A stretch of DNA of 64,000 nucleotides, taken from assembly GCF_004004565.1 (NCBI RefSeq), contig NZ_SACM01000004.1, positions 310,001 through 374,000 of the forward strand. Reading direction: 5' to 3'. The position numbers and the translations under genes were made by a program. The DNA comes from Inhella crocodyli (lineage in GTDB: Bacteria; Pseudomonadota; Gammaproteobacteria; Burkholderiales; Burkholderiaceae_C). Positions 1 to 64,000 of this stretch are shown in pieces. The notes under the pieces were generated by a model. It saw only the letters and a list, made by a program, of their open reading frames with translations, searched no databases and was not told the DNA's origin. Each line of letters starts with the position of its first letter. Within the stretch, counting starts at the first letter, position 1.

Positions 1-57
1 GAACGGCACGGGACTGGCGCACGATGGACCCATCAGAACCCTCTCAAGGAGCGCCCC

Positions 58-246
58 ATGCCCCTGCCCTTCGTCGAAGCCTGGAAGGCCCTGGCCTTGC
101 GCGTGGCCGAGCGTTTGGCAAGGCCGGTCGGTCCCGAGGGCCCAGCCGTGCAACGTGCCAAACGGCCCCCCAAGGGTTCCTCACCCGCGGCCCCCAACGT
201 CTCGCACCCCCCGGCACAGCACCGCAGCGGGCGCCGTCACGGCTGA
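58..246 (+). CDS. possible small hypothetical protein (62 aa)
   Basis: A short frame with a good Shine-Dalgarno sequence (AAGGAG, six bases before the ATG). The first 25 residues look coding, with GC-rich third positions and an amphipathic helix-like stretch. The second half is Pro/Arg/Ser-rich and less convincing. It runs convergently to ubiC, ending nine bases before the ubiC stop. No family is recognised. It could equally be a chance frame or the 5' part of a decayed gene. Confidence 0.3.
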   Translation: MPLPFVEAWKALALRVAERLARPVGPEGPAVQRAKRPPKGSSPAAPNVSHPPAQHRSGRRHG

Positions 247-254
247 GCCGCCGG

Positions 255-848
255 TCAGGGGCGAGACCAGCCTTCGCGCGCGCCCCAAGCCAGCGTGCGC
301 CAGTTCGGCCGGCGCGTGCCGGGGTAGGGTGCCAGCGCGGCCACGTCGGGGTGAAACAGCTCCAGGATGCGCAGCTGCGCGCCTTGGCGCTTGAACACCG
401 AGTGCCGGCTCCACAGCATGGCGCGCGGCGCCGCCTGCCCGGTGGCCCGTGCCCACTGCCGCGCCATGTGGCGCCGCGTGGGCCCGTGGGCGGCGATGCG
501 CTGCGGCTGCAAGGTGCTGCGGCGCACGCGGCGGTCGCGGTAGAGCAGGTCGGCCAAGGGCCGCCGGCCCAAGCCCTTGAGCGCCTTCCAGGGCCCGGCC
601 AGCGCGCTCTTGTGCAAGCTCGAGCGGGCCCACACCAGGGCCTGGCCGTCCACCGACAGCACGACCTCGCGCACCAAGGTGCAGCCGCGCCGTGGCGTGC
701 CCAGCGCGCGGCGCTCGGGCGCGCGCAACTTCGCCGTGGCTTGGCGCAGCACCTGCACCTCGAAGCGACCGTGCCGCGCCAGGCGGGCACTGAGCGAGCC
801 CGGCGCGCGCAGCCAAGCGCGCAGGGACGCGCGGGCGCTGACCGTCAC
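255..848 (-). CDS. ubiC: chorismate lyase (UbiC)
   Basis: Converts chorismate to 4-hydroxybenzoate plus pyruvate, the first committed step of ubiquinone synthesis, in the cytoplasm. The 197-residue product carries the family pattern: an LxR-type N-terminal region, the V-RE-VxL strand (residues about 57-63), a central LYRDxxVxR segment and a C-terminal ELFHPD motif typical of UbiC. The GTG start overlaps the proC stop (GTGA), so the two are probably translationally coupled. The protein is a little longer than the usual 165-190 residues. Recognition is by family pattern rather than strong identity. Confidence 0.85.
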   Translation of the reverse strand: MTVSARASLRAWLRAPGSLSARLARHGRFEVQVLRQATAKLRAPERRALGTPRRGCTLVREVVLSVDGQALVWARSSLHKSALAGPWKALKGLGRRPLADLLYRDRRVRRSTLQPQRIAAHGPTRRHMARQWARATGQAAPRAMLWSRHSVFKRQGAQLRILELFHPDVAALAPYPGTRRPNWRTLAWGAREGWSRP

Positions 849-1654
849 GGGGCCGGCCGCCCCAGCTCCTCGGCCCGCGCCGCCGCCGCCTTCACGGCGC
901 GCGCGAAGGCCGCCCCCACGGCATCGGCGCGCAGGCTTTCCAGCGCCGCATGGGTGGTGCCGCCCTTGCTGGTCACGCGTTCGCGCAGGGTGGCCAAGGG
1001 CTCGGGAGATTGCAAAGCCAGGGCCGCCGCGCCCCCGCAGGTGGCCAGGGCCAGCTCGCGGGCCTGCGCCTCGGGCAGGCCGAGCTCCACGCCCGCCTGC
1101 ACCATGGCCTCGCAGACGTAGAAGAAGTAGGCCGGCCCGCTGCCGCTGAGGGCGGTCACCGCGTCCAACTGCGCCTCGTGCGACAGCCACAGGCTGCGGC
1201 CGGTGGGCGCCAACACCGTCTCCACCTCCGCGCGGTCCAAGGCCGTCACCGCCTCGCGCGCGAACAGGCCGGCGATGCCTTGGCCGATCAGCGCCGGCGT
1301 GTTGGGCATGGCGCGCACCACGCGCTCGGTGCCCGCGGCCTGGGCCAGGGTGTCGCTGCGCACGCCGGCCATCACGCTCAGCTGCAGGGCCTGCGACAGC
1401 CAGGGCCGGGCCGCCTGGGCCGCCTCGGCAAAGCTCTGCGGCTTGACGGCCCAAACCACCAGCTCGGCCTGCGCCAGGGCGGGCGTGGGGGCGGGCAGGG
1501 CGTCGAGGCCGAAGTCGGCGCGCAGCTTGTCGCGCTGCGGGCCGTGGGGCTCGATCACGAGGAAGGCCGCGGCCGGGCGACCGGCCTTCAACAGGCCGCC
1601 CACGATGGCGCTGGCCATGTTGCCGCCGCCGATGAATGCAAGGGTGGGGTGCAT
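845..1654 (-). CDS. proC: pyrroline-5-carboxylate reductase
   Basis: Last step of proline synthesis: NAD(P)H-dependent reduction of 1-pyrroline-5-carboxylate to L-proline in the cytoplasm. The 269-residue protein opens with the Rossmann motif GGGNMA (residues 9-14) and has the P5CR signature around SGSGPAYFF and the TSKGGTT segment near the C-terminus. Start and length match the family. It lies upstream of ubiC with a four-base overlap and is divergent from the potassium-transporter gene, 84 bp away. Confidence 0.95.
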   Translation of the reverse strand: MHPTLAFIGGGNMASAIVGGLLKAGRPAAAFLVIEPHGPQRDKLRADFGLDALPAPTPALAQAELVVWAVKPQSFAEAAQAARPWLSQALQLSVMAGVRSDTLAQAAGTERVVRAMPNTPALIGQGIAGLFAREAVTALDRAEVETVLAPTGRSLWLSHEAQLDAVTALSGSGPAYFFYVCEAMVQAGVELGLPEAQARELALATCGGAAALALQSPEPLATLRERVTSKGGTTHAALESLRADAVGAAFARAVKAAAARAEELGRPAP

Positions 1655-1738
1655 GGCCCGGATTCTCCGCCGCCCCGCCCGGGCGAGTGCCCCGCTCCTA
1701 AGATTCGCGCCCCTCCGATCGCCCGGTCTGGCCTGTCC

Positions 1739-3073
1739 TTGTCGCGTCGCCCGCTCAACCCCAACGTCCTGCTCGTGCTGGGCTTCGCCGGCCTGATCGG
1801 GCTCGGCACGGCCTTGCTGAGCCTGCCCTGGGCCACGGCCGACGGCCGCGGCGCGCCTTGGCTCGTGGCCCTGTTCACCGCCACCTCGGCCGTGTGCGTC
1901 ACCGGCCTGGCGGTGGTCGACACCGGCAGCTACTGGTCGCACGCCGGGCAGTGGACGGTGATGGGCCTGATCCAACTTGGCGGCTTCGGCCTCATGACCG
2001 CGGCCACGCTCTTGGGCCTGGCCGTGAACCGCCAGATGCGCCTGGGCTCGCGCCTGCTGCTGCAGGCCGAGAACCGCTCGCTGTGCGTGGGCGATGTGCG
2101 CGGGGTGGCCCTGGTGGTGCTGACCGTGACGCTCAGCGTCGAGGCCCTGACGGCGCTCGTGCTGGCCCTGCGCTTCGCGCTGGGCCACGGCATGCCCTGG
2201 GGCGAGGCCGCCTGGCAAGGCCTGTTCCACGCCGTCTCGGCCTTCAACAACGCCGGCTTTTCGACCTGGAGCGACGGGCTGATGCGCTTCGTGGGCGACG
2301 CCTGGGTGCTGCTGCCCATCATGACGGCCCTGGTCGTCGGCGGCCTGGGCTTCCCGGTGATGCACGAGTGGTGGTCGCGCTGGCGCCAACCCCGCCGCGG
2401 CGCGCGGGCCAGCATCCACAGCGTGCTCACGCTCTGGGGCACGCTGCTGCTGCTGCTCGGTGGCGCCGCCGTTCTGCTGGGGTCCGAGTGGCACCACACC
2501 CTGGCCGACCAGCCCTTGGGCACCAAGCTCTTGGCCGCCCTGTTCACCTCGGCCTCGGCGCGCACCGCCGGCTTCAACGCCGTGGACATCGGCGCGCTCA
2601 GCACCGAGTCCCTGGTGCTGCACTACGCGCTGATGTTCGTCGGCGGCGGCAGCGCCGGCACGGCCGGGGGCGTCAAGATCACCACCGTCTTCGTGCTGCT
2701 GCTCATCGTGTGGAGCGAGATCCGCGGCCTGCAAGACGTCGAGTTCCGCCGCCGCCGCATCGACGCCGGTTCGCAGCGCCAGGCCCTGACGGTGCTGGTG
2801 CTCAGCGCGGCCGTGGTGGTGCTGGCCACGTTGGTGCTGGTGCCCATGACGCCCTTCCCGCTGGAGAAGGTGCTGTTCGAGGTCATCTCCGCCTTCGCCA
2901 CCGTGGGCCTGTCCACCGGCATCACGCCTCAATTGCCGCCGGCCGGGCAGGGCGTGCTCATCGTGCTCATGTTCCTGGGCCGCGTCGGCATCGTCACCCT
3001 GGCCGTGGCCCTGGCCCGCCAGCACGGCCAGCGGCCCTTCCGTTACCCCGAGGAGAAGCCCCTTGTTGGATAA
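1739..3073 (+). CDS. ktrB: Trk/Ktr-type potassium uptake channel subunit (KtrB)
   Basis: Membrane pore of a K+ uptake system in the SKT (TrkH/KtrB) superfamily. The four pore-loop signatures are visible in order: SAVCVTGL, SAFNNAGFS, SARTAGFN and a final TVGLSTG. Hydrophobic helices alternate with them as in the 8-TM, four-repeat fold. No ATG exists in this frame between the proC start and the first helix; TTG at 1739 gives 444 residues, close to the KtrB norm, but has no obvious ribosome-binding site. A GTG about 90 bases upstream is an alternative. The next gene, ktrA, overlaps its 3' end, so both form one operon. Confidence 0.85.
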   Translation: MSRRPLNPNVLLVLGFAGLIGLGTALLSLPWATADGRGAPWLVALFTATSAVCVTGLAVVDTGSYWSHAGQWTVMGLIQLGGFGLMTAATLLGLAVNRQMRLGSRLLLQAENRSLCVGDVRGVALVVLTVTLSVEALTALVLALRFALGHGMPWGEAAWQGLFHAVSAFNNAGFSTWSDGLMRFVGDAWVLLPIMTALVVGGLGFPVMHEWWSRWRQPRRGARASIHSVLTLWGTLLLLLGGAAVLLGSEWHHTLADQPLGTKLLAALFTSASARTAGFNAVDIGALSTESLVLHYALMFVGGGSAGTAGGVKITTVFVLLLIVWSEIRGLQDVEFRRRRIDAGSQRQALTVLVLSAAVVVLATLVLVPMTPFPLEKVLFEVISAFATVGLSTGITPQLPPAGQGVLIVLMFLGRVGIVTLAVALARQHGQRPFRYPEEKPLVG

Positions 3074-3737
3074 GACCCTGCTCCGGCCCAGCGACAGCGT
3101 GCTCGTCATCGGCCTCGGGCGCTTCGGCACCGCCGTCGCGCAAACCTTGGTGGACTCGGGCCACGAGGTGCTGGCCATCGACGCCGACGACGCCAACGTG
3201 CAGGCCCTGTCGGCCACGCTGCCGCACGTCGTGCAGGCCGACGCCACGCAGATCGAGCCGCTCAAGCAACTGGCCGCCAACGAGTTCGCCCACGCGGTGG
3301 TCAGCATCGGCACCGACCTGGAAGCCAGCGTGCTCACGGTGATGAACCTCACCCAGCTCGGCATCAAGGACATCTGGGTCAAGGCCACCACGCCGCAGCA
3401 CGGCCGCATCGCCGAGCGCATCGGTGCCCACCACGTCATCTACCCCGAGGCCGACATGGGCGCGCGCGTGGCCCACCTGGTCACCGGCAAGATGCTCGAC
3501 TTCATCGAGTTCGAGGACGGCTTCGGCATCGCAAAAACCCGCGCGCCCGCCGAAACCCACAACAAGGCCCTGTCGGAATCCAACGTGCGCCAGCGCCACG
3601 GGGTCACCGTCGTCGGCATCAAGCGCCGGCACGAGGACTTCATCTACGCCAAGGCCGACACCGTGGTCAAACCCGGCGACCTGCTCATCGTTTCCGGCCC
3701 CACCGACAAGGTCGAGCGCTTCTCCGCGCGCGTCTGA
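3063..3737 (+). CDS. ktrA: Ktr potassium uptake regulatory subunit (KtrA)
   Basis: Cytosolic gating ring subunit that binds nucleotide and controls KtrB. The 224-residue protein has a TrkA-N/RCK Rossmann domain with GLGRFG at residues 17-22 and the acidic residue ending strand 2 (D40), followed by a short TrkA-C domain from about residue 140. The TTG start sits behind GAGGAGAAG, a strong ribosome-binding site inside the ktrB end; a second TTG follows immediately. The 11-bp overlap with ktrB supports coupled expression. Identification of the pair as KtrAB rather than TrkGH/TrkA rests on the single-RCK length. Confidence 0.9.
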   Translation: MLDKTLLRPSDSVLVIGLGRFGTAVAQTLVDSGHEVLAIDADDANVQALSATLPHVVQADATQIEPLKQLAANEFAHAVVSIGTDLEASVLTVMNLTQLGIKDIWVKATTPQHGRIAERIGAHHVIYPEADMGARVAHLVTGKMLDFIEFEDGFGIAKTRAPAETHNKALSESNVRQRHGVTVVGIKRRHEDFIYAKADTVVKPGDLLIVSGPTDKVERFSARV

Positions 3738-3741
3738 GGCC

Positions 3742-4719
3742 TCAGCCCAGCCGCGCCACCGCCGCGCGCAAGCGCTGCGCGAATTGCGCCTGCAGCGCGG
3801 GCGGGGCCAGCACCGTCACCTGGCCCGCGTGGCGCAACAGGTCCATCGTCAGCTCGGTGGCGTCCACGTAGGGCAGGCGCAGGCGCAGGGCCCCGTCGGG
3901 CTCGCGCACGGCCTCTTGCTTCGGGTGCCACTCCTCCTGCGCCACCCAGGCCGCGGCCTCGGGCTCGAAGCGCAGCTCCGCCCACTGCTCGGTGCCGCCG
4001 GCAAAGATGCCGTAACCGCGGTCCAGCTCGGCCTCCAGCGTTTTCAGCGGCAGGCGGTGGGCCTTGGCGTCTGCCTGCGCCTGCGCGCCCTCGATCGCGT
4101 CCAGCGCAAAGCGGCGCAAGCCTTCGCTGCGGTGGCACCAGGCGTCCAGGTACCAGGCGTGGCGGTAGTGCACCAGGCGCTGCGGGCTCAGGTCCCGTTC
4201 CTCCAACTGCCCCGTGGCGCGCTTGCGGTAGCGCACGGCCAGGCGCTGGTTCAGCAGCACGGCGCTGCACACGGTCTCGAAGTGCGCCGTGCTGGCGCGT
4301 CGCCGTGCCGTGCTGATCAGCTTGACGCGGCGTTGCAGCTGCTTGGCCTCCTTCTCGTCCAGGCCGAGCATGGCCTGCAGGCGCTCGGCCATGGGCTGCA
4401 AGTGACGGGCCAGCAGCTGGCCCTCGTCCAAGCCCGCCAGCATCTGGTGCAGGGTCAGCAGCGCGTGCAACTCGTGCTCGCTGAGCCACATCCCCGGCAG
4501 CTCGTGCTTGGTGTCGCGCCAGCCCTCTTGCGCAAAGCGGTAGCCGCGGCTGAAGGCGTCGTACTCGATCGGTGCGCCCAGGCGCTCGCGCAGGTAGGCC
4601 AGGTCGCGCTTGAGCGTCGCGGGCGAGACCTCCAATTCCTGTAACAGCGTGTCAAAGCGCACGGAGCCCCGCGAACGAATCAACATTTCGATCTTGTAAA
4701 AGCGCTCGGTGCGGTCCAT
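3742..4719 (-). CDS. WYL-domain transcriptional regulator
   Basis: A 325-residue DNA-binding regulator. It has an N-terminal DeoR-like winged helix (residues about 1-65; RFDTLLQELEVSPATLKRDL is the helix-turn-helix) and a C-terminal WYL sensor domain with the WYL tripeptide at residues 189-191. WYL domains bind small ligands or nucleic acids. It is transcribed divergently from the unknown gene at 4823, and the shared 103-bp gap holds two inverted repeats, so it probably controls itself and that neighbour. It ends four bases from the ktrA stop (convergent). Confidence 0.9.
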   Translation of the reverse strand: MDRTERFYKIEMLIRSRGSVRFDTLLQELEVSPATLKRDLAYLRERLGAPIEYDAFSRGYRFAQEGWRDTKHELPGMWLSEHELHALLTLHQMLAGLDEGQLLARHLQPMAERLQAMLGLDEKEAKQLQRRVKLISTARRRASTAHFETVCSAVLLNQRLAVRYRKRATGQLEERDLSPQRLVHYRHAWYLDAWCHRSEGLRRFALDAIEGAQAQADAKAHRLPLKTLEAELDRGYGIFAGGTEQWAELRFEPEAAAWVAQEEWHPKQEAVREPDGALRLRLPYVDATELTMDLLRHAGQVTVLAPPALQAQFAQRLRAAVARLG

Positions 4720-4734
4720 TGTTCATAGGGAGAT

Positions 4735-4754
4735 TACTGACGATTTATTCAGTA
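4735..4754. promoter_or_regulatory. inverted repeat, candidate WYL-regulator operator
   Basis: TACTGA, an 8-base AT-rich spacer, then TCAGTA: a perfect 6-bp inverted repeat 15 bp upstream of the WYL regulator start. It lies in the only AT-rich patch of the divergent gap, so it likely overlaps a promoter. A second inverted repeat, GCTCA-5 nt-TGAGC, lies at 4764-4778. Which of them is bound, and by what, is inference from position. Confidence 0.4.
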
Positions 4755-4822
4755 TCGCAGGTGGCTCACGCCATGAGCTACTTGGCTTGGAAACTGGCCT
4801 CCATCAACCCAGGAGAGATGCC

Positions 4823-5860
4823 ATGACTGCCAGCGCCCTGCACCGCATTCCCAGCCCCAACCCCCAGTTGGAACTGAGCTTGGTCGCCCCCGAACCCTTG
4901 GCCCCCGAGGCCTTGGCGCACGGCGGCAGCGACGCCGAAGGCTGGCAGCTGGGTCACGACCACGCCAAGCACGGCCTGCCCCTGCCGGCCGCGCACTTGC
5001 ACGAGGGCTCGCCCCTGTTCGCCGGCTGGCAGGCCGCCCTGGCCAAGGCGGCCAACACCCGCCACCGCGACCCGGCCCCCGGCGTTCGCCCCTGGCTCGC
5101 GCTGCGCCTGCAGGCCTGGCAAGAGGGCGTGGCCTTCGAGAGCACCCTGCTCACGCCGCACTACCTGCGCCAGCTCGACACCTCGCACTGCCCGGTCACC
5201 CGCGCCCCGCTGCACGACGAAACCGGCCACGCCCAGCAGCGCACCTGGGTGCGCCTGCGCCAAGACGCCCGCTACGCCGCCGGCCACCTGGCCTGCCTGA
5301 GCCGCCGCGCCGCCCAGGCCCTGGCCGGCCGCAATGCCGCACAGCTGCGCGCCATCGCCGAGCGCGTGGCCGCCACCGGCGCCGCCGAACAAGGCCTGCA
5401 CGCCGCCGAATGGGCCCGCCTGGCCGCCCTCGTGGCCCTGGTCACGCCCGGCGGCACGCCCGACGCCCTGCCCGTGCTGCCGCCCAATCGCCTGCGCCTG
5501 CTGAACCCGCTGCAGGCCCTGCAGGCCTGGATCGGCCGCCAGCTGGGCGAGAACGGCTGGGCCCAGCGCCTGCACGCCCTGCACGACGCCCTGCCCAACG
5601 TCAGCGCCCGCCAAGCGGCCACCGCCTTGACCGCGGCACTCGCCCCGCACGCCTTGGCCTTGCCGACCGAAACCTTGGCGCGGCAGCACGCGCTGGAAGA
5701 CCTGTGGCTGGACGCCCGCGTCCAGCGCCGCTGGCTGCAGCTGGCGGGCTGGGTGTCGCCGCTCACCGCCGAGCGCCTGCTGACGCAACTGCCCCAGCCC
5801 CAGGGCTACTGGGTGGAGCAGCACGCCGCACAGGCCGCCACCGAGGCCTGGGCCGCCTGA
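4823..5860 (+). CDS. conserved hypothetical protein with degenerate HNH-like patch
   Basis: A 345-residue soluble protein with no signal peptide or membrane segment. The ATG follows AGGAGA at a good distance. An N-terminal segment reads GWQLGHDHAKHG (residues 40-51). A middle segment reads LDTSHCPVTRAPL (118-130), followed by YAAGHLACLS (151-160). This layout recalls HNH/recombinase-type zinc patches in Burkholderiales proteins, but only one Cys remains, so nuclease activity is doubtful. The C-terminal half is Ala/Leu-rich and helical. It is divergent from the WYL regulator and probably controlled by it. Function unknown. Confidence 0.8.
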   Translation: MTASALHRIPSPNPQLELSLVAPEPLAPEALAHGGSDAEGWQLGHDHAKHGLPLPAAHLHEGSPLFAGWQAALAKAANTRHRDPAPGVRPWLALRLQAWQEGVAFESTLLTPHYLRQLDTSHCPVTRAPLHDETGHAQQRTWVRLRQDARYAAGHLACLSRRAAQALAGRNAAQLRAIAERVAATGAAEQGLHAAEWARLAALVALVTPGGTPDALPVLPPNRLRLLNPLQALQAWIGRQLGENGWAQRLHALHDALPNVSARQAATALTAALAPHALALPTETLARQHALEDLWLDARVQRRWLQLAGWVSPLTAERLLTQLPQPQGYWVEQHAAQAATEAWAA

Positions 5861-5873
5861 AGCGCCCTCGGCC

Positions 5874-6434
5874 CTAGCGCGTCGACCGCACCCAGCGCAC
5901 GGCCAGGCGCTGGCGTTTGAGCACCTTGCCGTCGGCCTGCCCGCCCGGTTGGTGCACCGCCCAGCCGTGCAAAAAGTTCATCTGCACCGCGTTGTCACTC
6001 GTCAGGCCGCGCTGCACGTTGCCGTAGTCGTAGGGGTTCACCGGTCGGCCGTCCACGTGCGCCGTGCCCGTCCACAGCCAGGTGCCCGGCACGTCGGGGA
6101 ACACGGGCTCGCCCGCTTCGTTCATGGCCGGCGCCTGCACCACCGCGCGCTGCAACTCGGTCACCCGCGGCAGCCGCCAGGTCCCAGCGGGGGCCCTTTG
6201 GGAAGCCATCTTGAGCGCCTCCGCATGGGTCAACAGCCGGGGCACGCCCTCGCACGCCCGGCCGTTCCAGTGGGTTCCTTCCAGGCAGCGCGACCAGCTC
6301 AGCCCGGTTTGCGTGTCCAGCACCTCCAGGCCGTCGGCCGACACCTGCCAACTCGGGGGCGGCTTGGCCCCGGCCAGGCCCGTCCAACCCACGCACAACG
6401 CCAGCGCCCACCGCGTCCATCCCCGCATGCCCAC
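5874..6434 (-). CDS. exported DUF1566 (Lcl C-terminal-like) protein
   Basis: A 186-residue protein with a signal peptide (residues 1-23, cleavage after LAGA). A single DUF1566-type domain follows, seen in the pattern DTQTGLSWSRC (residues about 40-50), WRLPRVTELQ, then the PGTWLWTGT segment and a terminal AVRWVR strand. These proteins are periplasmic or surface-exposed with unknown ligands, and the fold resembles C-type lectin-like domains. It is convergent with the preceding gene, 13 bp away. A second ATG two codons in is an alternative start. Confidence 0.8.
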   Translation of the reverse strand: MGMRGWTRWALALCVGWTGLAGAKPPPSWQVSADGLEVLDTQTGLSWSRCLEGTHWNGRACEGVPRLLTHAEALKMASQRAPAGTWRLPRVTELQRAVVQAPAMNEAGEPVFPDVPGTWLWTGTAHVDGRPVNPYDYGNVQRGLTSDNAVQMNFLHGWAVHQPGGQADGKVLKRQRLAVRWVRSTR

Positions 6435-6473
6435 CCCCCGCTTGACCGGGGGCCATGATGCACCGCCGCCGCG

Positions 6474-6656
6474 TCAGGGCAGACCGGGAATCAAGCGCTC
6501 CAAGGTGCCGTCTTGCGCCTGCAGGCTCACGTGGTAGCCCTGCTCGATGAAGTAGCGCGCCCAGGTCTCGGCGATCTGCCGGCTCGGCAGCCAAGGGGCT
6601 GACTTGTCCACGTTGATGCGCGGGCCCTGCCGTTCGTGGAAGACGATCTTCCACAT
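6474..6656 (-). CDS. small conserved hypothetical protein
   Basis: About 60 residues beginning MWKIVFHERQGPR and ending with a short helix-strand segment (RYFIEQGYHVSLQ), with good coding character. The start is uncertain: an in-frame ATG at 6692 would give 72 residues. No signal peptide or membrane helix. No function can be assigned. Confidence 0.6.
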   Translation of the reverse strand: MWKIVFHERQGPRINVDKSAPWLPSRQIAETWARYFIEQGYHVSLQAQDGTLERLIPGLP

Positions 6657-6786
6657 GCCGTCCGCCTTCGTGCTGCCCAGCCTGCCGCCCATCTGACGCC
6701 GTCCGACCCGTTGTTTGCCTGTGTGGTGAGGGCCCGCAATGTACCCAAGCCCCCAGCCCTTCTCGGGGCCGAGGGGCATGAATCTT

Positions 6787-7452
6787 TCACAGCCCCGGCA
6801 AGCTCGTGTGCAGCAAGGCGCGGCGGGCGGCCGCCGCGTGCTTGGGCCATTGCGCCAAGGCCACGCCTTGCACGCGGTGCAAGAGGTCGACGCTCAGCGG
6901 CGCGCCCGCCAGGCTCGGCGCCAGCTGGTTCGCCGCGTCTTGCCCGATGCGCTGCCACAGCGCCGAGGTCACCAAGGCATCGGCCAAGGCCCGGTGCGCG
7001 CGGCCTTCGAACTTCAGGCCATGAAAACCCGCCAAGGTGCCCAACTTGCAGTTCGGTGCCTCGGGGTACAGGCGGCGCGACAACTTCACCGTGCAAGTGA
7101 ATGGCGTGGCGCTGGCGTCCACGCCAATGCGCGCCAGCTCCGCCACCCAAAAGCCCCGGTCGAAGCTGGCGTTGTGCGCCACCATGGGACAGCCCTGCGT
7201 CAGCTCCGCGGCCTGGGCCATCACTTCCTCGGCCGGCGCTGCCTTGCGCAGCATGGCGTTGGTGATGCCCGTGAGCCTCTCGATGAACGGGGGCACCGGC
7301 ACGTCCGAGCGCATCAGCTGCGCAAAGCGCGCCACCTCCACGCCGGCTTCCAGCAGCACGATGCCCACCTCCGTGGCCCGCGCGCCTTGCCCCGGCCCCA
7401 TGCCCGTGGTCTCGAAGTCAACCACGGCCACGCGTTCATGGCGCTGCCACAT
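6787..7452 (-). CDS. DnaQ-like DEDDh 3'-5' exonuclease
   Basis: A 221-residue single-domain exonuclease of the DNA polymerase III epsilon superfamily. The three motifs are intact: Exo I DFETTG (D12, E14), Exo II HNASFD (residues 93-98) and Exo III with HRALADA (H153, D158). These four acidic residues plus His make a DEDDh active site for two-metal hydrolysis of DNA or RNA ends. There is no polymerase-binding tail or fused endonuclease domain, so it is probably a stand-alone repair or RNA-trimming enzyme rather than the replicative proofreader. It sits 15 bp downstream of the pyrophosphohydrolase gene. Confidence 0.9.
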   Translation of the reverse strand: MWQRHERVAVVDFETTGMGPGQGARATEVGIVLLEAGVEVARFAQLMRSDVPVPPFIERLTGITNAMLRKAAPAEEVMAQAAELTQGCPMVAHNASFDRGFWVAELARIGVDASATPFTCTVKLSRRLYPEAPNCKLGTLAGFHGLKFEGRAHRALADALVTSALWQRIGQDAANQLAPSLAGAPLSVDLLHRVQGVALAQWPKHAAAARRALLHTSLPGL

Positions 7453-7467
7453 GCCTTGCCCCCGGCC

Positions 7468-7791
7468 TCAGGCCTTGGCCACCGGGTACTTCTGCGCGTT
7501 CTTGGCGAACTTCGCCTCGGTCGCCGCTTCCAAATCGATGCCCGTGGCCCGCGCCATCTGCAGCAGGTACAGCAGCACGTCGGCCAACTCGTCGGCCACC
7601 TTTTCGCGCTGCACCGGCTCCGTCCGCCCAAAGGCCGCGGCTTCTTCCGGCGACGCCCATTGGTAGAGCTCCACCAGCTCGGCGGCCTCCACGGACAGCG
7701 CCATCGCGATGTTTTTCGGGTTCAAGTAAGGCTGCCAGCCGCGTTCCGCGGCGAAGGCGTCCAAGCGGTCTTGCCATGCGTTCAGGTCCAT
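7468..7791 (-). CDS. MazG-like nucleotide pyrophosphohydrolase
   Basis: A 107-residue all-alpha NTP-PPase of the RS21-C6/dCTPase type. The metal-binding helices are visible: EAAELVELYQW (the ExxE motif) and KVADELADVLLYLLQMA (the ExxD motif). Such enzymes hydrolyse (d)NTPs, often dCTP or modified nucleotides, to the monophosphate plus pyrophosphate. ATG 7791 (MDLNAW) gives the usual family length. It shares a direction with the exonuclease downstream, suggesting a small nucleotide-housekeeping operon. Confidence 0.9.
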   Translation of the reverse strand: MDLNAWQDRLDAFAAERGWQPYLNPKNIAMALSVEAAELVELYQWASPEEAAAFGRTEPVQREKVADELADVLLYLLQMARATGIDLEAATEAKFAKNAQKYPVAKA

Positions 7792-7900
7792 GCGCGCAGT
7801 TTCGCCGCCCGGCCAGCGCCGGGCCGCCACGACCCACCACGGTTATTCATTCAAGTCTTAAGAATTCAAAGTGGTAGCAGTAGTAGGGGGCGACCGATCC

Positions 7901-8180
7901 TGTGGACAAGTCCAAAACCCCAATGCTGGCAGCCACTTAGCCGGCGGTTCGGGCTGTGGGCAGCGCCCTGTCGCTGCTGCACCGCCAAACTGAACAACTT
8001 TCGATTCGGGCCGACCCCTGTGGACAAGGGGACGGTTGTGCCGGAACCATCCACAGGCTTGTGCAGGCACCGGTCCTAACTGCTTGATGGGCCTAGGAAA
8101 ACCACGCGCTCGACCGACCGGTCGGTCGAATGCACAATCCGTCCCCCGCCCGTGCCCAGGCCTTGCCCAGGCTGTCCACA
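7901..8180. promoter_or_regulatory. cluster of four DnaA-box-like sites
   Basis: In the 433-bp gap between the pyrophosphohydrolase and paaG, TGTGGACAA occurs at 7901-7909 and 8019-8027. ATCCACA lies at 8049-8055 and CTGTCCACA at 8172-8180. TTGTCCACA is the DnaA-box form used in several high-GC genomes and one base from TTATCCACA. An AT-rich patch lies at about 7843-7870. There is no dnaA, dnaN, gyrB, rpmH, parA or rep gene nearby, so a main origin is unlikely. A DnaA-titration or regulatory site is possible. Confidence 0.35.
8110..8129. promoter_or_regulatory. TetR-type (PaaR) operator palindrome
   Basis: TCGACCGACCGGTCGGTCGA, a perfect 20-bp palindrome, lies 95 bp upstream of paaG. The ACCGACCGGTCGGT core is the type of site bound by TetR-family PaaR regulators of betaproteobacterial phenylacetate genes. 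A paaR gene lies inside the operon it precedes (13417-14013). Repression by PaaR, relieved by phenylacetyl-CoA, is the expected arrangement. Confidence 0.75.
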
Positions 8181-8224
8181 GGTTTGTCCCCAAACGCCTC
8201 TTTTTTCAGCAGAGAGAGCCGCCC

Positions 8225-9028
8225 ATGACCGAGCCCCTTGTCCTCGTCGAGCGCAGCGCCGACAGCGCCGTGGCGGTGATCCGCCTGAACCGCCCGCAGC
8301 AGCTCAACGCCCTGACCGCCGACATGCTGGTGCAACTGCGCGAGGCCGTGGAGCAGGCCGGTGCCGACCCCGCCGTGCGCGCGCTCTTGCTCACCGGCCA
8401 GGGCCGGGCGTTTTGCGCCGGGCAAGACCTGAGCGACCCGCTCGTGGCGCCCACGCCCGATCAGCCCGACAAAGACATCGGCCACCTGATCAACCACTAC
8501 TACATCCCCCTGGTGCAAAGCTTGCGCCACTGCGCCGTGCCCACGGTGTGCGCCGTCAACGGCGTGGCCGCGGGCGCCGGGGTCAGCATCGCCTTGGGCT
8601 GCGACCTCGTCATCGCCAGCGACGCCGCCAACTTCATCCTGGGCTTCAACAAGATCGGCCTCATCCCCGACGCCGGCGCCACCTGGCTGCTGCCGCGCCT
8701 GATGGGCCGCGCCAAGGCGCTTGAGCTCGCGCTGCTGGGCGACAAGCTCAGCGCCACCGACGCCGAACTGCTCGGCCTCATCGCCCGCACGGTGCAGGCC
8801 GACCAGGTGCTGCCGCAAGCCCTGGCCACCGCCGAACGCCTGGCCGCCCTGCCGACCCGTGCGCTGGTGCAAACGCGCAAGCTCATCGACGGCGCGATGG
8901 AAAGCAACCTCGACATCGCCCTGCGCGCCGAAAGCCGCATGCAAAGCCAACTCGGCTTCAGCTTCGACTACGCCGAGGGCGTCACCGCCTTTCAGCAAAA
9001 GCGCCCGCCGCAGTTCCGCGATCGTTGA
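8225..9028 (+). CDS. paaG: phenylacetate pathway enoyl-CoA hydratase/isomerase PaaG
   Basis: A crotonase-fold enzyme of 267 residues. In the aerobic phenylacetyl-CoA pathway it isomerises the ring 1,2-epoxide to the seven-membered oxepin-CoA. The oxyanion-hole segments are AGQDL (65-69) and NGVAAGAG (112-119), and the catalytic Asp lies in GLIPDAGATW (about D149). Identity as PaaG rather than another crotonase rests on the Asp-containing pattern, the length and first place in the paa operon. The ATG follows an AGAGAGAG purine run. It lies just downstream of the TetR-type palindrome. Confidence 0.9.
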   Translation: MTEPLVLVERSADSAVAVIRLNRPQQLNALTADMLVQLREAVEQAGADPAVRALLLTGQGRAFCAGQDLSDPLVAPTPDQPDKDIGHLINHYYIPLVQSLRHCAVPTVCAVNGVAAGAGVSIALGCDLVIASDAANFILGFNKIGLIPDAGATWLLPRLMGRAKALELALLGDKLSATDAELLGLIARTVQADQVLPQALATAERLAALPTRALVQTRKLIDGAMESNLDIALRAESRMQSQLGFSFDYAEGVTAFQQKRPPQFRDR

Positions 9029-9030
9029 CC

Positions 9031-9480
9031 ATGCGTGCTGATCAAAAAGCACGCGCCGTGGCCGACGCCATGTGGGCGCAAGACCGCGCCTCGCAGGCCA
9101 TGGGCATGCGCTTGCTGGACGTGGGCGCCGGCACGGCCACGCTCGCCATGACGGTGCAGCCCGAACACTGCAACGGCTTCGGCATCCTGCACGGCGGCCT
9201 GCTGGCCGCCTTGGCCGACAGCGCCTTTGCCTTCGCCTGCAACAGCGCCAACGCGCTGACCGTGGCCTCGGGCTTCGACATCGACATCGTCCGCAGCGCC
9301 CTGGTGGGCGACGAACTCACGGCCCGCGCCGTGGCCGCGCACCAAGGCGGCCGCAGCGGGGTTTATGACGTCACCGTCACCCGCGGGACCGTTCCCAATG
9401 AAGAACTGATTGCCGTGTTCCGCGGCCGCGCCACGCGCTTGAAAGACCGCTTCGTGGTGCCTGAACTGGAGAACCACTGA
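9031..9480 (+). CDS. paaI: phenylacetyl-CoA pathway hotdog thioesterase PaaI
   Basis: A 149-residue hotdog-fold acyl-CoA thioesterase. PaaI removes stalled ring-hydroxylated phenylacetyl-CoA intermediates and so frees CoA. The HGG motif (residues 54-56) and the following LAD with D63 form the active site, with N48-G49 preceding as in PaaI. The ATG lies two bases after the paaG stop; a TTG at 9025 overlapping that stop is an alternative. One base separates its stop from paaA. Confidence 0.92.
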
Positions 9481-9481
9481 C

Positions 9482-10483
9482 ATGTACACCCAAGCCCTCA
9501 GCCTGGAGCAGCAAGAGCTGCGCGCGGCGGCCAGCGCCGAAGAGGCGGCCAAGGAAGCCGCTTTTGAGGCCCGCATCGAAGCCGGCGACTTCATCGAAGC
9601 CAAAGACTGGATGCCCGCGCACTACCGCAAGACCTTGGTGCGCCAAATCAGCCAGCACGCCCACTCCGAAATCGTCGGCATGCTGCCCGAGGGCAACTGG
9701 ATCACCCGCGCCCCCACGCTCAAGCGCAAGGCCATCTTGTTGGCCAAGGTGCAAGACGAGGGCGGCCACGGCCTGTACCTCTACGCCGCCGCCGAAACCC
9801 TGGGCACCAGCCGCGACGAGATGACCCGCGCGCTGCTCACCGGCAAGGCCAAGTACAGCTCCATCTTCAACTACCCCACCCTCACGTGGGCCGACGTCGG
9901 CGTCATCGGCTGGCTGGTGGATGGCGCGGCCATCATGAACCAGGTGCCCCTGTGCCGCTGCAGCTACGGGCCCTACGCGCGGGCCATGATCCGCGTCTGC
10001 CGCGAAGAGTCCTTCCACCAGCGCCAGGGCTACGAGAGCCTGCTGGTCATCATGCAAAACGGCACCGCCGCGCAGAAGGCCATGGTGCAAGACGCCGTGA
10101 ACCGCTGGTGGTGGCCCAGCCTGATGATGTTCGGCCCGCCCGACGACCAAAGCCCCAACAGCGAGCAAAGCCTGCGCTGGGGCATCAAGCGCTTCACCAA
10201 CGACGAGCTGCGCCAAAAGTTCGTCGACGCCACCGTCGACCAGGCCAAGGTCTTGGGCGTCACCCTGCCCGACCCCGACATCCGTTGGAACGAAGCCCGC
10301 GGCCACCACGACTTCGGCGCCATCAACTGGGACGAGTTCTGGCGCGTGGTGGGCGGCAACGGCCCCTGCAACCGCGAGCGCCTGGCCGCCCGCAACCGCG
10401 CCTGGGACGAGGGCGCCTGGGTGCGCGAAGCCGCCATGGCCCACGCCGCCAAACAACAAGCCCAACACAAGGAGGCCGCATGA
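9482..10483 (+). CDS. paaA: 1,2-phenylacetyl-CoA epoxidase catalytic subunit PaaA
   Basis: Ferritin-like di-iron oxygenase subunit (333 residues) of the PaaABC(D)E complex, which epoxidises the ring of phenylacetyl-CoA with O2. Di-iron ligand helices are seen as DEGGH (92-96) and EESFH (175-179), with the conserved IGWLVDGAA stretch between them. Length and the WWWP segment are typical of PaaA. An ATGA overlap leads straight into paaB. Confidence 0.97.
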
Positions 10484-10773
10484 GCACCCCCCAACAAGAA
10501 TGGCCGCTGTGGGAAGTCTTCGTCCGCAGCAAAAGCGGTCTGGACCACAAGCACTGCGGCAGCGTGCACGCCCCTGACAGCACCCTGGCCCTGCAAATGG
10601 CCCGCGACGTCTACACCCGCCGCCAAGAGGGCGTGAGCATCTGGGTCGTCAAGAGCGACCAGATCGTGGCCAGCGACCCCGGCGAAAAGGGCCAGCTCTT
10701 CGACCCGGCCGACGACAAGGTGTACCGCCACCCGACCTTCTACAAACTGCCCGCGTCCGTGGACCACATGTGA
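10480..10773 (+). CDS. paaB: 1,2-phenylacetyl-CoA epoxidase subunit PaaB
   Basis: A 97-residue linker subunit of the multicomponent epoxidase, needed for assembly of PaaA-PaaC. The opening [20 protein letters not shown] pattern and the internal [11 protein letters not shown] strand are diagnostic. A strong AAGGAGG ribosome-binding site lies within the paaA end and the start overlaps the paaA stop. Confidence 0.97.
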
Positions 10774-11549
10774 TGGATGCCAGTTTTTCGCCCCGCGACC
10801 GCTACCTGCTGCGCATCGCCGACACCGCCCTGATCCTGAGCCAGCGCAACAGCGAGTGGTGCGGCCACGCGCCCGTGCTGGAAGAAGACCTGGCCCAAAG
10901 CAACATGGCGCTGGACTGGTTGGGCCAGGCCCGCGCGCTGCTCACGCACGTGGGCGCCGCGCACGGACTGGACGAAGACCAGCTCGCCATGCACCGCCTG
11001 GAGCACCAGTTCTTCAACGCCGTGCTGGCCGAACTGCCCCATGCCCCCGACGGCCGCCAGCCCGGCGACTTCGCCTTCACCGTGGCGCGCAACACCGCGC
11101 TCAGCCTGTGGTTCACGCTGCTGTGGGAACGCCTGCTCGCCAGCAGCGACCCCGAGGTGGCCGCCATTGCCGCCAAGGCCCTGAAGGAAAGCCGCTACCA
11201 CCTGCAGCACAGCGGCGACTGGCTCGTGCGCCTGGGCGACGGCACCGCCGAGAGCCACGCCCGCCTGCAAGCCGCCATCGATCGCCTGTGGCCGCTGCTG
11301 CCGGAACTGTTCGAAGACGACGAGGTCGATGCCGCGGCGGAAAGCCTGGGCCTGGGCCCGCGCTGGCGCGACCTGCAAGCCCCCTGGCGCGCGCAGATGG
11401 ACGCCCTGCTGGCCCGCGCCACGTTGAAAGCGCCAGCCGACGTGCCCAACGCCCACGGCGGCCGCCGCGGCGTGCACAGCGAGCACCTGGGCCACCTGTT
11501 GAGCGAGCTGCAGTACCTGCAGCGCGCCTACCCCGGCGGCGTGTGGTGA
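10773..11549 (+). CDS. paaC: 1,2-phenylacetyl-CoA epoxidase structural subunit PaaC
   Basis: A 258-residue ferritin-like partner of PaaA that lacks the full iron site and has a structural role. It shows the family segments LRIADTALILSQRNSEWCGH, the LAQSNMALDWLGQAR helix, FNAVLAELPH, and the C-terminal RRGVHSEHLGHLLSELQYLQR. The ATG overlaps the paaB stop by one base; a GTG one codon earlier is possible. Confidence 0.97.
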   Translation: MDASFSPRDRYLLRIADTALILSQRNSEWCGHAPVLEEDLAQSNMALDWLGQARALLTHVGAAHGLDEDQLAMHRLEHQFFNAVLAELPHAPDGRQPGDFAFTVARNTALSLWFTLLWERLLASSDPEVAAIAAKALKESRYHLQHSGDWLVRLGDGTAESHARLQAAIDRLWPLLPELFEDDEVDAAAESLGLGPRWRDLQAPWRAQMDALLARATLKAPADVPNAHGGRRGVHSEHLGHLLSELQYLQRAYPGGVW

Positions 11550-12058
11550 CCACCCCCACCGCCTCGGCCCGCGTCGAGCAAGCCTGGGACGTCCTGCACA
11601 CCGTGCTGGACCCCGAGGTGCCGGCGCTGTCCCTGGTCGAACTGGGCATCGTGCGCGAGGTGAACGAGGCCGCCGACGGCACGCTCACCGTCGTCCTCAC
11701 GCCCACCTACAGCGGCTGCCCCGCCACCGAGCTGATCGAGACCGAGGTCCGCAACGCCCTGGCGCCCGCCTTCGGCGCCGTGCGCATCGAGCAGCGCCGC
11801 ACCCCCGCCTGGACCACCGACTGGATCGGCCCCGAGGCCCGCGAAAAGCTCCGCCAGTACGGCATCGCGCCGCCCAGTGGCCTGGCCGCGGTCGATCAAC
11901 CTAATACGTCCACGATTCGCCTGCACGAGCGCATCCCTTGCCCGCGCTGCGGCTCGACCTCGAGCGAGCGCCTCAGCGCCTTCGGCGCCACCGCCTGCAA
12001 GGCCCTTTACCGCTGCACCGCCTGCCGCGAGCCCTTCGAGTACTTCAAGCCGATATGA
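11546..12058 (+). CDS. paaD: PaaD, Fe-S/zinc maturation factor of the epoxidase
   Basis: A 170-residue MIP18/DUF59-type protein thought to help load metal or Fe-S into the Paa epoxidase system. It has the DPEVP motif (22-26) and the conserved TYSGCPA segment with C58. A C-terminal zinc-ribbon follows (C132, C135, then C157, C160) ending in FEYFKP, as in other PaaD. The GTG start overlaps the paaC stop. Confidence 0.95.
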   Translation: MTTPTASARVEQAWDVLHTVLDPEVPALSLVELGIVREVNEAADGTLTVVLTPTYSGCPATELIETEVRNALAPAFGAVRIEQRRTPAWTTDWIGPEAREKLRQYGIAPPSGLAAVDQPNTSTIRLHERIPCPRCGSTSSERLSAFGATACKALYRCTACREPFEYFKPI

Positions 12059-13134
12059 GCCTGCACTTTCATGCCCTCACGGTCGCCGCCGTTGAGCGCG
12101 ACACCGACGACGCCGTTGTCGTCCGCTTCGACGTGCCCGCCGCGCTGCGCGACACCTTCGCCTTCGAGGCCGGCCAGTACCTGACCCTGCGCGCCGTGGT
12201 GAAGGGCGACGACCTGCGCCGCAGCTACTCCATCTGCGCCGGGGCCGACGAGGGCGTGCTGCGCGTGGGCGTGCGCCGCGTCAAAGGCGGCGTGTTCTCC
12301 GGCTGGGTGCACGAGCACCTGAAGGCCGGCGACACGATCGAGGTCTTCCCGCCCCAAGGCCGCTTCGTGCTGCCGCCCGCCACCGGCGAAGGCCGCCACG
12401 TCGTCGGCATCGCCGGCGGCTCGGGCATCACGCCCATCCTGTCCATCGTCAAGACCGTGCTGGCGCGCGAGCCCCAAAGCCGCTTCACCTTGCTGTACGC
12501 CAACCGCCGCGTGGCCAGCACCATGTTCAAGGACGAGCTGGAAGACCTCAAGAACCAGCACATGGGCCGCTTCGTGCTGCACCCCGTGTTCAGCCAAGAG
12601 GCCGTGGACAGCCCCTTGCACAGCGGCCGCTTGGACGCCGGCAAGCTCGCGCTCTACGCCTCCACCGTGCTGCCCGTGAAGGGCATCGACCAGGCCTTCG
12701 TCTGCGGCCCGCACGAGTTCAACGACGGCGCCGAGTCCGCCCTGCGCGCCCTGGGCCTGAAGCCTGAGCGCCTGCACATCGAGCGCTTCGGCACGCCCGA
12801 GATGGCGCGCGGCGAGGCCCCGCCGCACCACACCGAAGTCGACGACGCCCCCGAGGCGCGCGTCACCATCGTGCGCGACGGCCTCACCCGCACCATCGAG
12901 GTGATGAGCAGCGAACACACCCTGCTCGATGCCGCCAACCACGCCGGCCTGGACCTGCCCTACTCCTGCAAGAGCGGCGTGTGCAGCACCTGCCGCTGCA
13001 AGGTGCTCGAAGGCCGCGTGCGCATGGACCGCAACTTCGCGCTCGAAAAGCACGAGATCGAGGCCGGCTTCGTGCTCAGCTGCCAGGCCCACGCGCTGAC
13101 GCCGGAAGTGACCCTGAGCTTCGACGAGCGCTGA
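12055..13134 (+). CDS. paaE: 1,2-phenylacetyl-CoA epoxidase reductase PaaE
   Basis: A 359-residue NAD(P)H-to-epoxidase electron transfer subunit. It has a ferredoxin-reductase FAD domain (RSYS at 56-59), an NAD(P)-binding domain (GGSGITP 121-127, CGPH 217-220) and a C-terminal plant-type [2Fe-2S] domain with C305, C310, C313 and C343. Length and domain order are standard. It starts by ATGA overlap with paaD and closes the core paaABCDE block. Confidence 0.97.
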   Translation: MSLHFHALTVAAVERDTDDAVVVRFDVPAALRDTFAFEAGQYLTLRAVVKGDDLRRSYSICAGADEGVLRVGVRRVKGGVFSGWVHEHLKAGDTIEVFPPQGRFVLPPATGEGRHVVGIAGGSGITPILSIVKTVLAREPQSRFTLLYANRRVASTMFKDELEDLKNQHMGRFVLHPVFSQEAVDSPLHSGRLDAGKLALYASTVLPVKGIDQAFVCGPHEFNDGAESALRALGLKPERLHIERFGTPEMARGEAPPHHTEVDDAPEARVTIVRDGLTRTIEVMSSEHTLLDAANHAGLDLPYSCKSGVCSTCRCKVLEGRVRMDRNFALEKHEIEAGFVLSCQAHALTPEVTLSFDER

Positions 13135-13144
13135 GGTAAGTCGC

Positions 13145-13420
13145 ATGACTTCAAACAGTGCCCACCTGACGCTGTCGTTGACCGAGGACGAGGCCTTGGT
13201 GCTGTCAGCGTTCTTTGCGCGGTTTGAAAAGGACGGTGAGTTTTCATTGGCAAGCAATGCCGAGTTCATCGCCTTCTCGGCGGTGTCTCGTCAGATCGAT
13301 CAGCGCCTGGTGCAACCTTTCCAGGACGACTACTGCGAGCTTGTGAGCCAGGCCCGAAACCGACTTCAACAAGGAACCGAGGGGTTGCTCCCAGGCGTGC
13401 AACCCAGGAGCGAAGCATGA
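13145..13420 (+). CDS. small conserved hypothetical protein in the paa operon
   Basis: A 91-residue soluble protein (LTLSLTEDEALVLSAFFARF near the start, acidic and helical), ten bases after paaE and overlapping the paaR start by four. Its codon use is less GC-biased at third positions than the paa genes around it, which may mark a later insertion. Small proteins of this type exist in other Proteobacteria without a known role. A link to phenylacetate metabolism is only suggested by position. Confidence 0.75.
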   Translation: MTSNSAHLTLSLTEDEALVLSAFFARFEKDGEFSLASNAEFIAFSAVSRQIDQRLVQPFQDDYCELVSQARNRLQQGTEGLLPGVQPRSEA

Positions 13421-14013
13421 GCACGCCCACCCCCCGCGAACAAGACCTCCTCCTCGTCGCCGCCCGCCTGTTCGCCCAGAACGGCTACCCCGGCACCGCG
13501 ATGAGCCAGGTGGCGGCGGCCTGCGGCCTCTCCAAGCCGGCGCTGTACCACTACGTGCCCGACAAGGCCGAGCTGCTGGCCCGCATCTGCGAGGCCCACG
13601 TGGAAAAGCTCGCCGGCCTGGTGCGCGAGGTGCAGCTGCTCAACCTCGGCCCCGAGCAGCAGCTGCGCGCGTTGGTGCAACGCTTCTTGGGCGTCTACAC
13701 CGAGGCCCGGCACGAGCACCGCGTGCTGACCGAAGACCTCAAGTTCCTGCCCGAGTCGCGCCAGCAGCGCATCCGCGCGCTGGAGCGCGAGGTGGTCAAC
13801 GGCTTTGCCAACGCGCTGGCCGCCATCCAGCCCAAGCTGGCCCCCGCCGCCCTGGCCAAGCCAGTGACCATGCTGCTCTTCGGCATGATCAATTGGACCT
13901 ACACCTGGCACCGCCCCGACGGCGCGCTGACCGACACGCAGCTGGCCGAGATCGTGTCCCAGCTGCTGCTGGGCGGCCTGGCGGCGCTGCAGCCGGAACG
14001 GCTGCCCGCATGA
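13417..14013 (+). CDS. paaR: TetR-family regulator PaaR
   Basis: A 198-residue repressor with an N-terminal TetR helix-turn-helix (residues about 12-58; the GTAMSQVAAACGLSKPALYHY stretch spans the recognition helices) and a ligand-binding C-terminal helical domain ending with the IINWTY-like segment common in PaaR. It sits inside the paa operon and is the natural partner of the palindrome at 8110-8129, so negative autoregulation is likely. The assignment as PaaR comes from family plus context. Confidence 0.85.
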   Translation: MSTPTPREQDLLLVAARLFAQNGYPGTAMSQVAAACGLSKPALYHYVPDKAELLARICEAHVEKLAGLVREVQLLNLGPEQQLRALVQRFLGVYTEARHEHRVLTEDLKFLPESRQQRIRALEREVVNGFANALAAIQPKLAPAALAKPVTMLLFGMINWTYTWHRPDGALTDTQLAEIVSQLLLGGLAALQPERLPA

Positions 14014-14537
14014 CGGTGCGGCGCCTCACGCCGGCCGACCTGGCGGCCTACCGCGCGCTCAGCTTGCGCGCCTACGCCTTCGCGCCCGACGCGTTTGTGG
14101 CCACCGTGGACGAGCGCGCCGCCAAGCCCGAATCGTTCTGGGCCGCCCGCGTGAACGACGCCCCCGACGCCGCCGAGCTGGTGGTGGGCGCCTTCGACGG
14201 CGACACCCTGGTGGGCAGCGCCGGTCTCGAGTTCGCAGCCCGCCCCAAGACCCGCCACAAGGCCAGCTTGTTCGGCATGTTCGTCGCCCCCGAACACCAA
14301 GGCCGTGGCCTGGGCCAGGCCCTGGTGCAGGCCGCGCTGGCACAGGCCCGCGCGCGGTCGGGCGTGCGCGTCGTCACCCTCACCGTCACCGAAGGCAACG
14401 CCCGCGCCGAAGGCCTGTACGCCCGCTGCGGCTTCGTGCGCTTCGGCGTCGAGCCCCTGGCCATGCGCGACCTCGCCACCGGCGCCTACTTCGCCAAAGT
14501 TCACATGCAGTGCGATTTGCAATCGCATGCCACCTGA
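14010..14537 (+). CDS. GNAT-family N-acetyltransferase
   Basis: A 175-residue GNAT protein with the acetyl-CoA-binding loop in MFVAPEHQGRGLGQALV (residues about 90-106; the Q-GRG-G pattern) and a downstream LTVTEGNARAEGLYARCGF block. The substrate is unknown. It overlaps the paaR stop by four bases (ATGA) and is followed within ten bases by paaZ, so it is co-transcribed with the pathway genes, although GNATs are not a known part of it. Confidence 0.88.
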   Translation: MTVRRLTPADLAAYRALSLRAYAFAPDAFVATVDERAAKPESFWAARVNDAPDAAELVVGAFDGDTLVGSAGLEFAARPKTRHKASLFGMFVAPEHQGRGLGQALVQAALAQARARSGVRVVTLTVTEGNARAEGLYARCGFVRFGVEPLAMRDLATGAYFAKVHMQCDLQSHAT

Positions 14538-14547
14538 AAGCCCCCCA

Positions 14548-16602
14548 ATGACCACCCCCCTCCAACTCCAAAGCCTCGTGGCCGACCGCTGGATCGGCGC
14601 CGCGCCCAAGCAAGCCCTGCGCAGCGCCATCAACGGCCGCGTGGTGGCCCACACGCACGACGAGGCGCTGGACTTCGCCGAGATGGTGGCCCACGCCCGC
14701 GGCCCCGGCCTCAAGAACCTGCTGGCCACGCACTTCCAAGACCGCGCCCGCGTGCTCAAGGCCCTGGCCGTGTTCCTGATGGAACGCAAGGAACAGCTCT
14801 ACGCCATCAGCGCCCACACCGGCGCCACGCGCAGCGACTCCTGGATCGACGTCGAAGGCGGCATCGGCACCCTGTTCGCCTACGCCTCCATCGGCGGCAA
14901 AGATCTGCCCAGCAGCAACGTGCTGCACGAAGGCCCGCCCATGCGCCTGGGCGCCGAGAACCACTTCATCGGCAGCCACGTGCTGGTGCCGCGCCGCGGC
15001 ATCGCGCTGCACATCAACGCCTTCAACTTCCCCATCTGGGGCATGTTGGAAAAGTTCGCCCCCAGCTTCCTGGCCGGCATGCCCTGCTTGGTCAAGCCGG
15101 CCTCGGCCACCAGCTACGTGGCCGTGGAGGCCGTGCGCTTGATGATGGACTCGGGCCTGCTGCCCGCCGGCTGCCTGCAGCTCATCGTCGGCGGCACGGG
15201 CGATTTGTTCGAGCGCCTGGAAGAGCCCGACGTCGTCACCTTCACTGGCAGCGCCGACACCGCCATGAGCCTGCGCAGCCACCCCAACGTGCTGCGCCGC
15301 TCCATCCCCTTCAACGCCGAGGCCGACAGCCTGAACTGCGCCATCCTGGCGCCCGACGTGACCGCCGACGACCCCGAGTTCGAACTCTTCGTCAAAGAAG
15401 TCGCCCGCGAGATGACGGCCAAGGCCGGCCAGAAGTGCACCGCCATCCGCCGCGTCATCGTGCCGCGCAAGCTCATCGGTGCCGTGGGCGCCGCGCTCAA
15501 GGCCCGCTTGGCCAAGGTGACGGTGGGCGACCCCGCGCTGGAAGGCATCCGCATGGGCGCGCTGGCCAGCCATGCGCAACAGGCCGACGTGGCCGAGAAG
15601 GTGGCCCTGCTGGCCGAGGGCAACATGATGCTGCTCGACGGCAACAAGGGCTTCGCCCCCAAGGGCGAGGGCACCGACCAAGGCGCCTTCTTCGCCCCCA
15701 CCCTGCTGATGTGCCCCAAGCCCCTGGCCAACGAGCGCGTGCACAGCGTCGAGGCCTTCGGTCCCGTCAGCACCCTCATGCCTTACGACGACTTCGACGA
15801 AGGTCTGCACCTCGCCACCCTGGGCCGCGGCAGCCTCGTCGGCACCCTGGCCACCAAAACCCCCGCCCTGGCCGCGCACGCCGTGCCCACCTTCGCCGCC
15901 TGGCACGGCCGCCTGCTGGTGCTGGACCGCGAAGCCGCGATGGAAAGCACCGGCCACGGCAGCCCCCTGCCCAAGCTCAAGCACGGCGGCCCCGGCCGCG
16001 CCGGGGGCGGTGAAGAGCTGGGCGGCCTGCGCTCGGTCAAGCACTTCCTGCAGCGCTGCGCCGTGCAGGGCTCGCCCACCATGCTGAGCGCCGTCACCGG
16101 CGAGTACCAGCGCGGCGGCGCCGTCACCGAAAGCGACATCCACCCCTTCCGCCGCCACTTCGAAGACGTGGAAGTGGGCATGAGCCTGCTCACCCACCGC
16201 CGCACCGTCAGCGAGGCCGACATCGTCAACTTCGGCGGCTTGAGCGGCGACTACTTCTACATGCACTTCGACGACGTGGCCGCCAAGCAGTCCGCCTTCG
16301 GCCAGCGCATCGCCCACGGCTACTTCGTGCTCTCGGCCGCGGCCGGCCTCTTCGTCAGCCCCGCCCCCGGCCCCGTGCTGGCCAATTACGGCCTGGAGAA
16401 CCTGCGCTTCGTCACCCCCGTGGCCATCGGCGACACCATCCAAGCCCGTCTCACCGCCAAGCGCAAGATCGACCGCCCGCCGCGCGACGACCAACCCGCC
16501 CAAGGCGTCATCGGCTGGGACGTGGCCGTGACCAACCAGCGCGGCGAGCTGTGCGCCAGCTACGAGATCTTGACGCTGGTGGCCAAGCGCAACGCCGGCT
16601 GA
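14548..16602 (+). CDS. paaZ: oxepin-CoA hydrolase / aldehyde dehydrogenase PaaZ
   Basis: A 684-residue bifunctional enzyme that opens oxepin-CoA and oxidises the resulting semialdehyde with NADP. The N-terminal aldehyde dehydrogenase domain (residues about 1-510) has catalytic C297 in GQKCTA and E258. The C-terminal MaoC hotdog hydratase (about 530-684) has D568 and H573 in DYFYMH and the RIAHGYF segment. Both active sites look intact. It is the last recognisable paa gene here; paaK, paaF, paaH and paaJ are not in this window. Confidence 0.97.
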   Translation: MTTPLQLQSLVADRWIGAAPKQALRSAINGRVVAHTHDEALDFAEMVAHARGPGLKNLLATHFQDRARVLKALAVFLMERKEQLYAISAHTGATRSDSWIDVEGGIGTLFAYASIGGKDLPSSNVLHEGPPMRLGAENHFIGSHVLVPRRGIALHINAFNFPIWGMLEKFAPSFLAGMPCLVKPASATSYVAVEAVRLMMDSGLLPAGCLQLIVGGTGDLFERLEEPDVVTFTGSADTAMSLRSHPNVLRRSIPFNAEADSLNCAILAPDVTADDPEFELFVKEVAREMTAKAGQKCTAIRRVIVPRKLIGAVGAALKARLAKVTVGDPALEGIRMGALASHAQQADVAEKVALLAEGNMMLLDGNKGFAPKGEGTDQGAFFAPTLLMCPKPLANERVHSVEAFGPVSTLMPYDDFDEGLHLATLGRGSLVGTLATKTPALAAHAVPTFAAWHGRLLVLDREAAMESTGHGSPLPKLKHGGPGRAGGGEELGGLRSVKHFLQRCAVQGSPTMLSAVTGEYQRGGAVTESDIHPFRRHFEDVEVGMSLLTHRRTVSEADIVNFGGLSGDYFYMHFDDVAAKQSAFGQRIAHGYFVLSAAAGLFVSPAPGPVLANYGLENLRFVTPVAIGDTIQARLTAKRKIDRPPRDDQPAQGVIGWDVAVTNQRGELCASYEILTLVAKRNAG

Positions 16603-17093
16603 TGCCGCAGCGCGCGCGGCGCGCCGCCCTCGGCGCGGTCATGGCGTGGGCCTTGGGGTGGGTCTTGGGGTTCATGCCCCTGGCCGCGCCGGCGCAAGAA
16701 CTCCCCGACCACCTGGCCCGCGCCGGGTTCACGCCCCTGCACGCCGCCGTTTGGCGCCACGACGTGGCTGCCATCCAGCGCCTGGTGCAGCAAGGCGCGC
16801 CCATCGACCGCGCGTCCGATGCCGGCATCACGCCGCTGCACTCGGCGGCCATGCAGCCCCAACCCGAAGCCCTGCGGGCCTTGATCGCGCTGGGCGCGAA
16901 GCTGGAACTGCGCGACCGGCATGGCCGCACGCCGCTCTTTGTGGCCGCCGAGGTCAACCCCGAGCCCCAGGCCGTCATCGAAGCGCTGTTGGCGGCGGGG
17001 GCGGATCGGGGGGCCGTGGATCGGTTCGGGAAGACGCCGGCGCAGGTTTGTTGGAAGCCCGCAGCGTGTGACTTGCTGCGGCATCCTGCGTGA
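16602..17093 (+). CDS. exported ankyrin-repeat protein
   Basis: A 163-residue protein with a signal peptide (residues about 1-31, ending APA). About 3.5 ankyrin repeats follow, recognisable as GFTPLHAAVWRHD, GITPLHSAAMQ, GRTPLFVAAEVN and a final GKTPAQVC. It probably acts as a periplasmic protein-protein interaction module, perhaps as inhibitor or immunity factor, but no partner is evident. It shares one base with the paaZ stop and so may be read from the paa transcript. Confidence 0.88.
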   Translation: MPQRARRAALGAVMAWALGWVLGFMPLAAPAQELPDHLARAGFTPLHAAVWRHDVAAIQRLVQQGAPIDRASDAGITPLHSAAMQPQPEALRALIALGAKLELRDRHGRTPLFVAAEVNPEPQAVIEALLAAGADRGAVDRFGKTPAQVCWKPAACDLLRHPA

Positions 17094-17200
17094 CGGCGGT
17101 GCGTTGTCCGCCATGGAGGGATTGCGAAGCAGGGCATCGTGCATCGACAGGTCGTCGTGCGGACAATCCCATTGCGATTGAGCAGACGTCATTTGGCGCC

Positions 17201-18829
17201 ATGGACCCCACCTCTTTTGACCCCAGCTCGTTGAGCCTTGGCTCAACGGCCACCGACGACGGCGCCGCATCTCAAGCAGCCGAACTTGCCGACCAACGGC
17301 TGTTCGACGAGATCAATGGGTTGCTTGAACTTCCCCCTCACGAGGTAGAGGCGGCCTTGGAGCAGCGGCTTCAGATCGCCAGGGCAGCAGGTCCTGAGAG
17401 CACGCATGAACAAGCCTTCTTGCGCTTGGTGCAGGTGAGAAGCCGAGGCCTGGATGGCGGGTCTGAGGACGGCCTGCAGGCGTGCCACGAGGCCCTTTCT
17501 TTGTTGAAGGGACGAGCGACCGAGTCCGGCCGACTGGCCGCGTTGACCGTTTTGGCCACGCTTCATGGGATTCGTGGAGAACTCGACAAGGCCTTGACGC
17601 TGCTGGAGCCCGTGCTCTCGAGGGCACGGGCCTTGAGCTGGGATTCCTTGCTGGTCTTGGGACTGAACAGCTTTTCGGTCGTGCAGATTCAGTCGGGGGC
17701 ACTCCAGCAAGCCGTCGAGACCTTGACCGAAGCAGCGCAACTGGCCGCCGGCGGCAGCCGCCGCCAAAGGTGCATCGTGCGCAGCAATTTGGCATTGACC
17801 CTGACCAAGTGGGCTCGCGAGCAAAGGGACGAAGGCAATGCTCCGGCGTCCTGGCGAGCGGACGCCGAAAGGGCGGTGTCACTGTTGCGGGAAGAGCTGG
17901 ATGGCATCCACCGCCCCTCCCAAACGTCCGACCGGACGCTGCAATACTGCTTTGGCACTTTGGCGTCGGCCTTGGTGGTTCTGGATGAACTTTCCGAGGC
18001 ACGGACCTTGCTCGAAGAGTTGCGGCCCCTGTATGAGGCCGCCAACGATGCCCGGGCGGTACTTTTCGTGGACACAGAGCTGACACGCATCGCGCTGCAG
18101 CAGCACGACCATGCAGAGGCCGTGCGCCGAGCGGGCATCGGCCTTCGCGAAGGCCAAGCGTCAGGCCACGATGCCGAGCTGGCAGAGCTTTATCGCCTGG
18201 AGGCCGACGCCCTGGAGGCCGTCGGCGACGCGCACGGAGCCCTCCGCTCGTTCCGCCAGTTTCATCGGCTTCATGAACGGAGTGTGTTGAAAACGGCGGC
18301 GTATCGAAGCCAAGCCCTGGCGGTCATGATGGACACCGAGCGCGCGCGTCAAGAGTCCAGGCTCGATGCGCTTACGGGCCTGGCCAATCGCCGTGCTTTC
18401 GACGAAGCCCTTGCCGTGGCGGCGGCCGTTCCGGGGCGCTGGCTCAGCCTCGCTCTGCTGGACTTGGACTTCTTCAAGCAGGTCAACGACACCCACGGGC
18501 ATGGAGGAGGGGATGCCGCTCTGTGCCATGTCGCCGAGTTGCTTCAAAGCCACTTGCGGGCGGGCGACACCGCCGCCCGCCTTGGTGGGGATGAATTTGT
18601 TCTGCTCGTCGCCGGAGGAGAGGCGGCCATCACCAGCTTGTGCTCGCGCTTGCGCTTGGCCTTGCGCGAGTCCAGTCGCCAGAAATGGCCTGAACGAACG
18701 CCACTGACACTGAGCATCGGAATCGCTGTCGACAGCGGGCCGGTTGAACCGCAGGAGTTGATGGCGCGAGCCGACCGAGCCCTCTATGCCGTGAAGGCGA
18801 GAGGCCGAGATGGGCAAGCGTTAGCCTGA
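17201..18829 (+). CDS. diguanylate cyclase with TPR-like N-terminal region
   Basis: A 542-residue cytosolic enzyme making cyclic di-GMP. A helical, TPR-like region (residues about 20-370) precedes a C-terminal GGDEF domain (about 385-540) starting at LDALTGLANRRAF. The active-site GGDEF is at 462-466. The product-inhibition I-site RAGD sits five residues before it (453-456), so the enzyme should be active and feedback-controlled. There are no membrane helices. ATG 17201 is preferred to an upstream frame that runs through non-coding sequence. Third positions are less GC-biased than in its neighbours, suggesting a different origin. Confidence 0.92.
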   Translation: MDPTSFDPSSLSLGSTATDDGAASQAAELADQRLFDEINGLLELPPHEVEAALEQRLQIARAAGPESTHEQAFLRLVQVRSRGLDGGSEDGLQACHEALSLLKGRATESGRLAALTVLATLHGIRGELDKALTLLEPVLSRARALSWDSLLVLGLNSFSVVQIQSGALQQAVETLTEAAQLAAGGSRRQRCIVRSNLALTLTKWAREQRDEGNAPASWRADAERAVSLLREELDGIHRPSQTSDRTLQYCFGTLASALVVLDELSEARTLLEELRPLYEAANDARAVLFVDTELTRIALQQHDHAEAVRRAGIGLREGQASGHDAELAELYRLEADALEAVGDAHGALRSFRQFHRLHERSVLKTAAYRSQALAVMMDTERARQESRLDALTGLANRRAFDEALAVAAAVPGRWLSLALLDLDFFKQVNDTHGHGGGDAALCHVAELLQSHLRAGDTAARLGGDEFVLLVAGGEAAITSLCSRLRLALRESSRQKWPERTPLTLSIGIAVDSGPVEPQELMARADRALYAVKARGRDGQALA

Positions 18830-18887
18830 GCCAGGCGCGGGGCTGTGTCCCCAGGCGCACCTGCGTCAGGCATCGACCTTTGCCCCC

Positions 18888-19076
18888 TCAGCCGTAACAC
18901 TGTCTGAGTGCCGCTTGCTCATGCGTCGTGCTGCCGCCGCCACCACCAAAACGCAGCACGGCCAGCAAGCCGAACACGCCCGCCCAGTCCTTGTCCTTCT
19001 TGTAGGTCCGATCCCGCTCCGCCGCGCTGACGGGCGGCTCGCCCTGGCCCAGGGGCAGCCGCAGCGCATGGCGCAA
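18888..19076 (-). CDS. short ORF, possible gene remnant
   Basis: A 62-codon frame in the 400-bp gap between the diguanylate cyclase and the PilZ gene. It reads like the C-terminal end of a protein: a charged stretch (AAERDRTYKKDKDWAG), a short hydrophobic run (VFGLLAVLRF), a Gly-rich turn and a tail ending QCYG. No ribosome-binding site or family is recognised. It may be the tail of a decayed gene. The rest of the gap holds only GC-rich imperfect hairpins. Confidence 0.25.
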   Translation of the reverse strand: MRHALRLPLGQGEPPVSAAERDRTYKKDKDWAGVFGLLAVLRFGGGGGSTTHEQAALRQCYG

Positions 19077-19230
19077 GGGCCCGCAGTATTGAAGCCCGCG
19101 CCGGGCCCACGGGCCCCGGGGCGACCCTGAAAAGCGCCGGGGCTCCTCCGAAATGGGGAGGAGCGCGGGGGCCCCAAGGCCACCGCCCCCGGCTCAGAAT
19201 GGGGCGTGTTCCAGGGAGAGCCACAAGAGC

Positions 19231-19584
19231 ATGGAATCCATTGCCCTGCGTGAGCAGCGTGCTCACGACCGACGCCCTTTGCGCACGCAGGTGGAGCTGC
19301 TGCTCCCCGGCCGGCCGCCGCTGCCCATGCGCACCACCGACATCAGCCTCTCGGGCATCGGCCTGCTGGCCAGCGCCAACCCGCCCATGGGCTTGCGCGT
19401 GGGCCTGCGCCTGCGGCTGCCCAACCCCCTCTCGCCTTCGGGCCCGCCCACGGTGTTCGAGCTGCAGGCGGTGGTGCGGCACAGCGTGTTCAGCCGCAGC
19501 GAGGGCGCCTACCGAATTGGCATGCAGTTCCAGCAGCCCAGCGACAAGCTGCTGGTGGCCATCGGGAACTACATCGCGGGTTGA
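19231..19584 (+). CDS. PilZ-domain protein
   Basis: A 117-residue single PilZ domain, the usual cyclic di-GMP receptor. The RxxxR switch is REQRAHDRR near the N-terminus (residues 7-15) and the DxSxxG motif is DISLSGIG (38-45). The beta-barrel follows through VRHSVFSR. Proximity to the diguanylate cyclase at 17201 suggests a local c-di-GMP circuit, though the genes are separated. A decayed copy of its C-terminal half lies at 22561-22758. Confidence 0.88.
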   Translation: MESIALREQRAHDRRPLRTQVELLLPGRPPLPMRTTDISLSGIGLLASANPPMGLRVGLRLRLPNPLSPSGPPTVFELQAVVRHSVFSRSEGAYRIGMQFQQPSDKLLVAIGNYIAG

Positions 19585-19605
19585 GCTTGCGGTGGGGCGG
19601 GCGCC

Positions 19606-20904
19606 TCAGGCGGCCGCCACCACTTGCTGGGCCTGTGGCGAGAAGCGTGCTTCGATCAGCCGCACGGCCGTAGCCACGCCGTCTTCGCCAGCCAGCCGCG
19701 CGCTCAGCGCCTGGGCGGCTTGGCGCATCGCGTCCGACCGCGTGGCCTGCCGCAGGGCCTCGGCCACGCGATCGACGGTGGCCCGGCGGCGGGCGATGGG
19801 CGCGGCCGCCACGCCCAAGCGCTGCAGCTCGCGGCCCCAGAGTTCTTGCTCGGCCGTGTGGGCCAGCACCACCGAGGGCACGCCGGCCCGCAGCGCCGCT
19901 TGCGAGGTGCCGGCCCCGCCGTGGTGCAGCACGGCGCCGCAACGCGGAAACACCTGCGCGTGCGGCGCCGCGCTGACGAAGTGCAGCTGCTCGCTGTTGG
20001 CGAACCCCGCAGGAGCGCCGGACGGTGCTTGCACGACGGCTCGCACGTCGGCGGCACGCGCAGCGTCCACGAGCAGGGTCACGGTTCGCGCCTCGTCGTT
20101 GCCGGACATCATGCTGCCCAGGGTCAGGTAGACCGGCGGCGCGCCGGCCGACAAGAAGGCCTCGAGCGACTCGGGCACCGCGCCTTCGGCCACGGAGTCG
20201 GGCGTGTCCAACGGCCCGGTCACTTGGTAGTTCGCGGGCCAGTCGGGGCGGGGCTCGCACAGGGTGGGGCTGACGGCCAGCAGCGTCAGCGCCGGCGAGG
20301 CCCACACGGTGTCGACCACGTCGCCCGCCGGGGGCAGGCCCTGCTGGGCGCGCAAGCGGTCTGCGACCCACTTGAAGTCCCGGTTCAAGACCCAGCGGGC
20401 CAAGCGCCAGGCCAGGCGGTTGCAGAAGGCGCCCCAGTTCGGCACGCCCAGCGGCGGCTGGAAGGCCGAGGGCACCGCGCCGTGGGCCAGGGCCACGCTC
20501 ACGCAGGGGCGGCCCTGCTTCTCGGCCGCGATGGCCAAGGTGTGCAGGATGTAGTGCCCGATGACGAGCTCGTTGTCCGCGCACAGCCGCTCGGACGCGC
20601 GATACATCGCCGCCTCGGCCGGCAGCAAGAGTTGCTCAATGACCAGGCGCGTTTGTCGGCTGACGTTGCGCTCGGCCACGATGGCGGCGCCCCAGCGCTC
20701 GAGCGCGGCGCGGTCGGGCACCACGGGCGAGGCCACCACCTCCAGCGCGTAGGGCACGGTGCCCTGCAGCGCGGCGTAGCGGTCGCTGTCCACGCAGGTG
20801 ACGACCAACGTGACCTCGTGGCCCGCGGCGTGCAGGCCCTGGGCCAGCGCGACGAAGGGGCGGATGTCGCCGTGGCTGCCCCAGGTTTGAAGGCCAATCT
20901 TCAT
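19606..20904 (-). CDS. MGT-type (GT1 family) glycosyltransferase
   Basis: A 432-residue GT-B fold glycosyltransferase. The N-terminal half opens MKIGLQTWGSHGDIRPFVALAQGL, which is typical of UDP-sugar:sterol/macrolide glycosyltransferases. The C-terminal half carries the donor-binding block HHGGAGTSQAALRAGVPSVV (residues about 335-354). It would transfer a sugar to a lipid or other small molecule; the acceptor cannot be told. It is cytosolic or membrane-peripheral. It shares direction with the membrane protein upstream (20939-21328), 34 bp away, so the two probably form an operon. Confidence 0.88.
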   Translation of the reverse strand: MKIGLQTWGSHGDIRPFVALAQGLHAAGHEVTLVVTCVDSDRYAALQGTVPYALEVVASPVVPDRAALERWGAAIVAERNVSRQTRLVIEQLLLPAEAAMYRASERLCADNELVIGHYILHTLAIAAEKQGRPCVSVALAHGAVPSAFQPPLGVPNWGAFCNRLAWRLARWVLNRDFKWVADRLRAQQGLPPAGDVVDTVWASPALTLLAVSPTLCEPRPDWPANYQVTGPLDTPDSVAEGAVPESLEAFLSAGAPPVYLTLGSMMSGNDEARTVTLLVDAARAADVRAVVQAPSGAPAGFANSEQLHFVSAAPHAQVFPRCGAVLHHGGAGTSQAALRAGVPSVVLAHTAEQELWGRELQRLGVAAAPIARRRATVDRVAEALRQATRSDAMRQAAQALSARLAGEDGVATAVRLIEARFSPQAQQVVAAA

Positions 20905-20938
20905 GGGAGATGGAGGGATTGCATCGTGGAGGAAGCCG

Positions 20939-21328
20939 TCAGCCGGGCAGGCCGAGCCAGGTCAGCACCGCCACGCCGGTGAGGCCGATCCAACCGGGGT
21001 GCCGCCCGCGCGTGCCGATCAGCACCAACACGCCCGAGGCCAGCATCGCCCAGGCGATGAGCTTCAACAGGCCCAGGTGAAGCGGGCCGAGCAGGGGCTC
21101 GTTCGCCAGCATCAGCAGCACGCCGGCCACCGCCGCCCCCAGCACCGAGACCACGTGCCACGTGGCCCACAAGATGCGCACGTGGTGCCCCCGCAGCAGC
21201 GTGCCGCCCTGCGTGGGCACCAGGGTGCCTTGCCGAAGGCGAGAGAACACCAAACGCTCGCCGAGCACCGAGTGCACGAGGGCGATGACGACGGTGAGCG
21301 CAGCGGCGGCGGCGAGGGGGGTGTTCAT
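20939..21328 (-). CDS. small integral membrane protein
   Basis: A 129-residue protein with about four hydrophobic segments (residues 5-22, 52-74, 85-103 and 112-127). A polar loop (RLRQGTLVPTQGGTLLRGHH) lies between the first two. No family with known function is recognised. Its position directly upstream of the glycosyltransferase suggests the two act together on a membrane lipid, but that is inference. Confidence 0.75.
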   Translation of the reverse strand: MNTPLAAAAALTVVIALVHSVLGERLVFSRLRQGTLVPTQGGTLLRGHHVRILWATWHVVSVLGAAVAGVLLMLANEPLLGPLHLGLLKLIAWAMLASGVLVLIGTRGRHPGWIGLTGVAVLTWLGLPG

Positions 21329-21604
21329 GGCGGCGGAGTATCGAGTGGCTCTTCGGCCTTCGTGCCGGCTAGCGCCTGATCGGTAAGGGGTAGAGCCAAG
21401 GGTCGCGCAGGGTGCCGGAGGGTGGGATCTGCGCTTGCGGGCCCAACCTCTGGCTCAACAGATGACCCAGGGGGCGGCGGCCTTGGGCCTGGGCTGGGGG
21501 TGCGTCTGCGCCGGTCGAGCCCGAGCGCCGCAGGTACAAATGCCATTCGAGGCCAGCCTTTCACCGCACCCAGGCCCTGCGCTGACGCTCGAAGAGAGGA
21601 ACTC

Positions 21605-22426
21605 ATGAACCGACTGCAACACCGCGTGGCCCTGGTGACTGGGGCTGCGCGCGGCATCGGCGCCGCCATCGCCGAAGCCTTCGCGCGCGAAGGCGCGCAG
21701 GTGCTGGTGTCCGATCTGGACGAAGCCACCGGCCGCGCCACCGCCGAGCGCTTGGGAGCCGCCTGGCTCAAATTGGACGTGCGGGACGAACTGGCCTGGA
21801 TCGGCGCGATGGCCCGCTTGCTGGACACCCACGGCCGCCTGGACGTGCTGGTCAACAACGCCGGCATCAGTGGCCTTGAGGCCGGGGCCGCGCACGACCC
21901 GGAGCACGCGGCCTTGGCCGACTGGCGCGCCGTGATGGCCACCAACCTGGACGGCGTGTTCCTCGGCTGCAAGCACGGCCTGCGCGCCATGCGCCGCACC
22001 ACGCGCAGTGGTGCCATCGTCAACATCGCCTCGCGCAGCGGCGTGGTCGGCATCCCGGCGGCGGCCGCCTACGCCGCGAGCAAAGCCGCTGTGCGCAACC
22101 ACACCAAGACCGTGGCGCTGTACTGCGCCGAGCAGCGCCTGCCCATCCGCTGCAACGCCATCCTGCCCGCGGCCATCCTCACGCCGATGTGGGAGCCGAT
22201 GCTGGGCAGCGGGCCCGAGCGCGAGGCGAACCTGGCCACCTTCGTCGCCGACACGCCGCTGCGCCGCTTCGGTCGGCCCGAGGAAGTGGCGCAAGTCGCC
22301 GTGCTGCTGACCAGCGACGAATGCCCCTACATGACCGGCAGCGAGCTGCACGTGGACGGCGGCCTGCTGGCGGGCAGCGCGGCGGTGCCCGACACCTACC
22401 CGGCCTCCGCGGCGCCATCGGCATGA
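21605..22426 (+). CDS. short-chain dehydrogenase/reductase
   Basis: A 273-residue classical SDR with the cofactor motif TGAARGIG (residues 12-19), LVNNAGI, and the catalytic Tyr156 and Lys160 in YAASK. The C-terminal [16 protein letters not shown] segment is typical. An Asp at the end of strand 2 (SDLDEA) suggests NAD(H) preference. The substrate is unknown. The ATG follows an AGAGAGGAA purine run. Its stop overlaps the start of a truncated GNAT frame. Confidence 0.9.
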
Positions 22427-22554
22427 CATCCCCCAGGCCATTGCCGCCGCCCGTGCCGGTCGGTCCGGTGCGCTTGCGGGCCCTGCGCGAGGCCGACCTG
22501 CCCGACTTCTTGGCCTACCGCAGCGACCTCGAGGTGGCGCGCTTCCAGGGCTGA
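22423..22554 (+). pseudogene. 5' fragment of a GNAT acetyltransferase
   Basis: Starts by ATGA overlap with the SDR gene and encodes 43 residues with the opening of a RimJ/RimL-type GNAT (RLRALREADLPDFLAYRSD, then EVARFQG), followed by TGA. The rest of an acetyltransferase domain is missing. Immediately after the stop, in the same frame, comes a PilZ remnant. The simplest reading is that a deletion or recombination replaced the 3' part of this gene. Confidence 0.75.
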
Positions 22555-22560
22555 TCGCCC

Positions 22561-22758
22561 CTGGGCTTGCGTGCGGGCCTGCGCATTCCGCTGCCCAACG
22601 CCCTCTCGGCCACGGCCCCGCCCACGGTGCTCGAGCTGCAAGCCGTGGTGCGGCACAGCGTGTTCAGCAGCCTCGACAACGCGTAACGCATTGGCATGGC
22701 TTTCGTGCAGCCCAGCGACAAGTTGCTGGTGGCCATCGGAAACTCCATCGCGGGTTGA
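22561..22758 (+). pseudogene. decayed PilZ 3' fragment (copy of 19231-19584)
   Basis: Translates as LGLRAGLRIPLPNALS, PPTVLELQAVVRHSVFS, a TAA stop at 22684-22686, then RIGMAFVQPSDKLLVAIGNSIAG. This matches the C-terminal 65 residues of the PilZ protein at 19231-19584 almost throughout. The N-terminal half with both c-di-GMP motifs is absent and an in-frame stop interrupts it, so it is non-functional. It is fused in frame behind the truncated GNAT gene. Confidence 0.85.
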
Positions 22759-22798
22759 GGCCGCCCTTGGTCGTGACCGGGCGAGAAAGGATGCCGAC

Positions 22799-23206
22799 TT
22801 GGTCCAGAAGCTCATCTCAATTGCACTCATGCTTCCGGCCGTGCTGTTGGTCGGCATCCAATGGATCTTGCTTCTCACGGGGTTGCCGAGTGCCTATGGC
22901 GTCGGCGGGCGGTTCGCGATCGCCGAAGTTCTTCTTGTCGCAGGGCTGGCTGCTGCGACTCATCTCATGGCGAAAGCGCGTGGTTGGAGTCCATTGGCCA
23001 AGGCTTGGATCCAAGTTCTGGTGCCAAGCTCGGTATTCCTTGTCGTCCTCGTGCTTTCGTTCGCAACCACGCCGCTGGCTGCAGCCATGGTTCGACATGG
23101 CTACCAGACCGATGCGTACAGACTCAGCCTGGCCGTCACCACTGCGCTGAGTTTCCTTCCGTTGATCTATTTCGGGATCAAGTTCATCAATAGGGACGAC
23201 TGGTGA
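22799..23206 (+). CDS. small integral membrane protein
   Basis: About 135 residues with four hydrophobic helices (residues about 4-22, 34-51, 64-83 and 103-122), ending FINRDDW. A TTG start at 22799 is chosen because a GAAAGGA ribosome-binding site lies eight bases upstream; an internal ATG 30 bases later is an alternative. Third-position GC is lower than in flanking genes. No family is recognised. It follows the GNAT/PilZ remnant, so this stretch looks like a rearranged accessory patch. Confidence 0.65.
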   Translation: MVQKLISIALMLPAVLLVGIQWILLLTGLPSAYGVGGRFAIAEVLLVAGLAAATHLMAKARGWSPLAKAWIQVLVPSSVFLVVLVLSFATTPLAAAMVRHGYQTDAYRLSLAVTTALSFLPLIYFGIKFINRDDW

Positions 23207-23236
23207 GGCCTCCCCTGCCGCCCCGGTTGGCACCAG

Positions 23237-24244
23237 CTAGCGGCGCGCAGAGGGCGCACTCGCAAGTCCCGATGCCTCGGGGTTCAAGCAAGCTTGAAAG
23301 GTAACTAACTGACTTTCGAACGCGCGCGCTGACCCGTCCACCGGGTCCTGAAACGCCAAGCGCCGCGCCAGCAGCATCAAGGGCCGCGCAAAGTCGTCCG
23401 GCCCCTCGGGCTGCAGCACGGGGTACACCCGGTCGCCCACGATGGGCAGGCCCAGCGCGGCCAATTGCGCGCGCAGCTGGTGCTTGCGGCCGGTGACGGG
23501 CGTGAGGCGCAGCAGGGCCACGGCTCGGCCCGGCGCGGCGCCGGGCACGGTGGCGGGCTCCAGCGCGTCGGGGCCTTGCAGCAGCTCCACGAGGGTCTCG
23601 GCGTTGGGCTCGCCCGGCGCCACCTGCATCTGGTGAAAGGCCGCGCCTTCGCCCTGGGGCTCCACCAGGCGGTGGCGGGCGGTGAAGGGAAAGGCCAGGC
23701 CCTCGCGCCAATGCACGACGGCCTCGTACACCTTGTGCACCTGCCGCTCGCGCCACAGGGCTTGGTAGGCAGGGCGGGTGGCGGGGTCGGCCGAGAAGGC
23801 GAGCACGCCGGCGGTGTCGCGGTCCAGGCGGTGCAGGGGGCTCAAGTCGCGCAGGCCCAGCTGCTGCTGCAGGCGCACCAGCACGGTTTCTTGCAGGTGC
23901 CGGCCGCTGGGCGTCACGGCCAGGAAGGGCGGCTTGTCCACCACCACCAGACGCTCGCAGCGGTGCAGCACCACCACCTCGAAGGGCACCCGGGGCTCGG
24001 GCGCGGCGGGGCGGCGCCAGTACCAAAGCAGGGTGCCGGCAGGGCAGGGCGTGGCGGCCTGCACGGGCTGGCCGGCGGCGTTCAGCACGGCCTGCTGCTG
24101 CAGGCGTTCGGGCCAGTCGGTGGCGTGCGGGAAGCGGGCTTGCAGGAAGGCGAGCACGGTGCCCGGCTCGCCGGGGCGCACGCGCACGCGGCTGGGGTTG
24201 ATGCCGTCGCGAGGGGGCGGCGGGGTCAGCGCCTCAGGCTTCAT
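23237..24244 (-). CDS. RluA-family pseudouridine synthase
   Basis: A 335-residue pseudouridine synthase acting on rRNA or tRNA. The catalytic motif HRLDRDTAG is at 138-146 with nucleophile D141. The KVYEAVV and GRKHQLRAQLAALGLPIVGD blocks of the RluA family follow. The N-terminal region (1-85) is S4-like but poorly conserved. The target uridine cannot be told. It overlaps the trhO gene end by 11 bp, linking two RNA-modification enzymes in one operon. Confidence 0.92.
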   Translation of the reverse strand: MKPEALTPPPPRDGINPSRVRVRPGEPGTVLAFLQARFPHATDWPERLQQQAVLNAAGQPVQAATPCPAGTLLWYWRRPAAPEPRVPFEVVVLHRCERLVVVDKPPFLAVTPSGRHLQETVLVRLQQQLGLRDLSPLHRLDRDTAGVLAFSADPATRPAYQALWRERQVHKVYEAVVHWREGLAFPFTARHRLVEPQGEGAAFHQMQVAPGEPNAETLVELLQGPDALEPATVPGAAPGRAVALLRLTPVTGRKHQLRAQLAALGLPIVGDRVYPVLQPEGPDDFARPLMLLARRLAFQDPVDGSARAFESQLVTFQACLNPEASGLASAPSARR

Positions 24245-25070
24245 CGAGCCGCTTCGCGCGGGCCAGGCGCCAGGCCTCGTCGGGCAGGGCGGGGTCGAAC
24301 ACGGCCTCGGCGTCGGTGCCGGTTTCTTGCAGGCGGGCGTCGAGCGCGATGCGCTTGTCGAACACGAAGCACTCGCCCTCCCAGTCGCGGTCGGCGTCGG
24401 GCAGGGTTTGGAGGTGGTTCAGGATGCCGCCGTCCAGCTGGAACACGGTGAGCCCGAGGCTGCGCATCCAGGGCGCGGTTTTGTCGCAGCGCACGCCGCC
24501 GGTGCAGTACATGGCCACGGGACGCTGCGCGGCGCGCCAGGCGGGCGCGTGGGTTTCGACGTAGGCCACGAAGTCGCGGAAGTGCTGCACGCCGGGGTCC
24601 ACCGCGCCGCGAAAGCGGCCCAGGCGCCATTCGAAGTGGTTGCGGTTGTCCAGCAGCACCACGTCGTCGCGCGCCATCAGCTCGCGCCAGGCCTGCGGGC
24701 TGAGGTGGCTGGCGTCGTGCTCGTCGGGCGCGGGCAGCGCGGCCGCGGCAGGCAGGTCCAGCGCCACGATCTCGGGCTTCACGCTGACCTTCAAGCGCCC
24801 GAAGGGCGGCGTGACGCAGGCGCTGTGCTTGAAGCGCAAGGGGCGGGCGGCGTCGCTCAAGGTTCGAGACGCTTGCAGCGCGGCCTCGAAGGCCTGCACC
24901 GCCTCTGGCGCGCCGGCCACGGCGCCGTTGATGCCCTCGGGGGCCAGCACGATCAGGCCGGTGAGGCCCTGCGCCATGGCGCGCACCTGCGCGGCCAGGG
25001 CCACGGGGTCGGCCACGGGCCAGAAGCGGTAGAAGCTGCTGTGCAGCAGGGCGGCGGGCGTGGGGGGCAT
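24234..25070 (-). CDS. trhO: tRNA uridine-34 hydroxylase TrhO (rhodanese family)
   Basis: A 278-residue UPF0176/TrhO protein: an N-terminal acylphosphatase-like domain (residues 1-110, GLIVLAPEGINGAV) and a rhodanese domain (about 130-230) with the active-site loop CTGGVRCDK. Catalytic C189 and C195 are both present. TrhO makes 5-hydroxyuridine at the wobble position of tRNAs. It sits upstream of the pseudouridine synthase, transcribed together with it. Confidence 0.93.
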   Translation of the reverse strand: MPPTPAALLHSSFYRFWPVADPVALAAQVRAMAQGLTGLIVLAPEGINGAVAGAPEAVQAFEAALQASRTLSDAARPLRFKHSACVTPPFGRLKVSVKPEIVALDLPAAAALPAPDEHDASHLSPQAWRELMARDDVVLLDNRNHFEWRLGRFRGAVDPGVQHFRDFVAYVETHAPAWRAAQRPVAMYCTGGVRCDKTAPWMRSLGLTVFQLDGGILNHLQTLPDADRDWEGECFVFDKRIALDARLQETGTDAEAVFDPALPDEAWRLARAKRLDEA

Positions 25071-25328
25071 GGGGCGATTGTCCGAGCGCGGTGAACCCGC
25101 ACGGGCGCTGCGCCGCTGCGTCCGCCCAGGGGGTGCAGCAACACCAGCATGCCAACCGCCGAGCGGCGTTCAAACGGCGACTTAGAGCCCGCAACCCAAG
25201 TTCTGTGCGGGAAAGTCCTTCCCCGTTTTAGGGTCGTGAAAACCCGATCTGTGGCGGCGCGGTAACCCCAACGTCACATCGCGTCGATATGGTGCGCGGC
25301 TTCGTCAAAAACTGAGCCGAGGTTCGTG

Positions 25329-26807
25329 ATGCGGTGGGTGCTTTCGAAGGGGGCGTGGGCCCTCGTGGTGGCCTTGGGGGCGGTGCACGCCCCGGCGGCC
25401 TTTTCGCAGACCGTCCTGAGCAAGGGCGTCACGGTCAGCAGCATTTCGGGTGCCAAGAGCAGCACGAAGGACTACAGCCTGGTGGTGCCGGCCGGCGCCA
25501 CGGCGCTGAGCTTCAAGCTCAGCGGCGGCACGGGCGACGCCGACCTGTACGTGCGTCGCGGGGCCCTGGCCACGACGAGCACCAACGACTGCGCGTCCAC
25601 CGGCTCGACCAACAGCGAGACCTGCAGCTTCGCCACGCCCACGGCGGCCACGTACTACGTGCGCCTGGTGGGCTACAGCAGCTACAGCGGCGCCAGCCTG
25701 GTGGCCAACTACACGGCCGGCAGCACGCCAGCCCCCACCGTCACCCTGCAAAACGGCGTGGCCGTGGGCAGCCAGGGCGCGGCGCAAGGCGCTTGGCTGC
25801 GCTACACGATCACCGTGCCCGCGGGCGCGACAAACCTGAGCATCACCAGCAGCGGCGGCACGGGCGCGTCCGACCTGTACGTGCGCGCCGGGGCCGAGCC
25901 CTCGCTCACGGTCTACGACTGCCGTCCCTTCGTGACCGGCAACAACGAGACCTGCACCTTCGCCCAGCCGCAGGCCACCACGTACCACGTGGGCCTGTAC
26001 GGCTACCAGGCCTTCTCGGGCGTGACGGTCAAGGCCCAGTACACCGCGGCCACCACGCCGCCTCCGAGCGGTGGCGGCGCCACCTGGTCGGGCTTCGACA
26101 GCTACTACGTGCAGGCCATCGGCAAGACGGGCGCGGCCTTGCGCAGCTCGCTGAACCAGCACGCCGCGTTGGGCCACGTGCGCAAGACCTACGCCGAGGT
26201 GTGGGAGGCCATCAAGTACACCGACGAGGACCCGGCCAACACCGCCAACGTGATCCTGATCTACACGGGTCGCTCGCAGGCCAAGACGGCCAACGCCTCG
26301 GCCAACTCCAGCGACCAAGACGCCTGGAACCGCGAGCACGTGTGGCCCAAGAGCCATGGCTTCCCCGACGAAGCGCAGTGGGCCCACACCGACATCCACC
26401 ATCTGCGCCCGGCCGACGTGTCGGTGAACAGCACGCGCGGCAACAAGGACTTCGACTGGGGCGGCACCGCCATCGGCGAGGCCCCGGGCAACTTCACCGA
26501 CGCCGACAGCTTCGAGCCGCGCGCCGCCGTGAAGGGCGACATCGCCCGCATGATGTTCTACATGGCCATCCGCTACGAAGGCAGCGACGCTACCGGCGTG
26601 CCCAACCTGGAGCTGGCCGACACCACCGGCACCACCGGCAACTTCTTGGGCAAGCGCTGCGCCTTGATGACCTGGCACCGCCAGGACCCGGTGGACGCGA
26701 ACGAGATCCGCCGCCACGCGCGCATCGTCGAGCGCCAAGGCAACCGCAACCCCTTCGTCGACTACCCGGCCTGGGCCGAGGAGCTCTTCGGCGCCGGCTG
26801 CCCTTGA
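25329..26807 (+). CDS. secreted endonuclease I with two PPC domains
   Basis: A 492-residue secreted nuclease. It has a signal peptide (residues about 1-27), two PPC (bacterial pre-peptidase C-terminal) domains at about 30-135 and 137-240 (both with a GGTG-DLYVR pattern), a short Gly/Pro linker, and a C-terminal endonuclease I domain (about 255-492). The domain holds the NREHVWPKSHGF motif with catalytic H337 and a HHLRP segment. It should degrade extracellular DNA. ATG 25329 has GAGG six bases upstream. The 258-bp leader contains a GGGAA/TTCCC hairpin and no gene. Confidence 0.92.
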   Translation: MRWVLSKGAWALVVALGAVHAPAAFSQTVLSKGVTVSSISGAKSSTKDYSLVVPAGATALSFKLSGGTGDADLYVRRGALATTSTNDCASTGSTNSETCSFATPTAATYYVRLVGYSSYSGASLVANYTAGSTPAPTVTLQNGVAVGSQGAAQGAWLRYTITVPAGATNLSITSSGGTGASDLYVRAGAEPSLTVYDCRPFVTGNNETCTFAQPQATTYHVGLYGYQAFSGVTVKAQYTAATTPPPSGGGATWSGFDSYYVQAIGKTGAALRSSLNQHAALGHVRKTYAEVWEAIKYTDEDPANTANVILIYTGRSQAKTANASANSSDQDAWNREHVWPKSHGFPDEAQWAHTDIHHLRPADVSVNSTRGNKDFDWGGTAIGEAPGNFTDADSFEPRAAVKGDIARMMFYMAIRYEGSDATGVPNLELADTTGTTGNFLGKRCALMTWHRQDPVDANEIRRHARIVERQGNRNPFVDYPAWAEELFGAGCP

Positions 26808-26844
26808 GGGCCTGCGGGGCAGCGTTCGCCGCGACACTGCGGGC

Positions 26845-27078
26845 ATGAGCGCTGCCCCCACCCCTTTCGCCCTGCGCGGCGACCTCATCACCCTTGAAGC
26901 CCTGATCAAGGCCACCGACCTGGCCGGGCTGGGCCAGCTGTCGCGGGCCGTCATCGCCGATGGCGCGGTGACGGTGGACGGCGAGGTGGAAACCCGCCGC
27001 GGCCGCAAGCTGCGCGGCGGCGAGGTGGTGCGCCTGAAGGGCGCGGCCGTGCGCGTCGAGGCCGCCGACCTTCAGTAA
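26845..27078 (+). CDS. S4 RNA-binding domain protein (YbcJ-like)
   Basis: A 77-residue stand-alone S4 domain. The core ITLEALIKATDLAGLGQLSRAVIADGAVTVDGEVETRRGRKL is the family hallmark, and the protein ends shortly after the last strand. It likely binds structured RNA on the ribosome. The 3' end overlaps that of the convergent SDR-like gene by seven bases. Confidence 0.88.
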   Translation: MSAAPTPFALRGDLITLEALIKATDLAGLGQLSRAVIADGAVTVDGEVETRRGRKLRGGEVVRLKGAAVRVEAADLQ

Positions 27079-27866
27079 GCGCTGGCACCGGCCAGCGCGC
27101 CACCCAGGCTGCGGTGCGTGGCACCGGCGGCCTCCCAGGTCCAGGCGTCGTCGCCGTCTTCCAGCGCGTCCAGCAGGGTGTTGGCCGCGTCGTAGAGCGG
27201 GGCCCAGGGGTCGGCGGCACCGGCCGTGCCGCTTTCGGCGCACAGCACGCGCACGCCATCGCCCGCCGCCTCGCTGTGCAGGCGCAGCGCCTGCGCGAAG
27301 CCCTGCAGGCCGGCCAAGGCCGCGCATTGCACCGGGCTGCTGGCGTGCGGGCCCTGGGCCACGTGCGCCGGCGCAAAGGCCACCACCCCCGCCCGGCGTT
27401 GCGCGGCCGATTGGCGCAGCGCCGGCCACAGCGCGCGCGTCAGCGCGATGGGGGCCAGCAGGTTGAGGTCCAACTCGTCGGCCAGGGGCGCGTCGTCGAG
27501 CGCGGCCGGACCGGTGAATTCGCGGCTGACCTTGAGGCCGGCGTGGTGCACCACCGCGTCCAGCGGCAGGCCGGCCAGGGCGCGCACCAGGGTCTGGCGC
27601 TCGGCCGGGTCGACCAGGTCGCAGGCCAGCCAGCGCACCTGGGGCAGGCTGCGCCGCGCGGCGGCCAGGCGGGCCTCGTCGGTGCCCGTGGCGGTGACCC
27701 AGGCGCCCCGCGCCAGCAGGGCCTTGACCAGGGCGCGCCCGAGGCCGCGCGTGCCGCCCGTCACCAGCACGTGCAGGCCGCGCCAGTTCAGGCCCGGGTG
27801 CCAGGCGGGGTGCGGCGCCGTGGGGCTGAGCCGGTGCGAGGGCAGGGCGGTGGCGGTGGTGGGCAT
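27072..27866 (-). CDS. degenerate SDR-fold protein
   Basis: A 264-residue Rossmann protein with a sound cofactor motif (TGGTRGLG, residues about 36-43) and the strand-4 Asn (LDLNLLAP). NNAG is changed to HHAG. The catalytic Ser, Tyr and Lys are missing: where Y-x3-K is expected the sequence reads QCAAL. It therefore probably binds a nucleotide but does not catalyse normal SDR chemistry, and may act as a sensor or regulator. It is divergent from the GbsR-type regulator of the bd oxidase operon across a 185-bp gap full of inverted repeats. Confidence 0.8.
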   Translation of the reverse strand: MPTTATALPSHRLSPTAPHPAWHPGLNWRGLHVLVTGGTRGLGRALVKALLARGAWVTATGTDEARLAAARRSLPQVRWLACDLVDPAERQTLVRALAGLPLDAVVHHAGLKVSREFTGPAALDDAPLADELDLNLLAPIALTRALWPALRQSAAQRRAGVVAFAPAHVAQGPHASSPVQCAALAGLQGFAQALRLHSEAAGDGVRVLCAESGTAGAADPWAPLYDAANTLLDALEDGDDAWTWEAAGATHRSLGGALAGASAY

Positions 27867-27911
27867 GGCGGGCTCCCGGTGGGGACGGATGGAACGATCA
27901 GTTCAATAAAT

Positions 27912-27945
27912 ATACCGCTCAGTCACCAAAGATACCAAGCGGTAT
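27912..27945. promoter_or_regulatory. paired ATACC/GGTAT inverted repeats
   Basis: ATACCGCT (27912-27919) is matched by AGCGGTAT (27938-27945), an 8-bp inverted repeat with an 18-bp spacer. Inside it, ATACC-4 nt-GGTAT (27932-27945) is a tighter palindrome. The region is AT-rich, lies 46 bp from the SDR-like start and 106 bp from the regulator start, and probably overlaps the SDR-like promoter. Confidence 0.45.
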
Positions 27946-27984
27946 TTTTGGCCAAGACCTTCCTGCCAAAGTGGGTTCTTTGCT

Positions 27985-28010
27985 GAACTTTCAAGAATCT
28001 TTGAAAGTTC
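27985..28010. promoter_or_regulatory. perfect 10-bp inverted repeat, candidate GbsR/MarR operator
   Basis: GAACTTTCAA, six bases, TTGAAAGTTC: a perfect 26-bp palindromic site 41 bp upstream of the GbsR-type regulator and cydAB. Size and symmetry fit a winged-helix dimer of the MarR/GbsR type, so autoregulation and control of the oxidase are likely. A weak Rho-independent hairpin is excluded because no T-tract follows. Confidence 0.6.
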
Positions 28011-28051
28011 CAAAACAATCGAGGCCCTCACGCCGCCGCACCCGTCCGCCC

Positions 28052-28654
28052 ATGAGCCCCTCGCCCACGCCCAACCCCATGAGCCCCCTTGTCCAGGCCT
28101 TCGTCAGCCACTTCGGCGAGATGGGCAGCCACTGGGGCATCAACCGCACCGTGGGCCAGATCTACGCGCTGATCTTCGTGTCGCCCGCGCCCATCCACGC
28201 CGACGACATCGCCGCCACGCTGAGCTTCAGCCGCGGCAATGTCAGCATGGGCTTGAAGGAGCTGCAGGCCTGGCGCCTCGTGCGCCTGAAGCACCTGCCG
28301 GGCGACCGCCGCGAGTACTTCGAAGCCCCGAGCGACGCCTGGGAGGTGTTCCGCACCCTGGCCGAAGAGCGCCGCCGCCGCGAGATCGAGCCCACGCTGA
28401 GCATGCTGCGCAACGCGCTGCTGGAAACGCCGACGAGCGAGGCCGACCGCATCGCCCAGGAGCGCATGCGCGGCATGCACGATCTGATCGACCTGCTGAC
28501 CACCTGGTTCGACGACGTGCAGCGCATGGACCCGGCCACCCTGGCCAAGCTGATGAAGATGGGCGCCAAGATCCAGAAGCTGCTGGAGCTCACGGGCGCG
28601 ATCAAGGCCCGTCCGGTGGCGTCCGACGACGACGGGGAGCGCGGCCATGGTTGA
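28052..28654 (+). CDS. GbsR/MarR-family transcriptional regulator
   Basis: A 200-residue winged-helix regulator. The N-terminal half holds the GbsR-type DNA-binding domain: GINRTVGQIYALIF (residues about 33-46), then IHADDIAATLSFSRGNVSMGLKEL (the recognition helix) and the wing GDRREYFEA. A helical dimerisation tail follows. ATG 28052 or 28079 are both possible. It overlaps cydA by eight bases, so it is co-transcribed with the oxidase and most likely regulates it through the palindrome just upstream. Confidence 0.88.
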   Translation: MSPSPTPNPMSPLVQAFVSHFGEMGSHWGINRTVGQIYALIFVSPAPIHADDIAATLSFSRGNVSMGLKELQAWRLVRLKHLPGDRREYFEAPSDAWEVFRTLAEERRRREIEPTLSMLRNALLETPTSEADRIAQERMRGMHDLIDLLTTWFDDVQRMDPATLAKLMKMGAKIQKLLELTGAIKARPVASDDDGERGHG

Positions 28655-30023
28655 CCCCAGCGCCCTGCTGCTGGCCCGCGCGCAGTTCGCGGCCAACATC
28701 AGCTTCCACATCCTGGCACCCACGCTGACCATCGCGCTGGGCTGGACCCTGCTCTTCCTGCGCTGGCGCTGGCTGCGCACCCAAGACACCGCCTGGCTGG
28801 CCGCCTACCGCTTCTGGACCAAGGTCTTCGCGTTGACCTTTGCGCTGGGCGTGGTCAGCGGCATCACCATGAGCTTCCAGTTCGGCACCAACTGGCCGGG
28901 TTTTATGGAGCGCGTGGGCAACATCGCCGGGCCGCTGCTGGGCTACGAGGTGCTGACCGCCTTCTTCCTGGAGGCCAGCTTCCTCGGGATCATGCTCTTC
29001 GGCCACGGCCGGGTGAGCGAGCGCGTGCACCTGCTGGCCACCTTCTTGGTCGCCTTCGGCACCACGCTCAGCGCCTTCTGGATCCTGAGCCTGAACAGCT
29101 GGATGCACACGCCCGCGGGCTTTCGCATCGACAACGGCGAGTTCTTCGTGACGAGCTGGTTCGAGGTCGTCTTCAACCCCAGCTTCCCCTACCGCCTGGC
29201 GCACATGCTGCTGGCCTCGGGCCTGACCGTGGCCTTCTTGCTGGCGGGCTTGAGCGCCTGGCAAACCCTGCGCGGCCACGCCAACGCCAGCACGCCGAAG
29301 GTGATGCGCGTGGGCCTGACCCTGGGCGCCCTGCTGATTCCCATTCAGATCTTTGTGGGCGACCTGCACGGCCTGAACACGCTGAAGCACCAGCCCGCCA
29401 AGATCGCCGCGATGGAAGGCGTGTGGGAGACCGAGCGCGGCGCGCCGCTGCTGCTGTTCGCCTGGCCCGACGAAGCCGCGCGCACCAACCACTTCGAGAT
29501 CGGCATCCCCAAGCTGGCCAGCCTGATCCTCACGCACGAGCTGGACGGAGAAATCCGAGGCCTGAACGAATTCGAGGGCGCACACCCGCCGGTCAAGCCC
29601 GTGTTCTTCGCCTTCCGACTGATGGTGGGCACGGGCGTGCTGATGCTGCTGACGAGCTGGGGCGCGTGGTGGCTGCTGCGCCGCCGCGGCTGGGCGCCCG
29701 AGAGGCTGCCCAGCAAGCTGCTGGGCTGGACGGCGCTGATGGGCTTCTCCGGCTGGGTGGCCACGCTGGCCGGCTGGTACGTCACCGAGATCGGCCGCCA
29801 GCCCTTCATGGTCTACGGGCAGCTGCGCATCGCCGAGCTGGCGTCCTCCACCCCGAGCGCCCACATCGCCCTCACGCTGGCGGCCTACGTCACCGTGTAC
29901 CTGGCGCTGATCGTGGCCTACGTGCACGTGCTGCGGCACCTGGCCAAGAAGCCCATCGACGAGCTGCTTCACGGCACCGGCGAAGCCCCGCGCAGCCCCA
30001 AGAACCAAGAGGTGCTGGCATGA
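28647..30023 (+). CDS. cydA: cytochrome bd-type (CIO) quinol oxidase subunit I
   Basis: A 458-residue membrane subunit that oxidises quinol and reduces O2. Haem ligands and conserved acids are visible: H21 near the N-terminus, E101 and E110, H186 in YRLAHM, and the GRQPFMVYG block near the C-terminus. The protein is about 60 residues shorter than E. coli CydA because the Q-loop is short, which marks the cyanide-insensitive oxidase (CioA) branch. It is preceded by the GbsR-type regulator and followed by cydB through a 62-bp translated linker. Confidence 0.95.
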   Translation: MVDPSALLLARAQFAANISFHILAPTLTIALGWTLLFLRWRWLRTQDTAWLAAYRFWTKVFALTFALGVVSGITMSFQFGTNWPGFMERVGNIAGPLLGYEVLTAFFLEASFLGIMLFGHGRVSERVHLLATFLVAFGTTLSAFWILSLNSWMHTPAGFRIDNGEFFVTSWFEVVFNPSFPYRLAHMLLASGLTVAFLLAGLSAWQTLRGHANASTPKVMRVGLTLGALLIPIQIFVGDLHGLNTLKHQPAKIAAMEGVWETERGAPLLLFAWPDEAARTNHFEIGIPKLASLILTHELDGEIRGLNEFEGAHPPVKPVFFAFRLMVGTGVLMLLTSWGAWWLLRRRGWAPERLPSKLLGWTALMGFSGWVATLAGWYVTEIGRQPFMVYGQLRIAELASSTPSAHIALTLAAYVTVYLALIVAYVHVLRHLAKKPIDELLHGTGEAPRSPKNQEVLA

Positions 30024-30085
30024 GCGCGCCGGGCCGCTCCCAAGCGCGAATCCCGCAGCGCTTCGCGCGGAGGGTTTCACCATGA
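30020..30085 (+). other. translated intercistronic linker (21-codon mini-ORF)
   Basis: Starts by ATGA overlap with the cydA stop and ends by ATGA overlap with the cydB start. It encodes MSAPGRSQARIPQRFARRVSP. It carries the cydB ribosome-binding site (CGGAGGG) near its end. Its apparent role is to carry ribosomes from cydA to cydB. Arg-rich linkers of this composition recur between genes in related Burkholderiales (recollection, not checked), so it may be a dispersed repeat. Confidence 0.5.
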
Positions 30086-31086
30086 CCCCGACCGACGGCC
30101 ACTGGCTGCCCGTGGTGTTCGTCGCCCTGATGGGCGCCGCCATGCTGGCCTACGTGATCTTGGACGGCTTCGACCTCGGCGTGGGCCTGCTGCTGCCGCG
30201 GGGCCAAGGAGAGGCCGAGCAGGACCTGATGGTGGCCAGCATCGGCCCCTTCTGGGATGCCAACGAAACCTGGCTGGTGCTGGGCGTGGGCATCTTGCTC
30301 ATCGCCTTCCCCAAGGCGCACGGCATCGTGCTCACGGCCCTGTATCTGCCGGTGGCGGTGATGCTCATCGGCCTCATCCTGCGCGGCGTGGCCTTCGACT
30401 TCCGCGTGAAGGTGCAGGCCAGCCACAAGCCAGCCTGGAACGCCGCCTTCGTCGCCGGCTCGGGCCTGGCTGCGGCGGCGCAAGGCTGGATGCTGGGCCG
30501 CTACATCACCGGCTTCGCCGAGGGCTGGGCCGCCACGGCCTTTGCCGCCGCCATCGCCGTGGCCCTGCCCGCGGCCTACGTGCTGCTGGGCGCCACCTGG
30601 CTGGTGATGAAGACCGAAGGCGCACTGCAAGAACGCGCCATCGCCTGGGCCAAGCAGGCCTGGGCACCGGTGGTGCTGGGCATTGGCGCCATCAGCGTGG
30701 CCACGCCGCTGGTCAGCACCACGGTGCGCGCGCGCTGGTTCGCCATGCCCGAGTTCATCGCCCTGCTGCCCATCCCGCTGATGACCCTGCTGGCCTTGGC
30801 CGGCCTGCGGTCCTTGCTCAACAGCCACCGCGTGCGCGGCAAGCTCTGCGCCGGGCCCTTCTTGCTGGCGGTGCTGGTGTTCCTGCTCAGCGGCCTGGGC
30901 CTGGCCTACAGCCTCTACCCCTACGTGGTGATGGACCGGCTCACGCTCTGGCAGGCCGCCAGCCACCCGGACTCGCTGAAGGTCATCCTCGTCGGCTGCG
31001 CCATCACCGTGCCCGCCATCGTGGGCTACACGGTGTTCGCCTACCGGGTGTTCTGGGGCAAAGCGCAGCCGCTGAGTTACGGCTGA
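30082..31086 (+). CDS. cydB: cytochrome bd-type (CIO) quinol oxidase subunit II
   Basis: A 334-residue partner of CydA with about eight or nine membrane helices. It shows the CydB signature VILDGFDLGVG (residues about 25-35) and the FWDANETWLV segment. The YPYVV block near the C-terminus is conserved. No small CydX-like peptide follows: 49 bp after its stop a hydrolase gene begins. Confidence 0.95.
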   Translation: MTPTDGHWLPVVFVALMGAAMLAYVILDGFDLGVGLLLPRGQGEAEQDLMVASIGPFWDANETWLVLGVGILLIAFPKAHGIVLTALYLPVAVMLIGLILRGVAFDFRVKVQASHKPAWNAAFVAGSGLAAAAQGWMLGRYITGFAEGWAATAFAAAIAVALPAAYVLLGATWLVMKTEGALQERAIAWAKQAWAPVVLGIGAISVATPLVSTTVRARWFAMPEFIALLPIPLMTLLALAGLRSLLNSHRVRGKLCAGPFLLAVLVFLLSGLGLAYSLYPYVVMDRLTLWQAASHPDSLKVILVGCAITVPAIVGYTVFAYRVFWGKAQPLSYG

Positions 31087-31135
31087 CCCCGGCCCCGGCT
31101 GGCAACATGGCGCCCACCCCCACCGGGCGCGCGCC

Positions 31136-31951
31136 ATGTTCTCTCGCCGGCTGTTCACCTTGCTCTTGGTCTTGGGCCTGCGTCCCGTTCAAGCGGATCC
31201 CGGCCTGCCGCCCGAACTACCCCGCGGCGTGCACTGCGCCTGGCGCGAGGCCGCGCCGGGCGAGGCGCACCTGCTGATGCTGCCGGGATGGCGCGTGCAG
31301 CCCGACTGGGCCTGGCACTGGCTGCAGGCCGTGAGCGCCGCATTGCCGCCCGCGTGGAGCGCGGGCACCCGTTGCGTGCTGCGCGGCCCGAACGACGCGC
31401 GCTTTCTGCAGCGCGATGACCTGGACCTCGCGGCCTGGGCCGAGGCCCTGCGCACGACGCTGCCGAGCGGCCCCGTGCGCTTGATCGCCCATTCCAGCGG
31501 CAGCTTCGTGGCGCACCGCCTGCTGCGCCTGTTGGCCGGGTCGCCCGAAGGGACGGCCCTGTTGGGCCGCATCCACTACGTGAACCTGGACGGCGCCGTG
31601 GGCGAGGGCGACCTGGCCCTGGACGCCGCGTTGATCGCCCGCCTGGCCTCCGTGCAGGCCGTGGCCGCCGCCGACGGCATGGGCGAATCGGCCAACGCCG
31701 CGGCCATGCGCGCGCTCCTGGCCCTGGCCCCCGACCGCGTGCAGTTCACCCAGCTGGACGGCCGCGATGCCGGTTGCGCGCCCGGCGCCCGCTGGTGCTT
31801 GCACATGCTGCCCATCACCCGGCGCCCGCACCGGCCCGAGGGCTTCGACCTGGCGCGGGACTACGGCGCGATCGGTCCCGCGCACCCGGTGCAGGTCGAC
31901 TACCTGCGGGCGCGCCCCATCACCGCCGCGCCGCCAGCAAGCGCCCGATGA
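31136..31951 (+). CDS. exported alpha/beta-hydrolase-like protein
   Basis: A 271-residue protein with a signal peptide (residues 1-21, ending VQA) and an alpha/beta-hydrolase-like core. The likely nucleophile elbow is AHSSG (residues about 118-122), preceded by PVRLI. The C-terminal HPVQVDYL segment may hold the catalytic His. Substrate unknown; an exported lipase or esterase is plausible. Its 3' end overlaps that of the convergent serine hydrolase by 32 bp. Confidence 0.75.
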   Translation: MFSRRLFTLLLVLGLRPVQADPGLPPELPRGVHCAWREAAPGEAHLLMLPGWRVQPDWAWHWLQAVSAALPPAWSAGTRCVLRGPNDARFLQRDDLDLAAWAEALRTTLPSGPVRLIAHSSGSFVAHRLLRLLAGSPEGTALLGRIHYVNLDGAVGEGDLALDAALIARLASVQAVAAADGMGESANAAAMRALLALAPDRVQFTQLDGRDAGCAPGARWCLHMLPITRRPHRPEGFDLARDYGAIGPAHPVQVDYLRARPITAAPPASAR

Positions 31952-33098
31952 AGGCGTCAATCGCCGCGTCGTCCTTCACCCAGCGCAGCACCACCACCAG
32001 CTCGTTCTCGCGGTCGACGTAAATGACGTTCTGCCCGTTGCCGCGGTGGATCACCGCACTGGCCGGGGCCGAGGGCAGGGCCTTGCGGTCGGCGTTCAAG
32101 TAAAAGTTCGCGTAGCCCACGCTGGGGTTGGGGCCGGAGGGCGTGACCGCCGCGCGCAGCCAGGCGGCGTCGAGCAGCTGGCGGCCGGCCCAGCGGCCCT
32201 GGTTCAGCTGCAGGTAGCCGAAGCGCGCCATGTCCCAGGCGCTGAGGAACAGGCCGCCGCCCCAGTGCCCGCCGCCGCTCACCGACTGCAGGCGCTGCCC
32301 GTCCAGCTCCACCCAGCTGTTGCTGTAGCCGTGCCAGCGCCAGTTGGGCGAGGCCTGCATGGGCTCCATCAGGCGCTCGCGCAGCACCTCGGGCAGCGGG
32401 CGGCGCAGCACCTGCAAGGCGGCCAGGGCCAGCAGGTTGACGCGCACGTCGTTGTACTCGTGCACGGTGCCGGCGGGCACGCGCGGCACCTTGGGCCAAT
32501 CGTCCGGCGTGGCGCCGGTGGGCCGGTCGGCCCAGTCGGGGCGGCCCCAGAGCGTGCCCTCCCAGTCGCTGGTTTGCTGCAGCAGGTGGGTCCAGGTGAT
32601 GGCGGCGTTCTTGGGCGTGGCGAAGTGGGCCTCTTGGACCTCGCGCGGCATGCTGCGCACCACGGGCTCGTCCACGCTGGCGATGCGGCCGTCTTGCACC
32701 GCCAGGCCGACCACGGCGCTGAGGAAGCTCTTCGTGATGCTGTGGCTCATGTCCACGCGCTCGGGCTCGCCAAAGGCCGCCTGCACCTTGCCGCGGTGGA
32801 TCACCACGCCGGTCATCGGACCGCGCACGGCCATGGGGCCCAGGATGCCGCCAAAGTGGGGCTCGCGGCTGCCGAAGGTCTGCGCCCAGGCCACGGCCTG
32901 GTCGCGCGGCAGCGGGTTCTCGTTCTTCTGCACCTCGCGCACGGCCTCGGCCACGGCGGCGGCGTCCATGCGGCACTGGGGCTCGCAGCGCGCCCAGTCG
33001 CCGCGGGGCGGGAAGTAGGGCTCGGCGGCGTGGAGCGAGGGGGCCAGCAGGGCGCCGCTGGCCAGCAGCAGGGCCACGAGGGCGGGGCGGAACGTCAT
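31920..33098 (-). CDS. beta-lactamase-fold serine hydrolase
   Basis: A 392-residue exported enzyme of the class C beta-lactamase/esterase family. Signal peptide 1-25; nucleophile S120 in SITK (S-x-x-K, 120-123); a YND motif (Y-x-N variant with Asp) in the middle; and HRGNGQN near the C-terminus in place of KTG. Such proteins are usually esterases or D-aminopeptidases rather than antibiotic resistance enzymes. The Asp in the second motif makes the specificity uncertain. Confidence 0.88.
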   Translation of the reverse strand: MTFRPALVALLLASGALLAPSLHAAEPYFPPRGDWARCEPQCRMDAAAVAEAVREVQKNENPLPRDQAVAWAQTFGSREPHFGGILGPMAVRGPMTGVVIHRGKVQAAFGEPERVDMSHSITKSFLSAVVGLAVQDGRIASVDEPVVRSMPREVQEAHFATPKNAAITWTHLLQQTSDWEGTLWGRPDWADRPTGATPDDWPKVPRVPAGTVHEYNDVRVNLLALAALQVLRRPLPEVLRERLMEPMQASPNWRWHGYSNSWVELDGQRLQSVSGGGHWGGGLFLSAWDMARFGYLQLNQGRWAGRQLLDAAWLRAAVTPSGPNPSVGYANFYLNADRKALPSAPASAVIHRGNGQNVIYVDRENELVVVLRWVKDDAAIDAFIGRLLAARR

Positions 33099-33202
33099 GG
33101 CGGTCAGACCTGGAAGGAGGCTCCGCAGGGCGCGGGCCGGGCCTGGATGCTACGGGCGGGGCGGCCGGCTATCCTGGCCCGCCCGCGTCCTGCACGCGCC
33201 CC

Positions 33203-33706
33203 ATGTCCCAGCCTGCCATGCCCTTCGTGCCCCCCGATTTCCCGGTGCCCGAGACGCTCACCACCGACCGGGTGCACCTGCGCATGCTGACCGTCCACGA
33301 CGTCGTGAAGGACTACGACGCCGTGATGAGCAGCGTGGCGCACCTGCAAACGGTTTGGCCCCACGGCCACTGGCCCGAGGGCCTGACCCTGGAGCAAAAC
33401 CTGATCGACCTGGGCTGGCACCAGAAAGAGTTCCAGCGCCGAACCTCGTTCGCGTACACCGTGCTCAGCTTGGACGGCCAGCGCGTGCTGGGCTGCGTCT
33501 ACCTCATGCCCACGCGCAAGCGCGGGCACGACGTCGAGCTCGTCTTCTGGGCCCGACAAAGCGAGCTGGCCAGCGGCTTGGAGGCGCACCTCCACACGGC
33601 CCTGCGGGATTGGCTGGCCGCGAAGTGGCCGTTCAAGGCGCCCGGCCTGCCGGGGCGAGAAGTGCCTTGGGCCGCGTGGAACGCATTGCCCGAGGTCGGG
33701 CGCTGA
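33203..33706 (+). CDS. GNAT-like acetyltransferase
   Basis: A 167-residue GNAT-fold protein. The N-terminal LTTDRVHLRMLTVHDVVKDY block and the central FAYTVLSLDGQRVLGCVYLMPT strands fit the fold, but the acetyl-CoA loop (Q/R-x-x-G-x-G/A) is not clear, so activity is uncertain. Substrate unknown. It is convergent with the hypothetical gene at 33720. Confidence 0.75.
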   Translation: MSQPAMPFVPPDFPVPETLTTDRVHLRMLTVHDVVKDYDAVMSSVAHLQTVWPHGHWPEGLTLEQNLIDLGWHQKEFQRRTSFAYTVLSLDGQRVLGCVYLMPTRKRGHDVELVFWARQSELASGLEAHLHTALRDWLAAKWPFKAPGLPGREVPWAAWNALPEVGR

Positions 33707-33719
33707 GGCCCGACGACGC

Positions 33720-34202
33720 TCAACGCGGACGCTGAAAGCCCCCGGCCACCCAGTCCTCGGCCGCGGCCTTGCTGAGCTTGTAGTTCGCCGCCACGCGCAC
33801 CTCGGCCAGGCGCGTGCCGGCGGCGTCTTCGGCGCTCAGGACCGCGTAGGGCTCGTCCTCCGAGGGCACGATGTCGAGGTTGACCTTGAGCCAAGCGCCG
33901 TCCTGCGCCACGTAGAGCGACTTGTGCAGCTGCGCGCGCAGCTGTTGCTCGTGCCGCTCGATGACCTCGCTGGCCGTCTTCACCAGGGTGTTGAAGGCGC
34001 TGCTGTCCAGGGGCTTGGGGTTCTTCTTGTCGCGGCCCATGGTCCAGGGGCCGACGAGCGCGGGCTCGGCGTGGCCGTCCAGGTACATGGCCACGGCCCA
34101 GCCCTCGTCGTCCTCGTTCTTGATGACCTGGGCCGTCCAGCCTTTGTCGCGCCAGCGGCGGGGCTCTTGGATCAGGTCGGGGGTCGCGTCGTCGTCGTGC
34201 AT
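33720..34202 (-). CDS. conserved hypothetical protein
   Basis: A 160-residue soluble protein with an acidic N-terminus (HDDDATPDL) and strands such as GWTAQVIKNEDDEGWAVAMYLDGHAEPALVGP. It is well conserved in character, with no signal peptide, cysteines or known motif. It is divergent from dsbD across 132 bp. Function unknown. Confidence 0.75.
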   Translation of the reverse strand: MHDDDATPDLIQEPRRWRDKGWTAQVIKNEDDEGWAVAMYLDGHAEPALVGPWTMGRDKKNPKPLDSSAFNTLVKTASEVIERHEQQLRAQLHKSLYVAQDGAWLKVNLDIVPSEDEPYAVLSAEDAAGTRLAEVRVAANYKLSKAAAEDWVAGGFQRPR

Positions 34203-34334
34203 GGGGCGGGCCGGGAAGCAGGGCGCGGGATTGTGCGGGCCCCCGTGTCAACCTGACGACCGTCAAGCCGACTCGTCCCCCCCTAAAGTTCAGCGCTTGG
34301 GCGCGTTGCGCCCCCCGAATCGGTTCCTTGCCCC

Positions 34335-36458
34335 ATGACCTTCCACGCCTTCACCCGTTGGGCCCTGGCCCTCGTGCTCCTGGGCGCCAGCGCCCTGGCC
34401 CCCGCGCAGGAGCAATCCGCCCCGGTCAAGTCCTTGCAAGCCGCGGCCCGCCTGCTGGCGCACGCCCCCGAGGGCGTGGCCCCGGGCAAGACCCTGTGGC
34501 TGGGCCTGGAGATCGAGCACGCGCCGCACTGGCACACCTACTGGAAGAACCCGGGCGACTCCGGCCTGCCCACCACGCTGAACTGGACCCTGCCCGCGGG
34601 CCTGACGGCGGGCGAGATCCAATGGCCGGCGCCCAAGAAGCTGCCCTTGGGGCCGATGGTGAACTACGGCTTCGAAGGCACCTTGCTGCTGCCCGTGGCC
34701 GTGTCCCTGCCGGCCACGCTGCCGGCCGGGCCGCTGAAGATCGACCTGCAGGCCCAGTGGCTGGTGTGCAAGGACGTGTGCATCCCCGAGGAAGGCCAGT
34801 TCTCCATCACCCTGCCCGCGGGCACGCCCCTGACGGCGCACGCCGCCGCCTTCGCCGCCGCCCAGGCCGCCCAGCCGCTGACCAGCCCGTCCATCAAGGC
34901 CGAGGCCCGCGTCAGCGGCGCCACCCTGGTTGTGCGCGCCGAAGGCCTGCCCGCCGCGTGGCGCGGGCGCGAGGTGGCCTACTTCGCGGCCGACGCCGGT
35001 GTCATCGACCATGCGCAGCGCGAGCAGGCCGAGTGGGCTGGCGAGGTGCTGACGCTGAAGGTGCCCCTGTCGCCCAACCGCAGCGAAAGCCCCACGGCCA
35101 TGCAGGCGGTGCTGACGCAAGGCCCCGAGGCCGTGGCCCTGCCGGTGACCCTGGTGGGCGGCTGGGCCGCCGCCAGCAGCGCGCCGGCCGGGCCCGAGGC
35201 CCCGCCCGTCGAACCCTGGCAGCCGCCGGCCCCGAGCACCGGCCTGGGCCTGGCGCTGGTGCTGGCCTTCTTGGGCGGCCTGCTGCTGAACCTGATGCCC
35301 TGCGTGTTCCCGGTGCTGTCGCTCAAGGCCTTCTCGCTGGTGCAAGAAGAAGCCGGCCAGCGCCGCATCGGCGCCATCGCCTACACCGTGGGCGTGGTGC
35401 TCAGCTTCGTGGCCTTGGCCGGCCTGCTGCTGGCGCTGCGCGCCGGCGGCGAGCAAATCGGCTGGGGCTTCCAGCTGCAAACGCCCTGGGTGGTGGCCGC
35501 GCTGGCGGCGCTGTTCACGCTCATTGCGCTGAACCTGTTCGGCGTGTTCGAGGTGGCGCTGGCGCTGCCCGGCCACGTGGCCGGCTGGCGCGCCGAGCGC
35601 CCCTGGTTGGACCAGGCCGCCACCGGCGTGCTGAGCGTGGCCATCGCCTCGCCCTGCACGGCCCCCTTCATGGGTGCAGCCCTGGGTGCGGCACTGGCCC
35701 TGCCGGCCTGGCAGGCCTTGGCCGTGTTTGCCAGCCTGGGCCTGGGCATGGCGGCGCCCTACGCACTGATCGCCTTCGTGCCGGCGCTGGCGCGCCTGCT
35801 GCCGCGCCCCGGCGCCTGGATGGCGCGCGTGCGCACCCTGCTGGCCTTCCCGATGCTGGCCACCGTGCTGTGGCTGGTGTGGGTGCTGGGCGTGCAGACG
35901 GGCATCGACGGCGCCGTGGCCCTGCTGGTGCTGCTGCTGGCCGTGGCCTACGCCGTGTGGGCCTGGACCCAAGGCGGCTGGGGCTGGCGCCTGAGCGGCG
36001 CCGTGGTGCTGGGCGCGGCCGGCCTGTGGGCCGCCCCCTCGTTCCACCAGCCCGACGGCGCCCCGGGGGTGTCCAACGCCGCCCCCAAGGCGCAGGCCGC
36101 GGGTTGGCAGTCCTGGAGCCCCGAGGCCCAGGCCCAAGCCCTGGCCGAGGGCAAGCCGGTGTTCGTCGACTTCACCGCCGCCTGGTGTATCAGCTGCCAG
36201 TACAACAAGCGCAACGCCCTGGCCGACGCGGCCGTGGTGGCCGACTTCGCCCAACGCGGCGTGGTGCTGATGCGCGCCGACTGGACACTGCGCGACGCCA
36301 CCATCACCGCCGAACTGCGCCGCCTGGGCCGCAGCGGCGTGCCGGTGTACGCGCTTTACAAGCCGGGCGCCACCTCGTCCGACCCGCCCGTGCTGCTGCC
36401 CGAGATCCTCTCCGCCAGCGGCGTGCGCGAGGCCCTGGCCGCCACGCTCAACCCCTGA
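34335..36458 (+). CDS. DsbD/ScsB-type thiol:disulfide interchange protein
   Basis: A 707-residue inner-membrane protein that carries electrons from cytosolic thioredoxin to periplasmic thiols. Order: signal peptide (1-25); periplasmic N-domain with the C145/C149 pair; an eight-helix core with C323 (NLMPCVFPVL) and C441 (SPCTAPF); and a C-terminal thioredoxin domain with C618-x2-C621. All three cysteine pairs are intact. The N-domain spacing CKDVC suits ScsB more than classical DsbD. A redoxin gene follows 62 bp downstream and is a probable client. Confidence 0.93.
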   Translation: MTFHAFTRWALALVLLGASALAPAQEQSAPVKSLQAAARLLAHAPEGVAPGKTLWLGLEIEHAPHWHTYWKNPGDSGLPTTLNWTLPAGLTAGEIQWPAPKKLPLGPMVNYGFEGTLLLPVAVSLPATLPAGPLKIDLQAQWLVCKDVCIPEEGQFSITLPAGTPLTAHAAAFAAAQAAQPLTSPSIKAEARVSGATLVVRAEGLPAAWRGREVAYFAADAGVIDHAQREQAEWAGEVLTLKVPLSPNRSESPTAMQAVLTQGPEAVALPVTLVGGWAAASSAPAGPEAPPVEPWQPPAPSTGLGLALVLAFLGGLLLNLMPCVFPVLSLKAFSLVQEEAGQRRIGAIAYTVGVVLSFVALAGLLLALRAGGEQIGWGFQLQTPWVVAALAALFTLIALNLFGVFEVALALPGHVAGWRAERPWLDQAATGVLSVAIASPCTAPFMGAALGAALALPAWQALAVFASLGLGMAAPYALIAFVPALARLLPRPGAWMARVRTLLAFPMLATVLWLVWVLGVQTGIDGAVALLVLLLAVAYAVWAWTQGGWGWRLSGAVVLGAAGLWAAPSFHQPDGAPGVSNAAPKAQAAGWQSWSPEAQAQALAEGKPVFVDFTAAWCISCQYNKRNALADAAVVADFAQRGVVLMRADWTLRDATITAELRRLGRSGVPVYALYKPGATSSDPPVLLPEILSASGVREALAATLNP

Positions 36459-36520
36459 TCCCACAGGGTTGAGGACTTGCTGCTTTGATTCGGCCCCCGC
36501 GTCATCTTCCGGAGTTGCCC

Positions 36521-37135
36521 ATGACCCCTGTGTTCCTTCGCCGCACCCTCCTTGCCGCCGCCGCCCTGTGCGCCGCCGGCGCCGTGCACGCCCAGGCCGT
36601 GATTGGCCAAGCCGCCCCCGCCTTGCAGGCCGTGGACGTCAGCGGCAAGGCCGTGAACCTGGCCGACTACAAAGGCAAGACCGTGGTGCTGGAGTGGGTC
36701 AACCCCGGCTGCCCCTTCGTGAAGAAGCACTACGGCAGCGGCAACATGCAGGCCACGCAAAAAGCCGCCGCCGGCCAGGGCGTGGTGTGGCTGACCGTGA
36801 GCAGCACGGCGCCCAGCCACAAGGACTACCAAAAGCCCGCCGAGTTGGCTGCCTGGATGGCCGAGCAAAAAGCCGCCAGCACCCTGGTGATGGACGACAG
36901 CGGCGCCGTGGGCAAGGCCTGGGGCGCCAAGACCACGCCGCACCTGTTCATCGTGAACCCCGCCGGCCAGGTGGTCTACAACGGCGCCATCGACAGCAAG
37001 CCCAGCGCCAACCCGGCCGACATCCCCGGCGCCACCAACTACGTGACGGCGGCCCTGGGCGAGCTCAAGGCCGGCCAGCCCATCGCCAAGGCCAGCACCC
37101 AGCCCTACGGCTGCAGCATCAAGTACGCGAGCTGA
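36521..37135 (+). CDS. exported thioredoxin-fold (redoxin) protein
   Basis: A 204-residue periplasmic protein: signal peptide 1-25, then an AhpC/TSA-like fold (IGQAAPALQAVDVSGKAVNL). It has a single peroxidatic-type Cys64 in NPGCPFVKKHY where TlpA would have CxxC. A cis-Pro region (TTPHLFIVNPAG) and a C-terminal YGCSIKY with a second Cys follow. It may be a one- or two-Cys peroxiredoxin-like reductant recycled by the DsbD/ScsB protein encoded just upstream. Confidence 0.88.
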   Translation: MTPVFLRRTLLAAAALCAAGAVHAQAVIGQAAPALQAVDVSGKAVNLADYKGKTVVLEWVNPGCPFVKKHYGSGNMQATQKAAAGQGVVWLTVSSTAPSHKDYQKPAELAAWMAEQKAASTLVMDDSGAVGKAWGAKTTPHLFIVNPAGQVVYNGAIDSKPSANPADIPGATNYVTAALGELKAGQPIAKASTQPYGCSIKYAS

Positions 37136-37949
37136 GCGTGCTCGGGGCGGCGGTGCGGCCCGTGCGGCCGGCACGCCGCACCGCCACCAGCACCGGCCAG
37201 GCCGCCCCGGCCGCGGCCAAGTGCTTGAGGGTGTGGCCGCTGACCCACTCGCCGGTGGCGGCGAACACGGCGGCATCGGCCCCTTCCAGCACCTTGGCCA
37301 GCGCGTACCAGGCCACCACCGCGCCCAGGCGCACGCCCAAGCCGCCGGCGGGACGTCCGAGTGCCAGCACGAGCACCCACAGCACCCCGCCGCCCTGCAC
37401 CACGAACCAGGGCAGCACGTTGCCGTTCAGCGCGGGCAGCGCGGCGGCCAGCAAGGCCAGGGGCAGGCTGGCGCGCAGCATCCAGACCGCGCCCGCGGGG
37501 CTCAAGCGGTCGGCGGTGGCGACGGTCAGCAAGCCGGCAAAGGCCACGGCCATGCCCGCCCGGTCCAGGGCCAAGGCCGCTCCGGTGGGGGCCCAGTGGT
37601 AGACGCTGGAGCCCACCGCGGTCAGCAGCAGGCCGGCGAAGAACACGCCCAGCCCCGCGCGCAGCGCCGGTGCCAGCGGCGGCAGGCGACGCAGGGCCAC
37701 GAAGCCCAGCAGGCCGGGCAGCAGGAACACGGCGTTGCTCACCGTGTCCCAGGTGTTGGGGATGCCGAAGAAGCAGCGGGCGTCGACGAAAGGGTGGCCG
37801 TGGGCGTGCAGCTGCGCGTGGCCGTGCTCGTTCAAGTGGGCCAACCAGCGGGCCGTAAGAACATCGCCGAACCAGAACGCCAGCAGGGCCAGCAGGAGCC
37901 AGAGGCCGGCCATCAGCGGCCAACCGAAGGAACGAGAAGAGGGGGTCAT
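37119..37949 (-). CDS. seven-helix membrane protein, alkaline ceramidase (CREST)-like
   Basis: A 276-residue protein with about seven membrane helices. The patterns SSVYHWAPT and ALDRAGMAVAF, and GHTLKHLAAAGAA near the C-terminus, resemble the Ser/His/Asp and His-His metal site of the CREST hydrolases (alkaline ceramidase, PAQR). A long His-rich loop (EHGHAQLHAHGHPF) lies after the first helix. An amidase acting on membrane lipids is possible but unproven. The ATG at 37949 follows no clear ribosome-binding site. Its 3' end overlaps the redoxin gene by 17 bp. Confidence 0.75.
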   Translation of the reverse strand: MTPSSRSFGWPLMAGLWLLLALLAFWFGDVLTARWLAHLNEHGHAQLHAHGHPFVDARCFFGIPNTWDTVSNAVFLLPGLLGFVALRRLPPLAPALRAGLGVFFAGLLLTAVGSSVYHWAPTGAALALDRAGMAVAFAGLLTVATADRLSPAGAVWMLRASLPLALLAAALPALNGNVLPWFVVQGGGVLWVLVLALGRPAGGLGVRLGAVVAWYALAKVLEGADAAVFAATGEWVSGHTLKHLAAAGAAWPVLVAVRRAGRTGRTAAPSTLSSRT

Positions 37950-38091
37950 GGCGCGGTGCAAAGGGCGTTGAGGCCGCGCATGATTGGTGGCGTCTCCCAC
38001 TGCGGCAAGCTTTGAAGCCGCGGGCGCAAGGCGCGGTACCGCCGGCATCTGACGCCGCCACCCGAGCCCATCCGGTGGTGCAATGCGGGCC

Positions 38092-39075
38092 ATGCTGAAC
38101 CGCCGCACCCTCCTCGCCACCGGGGCCCTGGCCGCCCCCGCCTTCATCCGCGCCCAGGGCCTCAGCGCACCGCAGAAGGTCGTCTTCGCCACCAATTGGA
38201 AGGCCCAGGCCGCGCACGGCGGCTTCTACCAGGCGCTGGTCGATGGCACGTACGCCAAGGCCGGGCTGGCGGTCGAGATCCGCCAGGGCGGTCCGCAGGT
38301 CAACAACCGGCCGCTGCTGCCCGCGGGCAAGGTCGATTTCTTGATGACGGGCAACCTGCTGCACGCCTTCGACCACGCCAAGATGGGCGTGCCCACGCTC
38401 TGCGTCGCGGCGGTGTTCCAGAAGGACCCGCAGGCGCTCATCGCGCACCCGGGCCAAGGCTTCGAGCAGTTCGCGGCCCTGGCCAAGGCGCCGCGCGCCT
38501 GGATCGCCAAGGACCTGCAGTTCACCACCTGGCAGTGGCTCAAGCAGGCGCACGGCTTTCGGGACGAAGCGCTGCGCCCCTACAACTACACGCTCGGCCC
38601 CTTCCTGGCCGAGAAGCGCAGCATCCAGCAGGCCTACTCGGTGGCCGAGCCGATCTACGTGAAGGAGCAAGGCGGCTTCGACCCCGTGGTGCACCTCATC
38701 GCCGACCACGGCTGGCGCAGCTACAGCACCTTGATCGACGCGCGCGCCGACACCGTGGCCAAGCAGCCCGACCTGGTGAAGCGCTTCGTCGACGCCAGCA
38801 TCGCCGGCTGGAAGGCCTACGTCAGCGGCAGCGTGGCCCAGCGCGCCGCGGCCGACGCGCGCATGCGCCAAGACAACCCCGAAATGAAGCAGGCCGAGCT
38901 GCTGGCCAGCCACGCGCTGATGGTCGGCCAAGGCCTGGTGGGCGACGTGGCCACCCTGGGCCGCCTGCGCCTGGCCCAGGTGGACGGCTTCTTGCAGGAC
39001 ATGGTCAAGGCCGGCCTGTACAAGCCGGGCGAGGTGAAGCTGGCCCAGGTGGCGAGTGAGCGCTTCACCGGCTGA
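38092..39075 (+). CDS. ABC transporter substrate-binding protein (NMT1/THI5-like)
   Basis: A 327-residue periplasmic binding protein with a twin-Arg-like signal (NRRTLLATGALAAPAFIRA). The mature part opens KVVFATNWKAQAAHGGFYQAL, typical of the NitT/TauT and THI5-like class that bind pyrimidine precursors, sulfonates or nitriles. No permease or ATPase gene is adjacent, so it is an orphan here. The ligand cannot be named from sequence alone. Confidence 0.88.
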   Translation: MLNRRTLLATGALAAPAFIRAQGLSAPQKVVFATNWKAQAAHGGFYQALVDGTYAKAGLAVEIRQGGPQVNNRPLLPAGKVDFLMTGNLLHAFDHAKMGVPTLCVAAVFQKDPQALIAHPGQGFEQFAALAKAPRAWIAKDLQFTTWQWLKQAHGFRDEALRPYNYTLGPFLAEKRSIQQAYSVAEPIYVKEQGGFDPVVHLIADHGWRSYSTLIDARADTVAKQPDLVKRFVDASIAGWKAYVSGSVAQRAAADARMRQDNPEMKQAELLASHALMVGQGLVGDVATLGRLRLAQVDGFLQDMVKAGLYKPGEVKLAQVASERFTG

Positions 39076-39087
39076 CGCCAGGCCGCT

Positions 39088-41034
39088 TCAGCGCTGGCGA
39101 GGCGGAGAATTGTCGCTGAGCACAAAGTGGGCGACCGACGCTTGAAGCCGTTGTGACAGCTGGGCCAGCACCTCGGTGCTGGACGCGGACTGTTCCGCCA
39201 CCGCGGCGTTTTGTTGCGTCAGCGTTTCCAGCGCGGCCACCGCCTCGTTGACGGCGCGGATCTCGTGGCTCTGGCGGCCGGCCGCGGCGCTGATGTCTTG
39301 GATCACCGCGTTCACGTTCGCCACGGCGCTTTGGATGCTTTGCATGGTGTGGCCCGCAGCGTGCACGCGCTCAAGGCCCTCTTCGATGCGCTCGGTGCTC
39401 ACGGCGATCAGGCCCTTGATCTCGCGGGCCGCGGTGGCCGATCGCTGGGCGAGCGTGCGCACCTCGCTGGCCACCACCGCGAAGCCTCGGCCCTGTTCGC
39501 CCGCGCGGGCCGCCTCCACGGCGGCGTTCAGGGCCAAGATGTTGGTTTGGAAGGCGATGCCATCGATCACGCCGATGATGTCCACGATGCGCTGGCTCGC
39601 CGTGTGGATGGCGTCCATGGCGCTCACGGCCTGGCCCACGGTGTTGCCTCCTTGAGCGGCCACCGCCGCGGCGTCGTTGGCCAGCTGCCGGGCCTGCTGC
39701 GCGTTGTCCGCGGTGACCACCACGTCGGCCGACAGGGTCTGCACGGTGGACGCGGTTTGCTGCAAGCGGGCGGCGGCTTGCTCGGTTCGCGCGCTCAGTT
39801 CCTGGTTCTCTTGGCGGATCTCGTCGCTGGCACTGTTGACCTCTTGGGTGGCTTGCTGAAAGCCCAGGAGCAAGGCGCTCCATTCGTGGCGCATGGCCTC
39901 CAGCGCTTGGCTCAACTGCCCCAGTTCGTTGCGGGTGTCGGCCTGGAAAGGCTGGCTCAGGTCTCCCCCGGCCATGGATGTGCTGCGTTGGGCCAGCGTC
40001 TGGATGGGCTTGAGGATGGCCTGGACCACCGCCCACAGGCGCCAGGCCAAGAAACCCAACAAGGCCAGCAACACGGCGCTGAGGGCGTAGACAAAGGTCG
40101 CCAGCTCCTGGGCCCGGGCTTGCAGCGCGTGGGCCACGTGCCGCGACAACGTCTGGGTGAGCTGCGTTTGGGCCTGCAGCGCCGATTGCAGGGCTTTGGC
40201 GTAGTCGGCCGCAGGCTTGTCAAAGTCGGGCGAGAAGCCAAGGAAGGTCTGGTCGACCAAGGCGATGCTTTGCGCCACGCCCTCTTTGGCCGCGGTCACG
40301 CGCCTTTGCAAGTCCTCGTCCAGCACCACCCCGGCGCGCTCGTGGGCCAGGTCCAGGTTCTGCTGGAAGAAGCGAGCGCGGTCCTCCAACCGCGCCTTGA
40401 CGGCCGCGAGTTGGTTCAAGTCCAGCGGGCTGGCGCCCTTTTGCCGCAGCACGTTGAAGCCCAGGTCGTGCAGCTGCGCCAGCTGGTCGACCACGGTCTT
40501 GCCCTCTTGGAAGCCGGCCACGATCAAGAAGTAGTTGCCGGGCTCGGGGTCCAGCAACAGGCCGGAGGCCGCCAGCACGTGCGCGCTGAGGTCGTCCAAC
40601 TGCCGCAGCAAGGCACCGTGGCGGTCGAAGGCCTCTCGTCCTGCCATCCTGTCTTGGGCCACCTCCGCGGCCAGCACCGCGAAGGCCTTCTGCGCGTCGG
40701 TCCATCGAGCGCGCAGGCCTTCGGCCTCCGGCAGCACGGCCTCCACGGCCTTCAAGGCCGCATTGACCTTGGCCTGCGCCGCTTGCCGAGGGGCGGCGGC
40801 ATCGGCCTGGCCGCTGAGTTGGAGAAAGCTGTGCAGGCGGTGCTCTTGGACGGCAGCGATGGCGTCCAGCAGGGACAGGGCGGCGGGCGTGCCTTGGAAC
40901 TCCTGGTGCACGAAGCGCTGCTCAGCCAACACGCGCTGCATCAAGGCGCCGGTCGGCAGCGCCACGGCCAAGACCACCAGCAAAGACAACCAACTGAAGC
41001 GGACGACCAGGGACTGGTCCTTCATGGAGAACAT
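39088..41034 (-). CDS. methyl-accepting chemotaxis protein
   Basis: A 648-residue chemoreceptor. TM1 about 12-31, a long helical periplasmic sensor (about 32-310, four-helix type), TM2 about 315-335, HAMP about 335-390, then the cytoplasmic signalling hairpin. The tip [20 protein letters not shown] and the following [14 protein letters not shown] are intact, so it should couple to CheA/CheW. It ends at SDNSPPRQR without the NWETF receptor-tail pentapeptide. Ligand unknown. Confidence 0.95.
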
Positions 41035-41231
41035 CGTGGGCTCCGAGGGATCGCGCCAAGCGCGCCCTGGATGGTCCGGATGCTTGGTGACGAATCCGTG
41101 ACGCTGGGCCTGGCCCTTCAGAAAAATGGGGGAGGGGTCTCCACCGCCGTGACACCCAGGCTTGAGCTAGCGCAAGGCCCACCGGCGCGGCTGGGCGGAG
41201 CATTCGAGGTGTCCGCTCTTTGAGCTCCCTC

Positions 41232-43709
41232 ATGCCTGCCGCCCCCGCCGCCCCACCTCCCGATTTCTTCCGCACCCTGGTGCGGACCTTGCCGGACCTT
41301 GTGTGGATCAAGGACCCGGAGGGCGTGTACCTGGCCTGCAACCCGCGCTTCGAGGCCCTGTACGGCGTGCCCGAAGACCAGATCGTGGGCAAGACCGACC
41401 GGGATTTCGTGGCGCCCGAGCTGGCGGCCTTCTTTCGCGACCACGACCTCAAGGCCATCCTGGCTGGCCGCACGCAGCAAAACGAAGAGGTGCTGCGCTT
41501 TGCCAGCGACGGCCACACCGAGCACGTCCAGACCCTGAAGACGCCGCTGCGCGACGCCGCAGGGCGCCTGATCGGCGTGCTGGGCGTGGCCCGCGACATC
41601 ACCAGTGCGGTGGCCCTGCGCGAATCGCTCCAGCGGACGATCGACCGCCTTCGCGATGCCGAGCGCATCGCCCAGCAGGGCACGTGGTGGGTGGACCTGG
41701 CGACCGATCGATTGGAGTGGTCGGAGCAGGTGCACGCCATCTTCGAGACCGACCCTGCGACCCACCAGCCCAGCCTGGAAGACTTCTTTCGACGGGTGCA
41801 CCGCGACGACCGCGACATCGTGGACCTGGCCTTTCGCGAGGCCGTGGAACGCTGCCAGGTCTACCGCGTGCAGCACCGCATCGTGTTTCCGGACGGCCGC
41901 GTCAAGCACGTGCTGGAGCACGCCGAGCCGCGCCGCGATGCGCAGGGCCAACTGCGCAGTGTCATGGGCACGGTGCAGGACGTCACCCAGCGGGTGCTGG
42001 ACGAGCAGGCCCTGAACGAGCGGCGGGCCTTGTTCTCGGCGGTGGTCAGCCAGTCGACCGACAGCGTGGCCATCATCGAGCCCAAGACCGCGCGCTTCGT
42101 GGAGTTCAACGACGCCGCGGCCAAGGCCCTGGGCTACACCCGCGACGAGTTCGCCCAGCTCACGGTGGGGGACATCGACCCCCTCTACAACGATGCCGCG
42201 ATCCAAGCCACGTTCGAAACCATGCACGGGCCCGAGCCCGTGCGCTTCGAGTCGCAGCACCGCCGCAAAGACGGCGAGTTGCGGGACGTGAGCATCACCG
42301 GGCACGGCATCGAGGTGAACGGCCGGCGTTACGTGGTCTCCATCTGGCGCGACATCACCGACGCGCAGCGTGCCGAGATCGAAATCCACCGCCTGTCGTA
42401 CTACGACGGGCTGACGGGCCTGCCCAACCGCCACCTGCTCAGCGACCGCGTGGAGCGCGCCATCCGCCAGGCCCGGCCCGACGAGCCCGCCGCGCTGCTG
42501 ATCGTCAACCTCGACCGCTTCCACGCCATCAACGACGCCCTGGGGCGCCCCGTGGGCGACGAGGTGCTGCGCGAGGTGGCGCGGCGCCTGAAGCGCCTGC
42601 AGCCCACGATCGACTCGGTCATGCACCTGGGCGCCGACGAGTTCGTGCTCTTGCTGCCGCCGGCGCGCGACCGCTCGGCTGCCGACACCAGCGCCGACGC
42701 CCTGCGCGCGGCCCACGCCGCGCTCAAGGCCCTGCAGCCGGCCTTCCAGGTGGGCGAGCACTGCATGGAGCTGCGCGTCAGCGTCGGGGTCACCCTGCTC
42801 GCGCAGTCGCCGAACGACAACTTCAGCGACGCGATGCGCCGGGCCGACACCGCCTTGCACCGCGCCAAGCGGGCCAGCGTGCAGCGCGTGTCCTTCTTCG
42901 ACGAAAGCATGGGCGAGGCGGCGCGCCACCAGTTCACGCTGGAGCAGGCCTTGCGCGAGGCCGTTCCGGGTGGGCAGTTGCGCCTGTACCTGCAGCCGCA
43001 GGTGGACGTGCGCGGCCGCCAAGTGGCGGCCGAGGCCCTGGTGCGCTGGCAGCACCCCGAGCGGGGCCTGGTGCCGCCCGGCGACTTCATCCCGGTGGCC
43101 GAAGACAGCGGCCTGATCGTGGCCCTGGACCGCTGGATGCTGGACGCCGTGGCGCGCCTGACCCGCCAGTTGCGCGAGGCCGGGCACCCTCTGCGCATTG
43201 CCGTCAACATCAGCCCGCGGCACTTCCACTCGCCCGACTTCGTCAGCTGGGTGCAGGCCTGCTTGCTGCGCCACCGCGCCTTGCCCGACGACCTGATGCT
43301 CGAGGTCACCGAGGGCCTGGTGATCGAGAACCTGGACGAGGTGGTGCTGAAGATGCGCTCGCTCAGCGAGGTGGGCGTGAGCTTCTCGATGGACGACTTC
43401 GGCACCGGCTACTCCTCGCTGGCGCACCTCAAGCGCCTGCCCATCCACGAGCTCAAGATCGACCGCAGCTTCGTGCACGACGCGACCGACGACGCCGACA
43501 GCGTGGCCCTGATCAGCACCATCCTGGCCGTGGCCCATCACATGAACTTGGAAGTGGTGGCCGAGGGCATCGAGAACGCGCAGCAGGTCGCGCTGTTCGC
43601 GGGTTTGGCCCCGCAGGTGCGCCTGCAGGGCTACCACTTCAGCAAGCCCCTGCCCGAGGCCGATTGGCGGGCGCTCTACGCCCCGGCGGCGCCCGCGGCG
43701 TCGGCCTGA
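41232..43709 (+). CDS. PAS-PAS-PAS-GGDEF-EAL cyclic di-GMP phosphodiesterase
   Basis: An 825-residue soluble protein. Three PAS domains (residues about 12-135, 140-265 and 265-385) precede a degenerate GGDEF (about 390-555; the motif reads GADEF at 467-471, and the I-site Arg/Asp are not evident). An EAL domain (about 565-815) has E601-A-L and the DDFGTGYSSL loop intact. It should therefore degrade c-di-GMP, with the GGDEF serving as a GTP-binding regulator. ATG 41232 is chosen; a TTG four codons earlier is possible. No membrane segments. Confidence 0.93.
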   Translation: MPAAPAAPPPDFFRTLVRTLPDLVWIKDPEGVYLACNPRFEALYGVPEDQIVGKTDRDFVAPELAAFFRDHDLKAILAGRTQQNEEVLRFASDGHTEHVQTLKTPLRDAAGRLIGVLGVARDITSAVALRESLQRTIDRLRDAERIAQQGTWWVDLATDRLEWSEQVHAIFETDPATHQPSLEDFFRRVHRDDRDIVDLAFREAVERCQVYRVQHRIVFPDGRVKHVLEHAEPRRDAQGQLRSVMGTVQDVTQRVLDEQALNERRALFSAVVSQSTDSVAIIEPKTARFVEFNDAAAKALGYTRDEFAQLTVGDIDPLYNDAAIQATFETMHGPEPVRFESQHRRKDGELRDVSITGHGIEVNGRRYVVSIWRDITDAQRAEIEIHRLSYYDGLTGLPNRHLLSDRVERAIRQARPDEPAALLIVNLDRFHAINDALGRPVGDEVLREVARRLKRLQPTIDSVMHLGADEFVLLLPPARDRSAADTSADALRAAHAALKALQPAFQVGEHCMELRVSVGVTLLAQSPNDNFSDAMRRADTALHRAKRASVQRVSFFDESMGEAARHQFTLEQALREAVPGGQLRLYLQPQVDVRGRQVAAEALVRWQHPERGLVPPGDFIPVAEDSGLIVALDRWMLDAVARLTRQLREAGHPLRIAVNISPRHFHSPDFVSWVQACLLRHRALPDDLMLEVTEGLVIENLDEVVLKMRSLSEVGVSFSMDDFGTGYSSLAHLKRLPIHELKIDRSFVHDATDDADSVALISTILAVAHHMNLEVVAEGIENAQQVALFAGLAPQVRLQGYHFSKPLPEADWRALYAPAAPAASA

Positions 43710-43789
43710 GCACCGGCCTTGCGCCGCGTCAAAGCGCCGGCGCGCCGCGCGGCGCACCATGAACGCACCCCATCACTTCGGAGCGTTTC

Positions 43790-44170
43790 ATGTCTTTGTT
43801 CCACGCCGTGCTTTGGTTGGACCACCACGAGGCCAAGGTGCTGCAGTTCGACGCCGAACACGTGCAGGCCGAGCGCGTCAAATCCCACAGCCACCACACC
43901 AAGCAGCGCGGCAGCGCGGTGCGCACCGAGCACGAGTTCTACGCCGACGTGTGCGACGCATTGGCCGGCATCGCCGAGGTGCTGGTGACCGGCTCGCGCA
44001 CCGCACAGTCCGACTTCAAGCACTACGTGGAGAAGCACCGCGCCGCGCTGGCCCCGCAGATCGTGGGCTACGAGACGGTGGACCACCCCAGCGACAAGCA
44101 GCTGGTGGCCATGGCGCGGCAGTACTTCCTGAAGCACGACCGCATGGCCGGCGTGCCCACGCCGACCTGA
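43790..44170 (+). CDS. conserved small protein, eRF1-like fold family
   Basis: A 126-residue protein opening FHAVLWLDHHEAKVLQFDAE, with a His-rich segment (KSHSHHTKQRG) and the later blocks EVLVTGSRTAQSDFKHYVEKH and GYETVDHPSDKQLVAMARQYF. Homologues are often labelled translational machinery protein because of an eRF1 domain 2/3-like fold. No biochemical role is established. GGAG lies eight bases before the ATG. It lies between two c-di-GMP genes. Confidence 0.8.
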   Translation: MSLFHAVLWLDHHEAKVLQFDAEHVQAERVKSHSHHTKQRGSAVRTEHEFYADVCDALAGIAEVLVTGSRTAQSDFKHYVEKHRAALAPQIVGYETVDHPSDKQLVAMARQYFLKHDRMAGVPTPT

Positions 44171-44186
44171 GGGTCGCTGGCCGGGC

Positions 44187-46115
44187 TCAGGCGGTGAAGC
44201 CGCTGGGCCCGGCGTCCTTCGTCCACCAGGCGCGTGGCGCGCGCCACTCGCGCGTCCAGCCCGCCACGGCCTCGGCCGGCATGGGGTGGGCAATGCCATA
44301 GCCCTGGGCCACGTCGCAGCCCAGCCACAGCAGCGCGCTGCCGTGGGCCTCGGTCTCCACGCCCTCGGCCACCACCTCGCGCCCAAAGGCCTGGGCCAGG
44401 CCGATGACGCCTTGCAGGATGGCGAGGTCGTCGGGGTCTTCCAAAAGGTTGCGCACGAAGCTCTGGTCGATCTTGAGCTTCGCCACCGGCAGGCGCTTGA
44501 GGTAGGTGAGCGTCGAGTAACCGGTGCCAAAGTCGTCGAGCGCGAAGCAAAAACCGCGGCGCTCGCCGTCGGCCATGATGCGGCTCACGCCCAGCAGGTC
44601 TTCGAGCGCGCTCGACTCGAGCACCTCCAGCACCAGGTCGGCCGGGTTCAGGTCGGGGTACTGGCCCAGCAGGTTTTGCAGGTCGTCGATGAAGCCGGGC
44701 TGCTGCAGGTGCCGCGCGCTGATGTTCACGCTGATGGGCAGGCGAACGCCCTGGCGATGCCAGGCCGCGCGCTGCGCCACGACCGACTCCAGCACCCACT
44801 GCCCCAGGCTGCATTCCAGCGGGTGGTCGTGCACGGCCGGCAGGAACTCCGCCGGGGCCAGCAGTCCGCGCTCGGGGTGCTGCCAGCGCACCAGGGCTTC
44901 CAGGCCCACCACCTCGCCGGTGCGCAGGTTCACCTGCGGCTGGTAGTGAAGCACCATCTCGTGCCGGCCCAGGGCCTGGCGCATGCCCTCCACGCTGGCG
45001 ATGTGCCCGCGCAGCGCGCGGTCGCGCACGGCGTCGAAGACCACGTAGCGGTTCTTGCCCTGCAGCTTGGCGGCGTACATGGCCTGGTCGGCCTGGCGCA
45101 GCAGCTGGTCGCTGTCGACCTCTTCGTCCTGCGGGTAGAGCGTCACGCCCAGGCTGGCCGAGACCTGCAGGGTCAGCTCGCCCACGTCGTAGGGCAGGGA
45201 GGCGGCCCACAACAGGCGCTGCAGCAGGGGCTCGCAGGCGTGGGCGTCGGGCAGGTCTTGCAGCACGGCCACGAACTCGTCGCCGCCCAAGCGGGCCAGG
45301 GTGTCGCCTTCGCGCAGGGCCTGGTGCATGCGGTTGGCCAGGCCCACCAGCAGGCGGTCGCCCACCTCGTGGCCGTGCGCATCGTTCACGGCCTTGAAGC
45401 CGTCCAGGTCCAGGTAGACCACGGCCACGCGCAGGCCTCGGCGCGGGGCCAGGGCCAGGGCCTGGCGCAGGCGGTCGGCCAGCAGCACGCGGTTGGGCAG
45501 GCCGGTCAGGGCGTCGTAGTGGGCGGTGTGCTCCAGCCGGCGCTCTTGGTCCTTCAGGCGGGTGATGTCGCTCATCAGGCTGATGAAGTGCGTCACGCGG
45601 CCCGCGGCGTCGCGCACGGCGCTGATGGTTTGCTGGGTGGCGATGAGCGAGCCGCCCTTGTGGCGGTCCCAGACCTCGCCCTGCCACAGGCCGGTCTGCT
45701 TGAGCTCTTGCCACTGGTGCTCGAAGTAGGCCGGCGGGTGCTGACCCGAGTCCAGCAGGCGCGGCGAGTGGCCCACCAGCTCTTGCCGCGTGTAGCCGGT
45801 CAGGCGCTCGAAGGCGGCATTGACGTCCACGATGCGGCCCTGCGGGTCGGTGATCATGATGCCCTCGCGGGCGTGGGTGAACACCCCGGCTTCCAGCTGC
45901 CACTGGGCCTGCTGGCGGCGCAAGTGCGCCATGCGCTGCCACAGCCAGCGCCGGCCGCCCCAGGCGGCCACCGCGATGACCCCGCCAAGCCCCAACAAGG
46001 CCCCGACCCGCCAGGCCGGCGGCACCGGCAACACGGCCGCGACCAGGGCCAGCAGCCAAGCGCTGGCCACGAGCAGGAACGCCCCGCGCGGTCGGGTCAG
46101 GTGAACGGTCAACAA
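44187..46115 (-). CDS. membrane PAS-GGDEF-EAL protein
   Basis: A 642-residue protein with two N-terminal membrane helices (about 12-30 and 34-52), one PAS domain (about 78-195; AGVFTHAREGIMITD), GGDEF (about 200-365; intact RLGGDEF with the REGD I-site five residues before) and EAL (about 380-620; intact EALVRW and DDFGTGYSTL). Both active sites look competent, so the balance between c-di-GMP synthesis and breakdown must be set by the PAS or partners. It is a close paralogue of the protein encoded at 46260-49217 in the PAS-GGDEF-EAL part. Confidence 0.93.
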   Translation of the reverse strand: MLTVHLTRPRGAFLLVASAWLLALVAAVLPVPPAWRVGALLGLGGVIAVAAWGGRRWLWQRMAHLRRQQAQWQLEAGVFTHAREGIMITDPQGRIVDVNAAFERLTGYTRQELVGHSPRLLDSGQHPPAYFEHQWQELKQTGLWQGEVWDRHKGGSLIATQQTISAVRDAAGRVTHFISLMSDITRLKDQERRLEHTAHYDALTGLPNRVLLADRLRQALALAPRRGLRVAVVYLDLDGFKAVNDAHGHEVGDRLLVGLANRMHQALREGDTLARLGGDEFVAVLQDLPDAHACEPLLQRLLWAASLPYDVGELTLQVSASLGVTLYPQDEEVDSDQLLRQADQAMYAAKLQGKNRYVVFDAVRDRALRGHIASVEGMRQALGRHEMVLHYQPQVNLRTGEVVGLEALVRWQHPERGLLAPAEFLPAVHDHPLECSLGQWVLESVVAQRAAWHRQGVRLPISVNISARHLQQPGFIDDLQNLLGQYPDLNPADLVLEVLESSALEDLLGVSRIMADGERRGFCFALDDFGTGYSTLTYLKRLPVAKLKIDQSFVRNLLEDPDDLAILQGVIGLAQAFGREVVAEGVETEAHGSALLWLGCDVAQGYGIAHPMPAEAVAGWTREWRAPRAWWTKDAGPSGFTA

Positions 46116-46259
46116 GGGAATCCAGGGGCCCAGCGGGGGAAGGGCACAAAAGCCCGCGTTTGTAACCGGGTTACTCCCCCGCGCCGGTCAGGACTGTCCC
46201 GGGCGCCGGCCGCAGCCTTCGCCGCGCGCGAGGCGTGGTCGCCTGGGGGCGACGGCGGC

Positions 46260-49217
46260 TCAGAGCCAGCGGCTGGCCGCCACCTCGCGGGCCCGCAGCT
46301 GCGCTTGCAGCAGCTCCAGCACCCGCAGGTGGGCCGCCTGCAAGGCCTCCAGCGCCTCGGGGGCCAGGCCCTGGGGCGCCACGGCGCGCAACTGCAGCGC
46401 CTCGTGCGCCAGCAGCAGCAGGCGCGCGTGGCGCTGCAAGAAGGGCGTGCCGCCCAGCGCGTCGTCGCCCGCCGTGGCGCGCAGCCAGGACTGCGCCCAG
46501 GTTTCCTGCACGTCCAGGGCCGGGGCCAGCTCGCGCCGGCCCAGCAAGTAGAGCTCCAGGCTGCGCATCCAGGCGCCGAACTCGACCTTGGCGCGCAGCA
46601 GGTGCAGGTCCTCGCGGCGCAGCAGGGCCTGGTGGCGCCAGGCCGCCGGTGGCTCCCAGTGCTGCACCCAGGGCAGCAGCTGGTCGGCCGGCATGGGCCG
46701 CGCGATGCCGTAGCCCTGGCCGAGCGTGCAGCCCAGCTGCAGCAGCACGGCGCCGTGCTCTTCGCTCTCCACGCCCTCGGCCACCACCTCGCGGTGGAAG
46801 GCGTCGGCCAGGCCGATGACGCCGTGCAGGATGGACAGGTCGTCGGGGTCGTCCAGCATGTCGCGCACGAAGCTCTGGTCGATCTTCAACTCGGCCACCG
46901 GCAGGCGACGAAGGTAGGTCAGCGAGGAATAGCCGGTGCCGAAGTCGTCGAGCGAGAAGCGCAGGCCGCGGCGTGCGCCCTCGGCCATGGTGCGGCTCAC
47001 GCCCACCATGTCTTCAAGGGCGCTGGTTTCCAGCACCTCGAGCACCAGCTGGTTGGGGTGCAGCTGCGGGTGCCGCTGCAGGGCCTGCGCCACGTGCTCG
47101 ATGAAGTCCAGCTGCTGCAGGTGGCGCGCGCTGATGTTGACGCTCACCGACAGGCTCAGGCCGGCGTCGGTCCAGGCGGCCAGCTGGGCCAGGGCGCTGC
47201 GGATCACCCACTCGCCGATCTCGCACTCCACCGGGTGGTCGTCGACCGCCGGCAGGAACTGCCCGGGCGCCAGCAGGCCGCGCTGCGGGTGGCGCCAGCG
47301 GATCAGCGCCTCCACGCCCACCACCTGCCCGCTGCCCATGTGGACCTTGGGCTGGTAGTGCAGCACGAACTCGTTGCCCACCAGGGCCTGGCGCAGGGAT
47401 TCGACGGTGGCGCTGTGGCCGCGCAGCGCGCGGTCTTGGTCGGCGTCGAAGACCACCACGCGGTTCTTGCCCGCCACCTTGGCCTCGTACATGGCCTGGT
47501 CGGCCTGGCGCAGCAGCTGGTCGGCGTCCACGTCCTCGGCCTGCGGGTAGTGCGTCACGCCCACGCTGGCCGACACCTGCAGGTTCAGCTCGCCGACGGG
47601 CAGGGGCTGGGCGGCGGCGCGCAGCAGGCGGCCGACCAGGGGCTGGCTGGCGTTGGTGTCGGCCAGGTCGGGCAGCACGACGACGAACTCGTCGCCGCCC
47701 AGGCGGGCCAGGGTGTCGCCCTCGCGCAGGGTCTGCTGCAGGCGGCTGGCCAGGGCCACCAGCAGGCGGTCGCCGGCCTCGTGGCCGTGCAGGTCGTTCA
47801 CGGCCTTGAAGCCGTCCAGGTCCAGGTAGGCCACGGCCACCACCTGGCCACGGCGTGGGGCTTGGGCCATGGCCTGCTTCAGGCGGTCGCCCAGCAGCAC
47901 GCGGTTGGGCAGGCCGGTCAGCGCGTCGTAGTGCGCGATGTGGGCCAGGCGCTGCTCCTGCTCTTTGAGGCGCGTGATGTCGTTCATCAGCGTCACGTAG
48001 TGCGTGATCTCGCCCTGCTCGTCGCGCACGGCGCTGATGGTCTCCAGCACCACGAACACGCTGCCGTCCTTGGCCCGGTCGTGCACCTCGCCGTGCCACT
48101 GCCCGTCGCGCCGCAGGTGCTCCCACATCGCGTCGAAAAACGCCGGCTCGTGGTGCCCCGAATCGAGCAGGCGGGGCGAGCGGCCGAGCAGCTCGTCGCG
48201 CCGGTAGCCGGTCAGGCGCAAGAAGGCCTCGTTCACGTCCACGATCAGGCCCTGGGCGTCGGTGATCATGATGCCCTCGCGGGCGTGCGTGAACACGCCC
48301 GCGGCCAGCTTCAGCTGGGCCTGGGCACGGCGCTGCTGGGTGGCCAGCTGGCGCAGCTGCTCGCCGGTGCGGTTCAGGCGGGCGAGCACGCTTTCGGGCG
48401 GCGTGTTCTCGGGCAAGGGCGGCAGCTCGAAGTCGCCCCGGCCCAGGCGGCCGATGCGCGCGTGCAATTCGCTGGCGGGGCCGCCGAGCAAGGCGCGCAG
48501 CGTGCGGCGCGTGCGCAGCACCAGCAGCACCACCAAGGCCGCCAGCGCGACCACCACCAAGCGGCCCCACAGGGCATGGCGCGCGGCCGTCTCGACCGCC
48601 GCGTGGGTTCGGGCGTCCATGGATTGGTACACCGCGTCGATGGGCCCCATGATGGCGGCCTTCAGGCGGTGGTAGCCCTCGTCGTGCAGCATGCCCCGCG
48701 CCCGCTCGCGGGTGCTGCCATCGCCCGGGGCCGCGCCCTGCACCAAGGCCATGGCTTGCTGCTCCAACTGCGCCAGGGCGTCCGATTCGCCCTTGGCGCG
48801 CGCCAGCGCTTGGAATTCTTCGGCCGTGAGACCGGCCTCGCGCAGCAGGTCCATCAGGGGCACCGCCGGGCCGTGCACCTCCGTGCGGGCCACCCGGCCG
48901 CCCAGCACCAGGTCCCAGTAGATCTGCCCGTAGCGGGCCGGTCGGGGCAGGCGGCCGTCGCGGATGGCGACGATGTCGTCGAAGGCCTCGCGGTAGCGGG
49001 CGTCGCCGGTGACGACGTAGGTGCGGGCCATGCGGGTCAGGTCGTCGGACGACTGGCGCAGCTCGTCCGCCAACATGAAGGCCCGGTGCCGGGCGTCGTT
49101 CGCGGCGTCGACGCGCTTTTCCAGCCACACGTAGCCCACGAAAGCCAGCACCAAGGCCAGCAGTGCGGCGATGGTGCGTCCGACTTGGCGGGAATAGGGC
49201 TTGGCGTTGGCGTCCAT
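46260..49217 (-). CDS. membrane sensor PAS-GGDEF-EAL protein with C-terminal CZB-like tail
   Basis: A 985-residue protein. TM1 about 14-33, a periplasmic helical sensor (34-215), TM2 about 220-240, a HAMP-like linker, PAS (about 305-420), GGDEF (about 425-590; intact, I-site REGD present), EAL (about 600-845; VEALIRW, DDFGTGYSSL intact). A 120-residue helical tail resembles a chemoreceptor zinc-binding (CZB) domain, but the usual first His and the Cys are replaced. ATG 49217 is preferred to upstream non-coding frame. It lies upstream of the paralogue at 44187, same strand. Confidence 0.93.
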   Translation of the reverse strand: MDANAKPYSRQVGRTIAALLALVLAFVGYVWLEKRVDAANDARHRAFMLADELRQSSDDLTRMARTYVVTGDARYREAFDDIVAIRDGRLPRPARYGQIYWDLVLGGRVARTEVHGPAVPLMDLLREAGLTAEEFQALARAKGESDALAQLEQQAMALVQGAAPGDGSTRERARGMLHDEGYHRLKAAIMGPIDAVYQSMDARTHAAVETAARHALWGRLVVVALAALVVLLVLRTRRTLRALLGGPASELHARIGRLGRGDFELPPLPENTPPESVLARLNRTGEQLRQLATQQRRAQAQLKLAAGVFTHAREGIMITDAQGLIVDVNEAFLRLTGYRRDELLGRSPRLLDSGHHEPAFFDAMWEHLRRDGQWHGEVHDRAKDGSVFVVLETISAVRDEQGEITHYVTLMNDITRLKEQEQRLAHIAHYDALTGLPNRVLLGDRLKQAMAQAPRRGQVVAVAYLDLDGFKAVNDLHGHEAGDRLLVALASRLQQTLREGDTLARLGGDEFVVVLPDLADTNASQPLVGRLLRAAAQPLPVGELNLQVSASVGVTHYPQAEDVDADQLLRQADQAMYEAKVAGKNRVVVFDADQDRALRGHSATVESLRQALVGNEFVLHYQPKVHMGSGQVVGVEALIRWRHPQRGLLAPGQFLPAVDDHPVECEIGEWVIRSALAQLAAWTDAGLSLSVSVNISARHLQQLDFIEHVAQALQRHPQLHPNQLVLEVLETSALEDMVGVSRTMAEGARRGLRFSLDDFGTGYSSLTYLRRLPVAELKIDQSFVRDMLDDPDDLSILHGVIGLADAFHREVVAEGVESEEHGAVLLQLGCTLGQGYGIARPMPADQLLPWVQHWEPPAAWRHQALLRREDLHLLRAKVEFGAWMRSLELYLLGRRELAPALDVQETWAQSWLRATAGDDALGGTPFLQRHARLLLLAHEALQLRAVAPQGLAPEALEALQAAHLRVLELLQAQLRAREVAASRWL

Positions 49218-49383
49218 GGGCAGAGGTCGGGGCCGGCTGGGCGGTCCACTCGCCTTTGTACCCGTTGCGTCCCGCAGGGGGCCAGGGCGCGCTGTGAAGG
49301 AGTTGGCGCCCGTCCACAACGCCCCGCGGGCAGCGGGATCACCCGGAGGCGTTTGTTACAAAACGTCCCACCACAATCCGCCC

Positions 49384-49599
49384 ATGCGCTTTTTCTACTG
49401 GACCATGGCCCTGTTGATCGTCGGCACCTTCGTGCCGGCGGCCTTTTACTTCGTCCTGTTCGTGTTCACGGGCGAAGGCGGGTGCCTGGACCGGGCCAAG
49501 GCCCTGTGGAACTACACGCGCGTGTTCACGCTGGCCAGCCTGAACATCCTGATCTGGGGCCACGTCATCGTGGGCCTCTGGCAGATCTTCTTCCGCTGA
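49384..49599 (+). CDS. small two-helix membrane protein
   Basis: A 71-residue protein with two hydrophobic helices (residues 4-28 and 48-69). A Cys- and Gly-containing loop (TGEGGCLDRAKALWNYTRVF) lies between them, and the protein ends WQIFFR. No family is recognised. It is divergent from the large GGDEF-EAL gene (166 bp) and convergent with the oxidoreductase operon (three bases between stops). Candidate for a small accessory subunit, but with no partner evident. Confidence 0.75.
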   Translation: MRFFYWTMALLIVGTFVPAAFYFVLFVFTGEGGCLDRAKALWNYTRVFTLASLNILIWGHVIVGLWQIFFR

Positions 49600-49602
49600 G
49601 GC

Positions 49603-50649
49603 TCAGCGCAGCGACGCGTTCAGCCTCGCCAAGGCCTCGGTGCCCGGGCACAGCGCAGCCTCGTCCAAGCGGTTCAGCGCGCCCGCGGGCAGCTTCATTT
49701 GCTGGTGCAGGGTGCGCGGCTCGGGGTTCACGTAGATCAGGCCCGTGGGCAGCTCGCCCTGGGCCTGCAGGCGTTGCACGGTGGTCATGGCGCTCAGGCG
49801 GTCGCGCGGGTCGTGGTCGGCTTGCAGCTTGCGCAGGCGCAGCAGGCTGCCGTCGGCCTGGGGCACGTCCATCACCGCCGCGTCGCCCGTGGGGGCCTCG
49901 GCCAGGTCGATGAAGTCGATGCGGTTGAGCGCGGCGTTGTGCTCGCGCACGTGGTCGTAGCTGCGCGTGCTGCCGGCGTGGTTGTTGAAGGCCACGCAGG
50001 GGCTCACCACGTCGATGAAGGCGGCGCCGCCATGCTGCAGGGCGCCCTGGATGAGGGGCACCAGCTGCGCCTTGTCGCCGCTGAAGCCGCGCGCCACGTA
50101 GCTGGCGCCCAGCTGCAGGGCCAGGCTCACCAGGTCGATGGCCACGTCGGTGTTGGTCGCGCCCTTTTTGCTGCGGCTGCCGGCGTCGGCCGTGGGGCTG
50201 AACTGGCCCTTGGTGAGCCCGTACACGCCGTTGTTCTCGACGAGGTAGACCATGGGCACACCGCGGCGCATGGCGTGCGCGAACTGCCCCAGGCCGATGG
50301 AGGCGGAGTCGCCATCGCCGCTGACGCCCAGGTACAGCAGCTCGCGGTTGGCCAGGCTGGCGCCGGTGAGCACGCTGGGCATGCGCCCGTGCACGCTGTT
50401 CAGGCCGTGGCTGGCGCTCAGGAAGTAGTCGGGCGTCTTGCTGCTGCAGCCGATGCCGCTCATCTTGGCCACGCGGTGCGGCTCGATGTCCAGCTGCCAG
50501 CAGGCTTGGATGATGGCGGCACTGATGCTGTCGTGCCCGCAGCCGGCGCACAGGGTGCTGATGCGGCCCTCGTAGTCGCGCCGCGTGTAGCCCACCTTGT
50601 TCTTGGTGAGCGTGGGGTGGTGCAGGCTGGGCTTGGCGATGTAGGTCAT
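49603..50649 (-). CDS. 2-oxoacid:acceptor oxidoreductase beta subunit
   Basis: A 348-residue thiamine diphosphate-binding subunit of a ferredoxin-type 2-oxoacid oxidoreductase. Cysteines for a proximal [4Fe-4S] cluster are in TLCAGCGHDS (C34, C37), GIGCSS (C68) and VSPC. The ThDP/Mg motif starts GDGDSASIG (111-119). It oxidises a 2-oxoacid plus CoA and passes electrons to ferredoxin or a flavoprotein. The substrate (2-oxoglutarate, branched-chain or other) cannot be told. It overlaps the alpha subunit gene by four bases. Confidence 0.92.
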   Translation of the reverse strand: MTYIAKPSLHHPTLTKNKVGYTRRDYEGRISTLCAGCGHDSISAAIIQACWQLDIEPHRVAKMSGIGCSSKTPDYFLSASHGLNSVHGRMPSVLTGASLANRELLYLGVSGDGDSASIGLGQFAHAMRRGVPMVYLVENNGVYGLTKGQFSPTADAGSRSKKGATNTDVAIDLVSLALQLGASYVARGFSGDKAQLVPLIQGALQHGGAAFIDVVSPCVAFNNHAGSTRSYDHVREHNAALNRIDFIDLAEAPTGDAAVMDVPQADGSLLRLRKLQADHDPRDRLSAMTTVQRLQAQGELPTGLIYVNPEPRTLHQQMKLPAGALNRLDEAALCPGTEALARLNASLR

Positions 50650-52475
50650 GCGGGGCTCCCAACGGCGGCTTGTTGGACCGATTGGGTGATGGCGTCGCGG
50701 ATGAAGCGCGCGGTGATCGGCGTGCCGTCGAAGTGCAGCAGCTTGCGCAGCTTCTTGGGGTCGACTTCGAGCTGGTTCACCAGCAGGGTGCGCAGCTGGC
50801 CGTCGCGGTTTTGCTCGACGACGAAGACCGTGTCGTGCGCGTCGATGAACTCGCCCACCGAGGCGGCGAAGGGGAAGGCGCGCACGCGCAGCGCGTCCAG
50901 GTGCACGCCGGCCTGCGCGAGCTCGTGCAGGGCCTCGTCCATGGCCGGGGCAGTGCTGCCGAAGTAGACGACGCCCAGGCGCGTGCCTTGGGCGGCGGCG
51001 CGCACGGCGGGCTGCGGCGCCAGCTGCGCGGCCGTGCGCATCTTGCGCTGCAGGCGGTCGGCGATGTAGCGGTAGTCGTCGCCGCGCTCGCTGTACACGG
51101 CCAGCGCGTTGTGCGTGCTGCCGCGCGTGAAGTACGCGCCCTTGCTGGGGTGCGTGCCGGGCAGGGTGCGCCAAGCCAGCGCGTCGCCGTCCACGTCCTT
51201 GTAGCGCTCGAGCTTGCGCCCGGCATCCAAATCCTCGCGGGTCAGCACCTTCCCCCGGTCGTAGCGGCGCGCGTCGTCCCAGTGGAAGGGGCGGCACAGG
51301 CGTTGGTTCATGCCGATGTCGAGCTCGCTCATCACGATCACCGGCGTTTGCAGGCGGTCGGCCAGGTCCAAGGCGGTGGCGGCGAACTCGAACAGCTCGG
51401 CCGGGTCTTCGGGGAAGAGCAGCACGTGCTGCGTGTCGCCGTGGCTGGCGTAGGCGCAGGCCAGCAGGTCGGCCTGCTGCGTGCGCGTGGGCATGCCGGT
51501 GCTGGGCCCGCCACGCTGCACGTTGACGATGGTCAGCGGCACCTCGGCGAAGTAAGCGAAGCCCAGGAACTCCTGCATCAGGCTGATGCCGGGGCCGCTG
51601 GTGGCGGTGAAGGCGCGCGCGCCGTTCCATCCCGCGCCCAGGATCATGCCGATGGCGGCGATCTCGTCCTCGGCCTGCACGATGGCGGCCTTGACCTCGC
51701 CCGTCTCGGGGTCGGTGCGGAACTGCTTGCAGTAGGCCTGGAAGGCCTCGGCCACCGAGGTGGACGGCGTGATCGGGTACCAGGCGCACACGGTGGCGCC
51801 GCCGTAGACCATGCCGAGCGCCGTCGCCGCATTGCCCTCGACAAAAATGCGGTCGCCCACGGCGTTGGCGCGTTGCACGCGCAGGCCCAAGCCTTGCTGC
51901 GCGAGGTGCTCGCGCGCGAAGGCCGCGCCCGCGCGCAGCGCCTGCACGTTGCTGTCCAGCAGCTTCTCTTTGCCCTTGTACTGCTCGGCGAACAGGGTTT
52001 CGATGACGGGCAGCTCGACCTGCATCAGCTCGGCCAGCGCGCCCAGCACGAGGATGTTCTTGAACAGCGTGCGCTGGCGCGGGTCCTCGTAGCTGGCGTT
52101 GCAGATCGCCGTGGCCGGCATGCCGATGGCGGTGATGTCGTCGCGCAAGCTGCCCGGTGGCAAGGGCTTGGTGCTGTCGTAGAACAGGTAACCGCCCGGG
52201 TCGAGTTCGGCCACGTCGGCGTCCCAGGTCTGCGGGTTCATGGCCACCATCAGATCGATGCCGCCGCGGCGCCCCAGCCAGCCCTGCTCGCACACGCGCA
52301 GCTCGTACCAGGTGGGCATGCCTTGGATGTTGCTCGGGAAGATGTTGCGGGGGCTGACCGGCACGCCCATGCGCAAGATGGCGCGCGCCAACAGTTCGTT
52401 GGCGCTGGCGCTGCCGCTGCCATTGACGTTGGCGAACTTGATGACGAAGTCGTTGGTGGATTCGATGCGGCTCAT
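50646..52475 (-). CDS. 2-oxoacid:acceptor oxidoreductase alpha subunit (gamma-alpha fusion)
   Basis: A 609-residue fusion. The gamma domain comes first (residues about 10-200; GSGSASANELLARAILRMG near the start), then the alpha pyrimidine-binding domain (about 205-420; YPITPSTSVAE and TSGPGISLMQEFLGFA) and the transketolase C-like domain (to 609). ATG 52475 is preceded by AAAGGAA. This gamma-alpha fused form with a separate beta gene is the KorAB/OFOR arrangement. A large inverted repeat separates it from the flavoprotein gene upstream in the same direction. Confidence 0.92.
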   Translation of the reverse strand: MSRIESTNDFVIKFANVNGSGSASANELLARAILRMGVPVSPRNIFPSNIQGMPTWYELRVCEQGWLGRRGGIDLMVAMNPQTWDADVAELDPGGYLFYDSTKPLPPGSLRDDITAIGMPATAICNASYEDPRQRTLFKNILVLGALAELMQVELPVIETLFAEQYKGKEKLLDSNVQALRAGAAFAREHLAQQGLGLRVQRANAVGDRIFVEGNAATALGMVYGGATVCAWYPITPSTSVAEAFQAYCKQFRTDPETGEVKAAIVQAEDEIAAIGMILGAGWNGARAFTATSGPGISLMQEFLGFAYFAEVPLTIVNVQRGGPSTGMPTRTQQADLLACAYASHGDTQHVLLFPEDPAELFEFAATALDLADRLQTPVIVMSELDIGMNQRLCRPFHWDDARRYDRGKVLTREDLDAGRKLERYKDVDGDALAWRTLPGTHPSKGAYFTRGSTHNALAVYSERGDDYRYIADRLQRKMRTAAQLAPQPAVRAAAQGTRLGVVYFGSTAPAMDEALHELAQAGVHLDALRVRAFPFAASVGEFIDAHDTVFVVEQNRDGQLRTLLVNQLEVDPKKLRKLLHFDGTPITARFIRDAITQSVQQAAVGSPA

Positions 52476-52545
52476 CGTTGGATTTCCTTTGCGTGAGTGC
52501 GCGGAGCGACTGCGCGTCCAGGGTCGCTTGGGCGCGTGCCTCGGG

Positions 52546-53139
52546 GCAGCCCGCAGGCGCTGTCCGCCCTGCACCCGGAGTTCCTTTTGTCTTGCCAAAA
52601 GGAACCAAAAGCGCCGCCCCGGCTCCAGCGCCCCAGCCTGCGGCTGGGGTTCCCTGCGCTGCTCGTTCCGGGGGGCTGCGGGATTGAACTCCCTGCGCTC
52701 ACTGCGTTCGCTCCGGTCAGACAGCAATCCCGGGTCAGTGCTTGAAGCGCGCTGCGCGCGCGCCCCCCTGCACTGCGCTGCTCGGCGCCTACGAACGGGG
52801 CAACAGCCGGAACAGCCGAATACCGAACAGCCCGGACTTCAACCTTTGGCGCCGCTTCTCGGCTGTTGGCTGCTGGGCTGTTCGCCCCGTTTGACGAGCC
52901 GAGCAGCGCAGCCGAGTCCGGCGCGCGCGCCAGCGCGCTTCGTGCACTGACTCCGCCCGACTGTCTGACCGGAGCGAACGCAGTGAGCGCAGGGAGTTTC
53001 GGGCGGGCCGGGCTTGGCGAGCAGCACAGGGCACCCCCGCCAACGGCGGGGGCGAAGGCTGCCGGGGCGGGCGCTTTTCCCCCCTTTTGGCAAGACAAAA
53101 GGGGGTCGGGGTGCAGGGGCGAAGCGCCCTGCGGGCTGC
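52546..53139. repeat. large inverted repeat made of two structured repeat units
   Basis: Two roughly 295-bp units lie head-to-head in the 685-bp gap between the flavoprotein and the alpha-subunit gene. The central 38 bp match perfectly (52687-52724 versus the reverse complement of 52961-52998). So do 20-bp blocks at 52583-52602 and 53083-53102, and the outer ends 52546-52557 and 53128-53139. Each unit has two internal hairpins: 10-6-10 (52580-52605; 53080-53105) and 8-3-8 (52631-52649; 53034-53052). Stem bases differ between units but pairing is kept. No gene is present; open frames here are repeat-derived. Confidence 0.85.
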
Positions 53140-53160
53140 ACCTCTGGTGCGCCCACCCGC

Positions 53161-54969
53161 TCACCCCCGACACCCCACCCCCACCTTCGCCGTCGTCAGC
53201 AAAAACTTCTGCATGTCCCACGCCCCCGTCGGACAGCGCTCGGCGCACAGGCCGCAGTGCAGGCACACGTCCTCGTCCTTGACCATCACCCGCCCGGTCT
53301 TCAACTCGGGGCTGACCAACAGCGCCTGGTCCAGATTCAACGACGGTGCGTTCAAGCGGGACCGCAGGTCCGCCTCGTCGCCGTTGGCCACGAAGCTGAT
53401 GCAGTCCGTCGGGCAGATGTCGGTGCAGGCGTCGCACTCGATGCACAACTTGGGCGCGAACACCGTTTGCACGTCGCAGTTCAGGCAGCGCTGCGCTTCC
53501 TTGAACGCCGTCTTCGCGTCGAAGCCCAGCTCCACCTCCACGCGGATGCTGGCCAGGGCCTTCTCGGCCTCGGCCCAGGGCACCTTGAAGCGCAGGTCGT
53601 TGCTCGGGGCGTTGTCGTAGCTCCACTGGTGGATGCCCATCTTTTGGGACACCAGGTTCACGTGCGGCGCGGGGCGCTGGCGCAGGTCCTGGCCGTTCAG
53701 GAACTGGTCGATGCTCACCGCCGCCTCGTGCCCGTGGGCCACCGCCGTGATGATGTTCTTGGGGCCGAAGGCCGCGTCGCCGCCGAAGAACACGCGCTGC
53801 AGGCTGCTTTGGTGGGTGAGGGGGTCGAGCACCGGCAGGCCGTCGCGGCCGAAGTCGATGCCCGCGTCGCGCTCGATCCAGGGGAAGGCGTTTTCCTGCC
53901 CCACGGCCAGCAGCACCTCGTCGCAGGGCAGGTCCACGGTGCGGCCCGTGGGCACGAGCTGGCGGCGGCCTTGCGCGTCGGTCACCGAGTCGACGATCTC
54001 GAAGCGCATGCCCGTGAGCACGCCGCCCTCCAGCAAGAAGGCCACCGGCGCGTGCTGCGGCAGGATGGGGATGCCCTCGTGCTCGGCGTCTTCCTTCTCC
54101 CAGGGGCTGGCCTTCATGGCCTCGTAGGTGGAGCGCACCGTCACCGTCACGCTCTCGGCGCCCAGGCGCTTGGCGCTGCGGCAGCAGTCCATCGCGGTGT
54201 TGCCGCCCCCCAGCACCAGCACGCGGCGGCCGACGGTCGTCACGTGGCCGAAGCTCACCGAGGCCAACCAGTCGATGCCGATGTGCACTTGGGCTTTCGC
54301 GTCCCAGCGGCCGGGCAAGTCCAGGTCGCGGCCGCGCGGCGCGCCGGTGCCCACGAACACGGCGTCCCAGCCCTCGCTCAGCAGGGCCTTCATCGACTCG
54401 ATGCGCTGCCCGCTGCGGAAGCTCACCCCCAGGCGCAGCACGTGGTCGACCTCCTCGTCGATCACTTCCTCCGGCAGCCGAAAGCGCGGCACCTGGCTGC
54501 GCATGAAGCCGCCGGCCTTGGCCTCGGCGTCGAACACGGTCACTTCATAGCCGGCGGCGGCCAGGTCGCGCGCCACGGTCAGGCTGGCCGGGCCGGCGCC
54601 CACGCAGGCCACGCGGCGGCCGTTGCGCGCGGCGGCGGCGATGGGGCTGGGCATGCGCGCGTGGATGTCGGCGCCCTTGAGGTCGGCGGCCACGCGCTTC
54701 AGGCGGCAGATGGCCACCGGTTCGGGCCTTTGCGCCTGGGCCGCTTCCACGCGGCCGCGGCGGCAGGCAGGCTCGCAGGGGCGGTCGCAGGTGCGGCCCA
54801 AGATGCCGGGGAAGACGTTGCTGGCCCAGTTCACCAGGTAGGCCTCGTCGTAGCGGCCTTGGGCGATGAGCCGGATGTACTCCGGCACGGGCGTGTGGGC
54901 CGGGCAGGCCCATTGGCAATCGACGACCCGGTGGTGGTACGCCGGGTCGTGGGTGTTTGTGGGCTGCAC
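53161..54969 (-). CDS. FAD/Fe-S oxidoreductase (GltD-like) with two ferredoxin-type clusters
   Basis: A 602-residue electron-transfer flavoprotein. The N-terminal GltD-type Fe-S region (CQWACPAHTPVPEYIR; RTCDRPCEPACRRG) is followed by FAD binding (GAGPASLTVARDLAAAG, residues about 118-134) and NAD(P)H binding (VLGGGNTAMDCCR). A C-terminal 2x[4Fe-4S] ferredoxin domain has CIECDACTDICPTDC and CLHCGLCAERCP. It probably links NAD(P)H to the 2-oxoacid oxidoreductase encoded downstream. The GTG start is chosen because AAGGAG lies nine bases upstream. Confidence 0.9.
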   Translation of the reverse strand: MQPTNTHDPAYHHRVVDCQWACPAHTPVPEYIRLIAQGRYDEAYLVNWASNVFPGILGRTCDRPCEPACRRGRVEAAQAQRPEPVAICRLKRVAADLKGADIHARMPSPIAAAARNGRRVACVGAGPASLTVARDLAAAGYEVTVFDAEAKAGGFMRSQVPRFRLPEEVIDEEVDHVLRLGVSFRSGQRIESMKALLSEGWDAVFVGTGAPRGRDLDLPGRWDAKAQVHIGIDWLASVSFGHVTTVGRRVLVLGGGNTAMDCCRSAKRLGAESVTVTVRSTYEAMKASPWEKEDAEHEGIPILPQHAPVAFLLEGGVLTGMRFEIVDSVTDAQGRRQLVPTGRTVDLPCDEVLLAVGQENAFPWIERDAGIDFGRDGLPVLDPLTHQSSLQRVFFGGDAAFGPKNIITAVAHGHEAAVSIDQFLNGQDLRQRPAPHVNLVSQKMGIHQWSYDNAPSNDLRFKVPWAEAEKALASIRVEVELGFDAKTAFKEAQRCLNCDVQTVFAPKLCIECDACTDICPTDCISFVANGDEADLRSRLNAPSLNLDQALLVSPELKTGRVMVKDEDVCLHCGLCAERCPTGAWDMQKFLLTTAKVGVGCRG

Positions 54970-55192
54970 CAGGTGTCTCCTTGCGGCCTTGAATGACGGT
55001 GCCCCGGTGGGGCGTGCGGCAGTCTCCGCCCGCCAGAGGGCCCCGGGCAGGTGGAAAACCCAAGGCTTTGCGGGGTCTTTGACGGCGCTCAAACCCATCG
55101 CGCCCGGCGCCCAGGGCATGACGCTGGGTAAAGCAATGCAAAGGCAGCCCTTGCCAAAGTCAGGGTTAGCCCCGCCCCCCGACACTGGCGGC

Positions 55193-57460
55193 ATGAACCG
55201 CCCGACCTTGCTTTCCGCCCTGGCCCTGGCCGCCAGCGCCGCCGTCGCCCAAACGCCGCCCCCGGCCGACCCACCGGCCCCCGCTCCGACGCCGGCCCCC
55301 GCCCCCGCCGCCCCGCAGCAGTTGGACAAGGTCGAGGTCAGCGGCCAGCCCAGCGACAACGCCGTGCGCCGCAACAGCACGGCCAGCAAGATCGTCATCG
55401 GCCGCGAGGACCTGCTGCGCTTTGGCGACGGCAACCTGGCCGACCTGATGCGCCGCCTGCCCGGCGTCACGCCCACCGGCCGCCCGGGCCGCGGCGGCGG
55501 CATCGCCATGCGCGGCATGGGCGGTGGCTTCACGCAGATCTTGGTCAACGGCGAGCGCATGGCGCCCGGCTTCTCCATCGACCAGATCTCGCCCGACCAG
55601 ATCGAACGCATCGAGATCCAACGCGCCCCCACGGCCGAGACCGGCGCGCGCGCCGTGGCCGGCACCATCAACATCATCTTGCGCGAGCCCCTGGCCAAGA
55701 AGCTGCACGAGTTCCGCGCGCAGGTGGGCGGTGAGCAAGGCGAGCCGCAGGGCAACCTCACCTGGACGCGCAACGACAACCTGGGCGAGGCCATCAACTA
55801 CTCGCTGACCACGGTGCTCAACCACCAGCGCCGCCGCGACGGCGTGGACAGCAGCACCACGCGCGAGTCGGTCAGCGGCCTGCTGCCCGCCACCCAGCGC
55901 GACCTGGACGGCCACAGCTTTGAGCGCCGCACCAGCCTCAACCTGAACGCCCGCGTGCTGTGGCGCCTGGGCGAGGGCGAGCAGCTCATGTTCATGCCCT
56001 TTGCCGTGGTGGCCCGGGGCGGCACCGAAAGCGACGTGGCCCTGCGCGACACGCGCTACGCCAGCGCCGCCGCCCAGCCCTACGCCCTGGCCCGCACCGA
56101 CAGCGACGGCGAGTTCAACATGCTGCGCTTCGGCGGCACCTACACCAAGCGCCTGAGCGAAGAAACGCGCCTGGAGCTGCGTGCCAACGGCGGCCGCACC
56201 GAGCTCAGCAGCGACAGCACCCGCGTGGAAAGCGGCGGCACCCTGCCGCGCACCCAGCGCGACCAAACCAAGAACCGCGACGACAACCTCAACCTCGTCG
56301 CCAAGACCACGGTGCAAACCGCCAAGGAGCACAACTGGGTCAGCGGCGCCGAGCTGGAATGGGGCCAGCGCGACAACACCCGCGTCACCACCGTCACCGG
56401 GCAAAGCACCAGCAGCAGCGGCGATTTGGGCGACAACCTCAGCGCCCGATCGCTGCGCTTCGCCGCCTACACGCAGGACGAGTGGCAGCTCAACCCCAAC
56501 TGGAGCCTGTACGCCGGCCTGCGCTACGAGCAGATCAACAACCGCGGCGAGGCCGGCGCGGGCGCCCCATCGGTGGACAACACCAGCCGCGTGGCCTCGC
56601 CCCTGCTGCACGCGCTGTGGAAGCCCGACCCCAAGGGTCGCGACCAGGTGCGCATGAGCCTCACCCGCAGCTACCGCGCCGCCAACCTCAACGACCTGGT
56701 GGCCCGCCGCGTCATCAACGCCGAAGTGCCCTTGGGCCCCAACACCGAGGACACGCCGGACCGCGCCGGCAACCCCAACCTCAAGCCCGAGCTGGCCACC
56801 GGCCTGGAGCTGGCCTTCGAGCACTACCTCCCCAAGGGCGGCCTGCTGTCGGCCAACGTCTTCGCACGGCAAATCAAGGGCCTGATCCGCACCACGCAAC
56901 AGCAAGAGCTGGCGCAAGACCTCAGCGGCGCGCAGGTGCTGCGCTTCATCAACCGCCCGCGCAACCTGGGCGACGCCAGAACCGTCGGCATCGAGCTGGA
57001 GGCCAAGGCCCGCCTGGACGAGTTCTGGGCCGACGCGCCGAAAGAGCTCGTGCCCTTGCAGCTGCGCGCCAACCTCAGCGTGTTCGACAGCAGCGTGGAC
57101 GGCATTCCCGGCCCCAACAACCGCATCGACGCCCAGCCCCGCGCCACCGCCAACCTGGGCGCCGACTACCGCGTGCCCGGCACCGGCGTGAGCCTGGGGG
57201 CGAGCTGGAGCTTCACCCCCGAGGTGCTGATCCAGCAAACCGAGACCACCCAGGTGCGCACCAGCAAGCGCCGCGTGTGGGACGCCTACGCCCAGTGGAC
57301 GCAGACCCGCGACCTCACCTGGCGCCTGGGCCTGAGCAACCTGGCCCCGCTGGACGCCTTCAGCGAAACCGTGATTCGCAACGCCGCCTTCATCACCACG
57401 ACCGACAGCGTGAACAAGACCTTCTTGAACTGGACGCTGCGGGCGGAAATGCGCTTTTAA
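55193..57460 (+). CDS. TonB-dependent outer-membrane receptor
   Basis: A 755-residue receptor: signal peptide (1-19), a Pro/Ala linker, plug domain (about 45-180; LADLMRRLPGVTPTG and GGGIAMRGMGGGFTQILVNGERM), then a 22-strand barrel ending in ...RAEMRF with the usual terminal Phe. No TonB box is clear. The substrate is unknown; family members take up siderophores, vitamins or sugars. Its last 254 bp are duplicated at 59278-59531, downstream of a low-GC insert. The stop is TAA here but TGA in the downstream copy, suggesting that the original 3' end was displaced. Confidence 0.93.
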   Translation: MNRPTLLSALALAASAAVAQTPPPADPPAPAPTPAPAPAAPQQLDKVEVSGQPSDNAVRRNSTASKIVIGREDLLRFGDGNLADLMRRLPGVTPTGRPGRGGGIAMRGMGGGFTQILVNGERMAPGFSIDQISPDQIERIEIQRAPTAETGARAVAGTINIILREPLAKKLHEFRAQVGGEQGEPQGNLTWTRNDNLGEAINYSLTTVLNHQRRRDGVDSSTTRESVSGLLPATQRDLDGHSFERRTSLNLNARVLWRLGEGEQLMFMPFAVVARGGTESDVALRDTRYASAAAQPYALARTDSDGEFNMLRFGGTYTKRLSEETRLELRANGGRTELSSDSTRVESGGTLPRTQRDQTKNRDDNLNLVAKTTVQTAKEHNWVSGAELEWGQRDNTRVTTVTGQSTSSSGDLGDNLSARSLRFAAYTQDEWQLNPNWSLYAGLRYEQINNRGEAGAGAPSVDNTSRVASPLLHALWKPDPKGRDQVRMSLTRSYRAANLNDLVARRVINAEVPLGPNTEDTPDRAGNPNLKPELATGLELAFEHYLPKGGLLSANVFARQIKGLIRTTQQQELAQDLSGAQVLRFINRPRNLGDARTVGIELEAKARLDEFWADAPKELVPLQLRANLSVFDSSVDGIPGPNNRIDAQPRATANLGADYRVPGTGVSLGASWSFTPEVLIQQTETTQVRTSKRRVWDAYAQWTQTRDLTWRLGLSNLAPLDAFSETVIRNAAFITTTDSVNKTFLNWTLRAEMRF
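57202..57455 (+). repeat. left direct repeat (receptor 3' end)
   Basis: Identical to 59278-59531 at an offset of 2,076 bp except for one synonymous change (C at 57274, T at 59350; CGC to CGT, Arg). Identity stops a few bases before the stop codon, where TTTTAA here replaces TTCTGA there. Near-identity over a coding segment shows a recent duplication. Confidence 0.9.
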
Positions 57461-59531
57461 GTCACCCACAGCCGGTACAGGAAATTACCACCCACTACTG
57501 CCTTCTCGCTCCGACAAAATAAAGAGCGCCTGTGAGGCCGTTTGTCATATGTCACTTTATTTGCAGTGGGGTCAGTTAAGCGGTGCTCGCGTCGACTTCG
57601 AATTGATCTGTCGACACAAAAACGTCATGACGCGAGGATGGCGATCAGGCCTGGTCTAGTGTGGTTGCTGACAAATGACAAAAATCAACCATCGGGCTGT
57701 GCAATTCAAGTAAATAGCATTTAATAGATTGATTCAGGGAGGATATTAATGAATATGCGTGTGGTTGTTGCCTTTTTGGTTGGCATTGCTCTGCTAGCGG
57801 GGTGTGCTGCACCTGTAAGAAAGGCGGAGGTGCGACAAGCCCGGGAAATCCCGCGTGGTGCAGATGCGAAACCCATTCAATTCAAAAAAGTGGTGGTCAA
57901 GCTACGAAGGGGCGAGGAAATCGGCAGCAGCCACGTTGGTATCGCCTGCCTTCCTCAGGGCAAAGTTGAGTGGAAGGGTGGCAAAGTCAATATAACTGAC
58001 GAGGAGTTTACGGAGGCTTTCCGAGAAGAGCTCGAGAAATACAACTATCCTGTTGTGGGTGATCCGAATGCATTGTTCGACGACCCTTCTTCTTGGAAAG
58101 CTGAACTCCTCGTTGCTGGACAGATTAATAAGTTGGATATCAGTGTCTGCTACCCGATGGCTGGCTTTGGTAATTTCAAGGATTCCAAAGGTGGTGCCTT
58201 TGTTCGGGTCAATTGGCAGGTTTACGGTCAGTTGGAGCGAAAAGTTATCTATGAAACTACAACCGAAGGTTCGTTCCAATCGGATAGCGCGACGTCATTT
58301 GGCATTGAGAAGAGTTTGACCAACGCTTTTGCGGCTGCGGTTCAAAATCTGTTGGCAGATGAGAAATTCCATCAGCTCGTAAAGCGTAGCACTGCGACAT
58401 CTGGTAGTCCGGAAGCGTCTGCAGTGGACAATATGCCTCCTTTAGAGATCAAGGCGCCGTCCGTGATGTCACCATCACTTGACGTCGCCCGGAAAGCCAC
58501 AGTAACAATCTTCGCCGGCGGTGGCCATGGGAGCGGCTTCATCGTGTCAGCAGACGGATATGTTTTGACAAACGAGCATGTCGTTCGTGAAGCCAGGTTC
58601 GTGACGGTCAGGCTGTCAAATGGCAGGGAAACGCTGGGTGACGTGGTCCGCGTTAGTAGTCGGCGAGATGTAGCGCTAATCCGGTTACGCGAGCAAAATC
58701 TTCCTGCGGTGGGAATGGCATTGAATCTCCAGCCTCCTATTGGCGCAGATGTCTATGCCATTGGAACACCCCGGCGAGAGAGCTTGGACACCACAGTGAC
58801 CCGAGGAATCATTTCTGCGTACCGTGACGAACGAGGACTGAAATTCCTCCAAAGTGACGTACAAATTCACCCTGGGAATTCTGGCGGACCACTGGTCACT
58901 ACTGATGGGCGTGTCGTGGGCATAGCTGTTCAAGGCTTGATGGTTGGCAGTGCTAGTCAAAATTTGAATTTCTTTGTGCCAATTGACGACGCAATTGGCG
59001 CTCTAAACCTGAAGTTCAGGTAATGGCATAACGATTTACGCCCTTGGCAGTGGCATTTAGACGCCACTGCTCCGTCAAGCGCTTCGAGTACCTTGCTAAA
59101 GACGGACCAAGATGCGCCCCATGCCCTGGATGTGCAAATGACTTCAGGGCTTCTTCTTTTCTAGGGTTGCTGCGACCGCTAGCCCATCTGGCTACATTCC
59201 GGTTCCAAGATGAATTGACTTCCGTTTAAGGAGTGAATTCGGATTTGAGGTCTGAACCAACTTAAGGGCCTGGGCGAGAGCTGGAGCTTCACCCCCGAGG
59301 TGCTGATCCAGCAAACCGAGACCACCCAGGTGCGCACCAGCAAGCGCCGTGTGTGGGACGCCTACGCCCAGTGGACGCAGACCCGCGACCTCACCTGGCG
59401 CCTGGGCCTGAGCAACCTGGCCCCGCTGGACGCCTTCAGCGAAACCGTGATTCGCAACGCCGCCTTCATCACCACGACCGACAGCGTGAACAAGACCTTC
59501 TTGAACTGGACGCTGCGGGCGGAAATGCGCT
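57456..59531. mobile_element. low-GC inserted cassette flanked by direct repeats
   Basis: Sequence between the receptor end and its second copy is clearly AT-richer than the surroundings and uses A/T-ending codons. It holds a 288-bp leader (57461-57748) with no convincing gene but promoter-like AT-rich stretches, one serine protease gene, and a 254-bp tail. The tail contains a GCAGTGGC-8 nt-GCCACTGC hairpin (59047-59070) and a weak 61-codon frame (59044-59229). No integrase, transposase or terminal inverted repeats were seen. The duplicated receptor end looks like the gene-end restoration left by integration or recombination. Confidence 0.5.
57749..59023 (+). CDS. lipoprotein trypsin-like (S1C/HtrA-type) serine protease
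   Basis: A 424-residue exported protease. Lipobox LLAGC puts the lipid on C19. An N-terminal domain (about 30-215), with a hydrophobic pattern like small lipoprotein assembly domains, precedes a chymotrypsin-like domain (about 245-424). The triad is complete: H277 (TNEHVV), D307 (RRDVAL), S378 (HPGNSGGP). There is no PDZ domain, unlike DegP. GGGAGG lies eight bases before the ATG. Codon use is strikingly AT-rich for this genome, supporting recent acquisition. Substrate unknown. Confidence 0.9.
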   Translation: MNMRVVVAFLVGIALLAGCAAPVRKAEVRQAREIPRGADAKPIQFKKVVVKLRRGEEIGSSHVGIACLPQGKVEWKGGKVNITDEEFTEAFREELEKYNYPVVGDPNALFDDPSSWKAELLVAGQINKLDISVCYPMAGFGNFKDSKGGAFVRVNWQVYGQLERKVIYETTTEGSFQSDSATSFGIEKSLTNAFAAAVQNLLADEKFHQLVKRSTATSGSPEASAVDNMPPLEIKAPSVMSPSLDVARKATVTIFAGGGHGSGFIVSADGYVLTNEHVVREARFVTVRLSNGRETLGDVVRVSSRRDVALIRLREQNLPAVGMALNLQPPIGADVYAIGTPRRESLDTTVTRGIISAYRDERGLKFLQSDVQIHPGNSGGPLVTTDGRVVGIAVQGLMVGSASQNLNFFVPIDDAIGALNLKFR

Positions 59532-59536
59532 TCTGA
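59278..59536 (+). pseudogene. 3' fragment of the TonB-dependent receptor
   Basis: The last about 84 codons of the receptor, in frame to a TGA stop (59534-59536), with no start or upstream gene. It ends RAEMRF like the full-length copy. It is followed by GC-rich native-looking sequence with a GGCCCC-4 nt-GGGGCC hairpin (59563-59578) that may be the original receptor terminator, although it lacks a T-tract. This copy is therefore probably the displaced original 3' end. Confidence 0.9.
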
Positions 59537-59670
59537 GGTCGCGCCGCTCGTCAGTTGACCCAGGCCCCTGTCGGGGCCGCGTTGTGGGAAGGACCCAGGC
59601 GGCGGCATGACCGGCGTCGCGCCCCCGCGGGCGCGGCACACTGGGCCCATTCCGCACCTTGGAGCCTTCC

Positions 59671-61323
59671 TTGCGCCCGACCTCCCTTGCCCTGGCCATC
59701 GGGGCCCTGTCGCTGCCCTTGGCCCTCCAGGCGGCGCCGCCGCCCGCGGTCGATGCCGCCGCCATCGACGCCGTCTTCGCCCAGCACACCGCCAGCACCC
59801 CCGGCTGCGCGGTGGGCGTGGTGCGGGACGGCCAACTGCTGCACGCCAAGGGCTACGGCCTGGCGGACCTGTCCTTCGGCGTGCCCATCACGCCGCGCAC
59901 GGTGTTCGACATCGGCTCGGTCTCCAAGCAGTTCACCGCGCTGGCCCTGCTGTGGCTGGTGCACGACGGCCAGCTGCGCCTGGACGACACGGTCCAGCAG
60001 CACCTGCCCGAGTTGGCGGCGAGCCTGCCCCAGCCCATCACCCTGCGGCAGATGCTGCAGCACACCGCGGGGCTGCCGGACTACCCGCTGATGATGGTCC
60101 TGGCCGGCGACGCCGAAGAGAACGTCACCGGCGACGAGGACGCGCTGCGCGTGATCCGCGCCGGCGTGCCGCTCAACTTCGCGCCGGGCACCGAGTTCTC
60201 GTACAGCAACTCCGGCTACTTCCTGGCGGGGCAGGTGGTCGAGAAGGTCAGTGGCCAAAAGCTCGACGCCTTCCTGAAGGCCCGCCTCTTCCAGCCCCTG
60301 GGCATGGCGGCCACCCACATCCGCACCGACCACACCCAGGTCGTGGCGCAACGCGCCAACGCCTACGCCCCCCGCCAAGGCGGTTGGGCCCTCAGCTTTT
60401 CCAACTGGAACCAGGCCGGCGACGGCGCGGTGCAAAGCAGCGTGGACGACCTCGCCCGGTGGGAGGCCGAGCTGATGGACCCCAAGGTGGTGCCCGCCCC
60501 GGTGCTGACCTGGATGCGCACCCCCGGCGTGCTGGCCAATGGCAAGACCACGACCTACGGCATGGGCTGGATGACCGACCCCTACCGGGGCCTGACACGC
60601 ACGCACCACGGCGGCGTGTGGGCCGGCTACCGCGCCATGACGATGCGCTTCCCCAGCGAACGCACCGCCATCGCCCTGACCTGCAACCGCGCCGCCGCCG
60701 ATACCGCCGACCTGGCGCAGAAGGTGGCCGACGTGGTGCTGGCCGGCGCGTTCCCCACCCCCCGGAACCCGCTGCCCGCCAATCCCACCGTGCCCGCCGC
60801 CGAACTGGAGCGCCTGCACGGGGCCTATTTGCGCAGCGACGGCGTGGCCCTGGCCCGCATCGACCCCGGCAGCAGCCCCGGCACCCTGACTATCAACCAG
60901 GGTGGCGGCCCGGCCCCGCTCACGGTGCTGGACGCCACCGAGTTGCGCACCCGCCAGGGCTCGCGCCTGCGCTGGGCGGACGACCGCCAGTCTTTCGAGC
61001 TGGTGAACGCCCGCGACGACGCCCGCGTTCGCTACCAGCGCGTGGCCCTTGGGCGCCTGTCCGCCGCCCAGCGCCAGGCCCTCATCGGCCGCTACGCGCA
61101 CGCCGGCCTGGCGGCCCAATGGCAGGTGCAAGCCGGCGAGGGCGAGGCCCTCGTGCTCAAGGGCAAGGGCCTGGACGACGGCCTGCCGCTGCAGCCCATC
61201 AACGCCCAGCTGCTGCGCAGCCCCATGGGCTTGGTGCACATCCAGCGCGACGCCCAAGGCCGCGTCGCATCCCTGCGCCTGGCCAACGACCGCCTGCGGC
61301 ACCTGGTGATGACGCGCCTGTGA
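59671..61323 (+). CDS. beta-lactamase-fold serine hydrolase with C-terminal domain
   Basis: A 550-residue exported protein of the class C beta-lactamase/D-Ala-D-Ala peptidase-like family. Signal peptide about 1-22; S-x-x-K is SVSK near residue 85; Y-x-N is YSN; HHGG replaces KTG. A C-terminal beta-rich extension (about 370-550) follows, as in many esterase-type family members. TTG 59671 is chosen because GGAG lies seven bases upstream; TTG 59659 is an alternative. Likely a peptidase or esterase in the periplasm. A Rho-independent terminator follows 80 bp after the stop. Confidence 0.88.
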   Translation: MRPTSLALAIGALSLPLALQAAPPPAVDAAAIDAVFAQHTASTPGCAVGVVRDGQLLHAKGYGLADLSFGVPITPRTVFDIGSVSKQFTALALLWLVHDGQLRLDDTVQQHLPELAASLPQPITLRQMLQHTAGLPDYPLMMVLAGDAEENVTGDEDALRVIRAGVPLNFAPGTEFSYSNSGYFLAGQVVEKVSGQKLDAFLKARLFQPLGMAATHIRTDHTQVVAQRANAYAPRQGGWALSFSNWNQAGDGAVQSSVDDLARWEAELMDPKVVPAPVLTWMRTPGVLANGKTTTYGMGWMTDPYRGLTRTHHGGVWAGYRAMTMRFPSERTAIALTCNRAAADTADLAQKVADVVLAGAFPTPRNPLPANPTVPAAELERLHGAYLRSDGVALARIDPGSSPGTLTINQGGGPAPLTVLDATELRTRQGSRLRWADDRQSFELVNARDDARVRYQRVALGRLSAAQRQALIGRYAHAGLAAQWQVQAGEGEALVLKGKGLDDGLPLQPINAQLLRSPMGLVHIQRDAQGRVASLRLANDRLRHLVMTRL

Positions 61324-61403
61324 CGCCGGCGCCCACCACCCAGGTGGGGGCTTGAGGGTCCGCCCCAGCCGCTGGGGCCGTGCGCGCCCTCGACAATGAA
61401 GAG

Positions 61404-61432
61404 CGGCCCACGGAGGGCCGTTTCTATTTTTT
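61404..61432 (+). terminator. Rho-independent terminator
   Basis: CGGCCC, five bases, GGGCCG, then a T-rich run (TTTCTATTTTTT). It lies between the serine hydrolase and the TonB-C gene and should end transcripts from upstream. The clearest intrinsic terminator in the window. Confidence 0.8.
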
Positions 61433-61446
61433 GCTCCTTCGCCACC

Positions 61447-62139
61447 ATGAAGCTCCCCTGCTTTTTCATCACGACGCTCGCGCTTGCGGTGGGCAGCTCC
61501 GCGGGGGCTCAAGAGGCCCCTGCGGTGCCGGCACCTGCGGCCAGCGCGCCGGCCATGCAGCCCTTGGCCAGGACGCGAACCGTCTCGTTGAGACCCGCCG
61601 ACCCGTCCTACCCCGAGGCGCTTCACAGCAAGGGCGTACAAGGTTTGGTGGAAGTCCGCGCTACCCTGGGCGCGGATGGCAAACCAAGCGACTTGATGGT
61701 GCTCAACAGCTCGCGTTCCCAAGCGCTCGATGACGCGGGACTGGCCCTGGTGACGCGGCTTCAGTTCGCCGTCAAGGCGCCGGCCGAGGGCGCCAGCTCG
61801 CCGGCCATCCCCAACGCCACCCAGGTGGTGGTCCCGGTGGAGTTTCTTCGAGACTCCCTGGGCACCCTGAGCAAGAAAACCTGCGCTGAGTTTGGGGTGG
61901 ACGTGGCTTACCACCGCGCGACGTTTCCGGAGCAACAGGTCGGCGACATGAGCGTCATCAAGATGACCATCGGCGCCATGGTCCTGGGGGGCTTTCAGCG
62001 CACCGGGCCGAGCCCACTGGTGGCCTTGGCCAAGAAATCGAAGTCTGCGGCCCGAGACATCGCTGAGGCATGTGCCACGTCGCCTGAGCGTTTGTTTCTC
62101 GAGCAGTTCAAAGAGCTCATGGACAAGAGCCCGGGCTAG
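61447..62139 (+). CDS. TonB C-terminal-type periplasmic protein
   Basis: A 230-residue exported protein. Signal peptide 1-21; an Ala/Pro linker; then a TonB-C-like domain (about 45-125) with PSYPEALHSKGVQGLVEVRATLGADGKPSDLMVLNSS. A further helical domain has two Cys. There is no N-terminal anchor like that of classical TonB, so it is probably a soluble TonB-C-type protein rather than an energy transducer. The ATG lies 14 bp beyond the T-tract of the terminator, so it must use a very close promoter or depend on read-through. Confidence 0.82.
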   Translation: MKLPCFFITTLALAVGSSAGAQEAPAVPAPAASAPAMQPLARTRTVSLRPADPSYPEALHSKGVQGLVEVRATLGADGKPSDLMVLNSSRSQALDDAGLALVTRLQFAVKAPAEGASSPAIPNATQVVVPVEFLRDSLGTLSKKTCAEFGVDVAYHRATFPEQQVGDMSVIKMTIGAMVLGGFQRTGPSPLVALAKKSKSAARDIAEACATSPERLFLEQFKELMDKSPG

Positions 62140-62181
62140 GGCGATGAATCGGCGGCTGTCTCCCAACGCACTCGGTCCGCT

Positions 62182-63435
62182 TCAGCCGCCCGCAGCGCTC
62201 CTCCGCACCCTGGCCAACAACCGCGCCTCCGCCGGATGCCCCGCCGCCTCGATGGCGCGCTGCCACCACCCGTCCGCTTCTTCTTCCCGCCCTTGACGCG
62301 ACAGCGCCCGCGCCAGCGCCGCGCAGGCATGGGCCTGCAAGGCCTCGGGCACGGTGGGCAGCAGGGCGCGCAGCGCGCGCTCGGCCTCGGCGGGCTCGCC
62401 GGCTTCGGCCAGGGCGATGGCGTGGCCCAGGCGCGGCGCATGGCTGGGGTCGTGGGCCAGCAGCAGCTCGTAGTAGCGAACGATGGCCGGCCAGTTCGTG
62501 GCCTCGGGGCTCGGGGCCATGGCGTGCTCGGCGGCGATGCCGGCTTGCAGGTGCCAACGGGTGAGCGCCGTGCCGCGCTGCGAGGCTTTCAGGTGAACGA
62601 GCCCTAGACGGATCAGGCCCGCGTCCCAGCGGTCGCGCGGTTGGCCGTGCAGGGGCACGAGCTCGCCGGCGTCGTCGATGCGGCCCGTGAGCCGCGCGCC
62701 ATGCAGCAGCAGCAGGGCGGCCAGGGCGTCGGCCTCCGGGGCGGCCGTGGCCGGGTGCGCGGCCAGCGCGCGGGCCAGGCGGATGGCCTCCCAGCACAGC
62801 GCCAGCGGGTCCTCACCTTGCGGCGCGTCGCCTTGGCGGCCGGCGGCGAGCTGGCCGTGGTGGAACACCAGCGCCAGCGTGCTGAGCACGGCCTCGCGCC
62901 GTGGTGGCAGCTCGGCCCCGCCGGGCACGGCCAGCGTGTGACCGCCCAAGGTGACGCGCGCACGGGCCAGGCGCTGGGCCAACGCGGCCTCGGTGCTGAA
63001 CAGCAGCGGGGCGATGGCCGCCAGCTCCAGGCCCAGCAGGCTGCGCAGCGCCAGCGCCACCTGCGTGGCCGGGGGCAGGGCGGGGTGGCAGGCGGCGAAC
63101 AGCAGCGCCAGCTCGTCGTCGTTCAGCTCGCCCGCCAGCCGGCCTTCGTCGGCGGGCGGCGCGGCCAGGGCCTCGGGCTCGGCGTCGTCGGGCAGCGCGG
63201 TGTGCGGGCGGGTGTGGCGCAGCTCGTCGATGGCCAGGCGCTGCGCCACGCGGTACAGCCAGGCCGCGGGCCGTTCGGGCACGCCCTCGCGCGGCCAGCG
63301 CTCCAGCGCGCGCAGGGTGGCGGTTTGCACCGCGTCCTCGGCCAGGGCGAGGTGGCCCAGGCCCAGCTGGCGCGCCAGCAGCGCCACGGCGCGGCGGCGC
63401 TCGCGCGTGAGCAGCGCAGCCAGCTCGGGGGTCAT
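62182..63435 (-). CDS. ECF-type RNA polymerase sigma factor with C-terminal extension
   Basis: A 417-residue sigma factor. Region 2 (residues about 10-75; LAEDAVQTATLRALERWP, WLYRVAQRLAIDELR) and region 4 (about 105-170) are followed by a long helical/TPR-like C-terminal domain (about 185-417). This is the ECF42-type plan (DUF6596), usually paired with a DGPF/YCII-like protein. No such partner gene lies beside it here. No anti-sigma factor is visible. The 147-bp gap to the next gene shows no clear feature. Confidence 0.9.
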   Translation of the reverse strand: MTPELAALLTRERRRAVALLARQLGLGHLALAEDAVQTATLRALERWPREGVPERPAAWLYRVAQRLAIDELRHTRPHTALPDDAEPEALAAPPADEGRLAGELNDDELALLFAACHPALPPATQVALALRSLLGLELAAIAPLLFSTEAALAQRLARARVTLGGHTLAVPGGAELPPRREAVLSTLALVFHHGQLAAGRQGDAPQGEDPLALCWEAIRLARALAAHPATAAPEADALAALLLLHGARLTGRIDDAGELVPLHGQPRDRWDAGLIRLGLVHLKASQRGTALTRWHLQAGIAAEHAMAPSPEATNWPAIVRYYELLLAHDPSHAPRLGHAIALAEAGEPAEAERALRALLPTVPEALQAHACAALARALSRQGREEEADGWWQRAIEAAGHPAEARLLARVRRSAAGG

Positions 63436-63582
63436 CGCCTCAGCGGAGCCGCAGGGGTCTTGTGCAGCAGGCAGGGCCCGTTCGGCATGACGAATTTCTG
63501 GGGTTGATGCACGTGGAGGGTTGGAAACCTCACGCGATCCTGGGCGAGCCGGCGCGCGCGAGGCGCCTGCGCCCGATGCGGC

Positions 63583-64000
63583 TCAAAAGGCCTTTGACAG
63601 TGTCAACTGCACGCTGCCCAAGTCGGCCTTGCCGGCATCGAACTCCGGCCGCGCAAATTGAGTGCGGCTCAGCATGGCCTCGAAGCCCAGGGCAAAACCA
63701 TGGCCCAGCGGAGCCGCCACGCCCAAGGCCGCCCAAGGCTGAACCCGCGAGTCCCGCAAGCTGCTGCCAGCCTGCCCCACGGGCAGCAAGCGCAGCTGGG
63801 TCGACACCTGCGCCGCGCCGGCCGCCGCATGCAGCACCACCCCATCACCCAGCGGGCGATGCCAAGCCGCGCCGAGCATCCATGCCTGAGTGCGAAAACG
63901 CCCCGTCAGCGTGGGTGTGCCCAGCCGGGCGCTGCCGAAGTCCACGCGGCGCAACTCGGCCGCCAGCCGCCCACCAGCCAGGGTGCCGGGCACCCACAGC
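63583..64000 (-). CDS. outer-membrane beta-barrel protein, C-terminal part
   Basis: The open frame runs off the window end. The visible 139 or so residues alternate polar and hydrophobic residues in barrel strands (AWMLGAAWHRPLGDGVVLHAAAGAA, WAALGVAAPLGHGFALGFEAMLSR) and end VQLTLSKAF with the terminal Phe recognised by the Bam machinery. An OmpA/OmpW-like or surface-antigen barrel is likely. The N-terminus and start are outside the window. Confidence 0.7.
   Translation of the reverse strand, partial: LWVPGTLAGGRLAAELRRVDFGSARLGTPTLTGRFRTQAWMLGAAWHRPLGDGVVLHAAAGAAQVSTQLRLLPVGQAGSSLRDSRVQPWAALGVAAPLGHGFALGFEAMLSRTQFARPEFDAGKADLGSVQLTLSKAF

Follow-up and report, generated by a model that had tools for sequence, protein, structure and literature searches.

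At the attC sites of integrons, the folded single-stranded DNA of one strand is recognised, and the structure is kept while the sequence drifts. REPINs are described as inverted doublets of REP sequences that are thought to be moved by RAYT (PMC3116915), and TnpA-REP is described as processing single-stranded REP and requiring its structure (PMC8266576). A further dispersed repeat, the BRE, is presented as a 90-bp sequence of Bordetella and other Betaproteobacteria, whose region yields small RNAs (PMC3110155). In this work, we analysed an intergenic repeat of Inhella crocodyli contained in a window of 64,000 nucleotides (the whole stretch of DNA that was analysed). Taking all the evidence together, we hold it at about even probability that this repeat is a copy of a dispersed, non-autonomous mobile element of the Burkholderiales, REPIN-like but far larger, and recognised as folded single-stranded DNA. 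Among the papers listed by literature searches, no title or abstract start describes this element.

The repeat is an imperfect palindrome of 594 bp that occupies most of an intergenic gap of 685 bp (52476-53160), and both bordering genes are of oxidoreductase type and lie on the minus strand (Table 1), in agreement with the oxidoreductase operon named in a preliminary description of this locus. The same description had proposed two facing units of about 295 bp with a perfect 38-bp match; inverted repeats are present at this place, and the longest of them without a mismatch measures exactly 38 bp, but the units are the two inverted arms of one element. Complementarity between the arms amounts to 77% for 52543-52620/53065-53142, 87% for 52687-52754/52931-52998 and 73% for 52754-52808/52876-52930. 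Read from the centre outwards, each arm begins with GAGnAGCGCAG, the closing stem S1, whose sequence is free, a short hairpin E that is GCGCGC in most cases, and TTCGTGAACTGACT, and continues with the D stem, CTGTYTGA, three CGnAG units, GAGTT, D', S1' and CGAGCAnCGCAG; next come hairpin C, hairpin B and a terminal hairpin. The stems of the outer hairpin B differ between the arms by the paired change previously described, and an A-T pair in the 8-bp stem of hairpin C is also changed in both partners, the other arm having C-G and not the G-C originally given.

Table 1. Features of the element and its neighbours, in window coordinates.
Feature	Position	Strand	Basis or remark
Whole element, arms inverted	52546..53139	.	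Ends placed by means of almost identical copies from other genomes
Left arm module, three-way junction	52654..52783	- (sense)	Covariance model R1, 131.2 bits
Right arm module	52901..53029	+ (sense)	Covariance model R1, 130 bits
38-bp perfect inverted match, left copy	52687..52724	-	Contains most of the D-hairpin loop with CGNAG units
38-bp perfect inverted match, right copy	52961..52998	+	
Outer hairpin B, left, GTTCC...GGAAC	52580..52605	.	
Outer hairpin B, right, CCCCC...GGGGG	53080..53105	.	
Hairpin C, left, 8-bp stem CCCCAGCC/GGCTGGGG	52631..52649	.	
Hairpin C, right, 8-bp stem CCCCCGCC/GGCGGGGG	53034..53052	.	
Centre, inter-arm stem and loop; gene-carrying place in a few related elements	52784..52900	.	
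Flanking gene, POR gamma/alpha domains, 2-oxoacid:ferredoxin oxidoreductase type	50646..52475	-	Pfam
Flanking gene, pyridine-nucleotide and 4Fe-4S oxidoreductase domains	53161..55056 (start codon provisional)	-	Pfam

Head-to-head order was found in 62 of 64 motif pairs lying less than 700 bp apart, some redundancy remaining among these loci. Three elements of the set, E42, E298 and E230, have one module only, and the right arm of E42 retains one copy of the flanking GAGCAGCGCAG. The element E160 (L007) carries an extra symmetric hairpin pair in both arms (C9, 160388-160470 and 160924-161006) that is absent from other copies; arms can therefore grow in step.

What is conserved is a module of about 130 nt that forms a three-way junction, a larger unit than the two hairpins recognised at the outset. 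Alignment A1 comprises 51 modules of many genera, drawn from the first 60 of 73 references with 9 short or odd ones omitted; on it, RNAalifold predicted 36 pairs, 30 of them with compensatory double changes. A structure of 27 pairs showed double changes in 26, pairing in 92.1% of 1361 cells (65.4% after shuffling, 30-47% after sliding) and a covariation score of 0.665 (0.179 shuffled, 0.07-0.10 slid); having been derived from the same alignment on which it was scored, this structure enjoys a bias in its favour, and its margin over every slide is very large. The fold of the arm module is conserved by covariation while its letters change. The preliminary description had argued that a folded form, as DNA or RNA, is selected, and had suggested a covariance model as a check: the argument withstands both of the refuting outcomes named there, since copies are many and these 51 modules, from many genera, covary far above both kinds of control. 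The double changes also contradict the idea of a neutral relic, in which an old palindrome would persist through mutation bias or through gene conversion between its arms. Such a relic would be in keeping with the lack of an ORF-encoded transposase in the element and with the modules missing in E42, E298 and E230; however, compensation is seen inside single modules, which arm-to-arm conversion cannot produce, and we consider this explanation, already contradicted, to be highly improbable. A simpler module of about 100 nt without hairpin E occurs in G239 and other genomes, several times singly, so the doublet is not universal. At loci L283-L293 (G239, G147, G240 and G070), in other families of the order, this shorter and often single module is followed by the same CCTTTCTTTG hairpin.

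Copies are numerous, as the preliminary description had supposed when it recommended a BLASTN search. The segment 52546-52842 gave 22 BLAST matches in 10 places of its own genome (G000), which makes it a repeat far beyond chance; nine of these places are elements and one is a solo end hairpin. The latter (G000:C12:127177-127214, L022) is a terminal hairpin TGAGAGCCCGCAGG...CCTGCGGGCTCTCA with convergent genes on either side, that is, element ends without the inside. The covariance model located 15 modules in G000, five elements having two strong modules, one having a strong and a weak one, and three having one. All six genomes of the genus that were searched contain the module (15 in G000, 5 in G001, 29 in G002, 36 in G003, 13 in G004 and 1 in G005). 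Across the order, the arm model matched 23 of 300 genomes, among them its own, from nine families (E up to 1e-6); many distant matches scored only 46-60 bits, in a scan whose filters lose weak matches and which lists at most 11 scored modules per genome. A search with the whole element matched 11 of 60 genomes at 1e-5, again including its own, and a pattern scan of named genomes yielded at least 118 stretches. Among the 80 matches listed, the named genera are nearly all Burkholderiales, among them Roseateles, Paucibacter, Rubrivivax, Methylibium, Variovorax, Rhodoferax, Hydrogenophaga and Xenophilus, and some matches come from metagenome bins that bear no finer label than Proteobacteria, Pseudomonadota, Gammaproteobacteria or Methylotenera. 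Plasmid and phage collections gave no match at 1e-5.

For the finer analysis of the module, 301 motif hits were reduced to 230 unique ones, 217 with full context, 169 with both flanking repeats and 116 non-redundant modules. The strict three-unit form of the D loop is found in 57 of the 116; 45 of the 59 misfits were inspected and none was counted. In the 57 modules, Watson-Crick pairing reached 96.5% for x1-y3, 84.2% for y1-x3 and 98.2% for x2-y2, against 41, 43 and 48%, respectively, expected from column composition, the apical loop was GCA in 45, GAA in 11 and GTA in 1, and the GA/GA step was retained in 54. The tip of the hairpin is therefore a triloop, C-GNA-G, whose stem contains GA/GA and GNA/GNA steps. 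In RNA, GNRA tetraloops are commoner. According to the title of the work given as reference 47 in PMC6479982, GNA trinucleotide loops form extraordinarily stable DNA minihairpins. The DNA parameters of ViennaRNA hold no bonus for GNA loops, and folding energy therefore cannot decide between DNA and RNA.

Mismatches in the closing stem S1 indicate which strand is selected. The pairing rule applied gives credit to Watson-Crick pairs alone and makes no distinction among mismatches; were the fold required to the same degree on both strands, the counts would be equal. On each module's own strand, read from the centre outwards, the 116 modules show 1253 Watson-Crick pairs and markedly unequal mismatches: 41 G.T vs 5 A.C, 17 G.G vs 2 C.C, and 34 G.A vs 1 C.T. 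Tallied per module, G.T exceeds A.C in 32 and the reverse is seen in 3; the p values of this strand bias (4e-8 and 4e-7) are too small because the modules are related. The G.A mismatches are not taken as main evidence, as 16 of 25 GA cells share one stem position that may be a bulge, and the D stem, with neither G.T nor A.C by the same pairing method, carries no strand information. Thus, the fold is not needed equally on both strands.

The bias was then set against the direction of the neighbouring genes. The G.T to A.C ratio is 12:1 in modules antisense to flanking codirectional genes (34 modules) and 5:1 in sense modules (28 modules, too few to decide by themselves); elsewhere it is 11:2 in convergent (21 modules), 1:0 in divergent (6) and 12:1 in unclassified contexts (27). 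Because the bias holds in modules antisense to the mRNA, read-through host mRNA is not the selected molecule. This bears on the explanation that the element serves in the mRNA, as an intercistronic stabiliser, an attenuator or a bidirectional terminator. A huge stem does form on paper, as the preliminary description had pointed out (the RNA fold of 52500-53180 reaches -506 kcal/mol, vs -355 with an sd of 5.7 for 20 shuffles), yet the 12:1 ratio indicates that this mRNA fold is not what is selected. Gene context also speaks in part for a role in the mRNA: the 88 places classified comprise 58 codirectional, 26 convergent and 4 divergent ones, vs 394, 53 and 64, respectively, of the 511 gene pairs less than 400 bp apart as predicted by the same crude gene caller, so that the element is over-represented at convergent sites (p 9e-6) and under-represented at divergent ones (p 0.03). 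These counts cover places with a gene on both sides, excluding 20 places distant from genes, 1 within a predicted gene and those near locus ends, and the skew is also that expected if promoter-damaging insertions are lost. Against a function in the mRNA, both terminator-like sites found fall outside the element, and the operon exists without it in G003, G005 and G010; effects of this kind may exist, yet they leave the covariation unexplained, and we regard them as a quite unlikely explanation of the element.

Selection thus acts on the own strand of each arm, and the molecules that remain to be considered are single-stranded DNA and an RNA transcribed outwards from the centre. A loss of C by deamination that is specific to this strand would likewise require it to be single. 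The RNA version would consist of two divergent small RNAs, each a three-way junction transcribed outwards, belonging to a dispersed small-RNA family. The strand bias fits any single strand read in this direction, and small RNAs are reported from the BRE region (PMC3110155), a repeat whose kinship to the present one is hypothetical. On the other hand, there is no promoter-like site in 52400-53300, and the 70 centre-side bases of 111 modules are conserved, as judged by eye, only in the last ~15, which look like a GC-rich central stem and not like promoter hexamers. Furthermore, the apical loops are GNA triloops instead of the GNRA tetraloops common in RNA, and Rfam gave no family at gathering score for 52300-53400 (best 26.2 bits vs a gathering score of 88). 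We consider such small RNAs unlikely, and in the preferred reading the selected folded strand would be single-stranded DNA; RNA likewise tolerates G.U and tandem G.A, which counts against settling on DNA.

Folded single-stranded DNA could also act in replication or repair, with the modules as single-strand initiation or protein-loading sites, one for each strand, and their dispersal as a side effect. Plasmid ssi sites and single-stranded DNA origins fold in a similar way, and the element has one module per strand, each requiring its own strand folded. Nevertheless, such sites would be dispensable, given that modules range from 1 to 36 among the genomes of one genus and that 23 of 300 genomes of the order matched; we judge this role very unlikely.

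Mobility of the element, on which the preferred reading depends, is well supported. The site of the window holds an element in G002 and G004 and, in G001, one running into the contig end, whereas it is empty in G003, G005 and G010, where only about 57-62 bp separate the matched genes. In G002 and G004, the flanking genes share ~81% identity with those of the window, but the same-site copies have only 53% (G002) and 42% (G004) identity to the window copy; three other copies of its own genome are 80-85% identical to it (gaps counted in the identities of copies; 14 chosen elements compared, 4 of its own genome's 9). Copies therefore follow the genome and not the site, by independent insertion or conversion, and gene conversion could be an alternative cause of the homogenisation within genomes. 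Whole units at different places within G002, G003 and G004 form pairs with identities of 94.5-95.4% over 588-609 bp. A case of transposition was also considered for two G002 elements to which the model gave equal scores, and rejected, as both are part of a ~4.1-kb segmental duplication of 97% identity.

Of eight further sites, E298 was the one whose two flanks lie near each other in a relative; G002, G003 and G005 have no element there. At this site, where G000 has a full element, G001 (L103) has an end-like fragment adjoining a different palindromic repeat, which suggests that repeats are drawn to this spot. A clean gain of a whole element was found in none of the genome pairs compared, the nearest relative, G001, having that fragment and the other repeat at E298. 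No usable flank pair was present in relatives for E230, E163, E160 and E268; in each of the five relatives, the flanks of E42 (L003) are either widely separated or split between contigs, the neighbours of E1574 (L006) and E29 (L008) differ in the relatives where a flank was found, and the flanks of one G001 element lie on two G000 contigs. Elements often mark rearrangement points, in a comparison where the G001 and G004 assemblies are fragmented. Inspection of 17 elements by eye revealed neither a target duplication nor a fixed target.

A few related elements enclose genes in their centre. In L084 (G004:C46:64500-68352, 900-2350), arms that are 95% identical over 250 bp (89% over 335) enclose a gene with a PEP-CTERM signal just below the cut-off (20.4 vs 20.7 bits), possibly a passenger. 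The arms of L302 (G168:C72:37000-39100, 420-1700) are 82% identical over 285 bp, with 31-bp outer repeats that are perfect by eye and an uncharacterised ORF of ~100 aa in the centre. L300 (G304:C6:380300-382700, 735-1712) has two arms around RelE-like and HTH ORFs of toxin-antitoxin type, both below cut-offs, and may be two half-elements, as its right arm is closed by an inverted repeat of its own. All other arm pairs inspected have short centres; L163, considered as one element with a 4.8-kb cargo, was rejected as two separate elements.

With the integration of these findings, the following mechanism may be proposed for a mobile element recognised as folded single-stranded DNA. Read outwards from the centre, each module of ~130 nt would adopt on its own strand the shape of a three-way junction with a GNA mini-hairpin at its top, the strand being presumably exposed as single-stranded DNA, for example at replication. 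A putative enzyme acting in trans would recognise the two folded modules as a doublet and might copy or move the unit into intergenic space, and the inverted order would offer one correct fold on each strand. If true, an elaborate fold of single-stranded DNA, not RNA, is kept by selection at many places in many genomes, constituting a second and much more complex example of the REPIN plan and posing the question of which protein reads the fold. On the same condition, counting G.T vs A.C per strand and transcription direction reveals the selected strand without experiment, and annotators are warned against equating strong covariation in intergenic repeats with a non-coding RNA. More tentatively, and with a probability clearly on the lower side, the element may represent a new class of mobile elements, with a folded single-stranded unit of ~130 nt arranged as an inverted doublet, moved by a putative enzyme, spread through the Burkholderiales and able to carry a central passenger gene.

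Compared with known systems, the element resembles the BRE, by the description given for the latter, in being intergenic, GC-rich, suspected of mobility and present in Betaproteobacteria including Comamonadaceae; by the same description, the BRE differs in its length of 75-91 bp and its often tandem arrangement (PMC3110155). It shares with MITEs the terminal inverted ends, the lack of an encoded transposase gene, the intergenic location and the dispersal as whole units, but differs from them in the maintenance of its internal folds by covariation. A target duplication was not visible by eye in 17 elements, and a transposase search with PF01797 (Y1_Tnp) found no parent element. Like attC, it would be a folded single strand whose structure is kept over its letters, although its fold is another one and it is an inverted doublet. 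The closest likeness in plan is to REPINs, which, as they are described, are also inverted doublets of two structured units, extragenic and many per genome. However, the unit is here a three-way junction of ~130 nt vs the 20-40-bp palindrome given for REPINs, the invariant columns of A1 hold no conserved GTAG/CGTC tag, and copies number few to tens vs hundreds. Y1_Tnp/RAYT genes occur in all six genomes of the genus, 1 to 3 in each, but a RAYT flanked by cognate repeats was not found when 10 Y1_Tnp loci of the six genomes were compared with 13 elements, the longest common stretch being 15 bp. Since tag, unit size and RAYT adjacency all fail, the element is not classed as a REPIN, although it appears to work like one: its plan is that proposed for REPINs, with a far larger recognition module.
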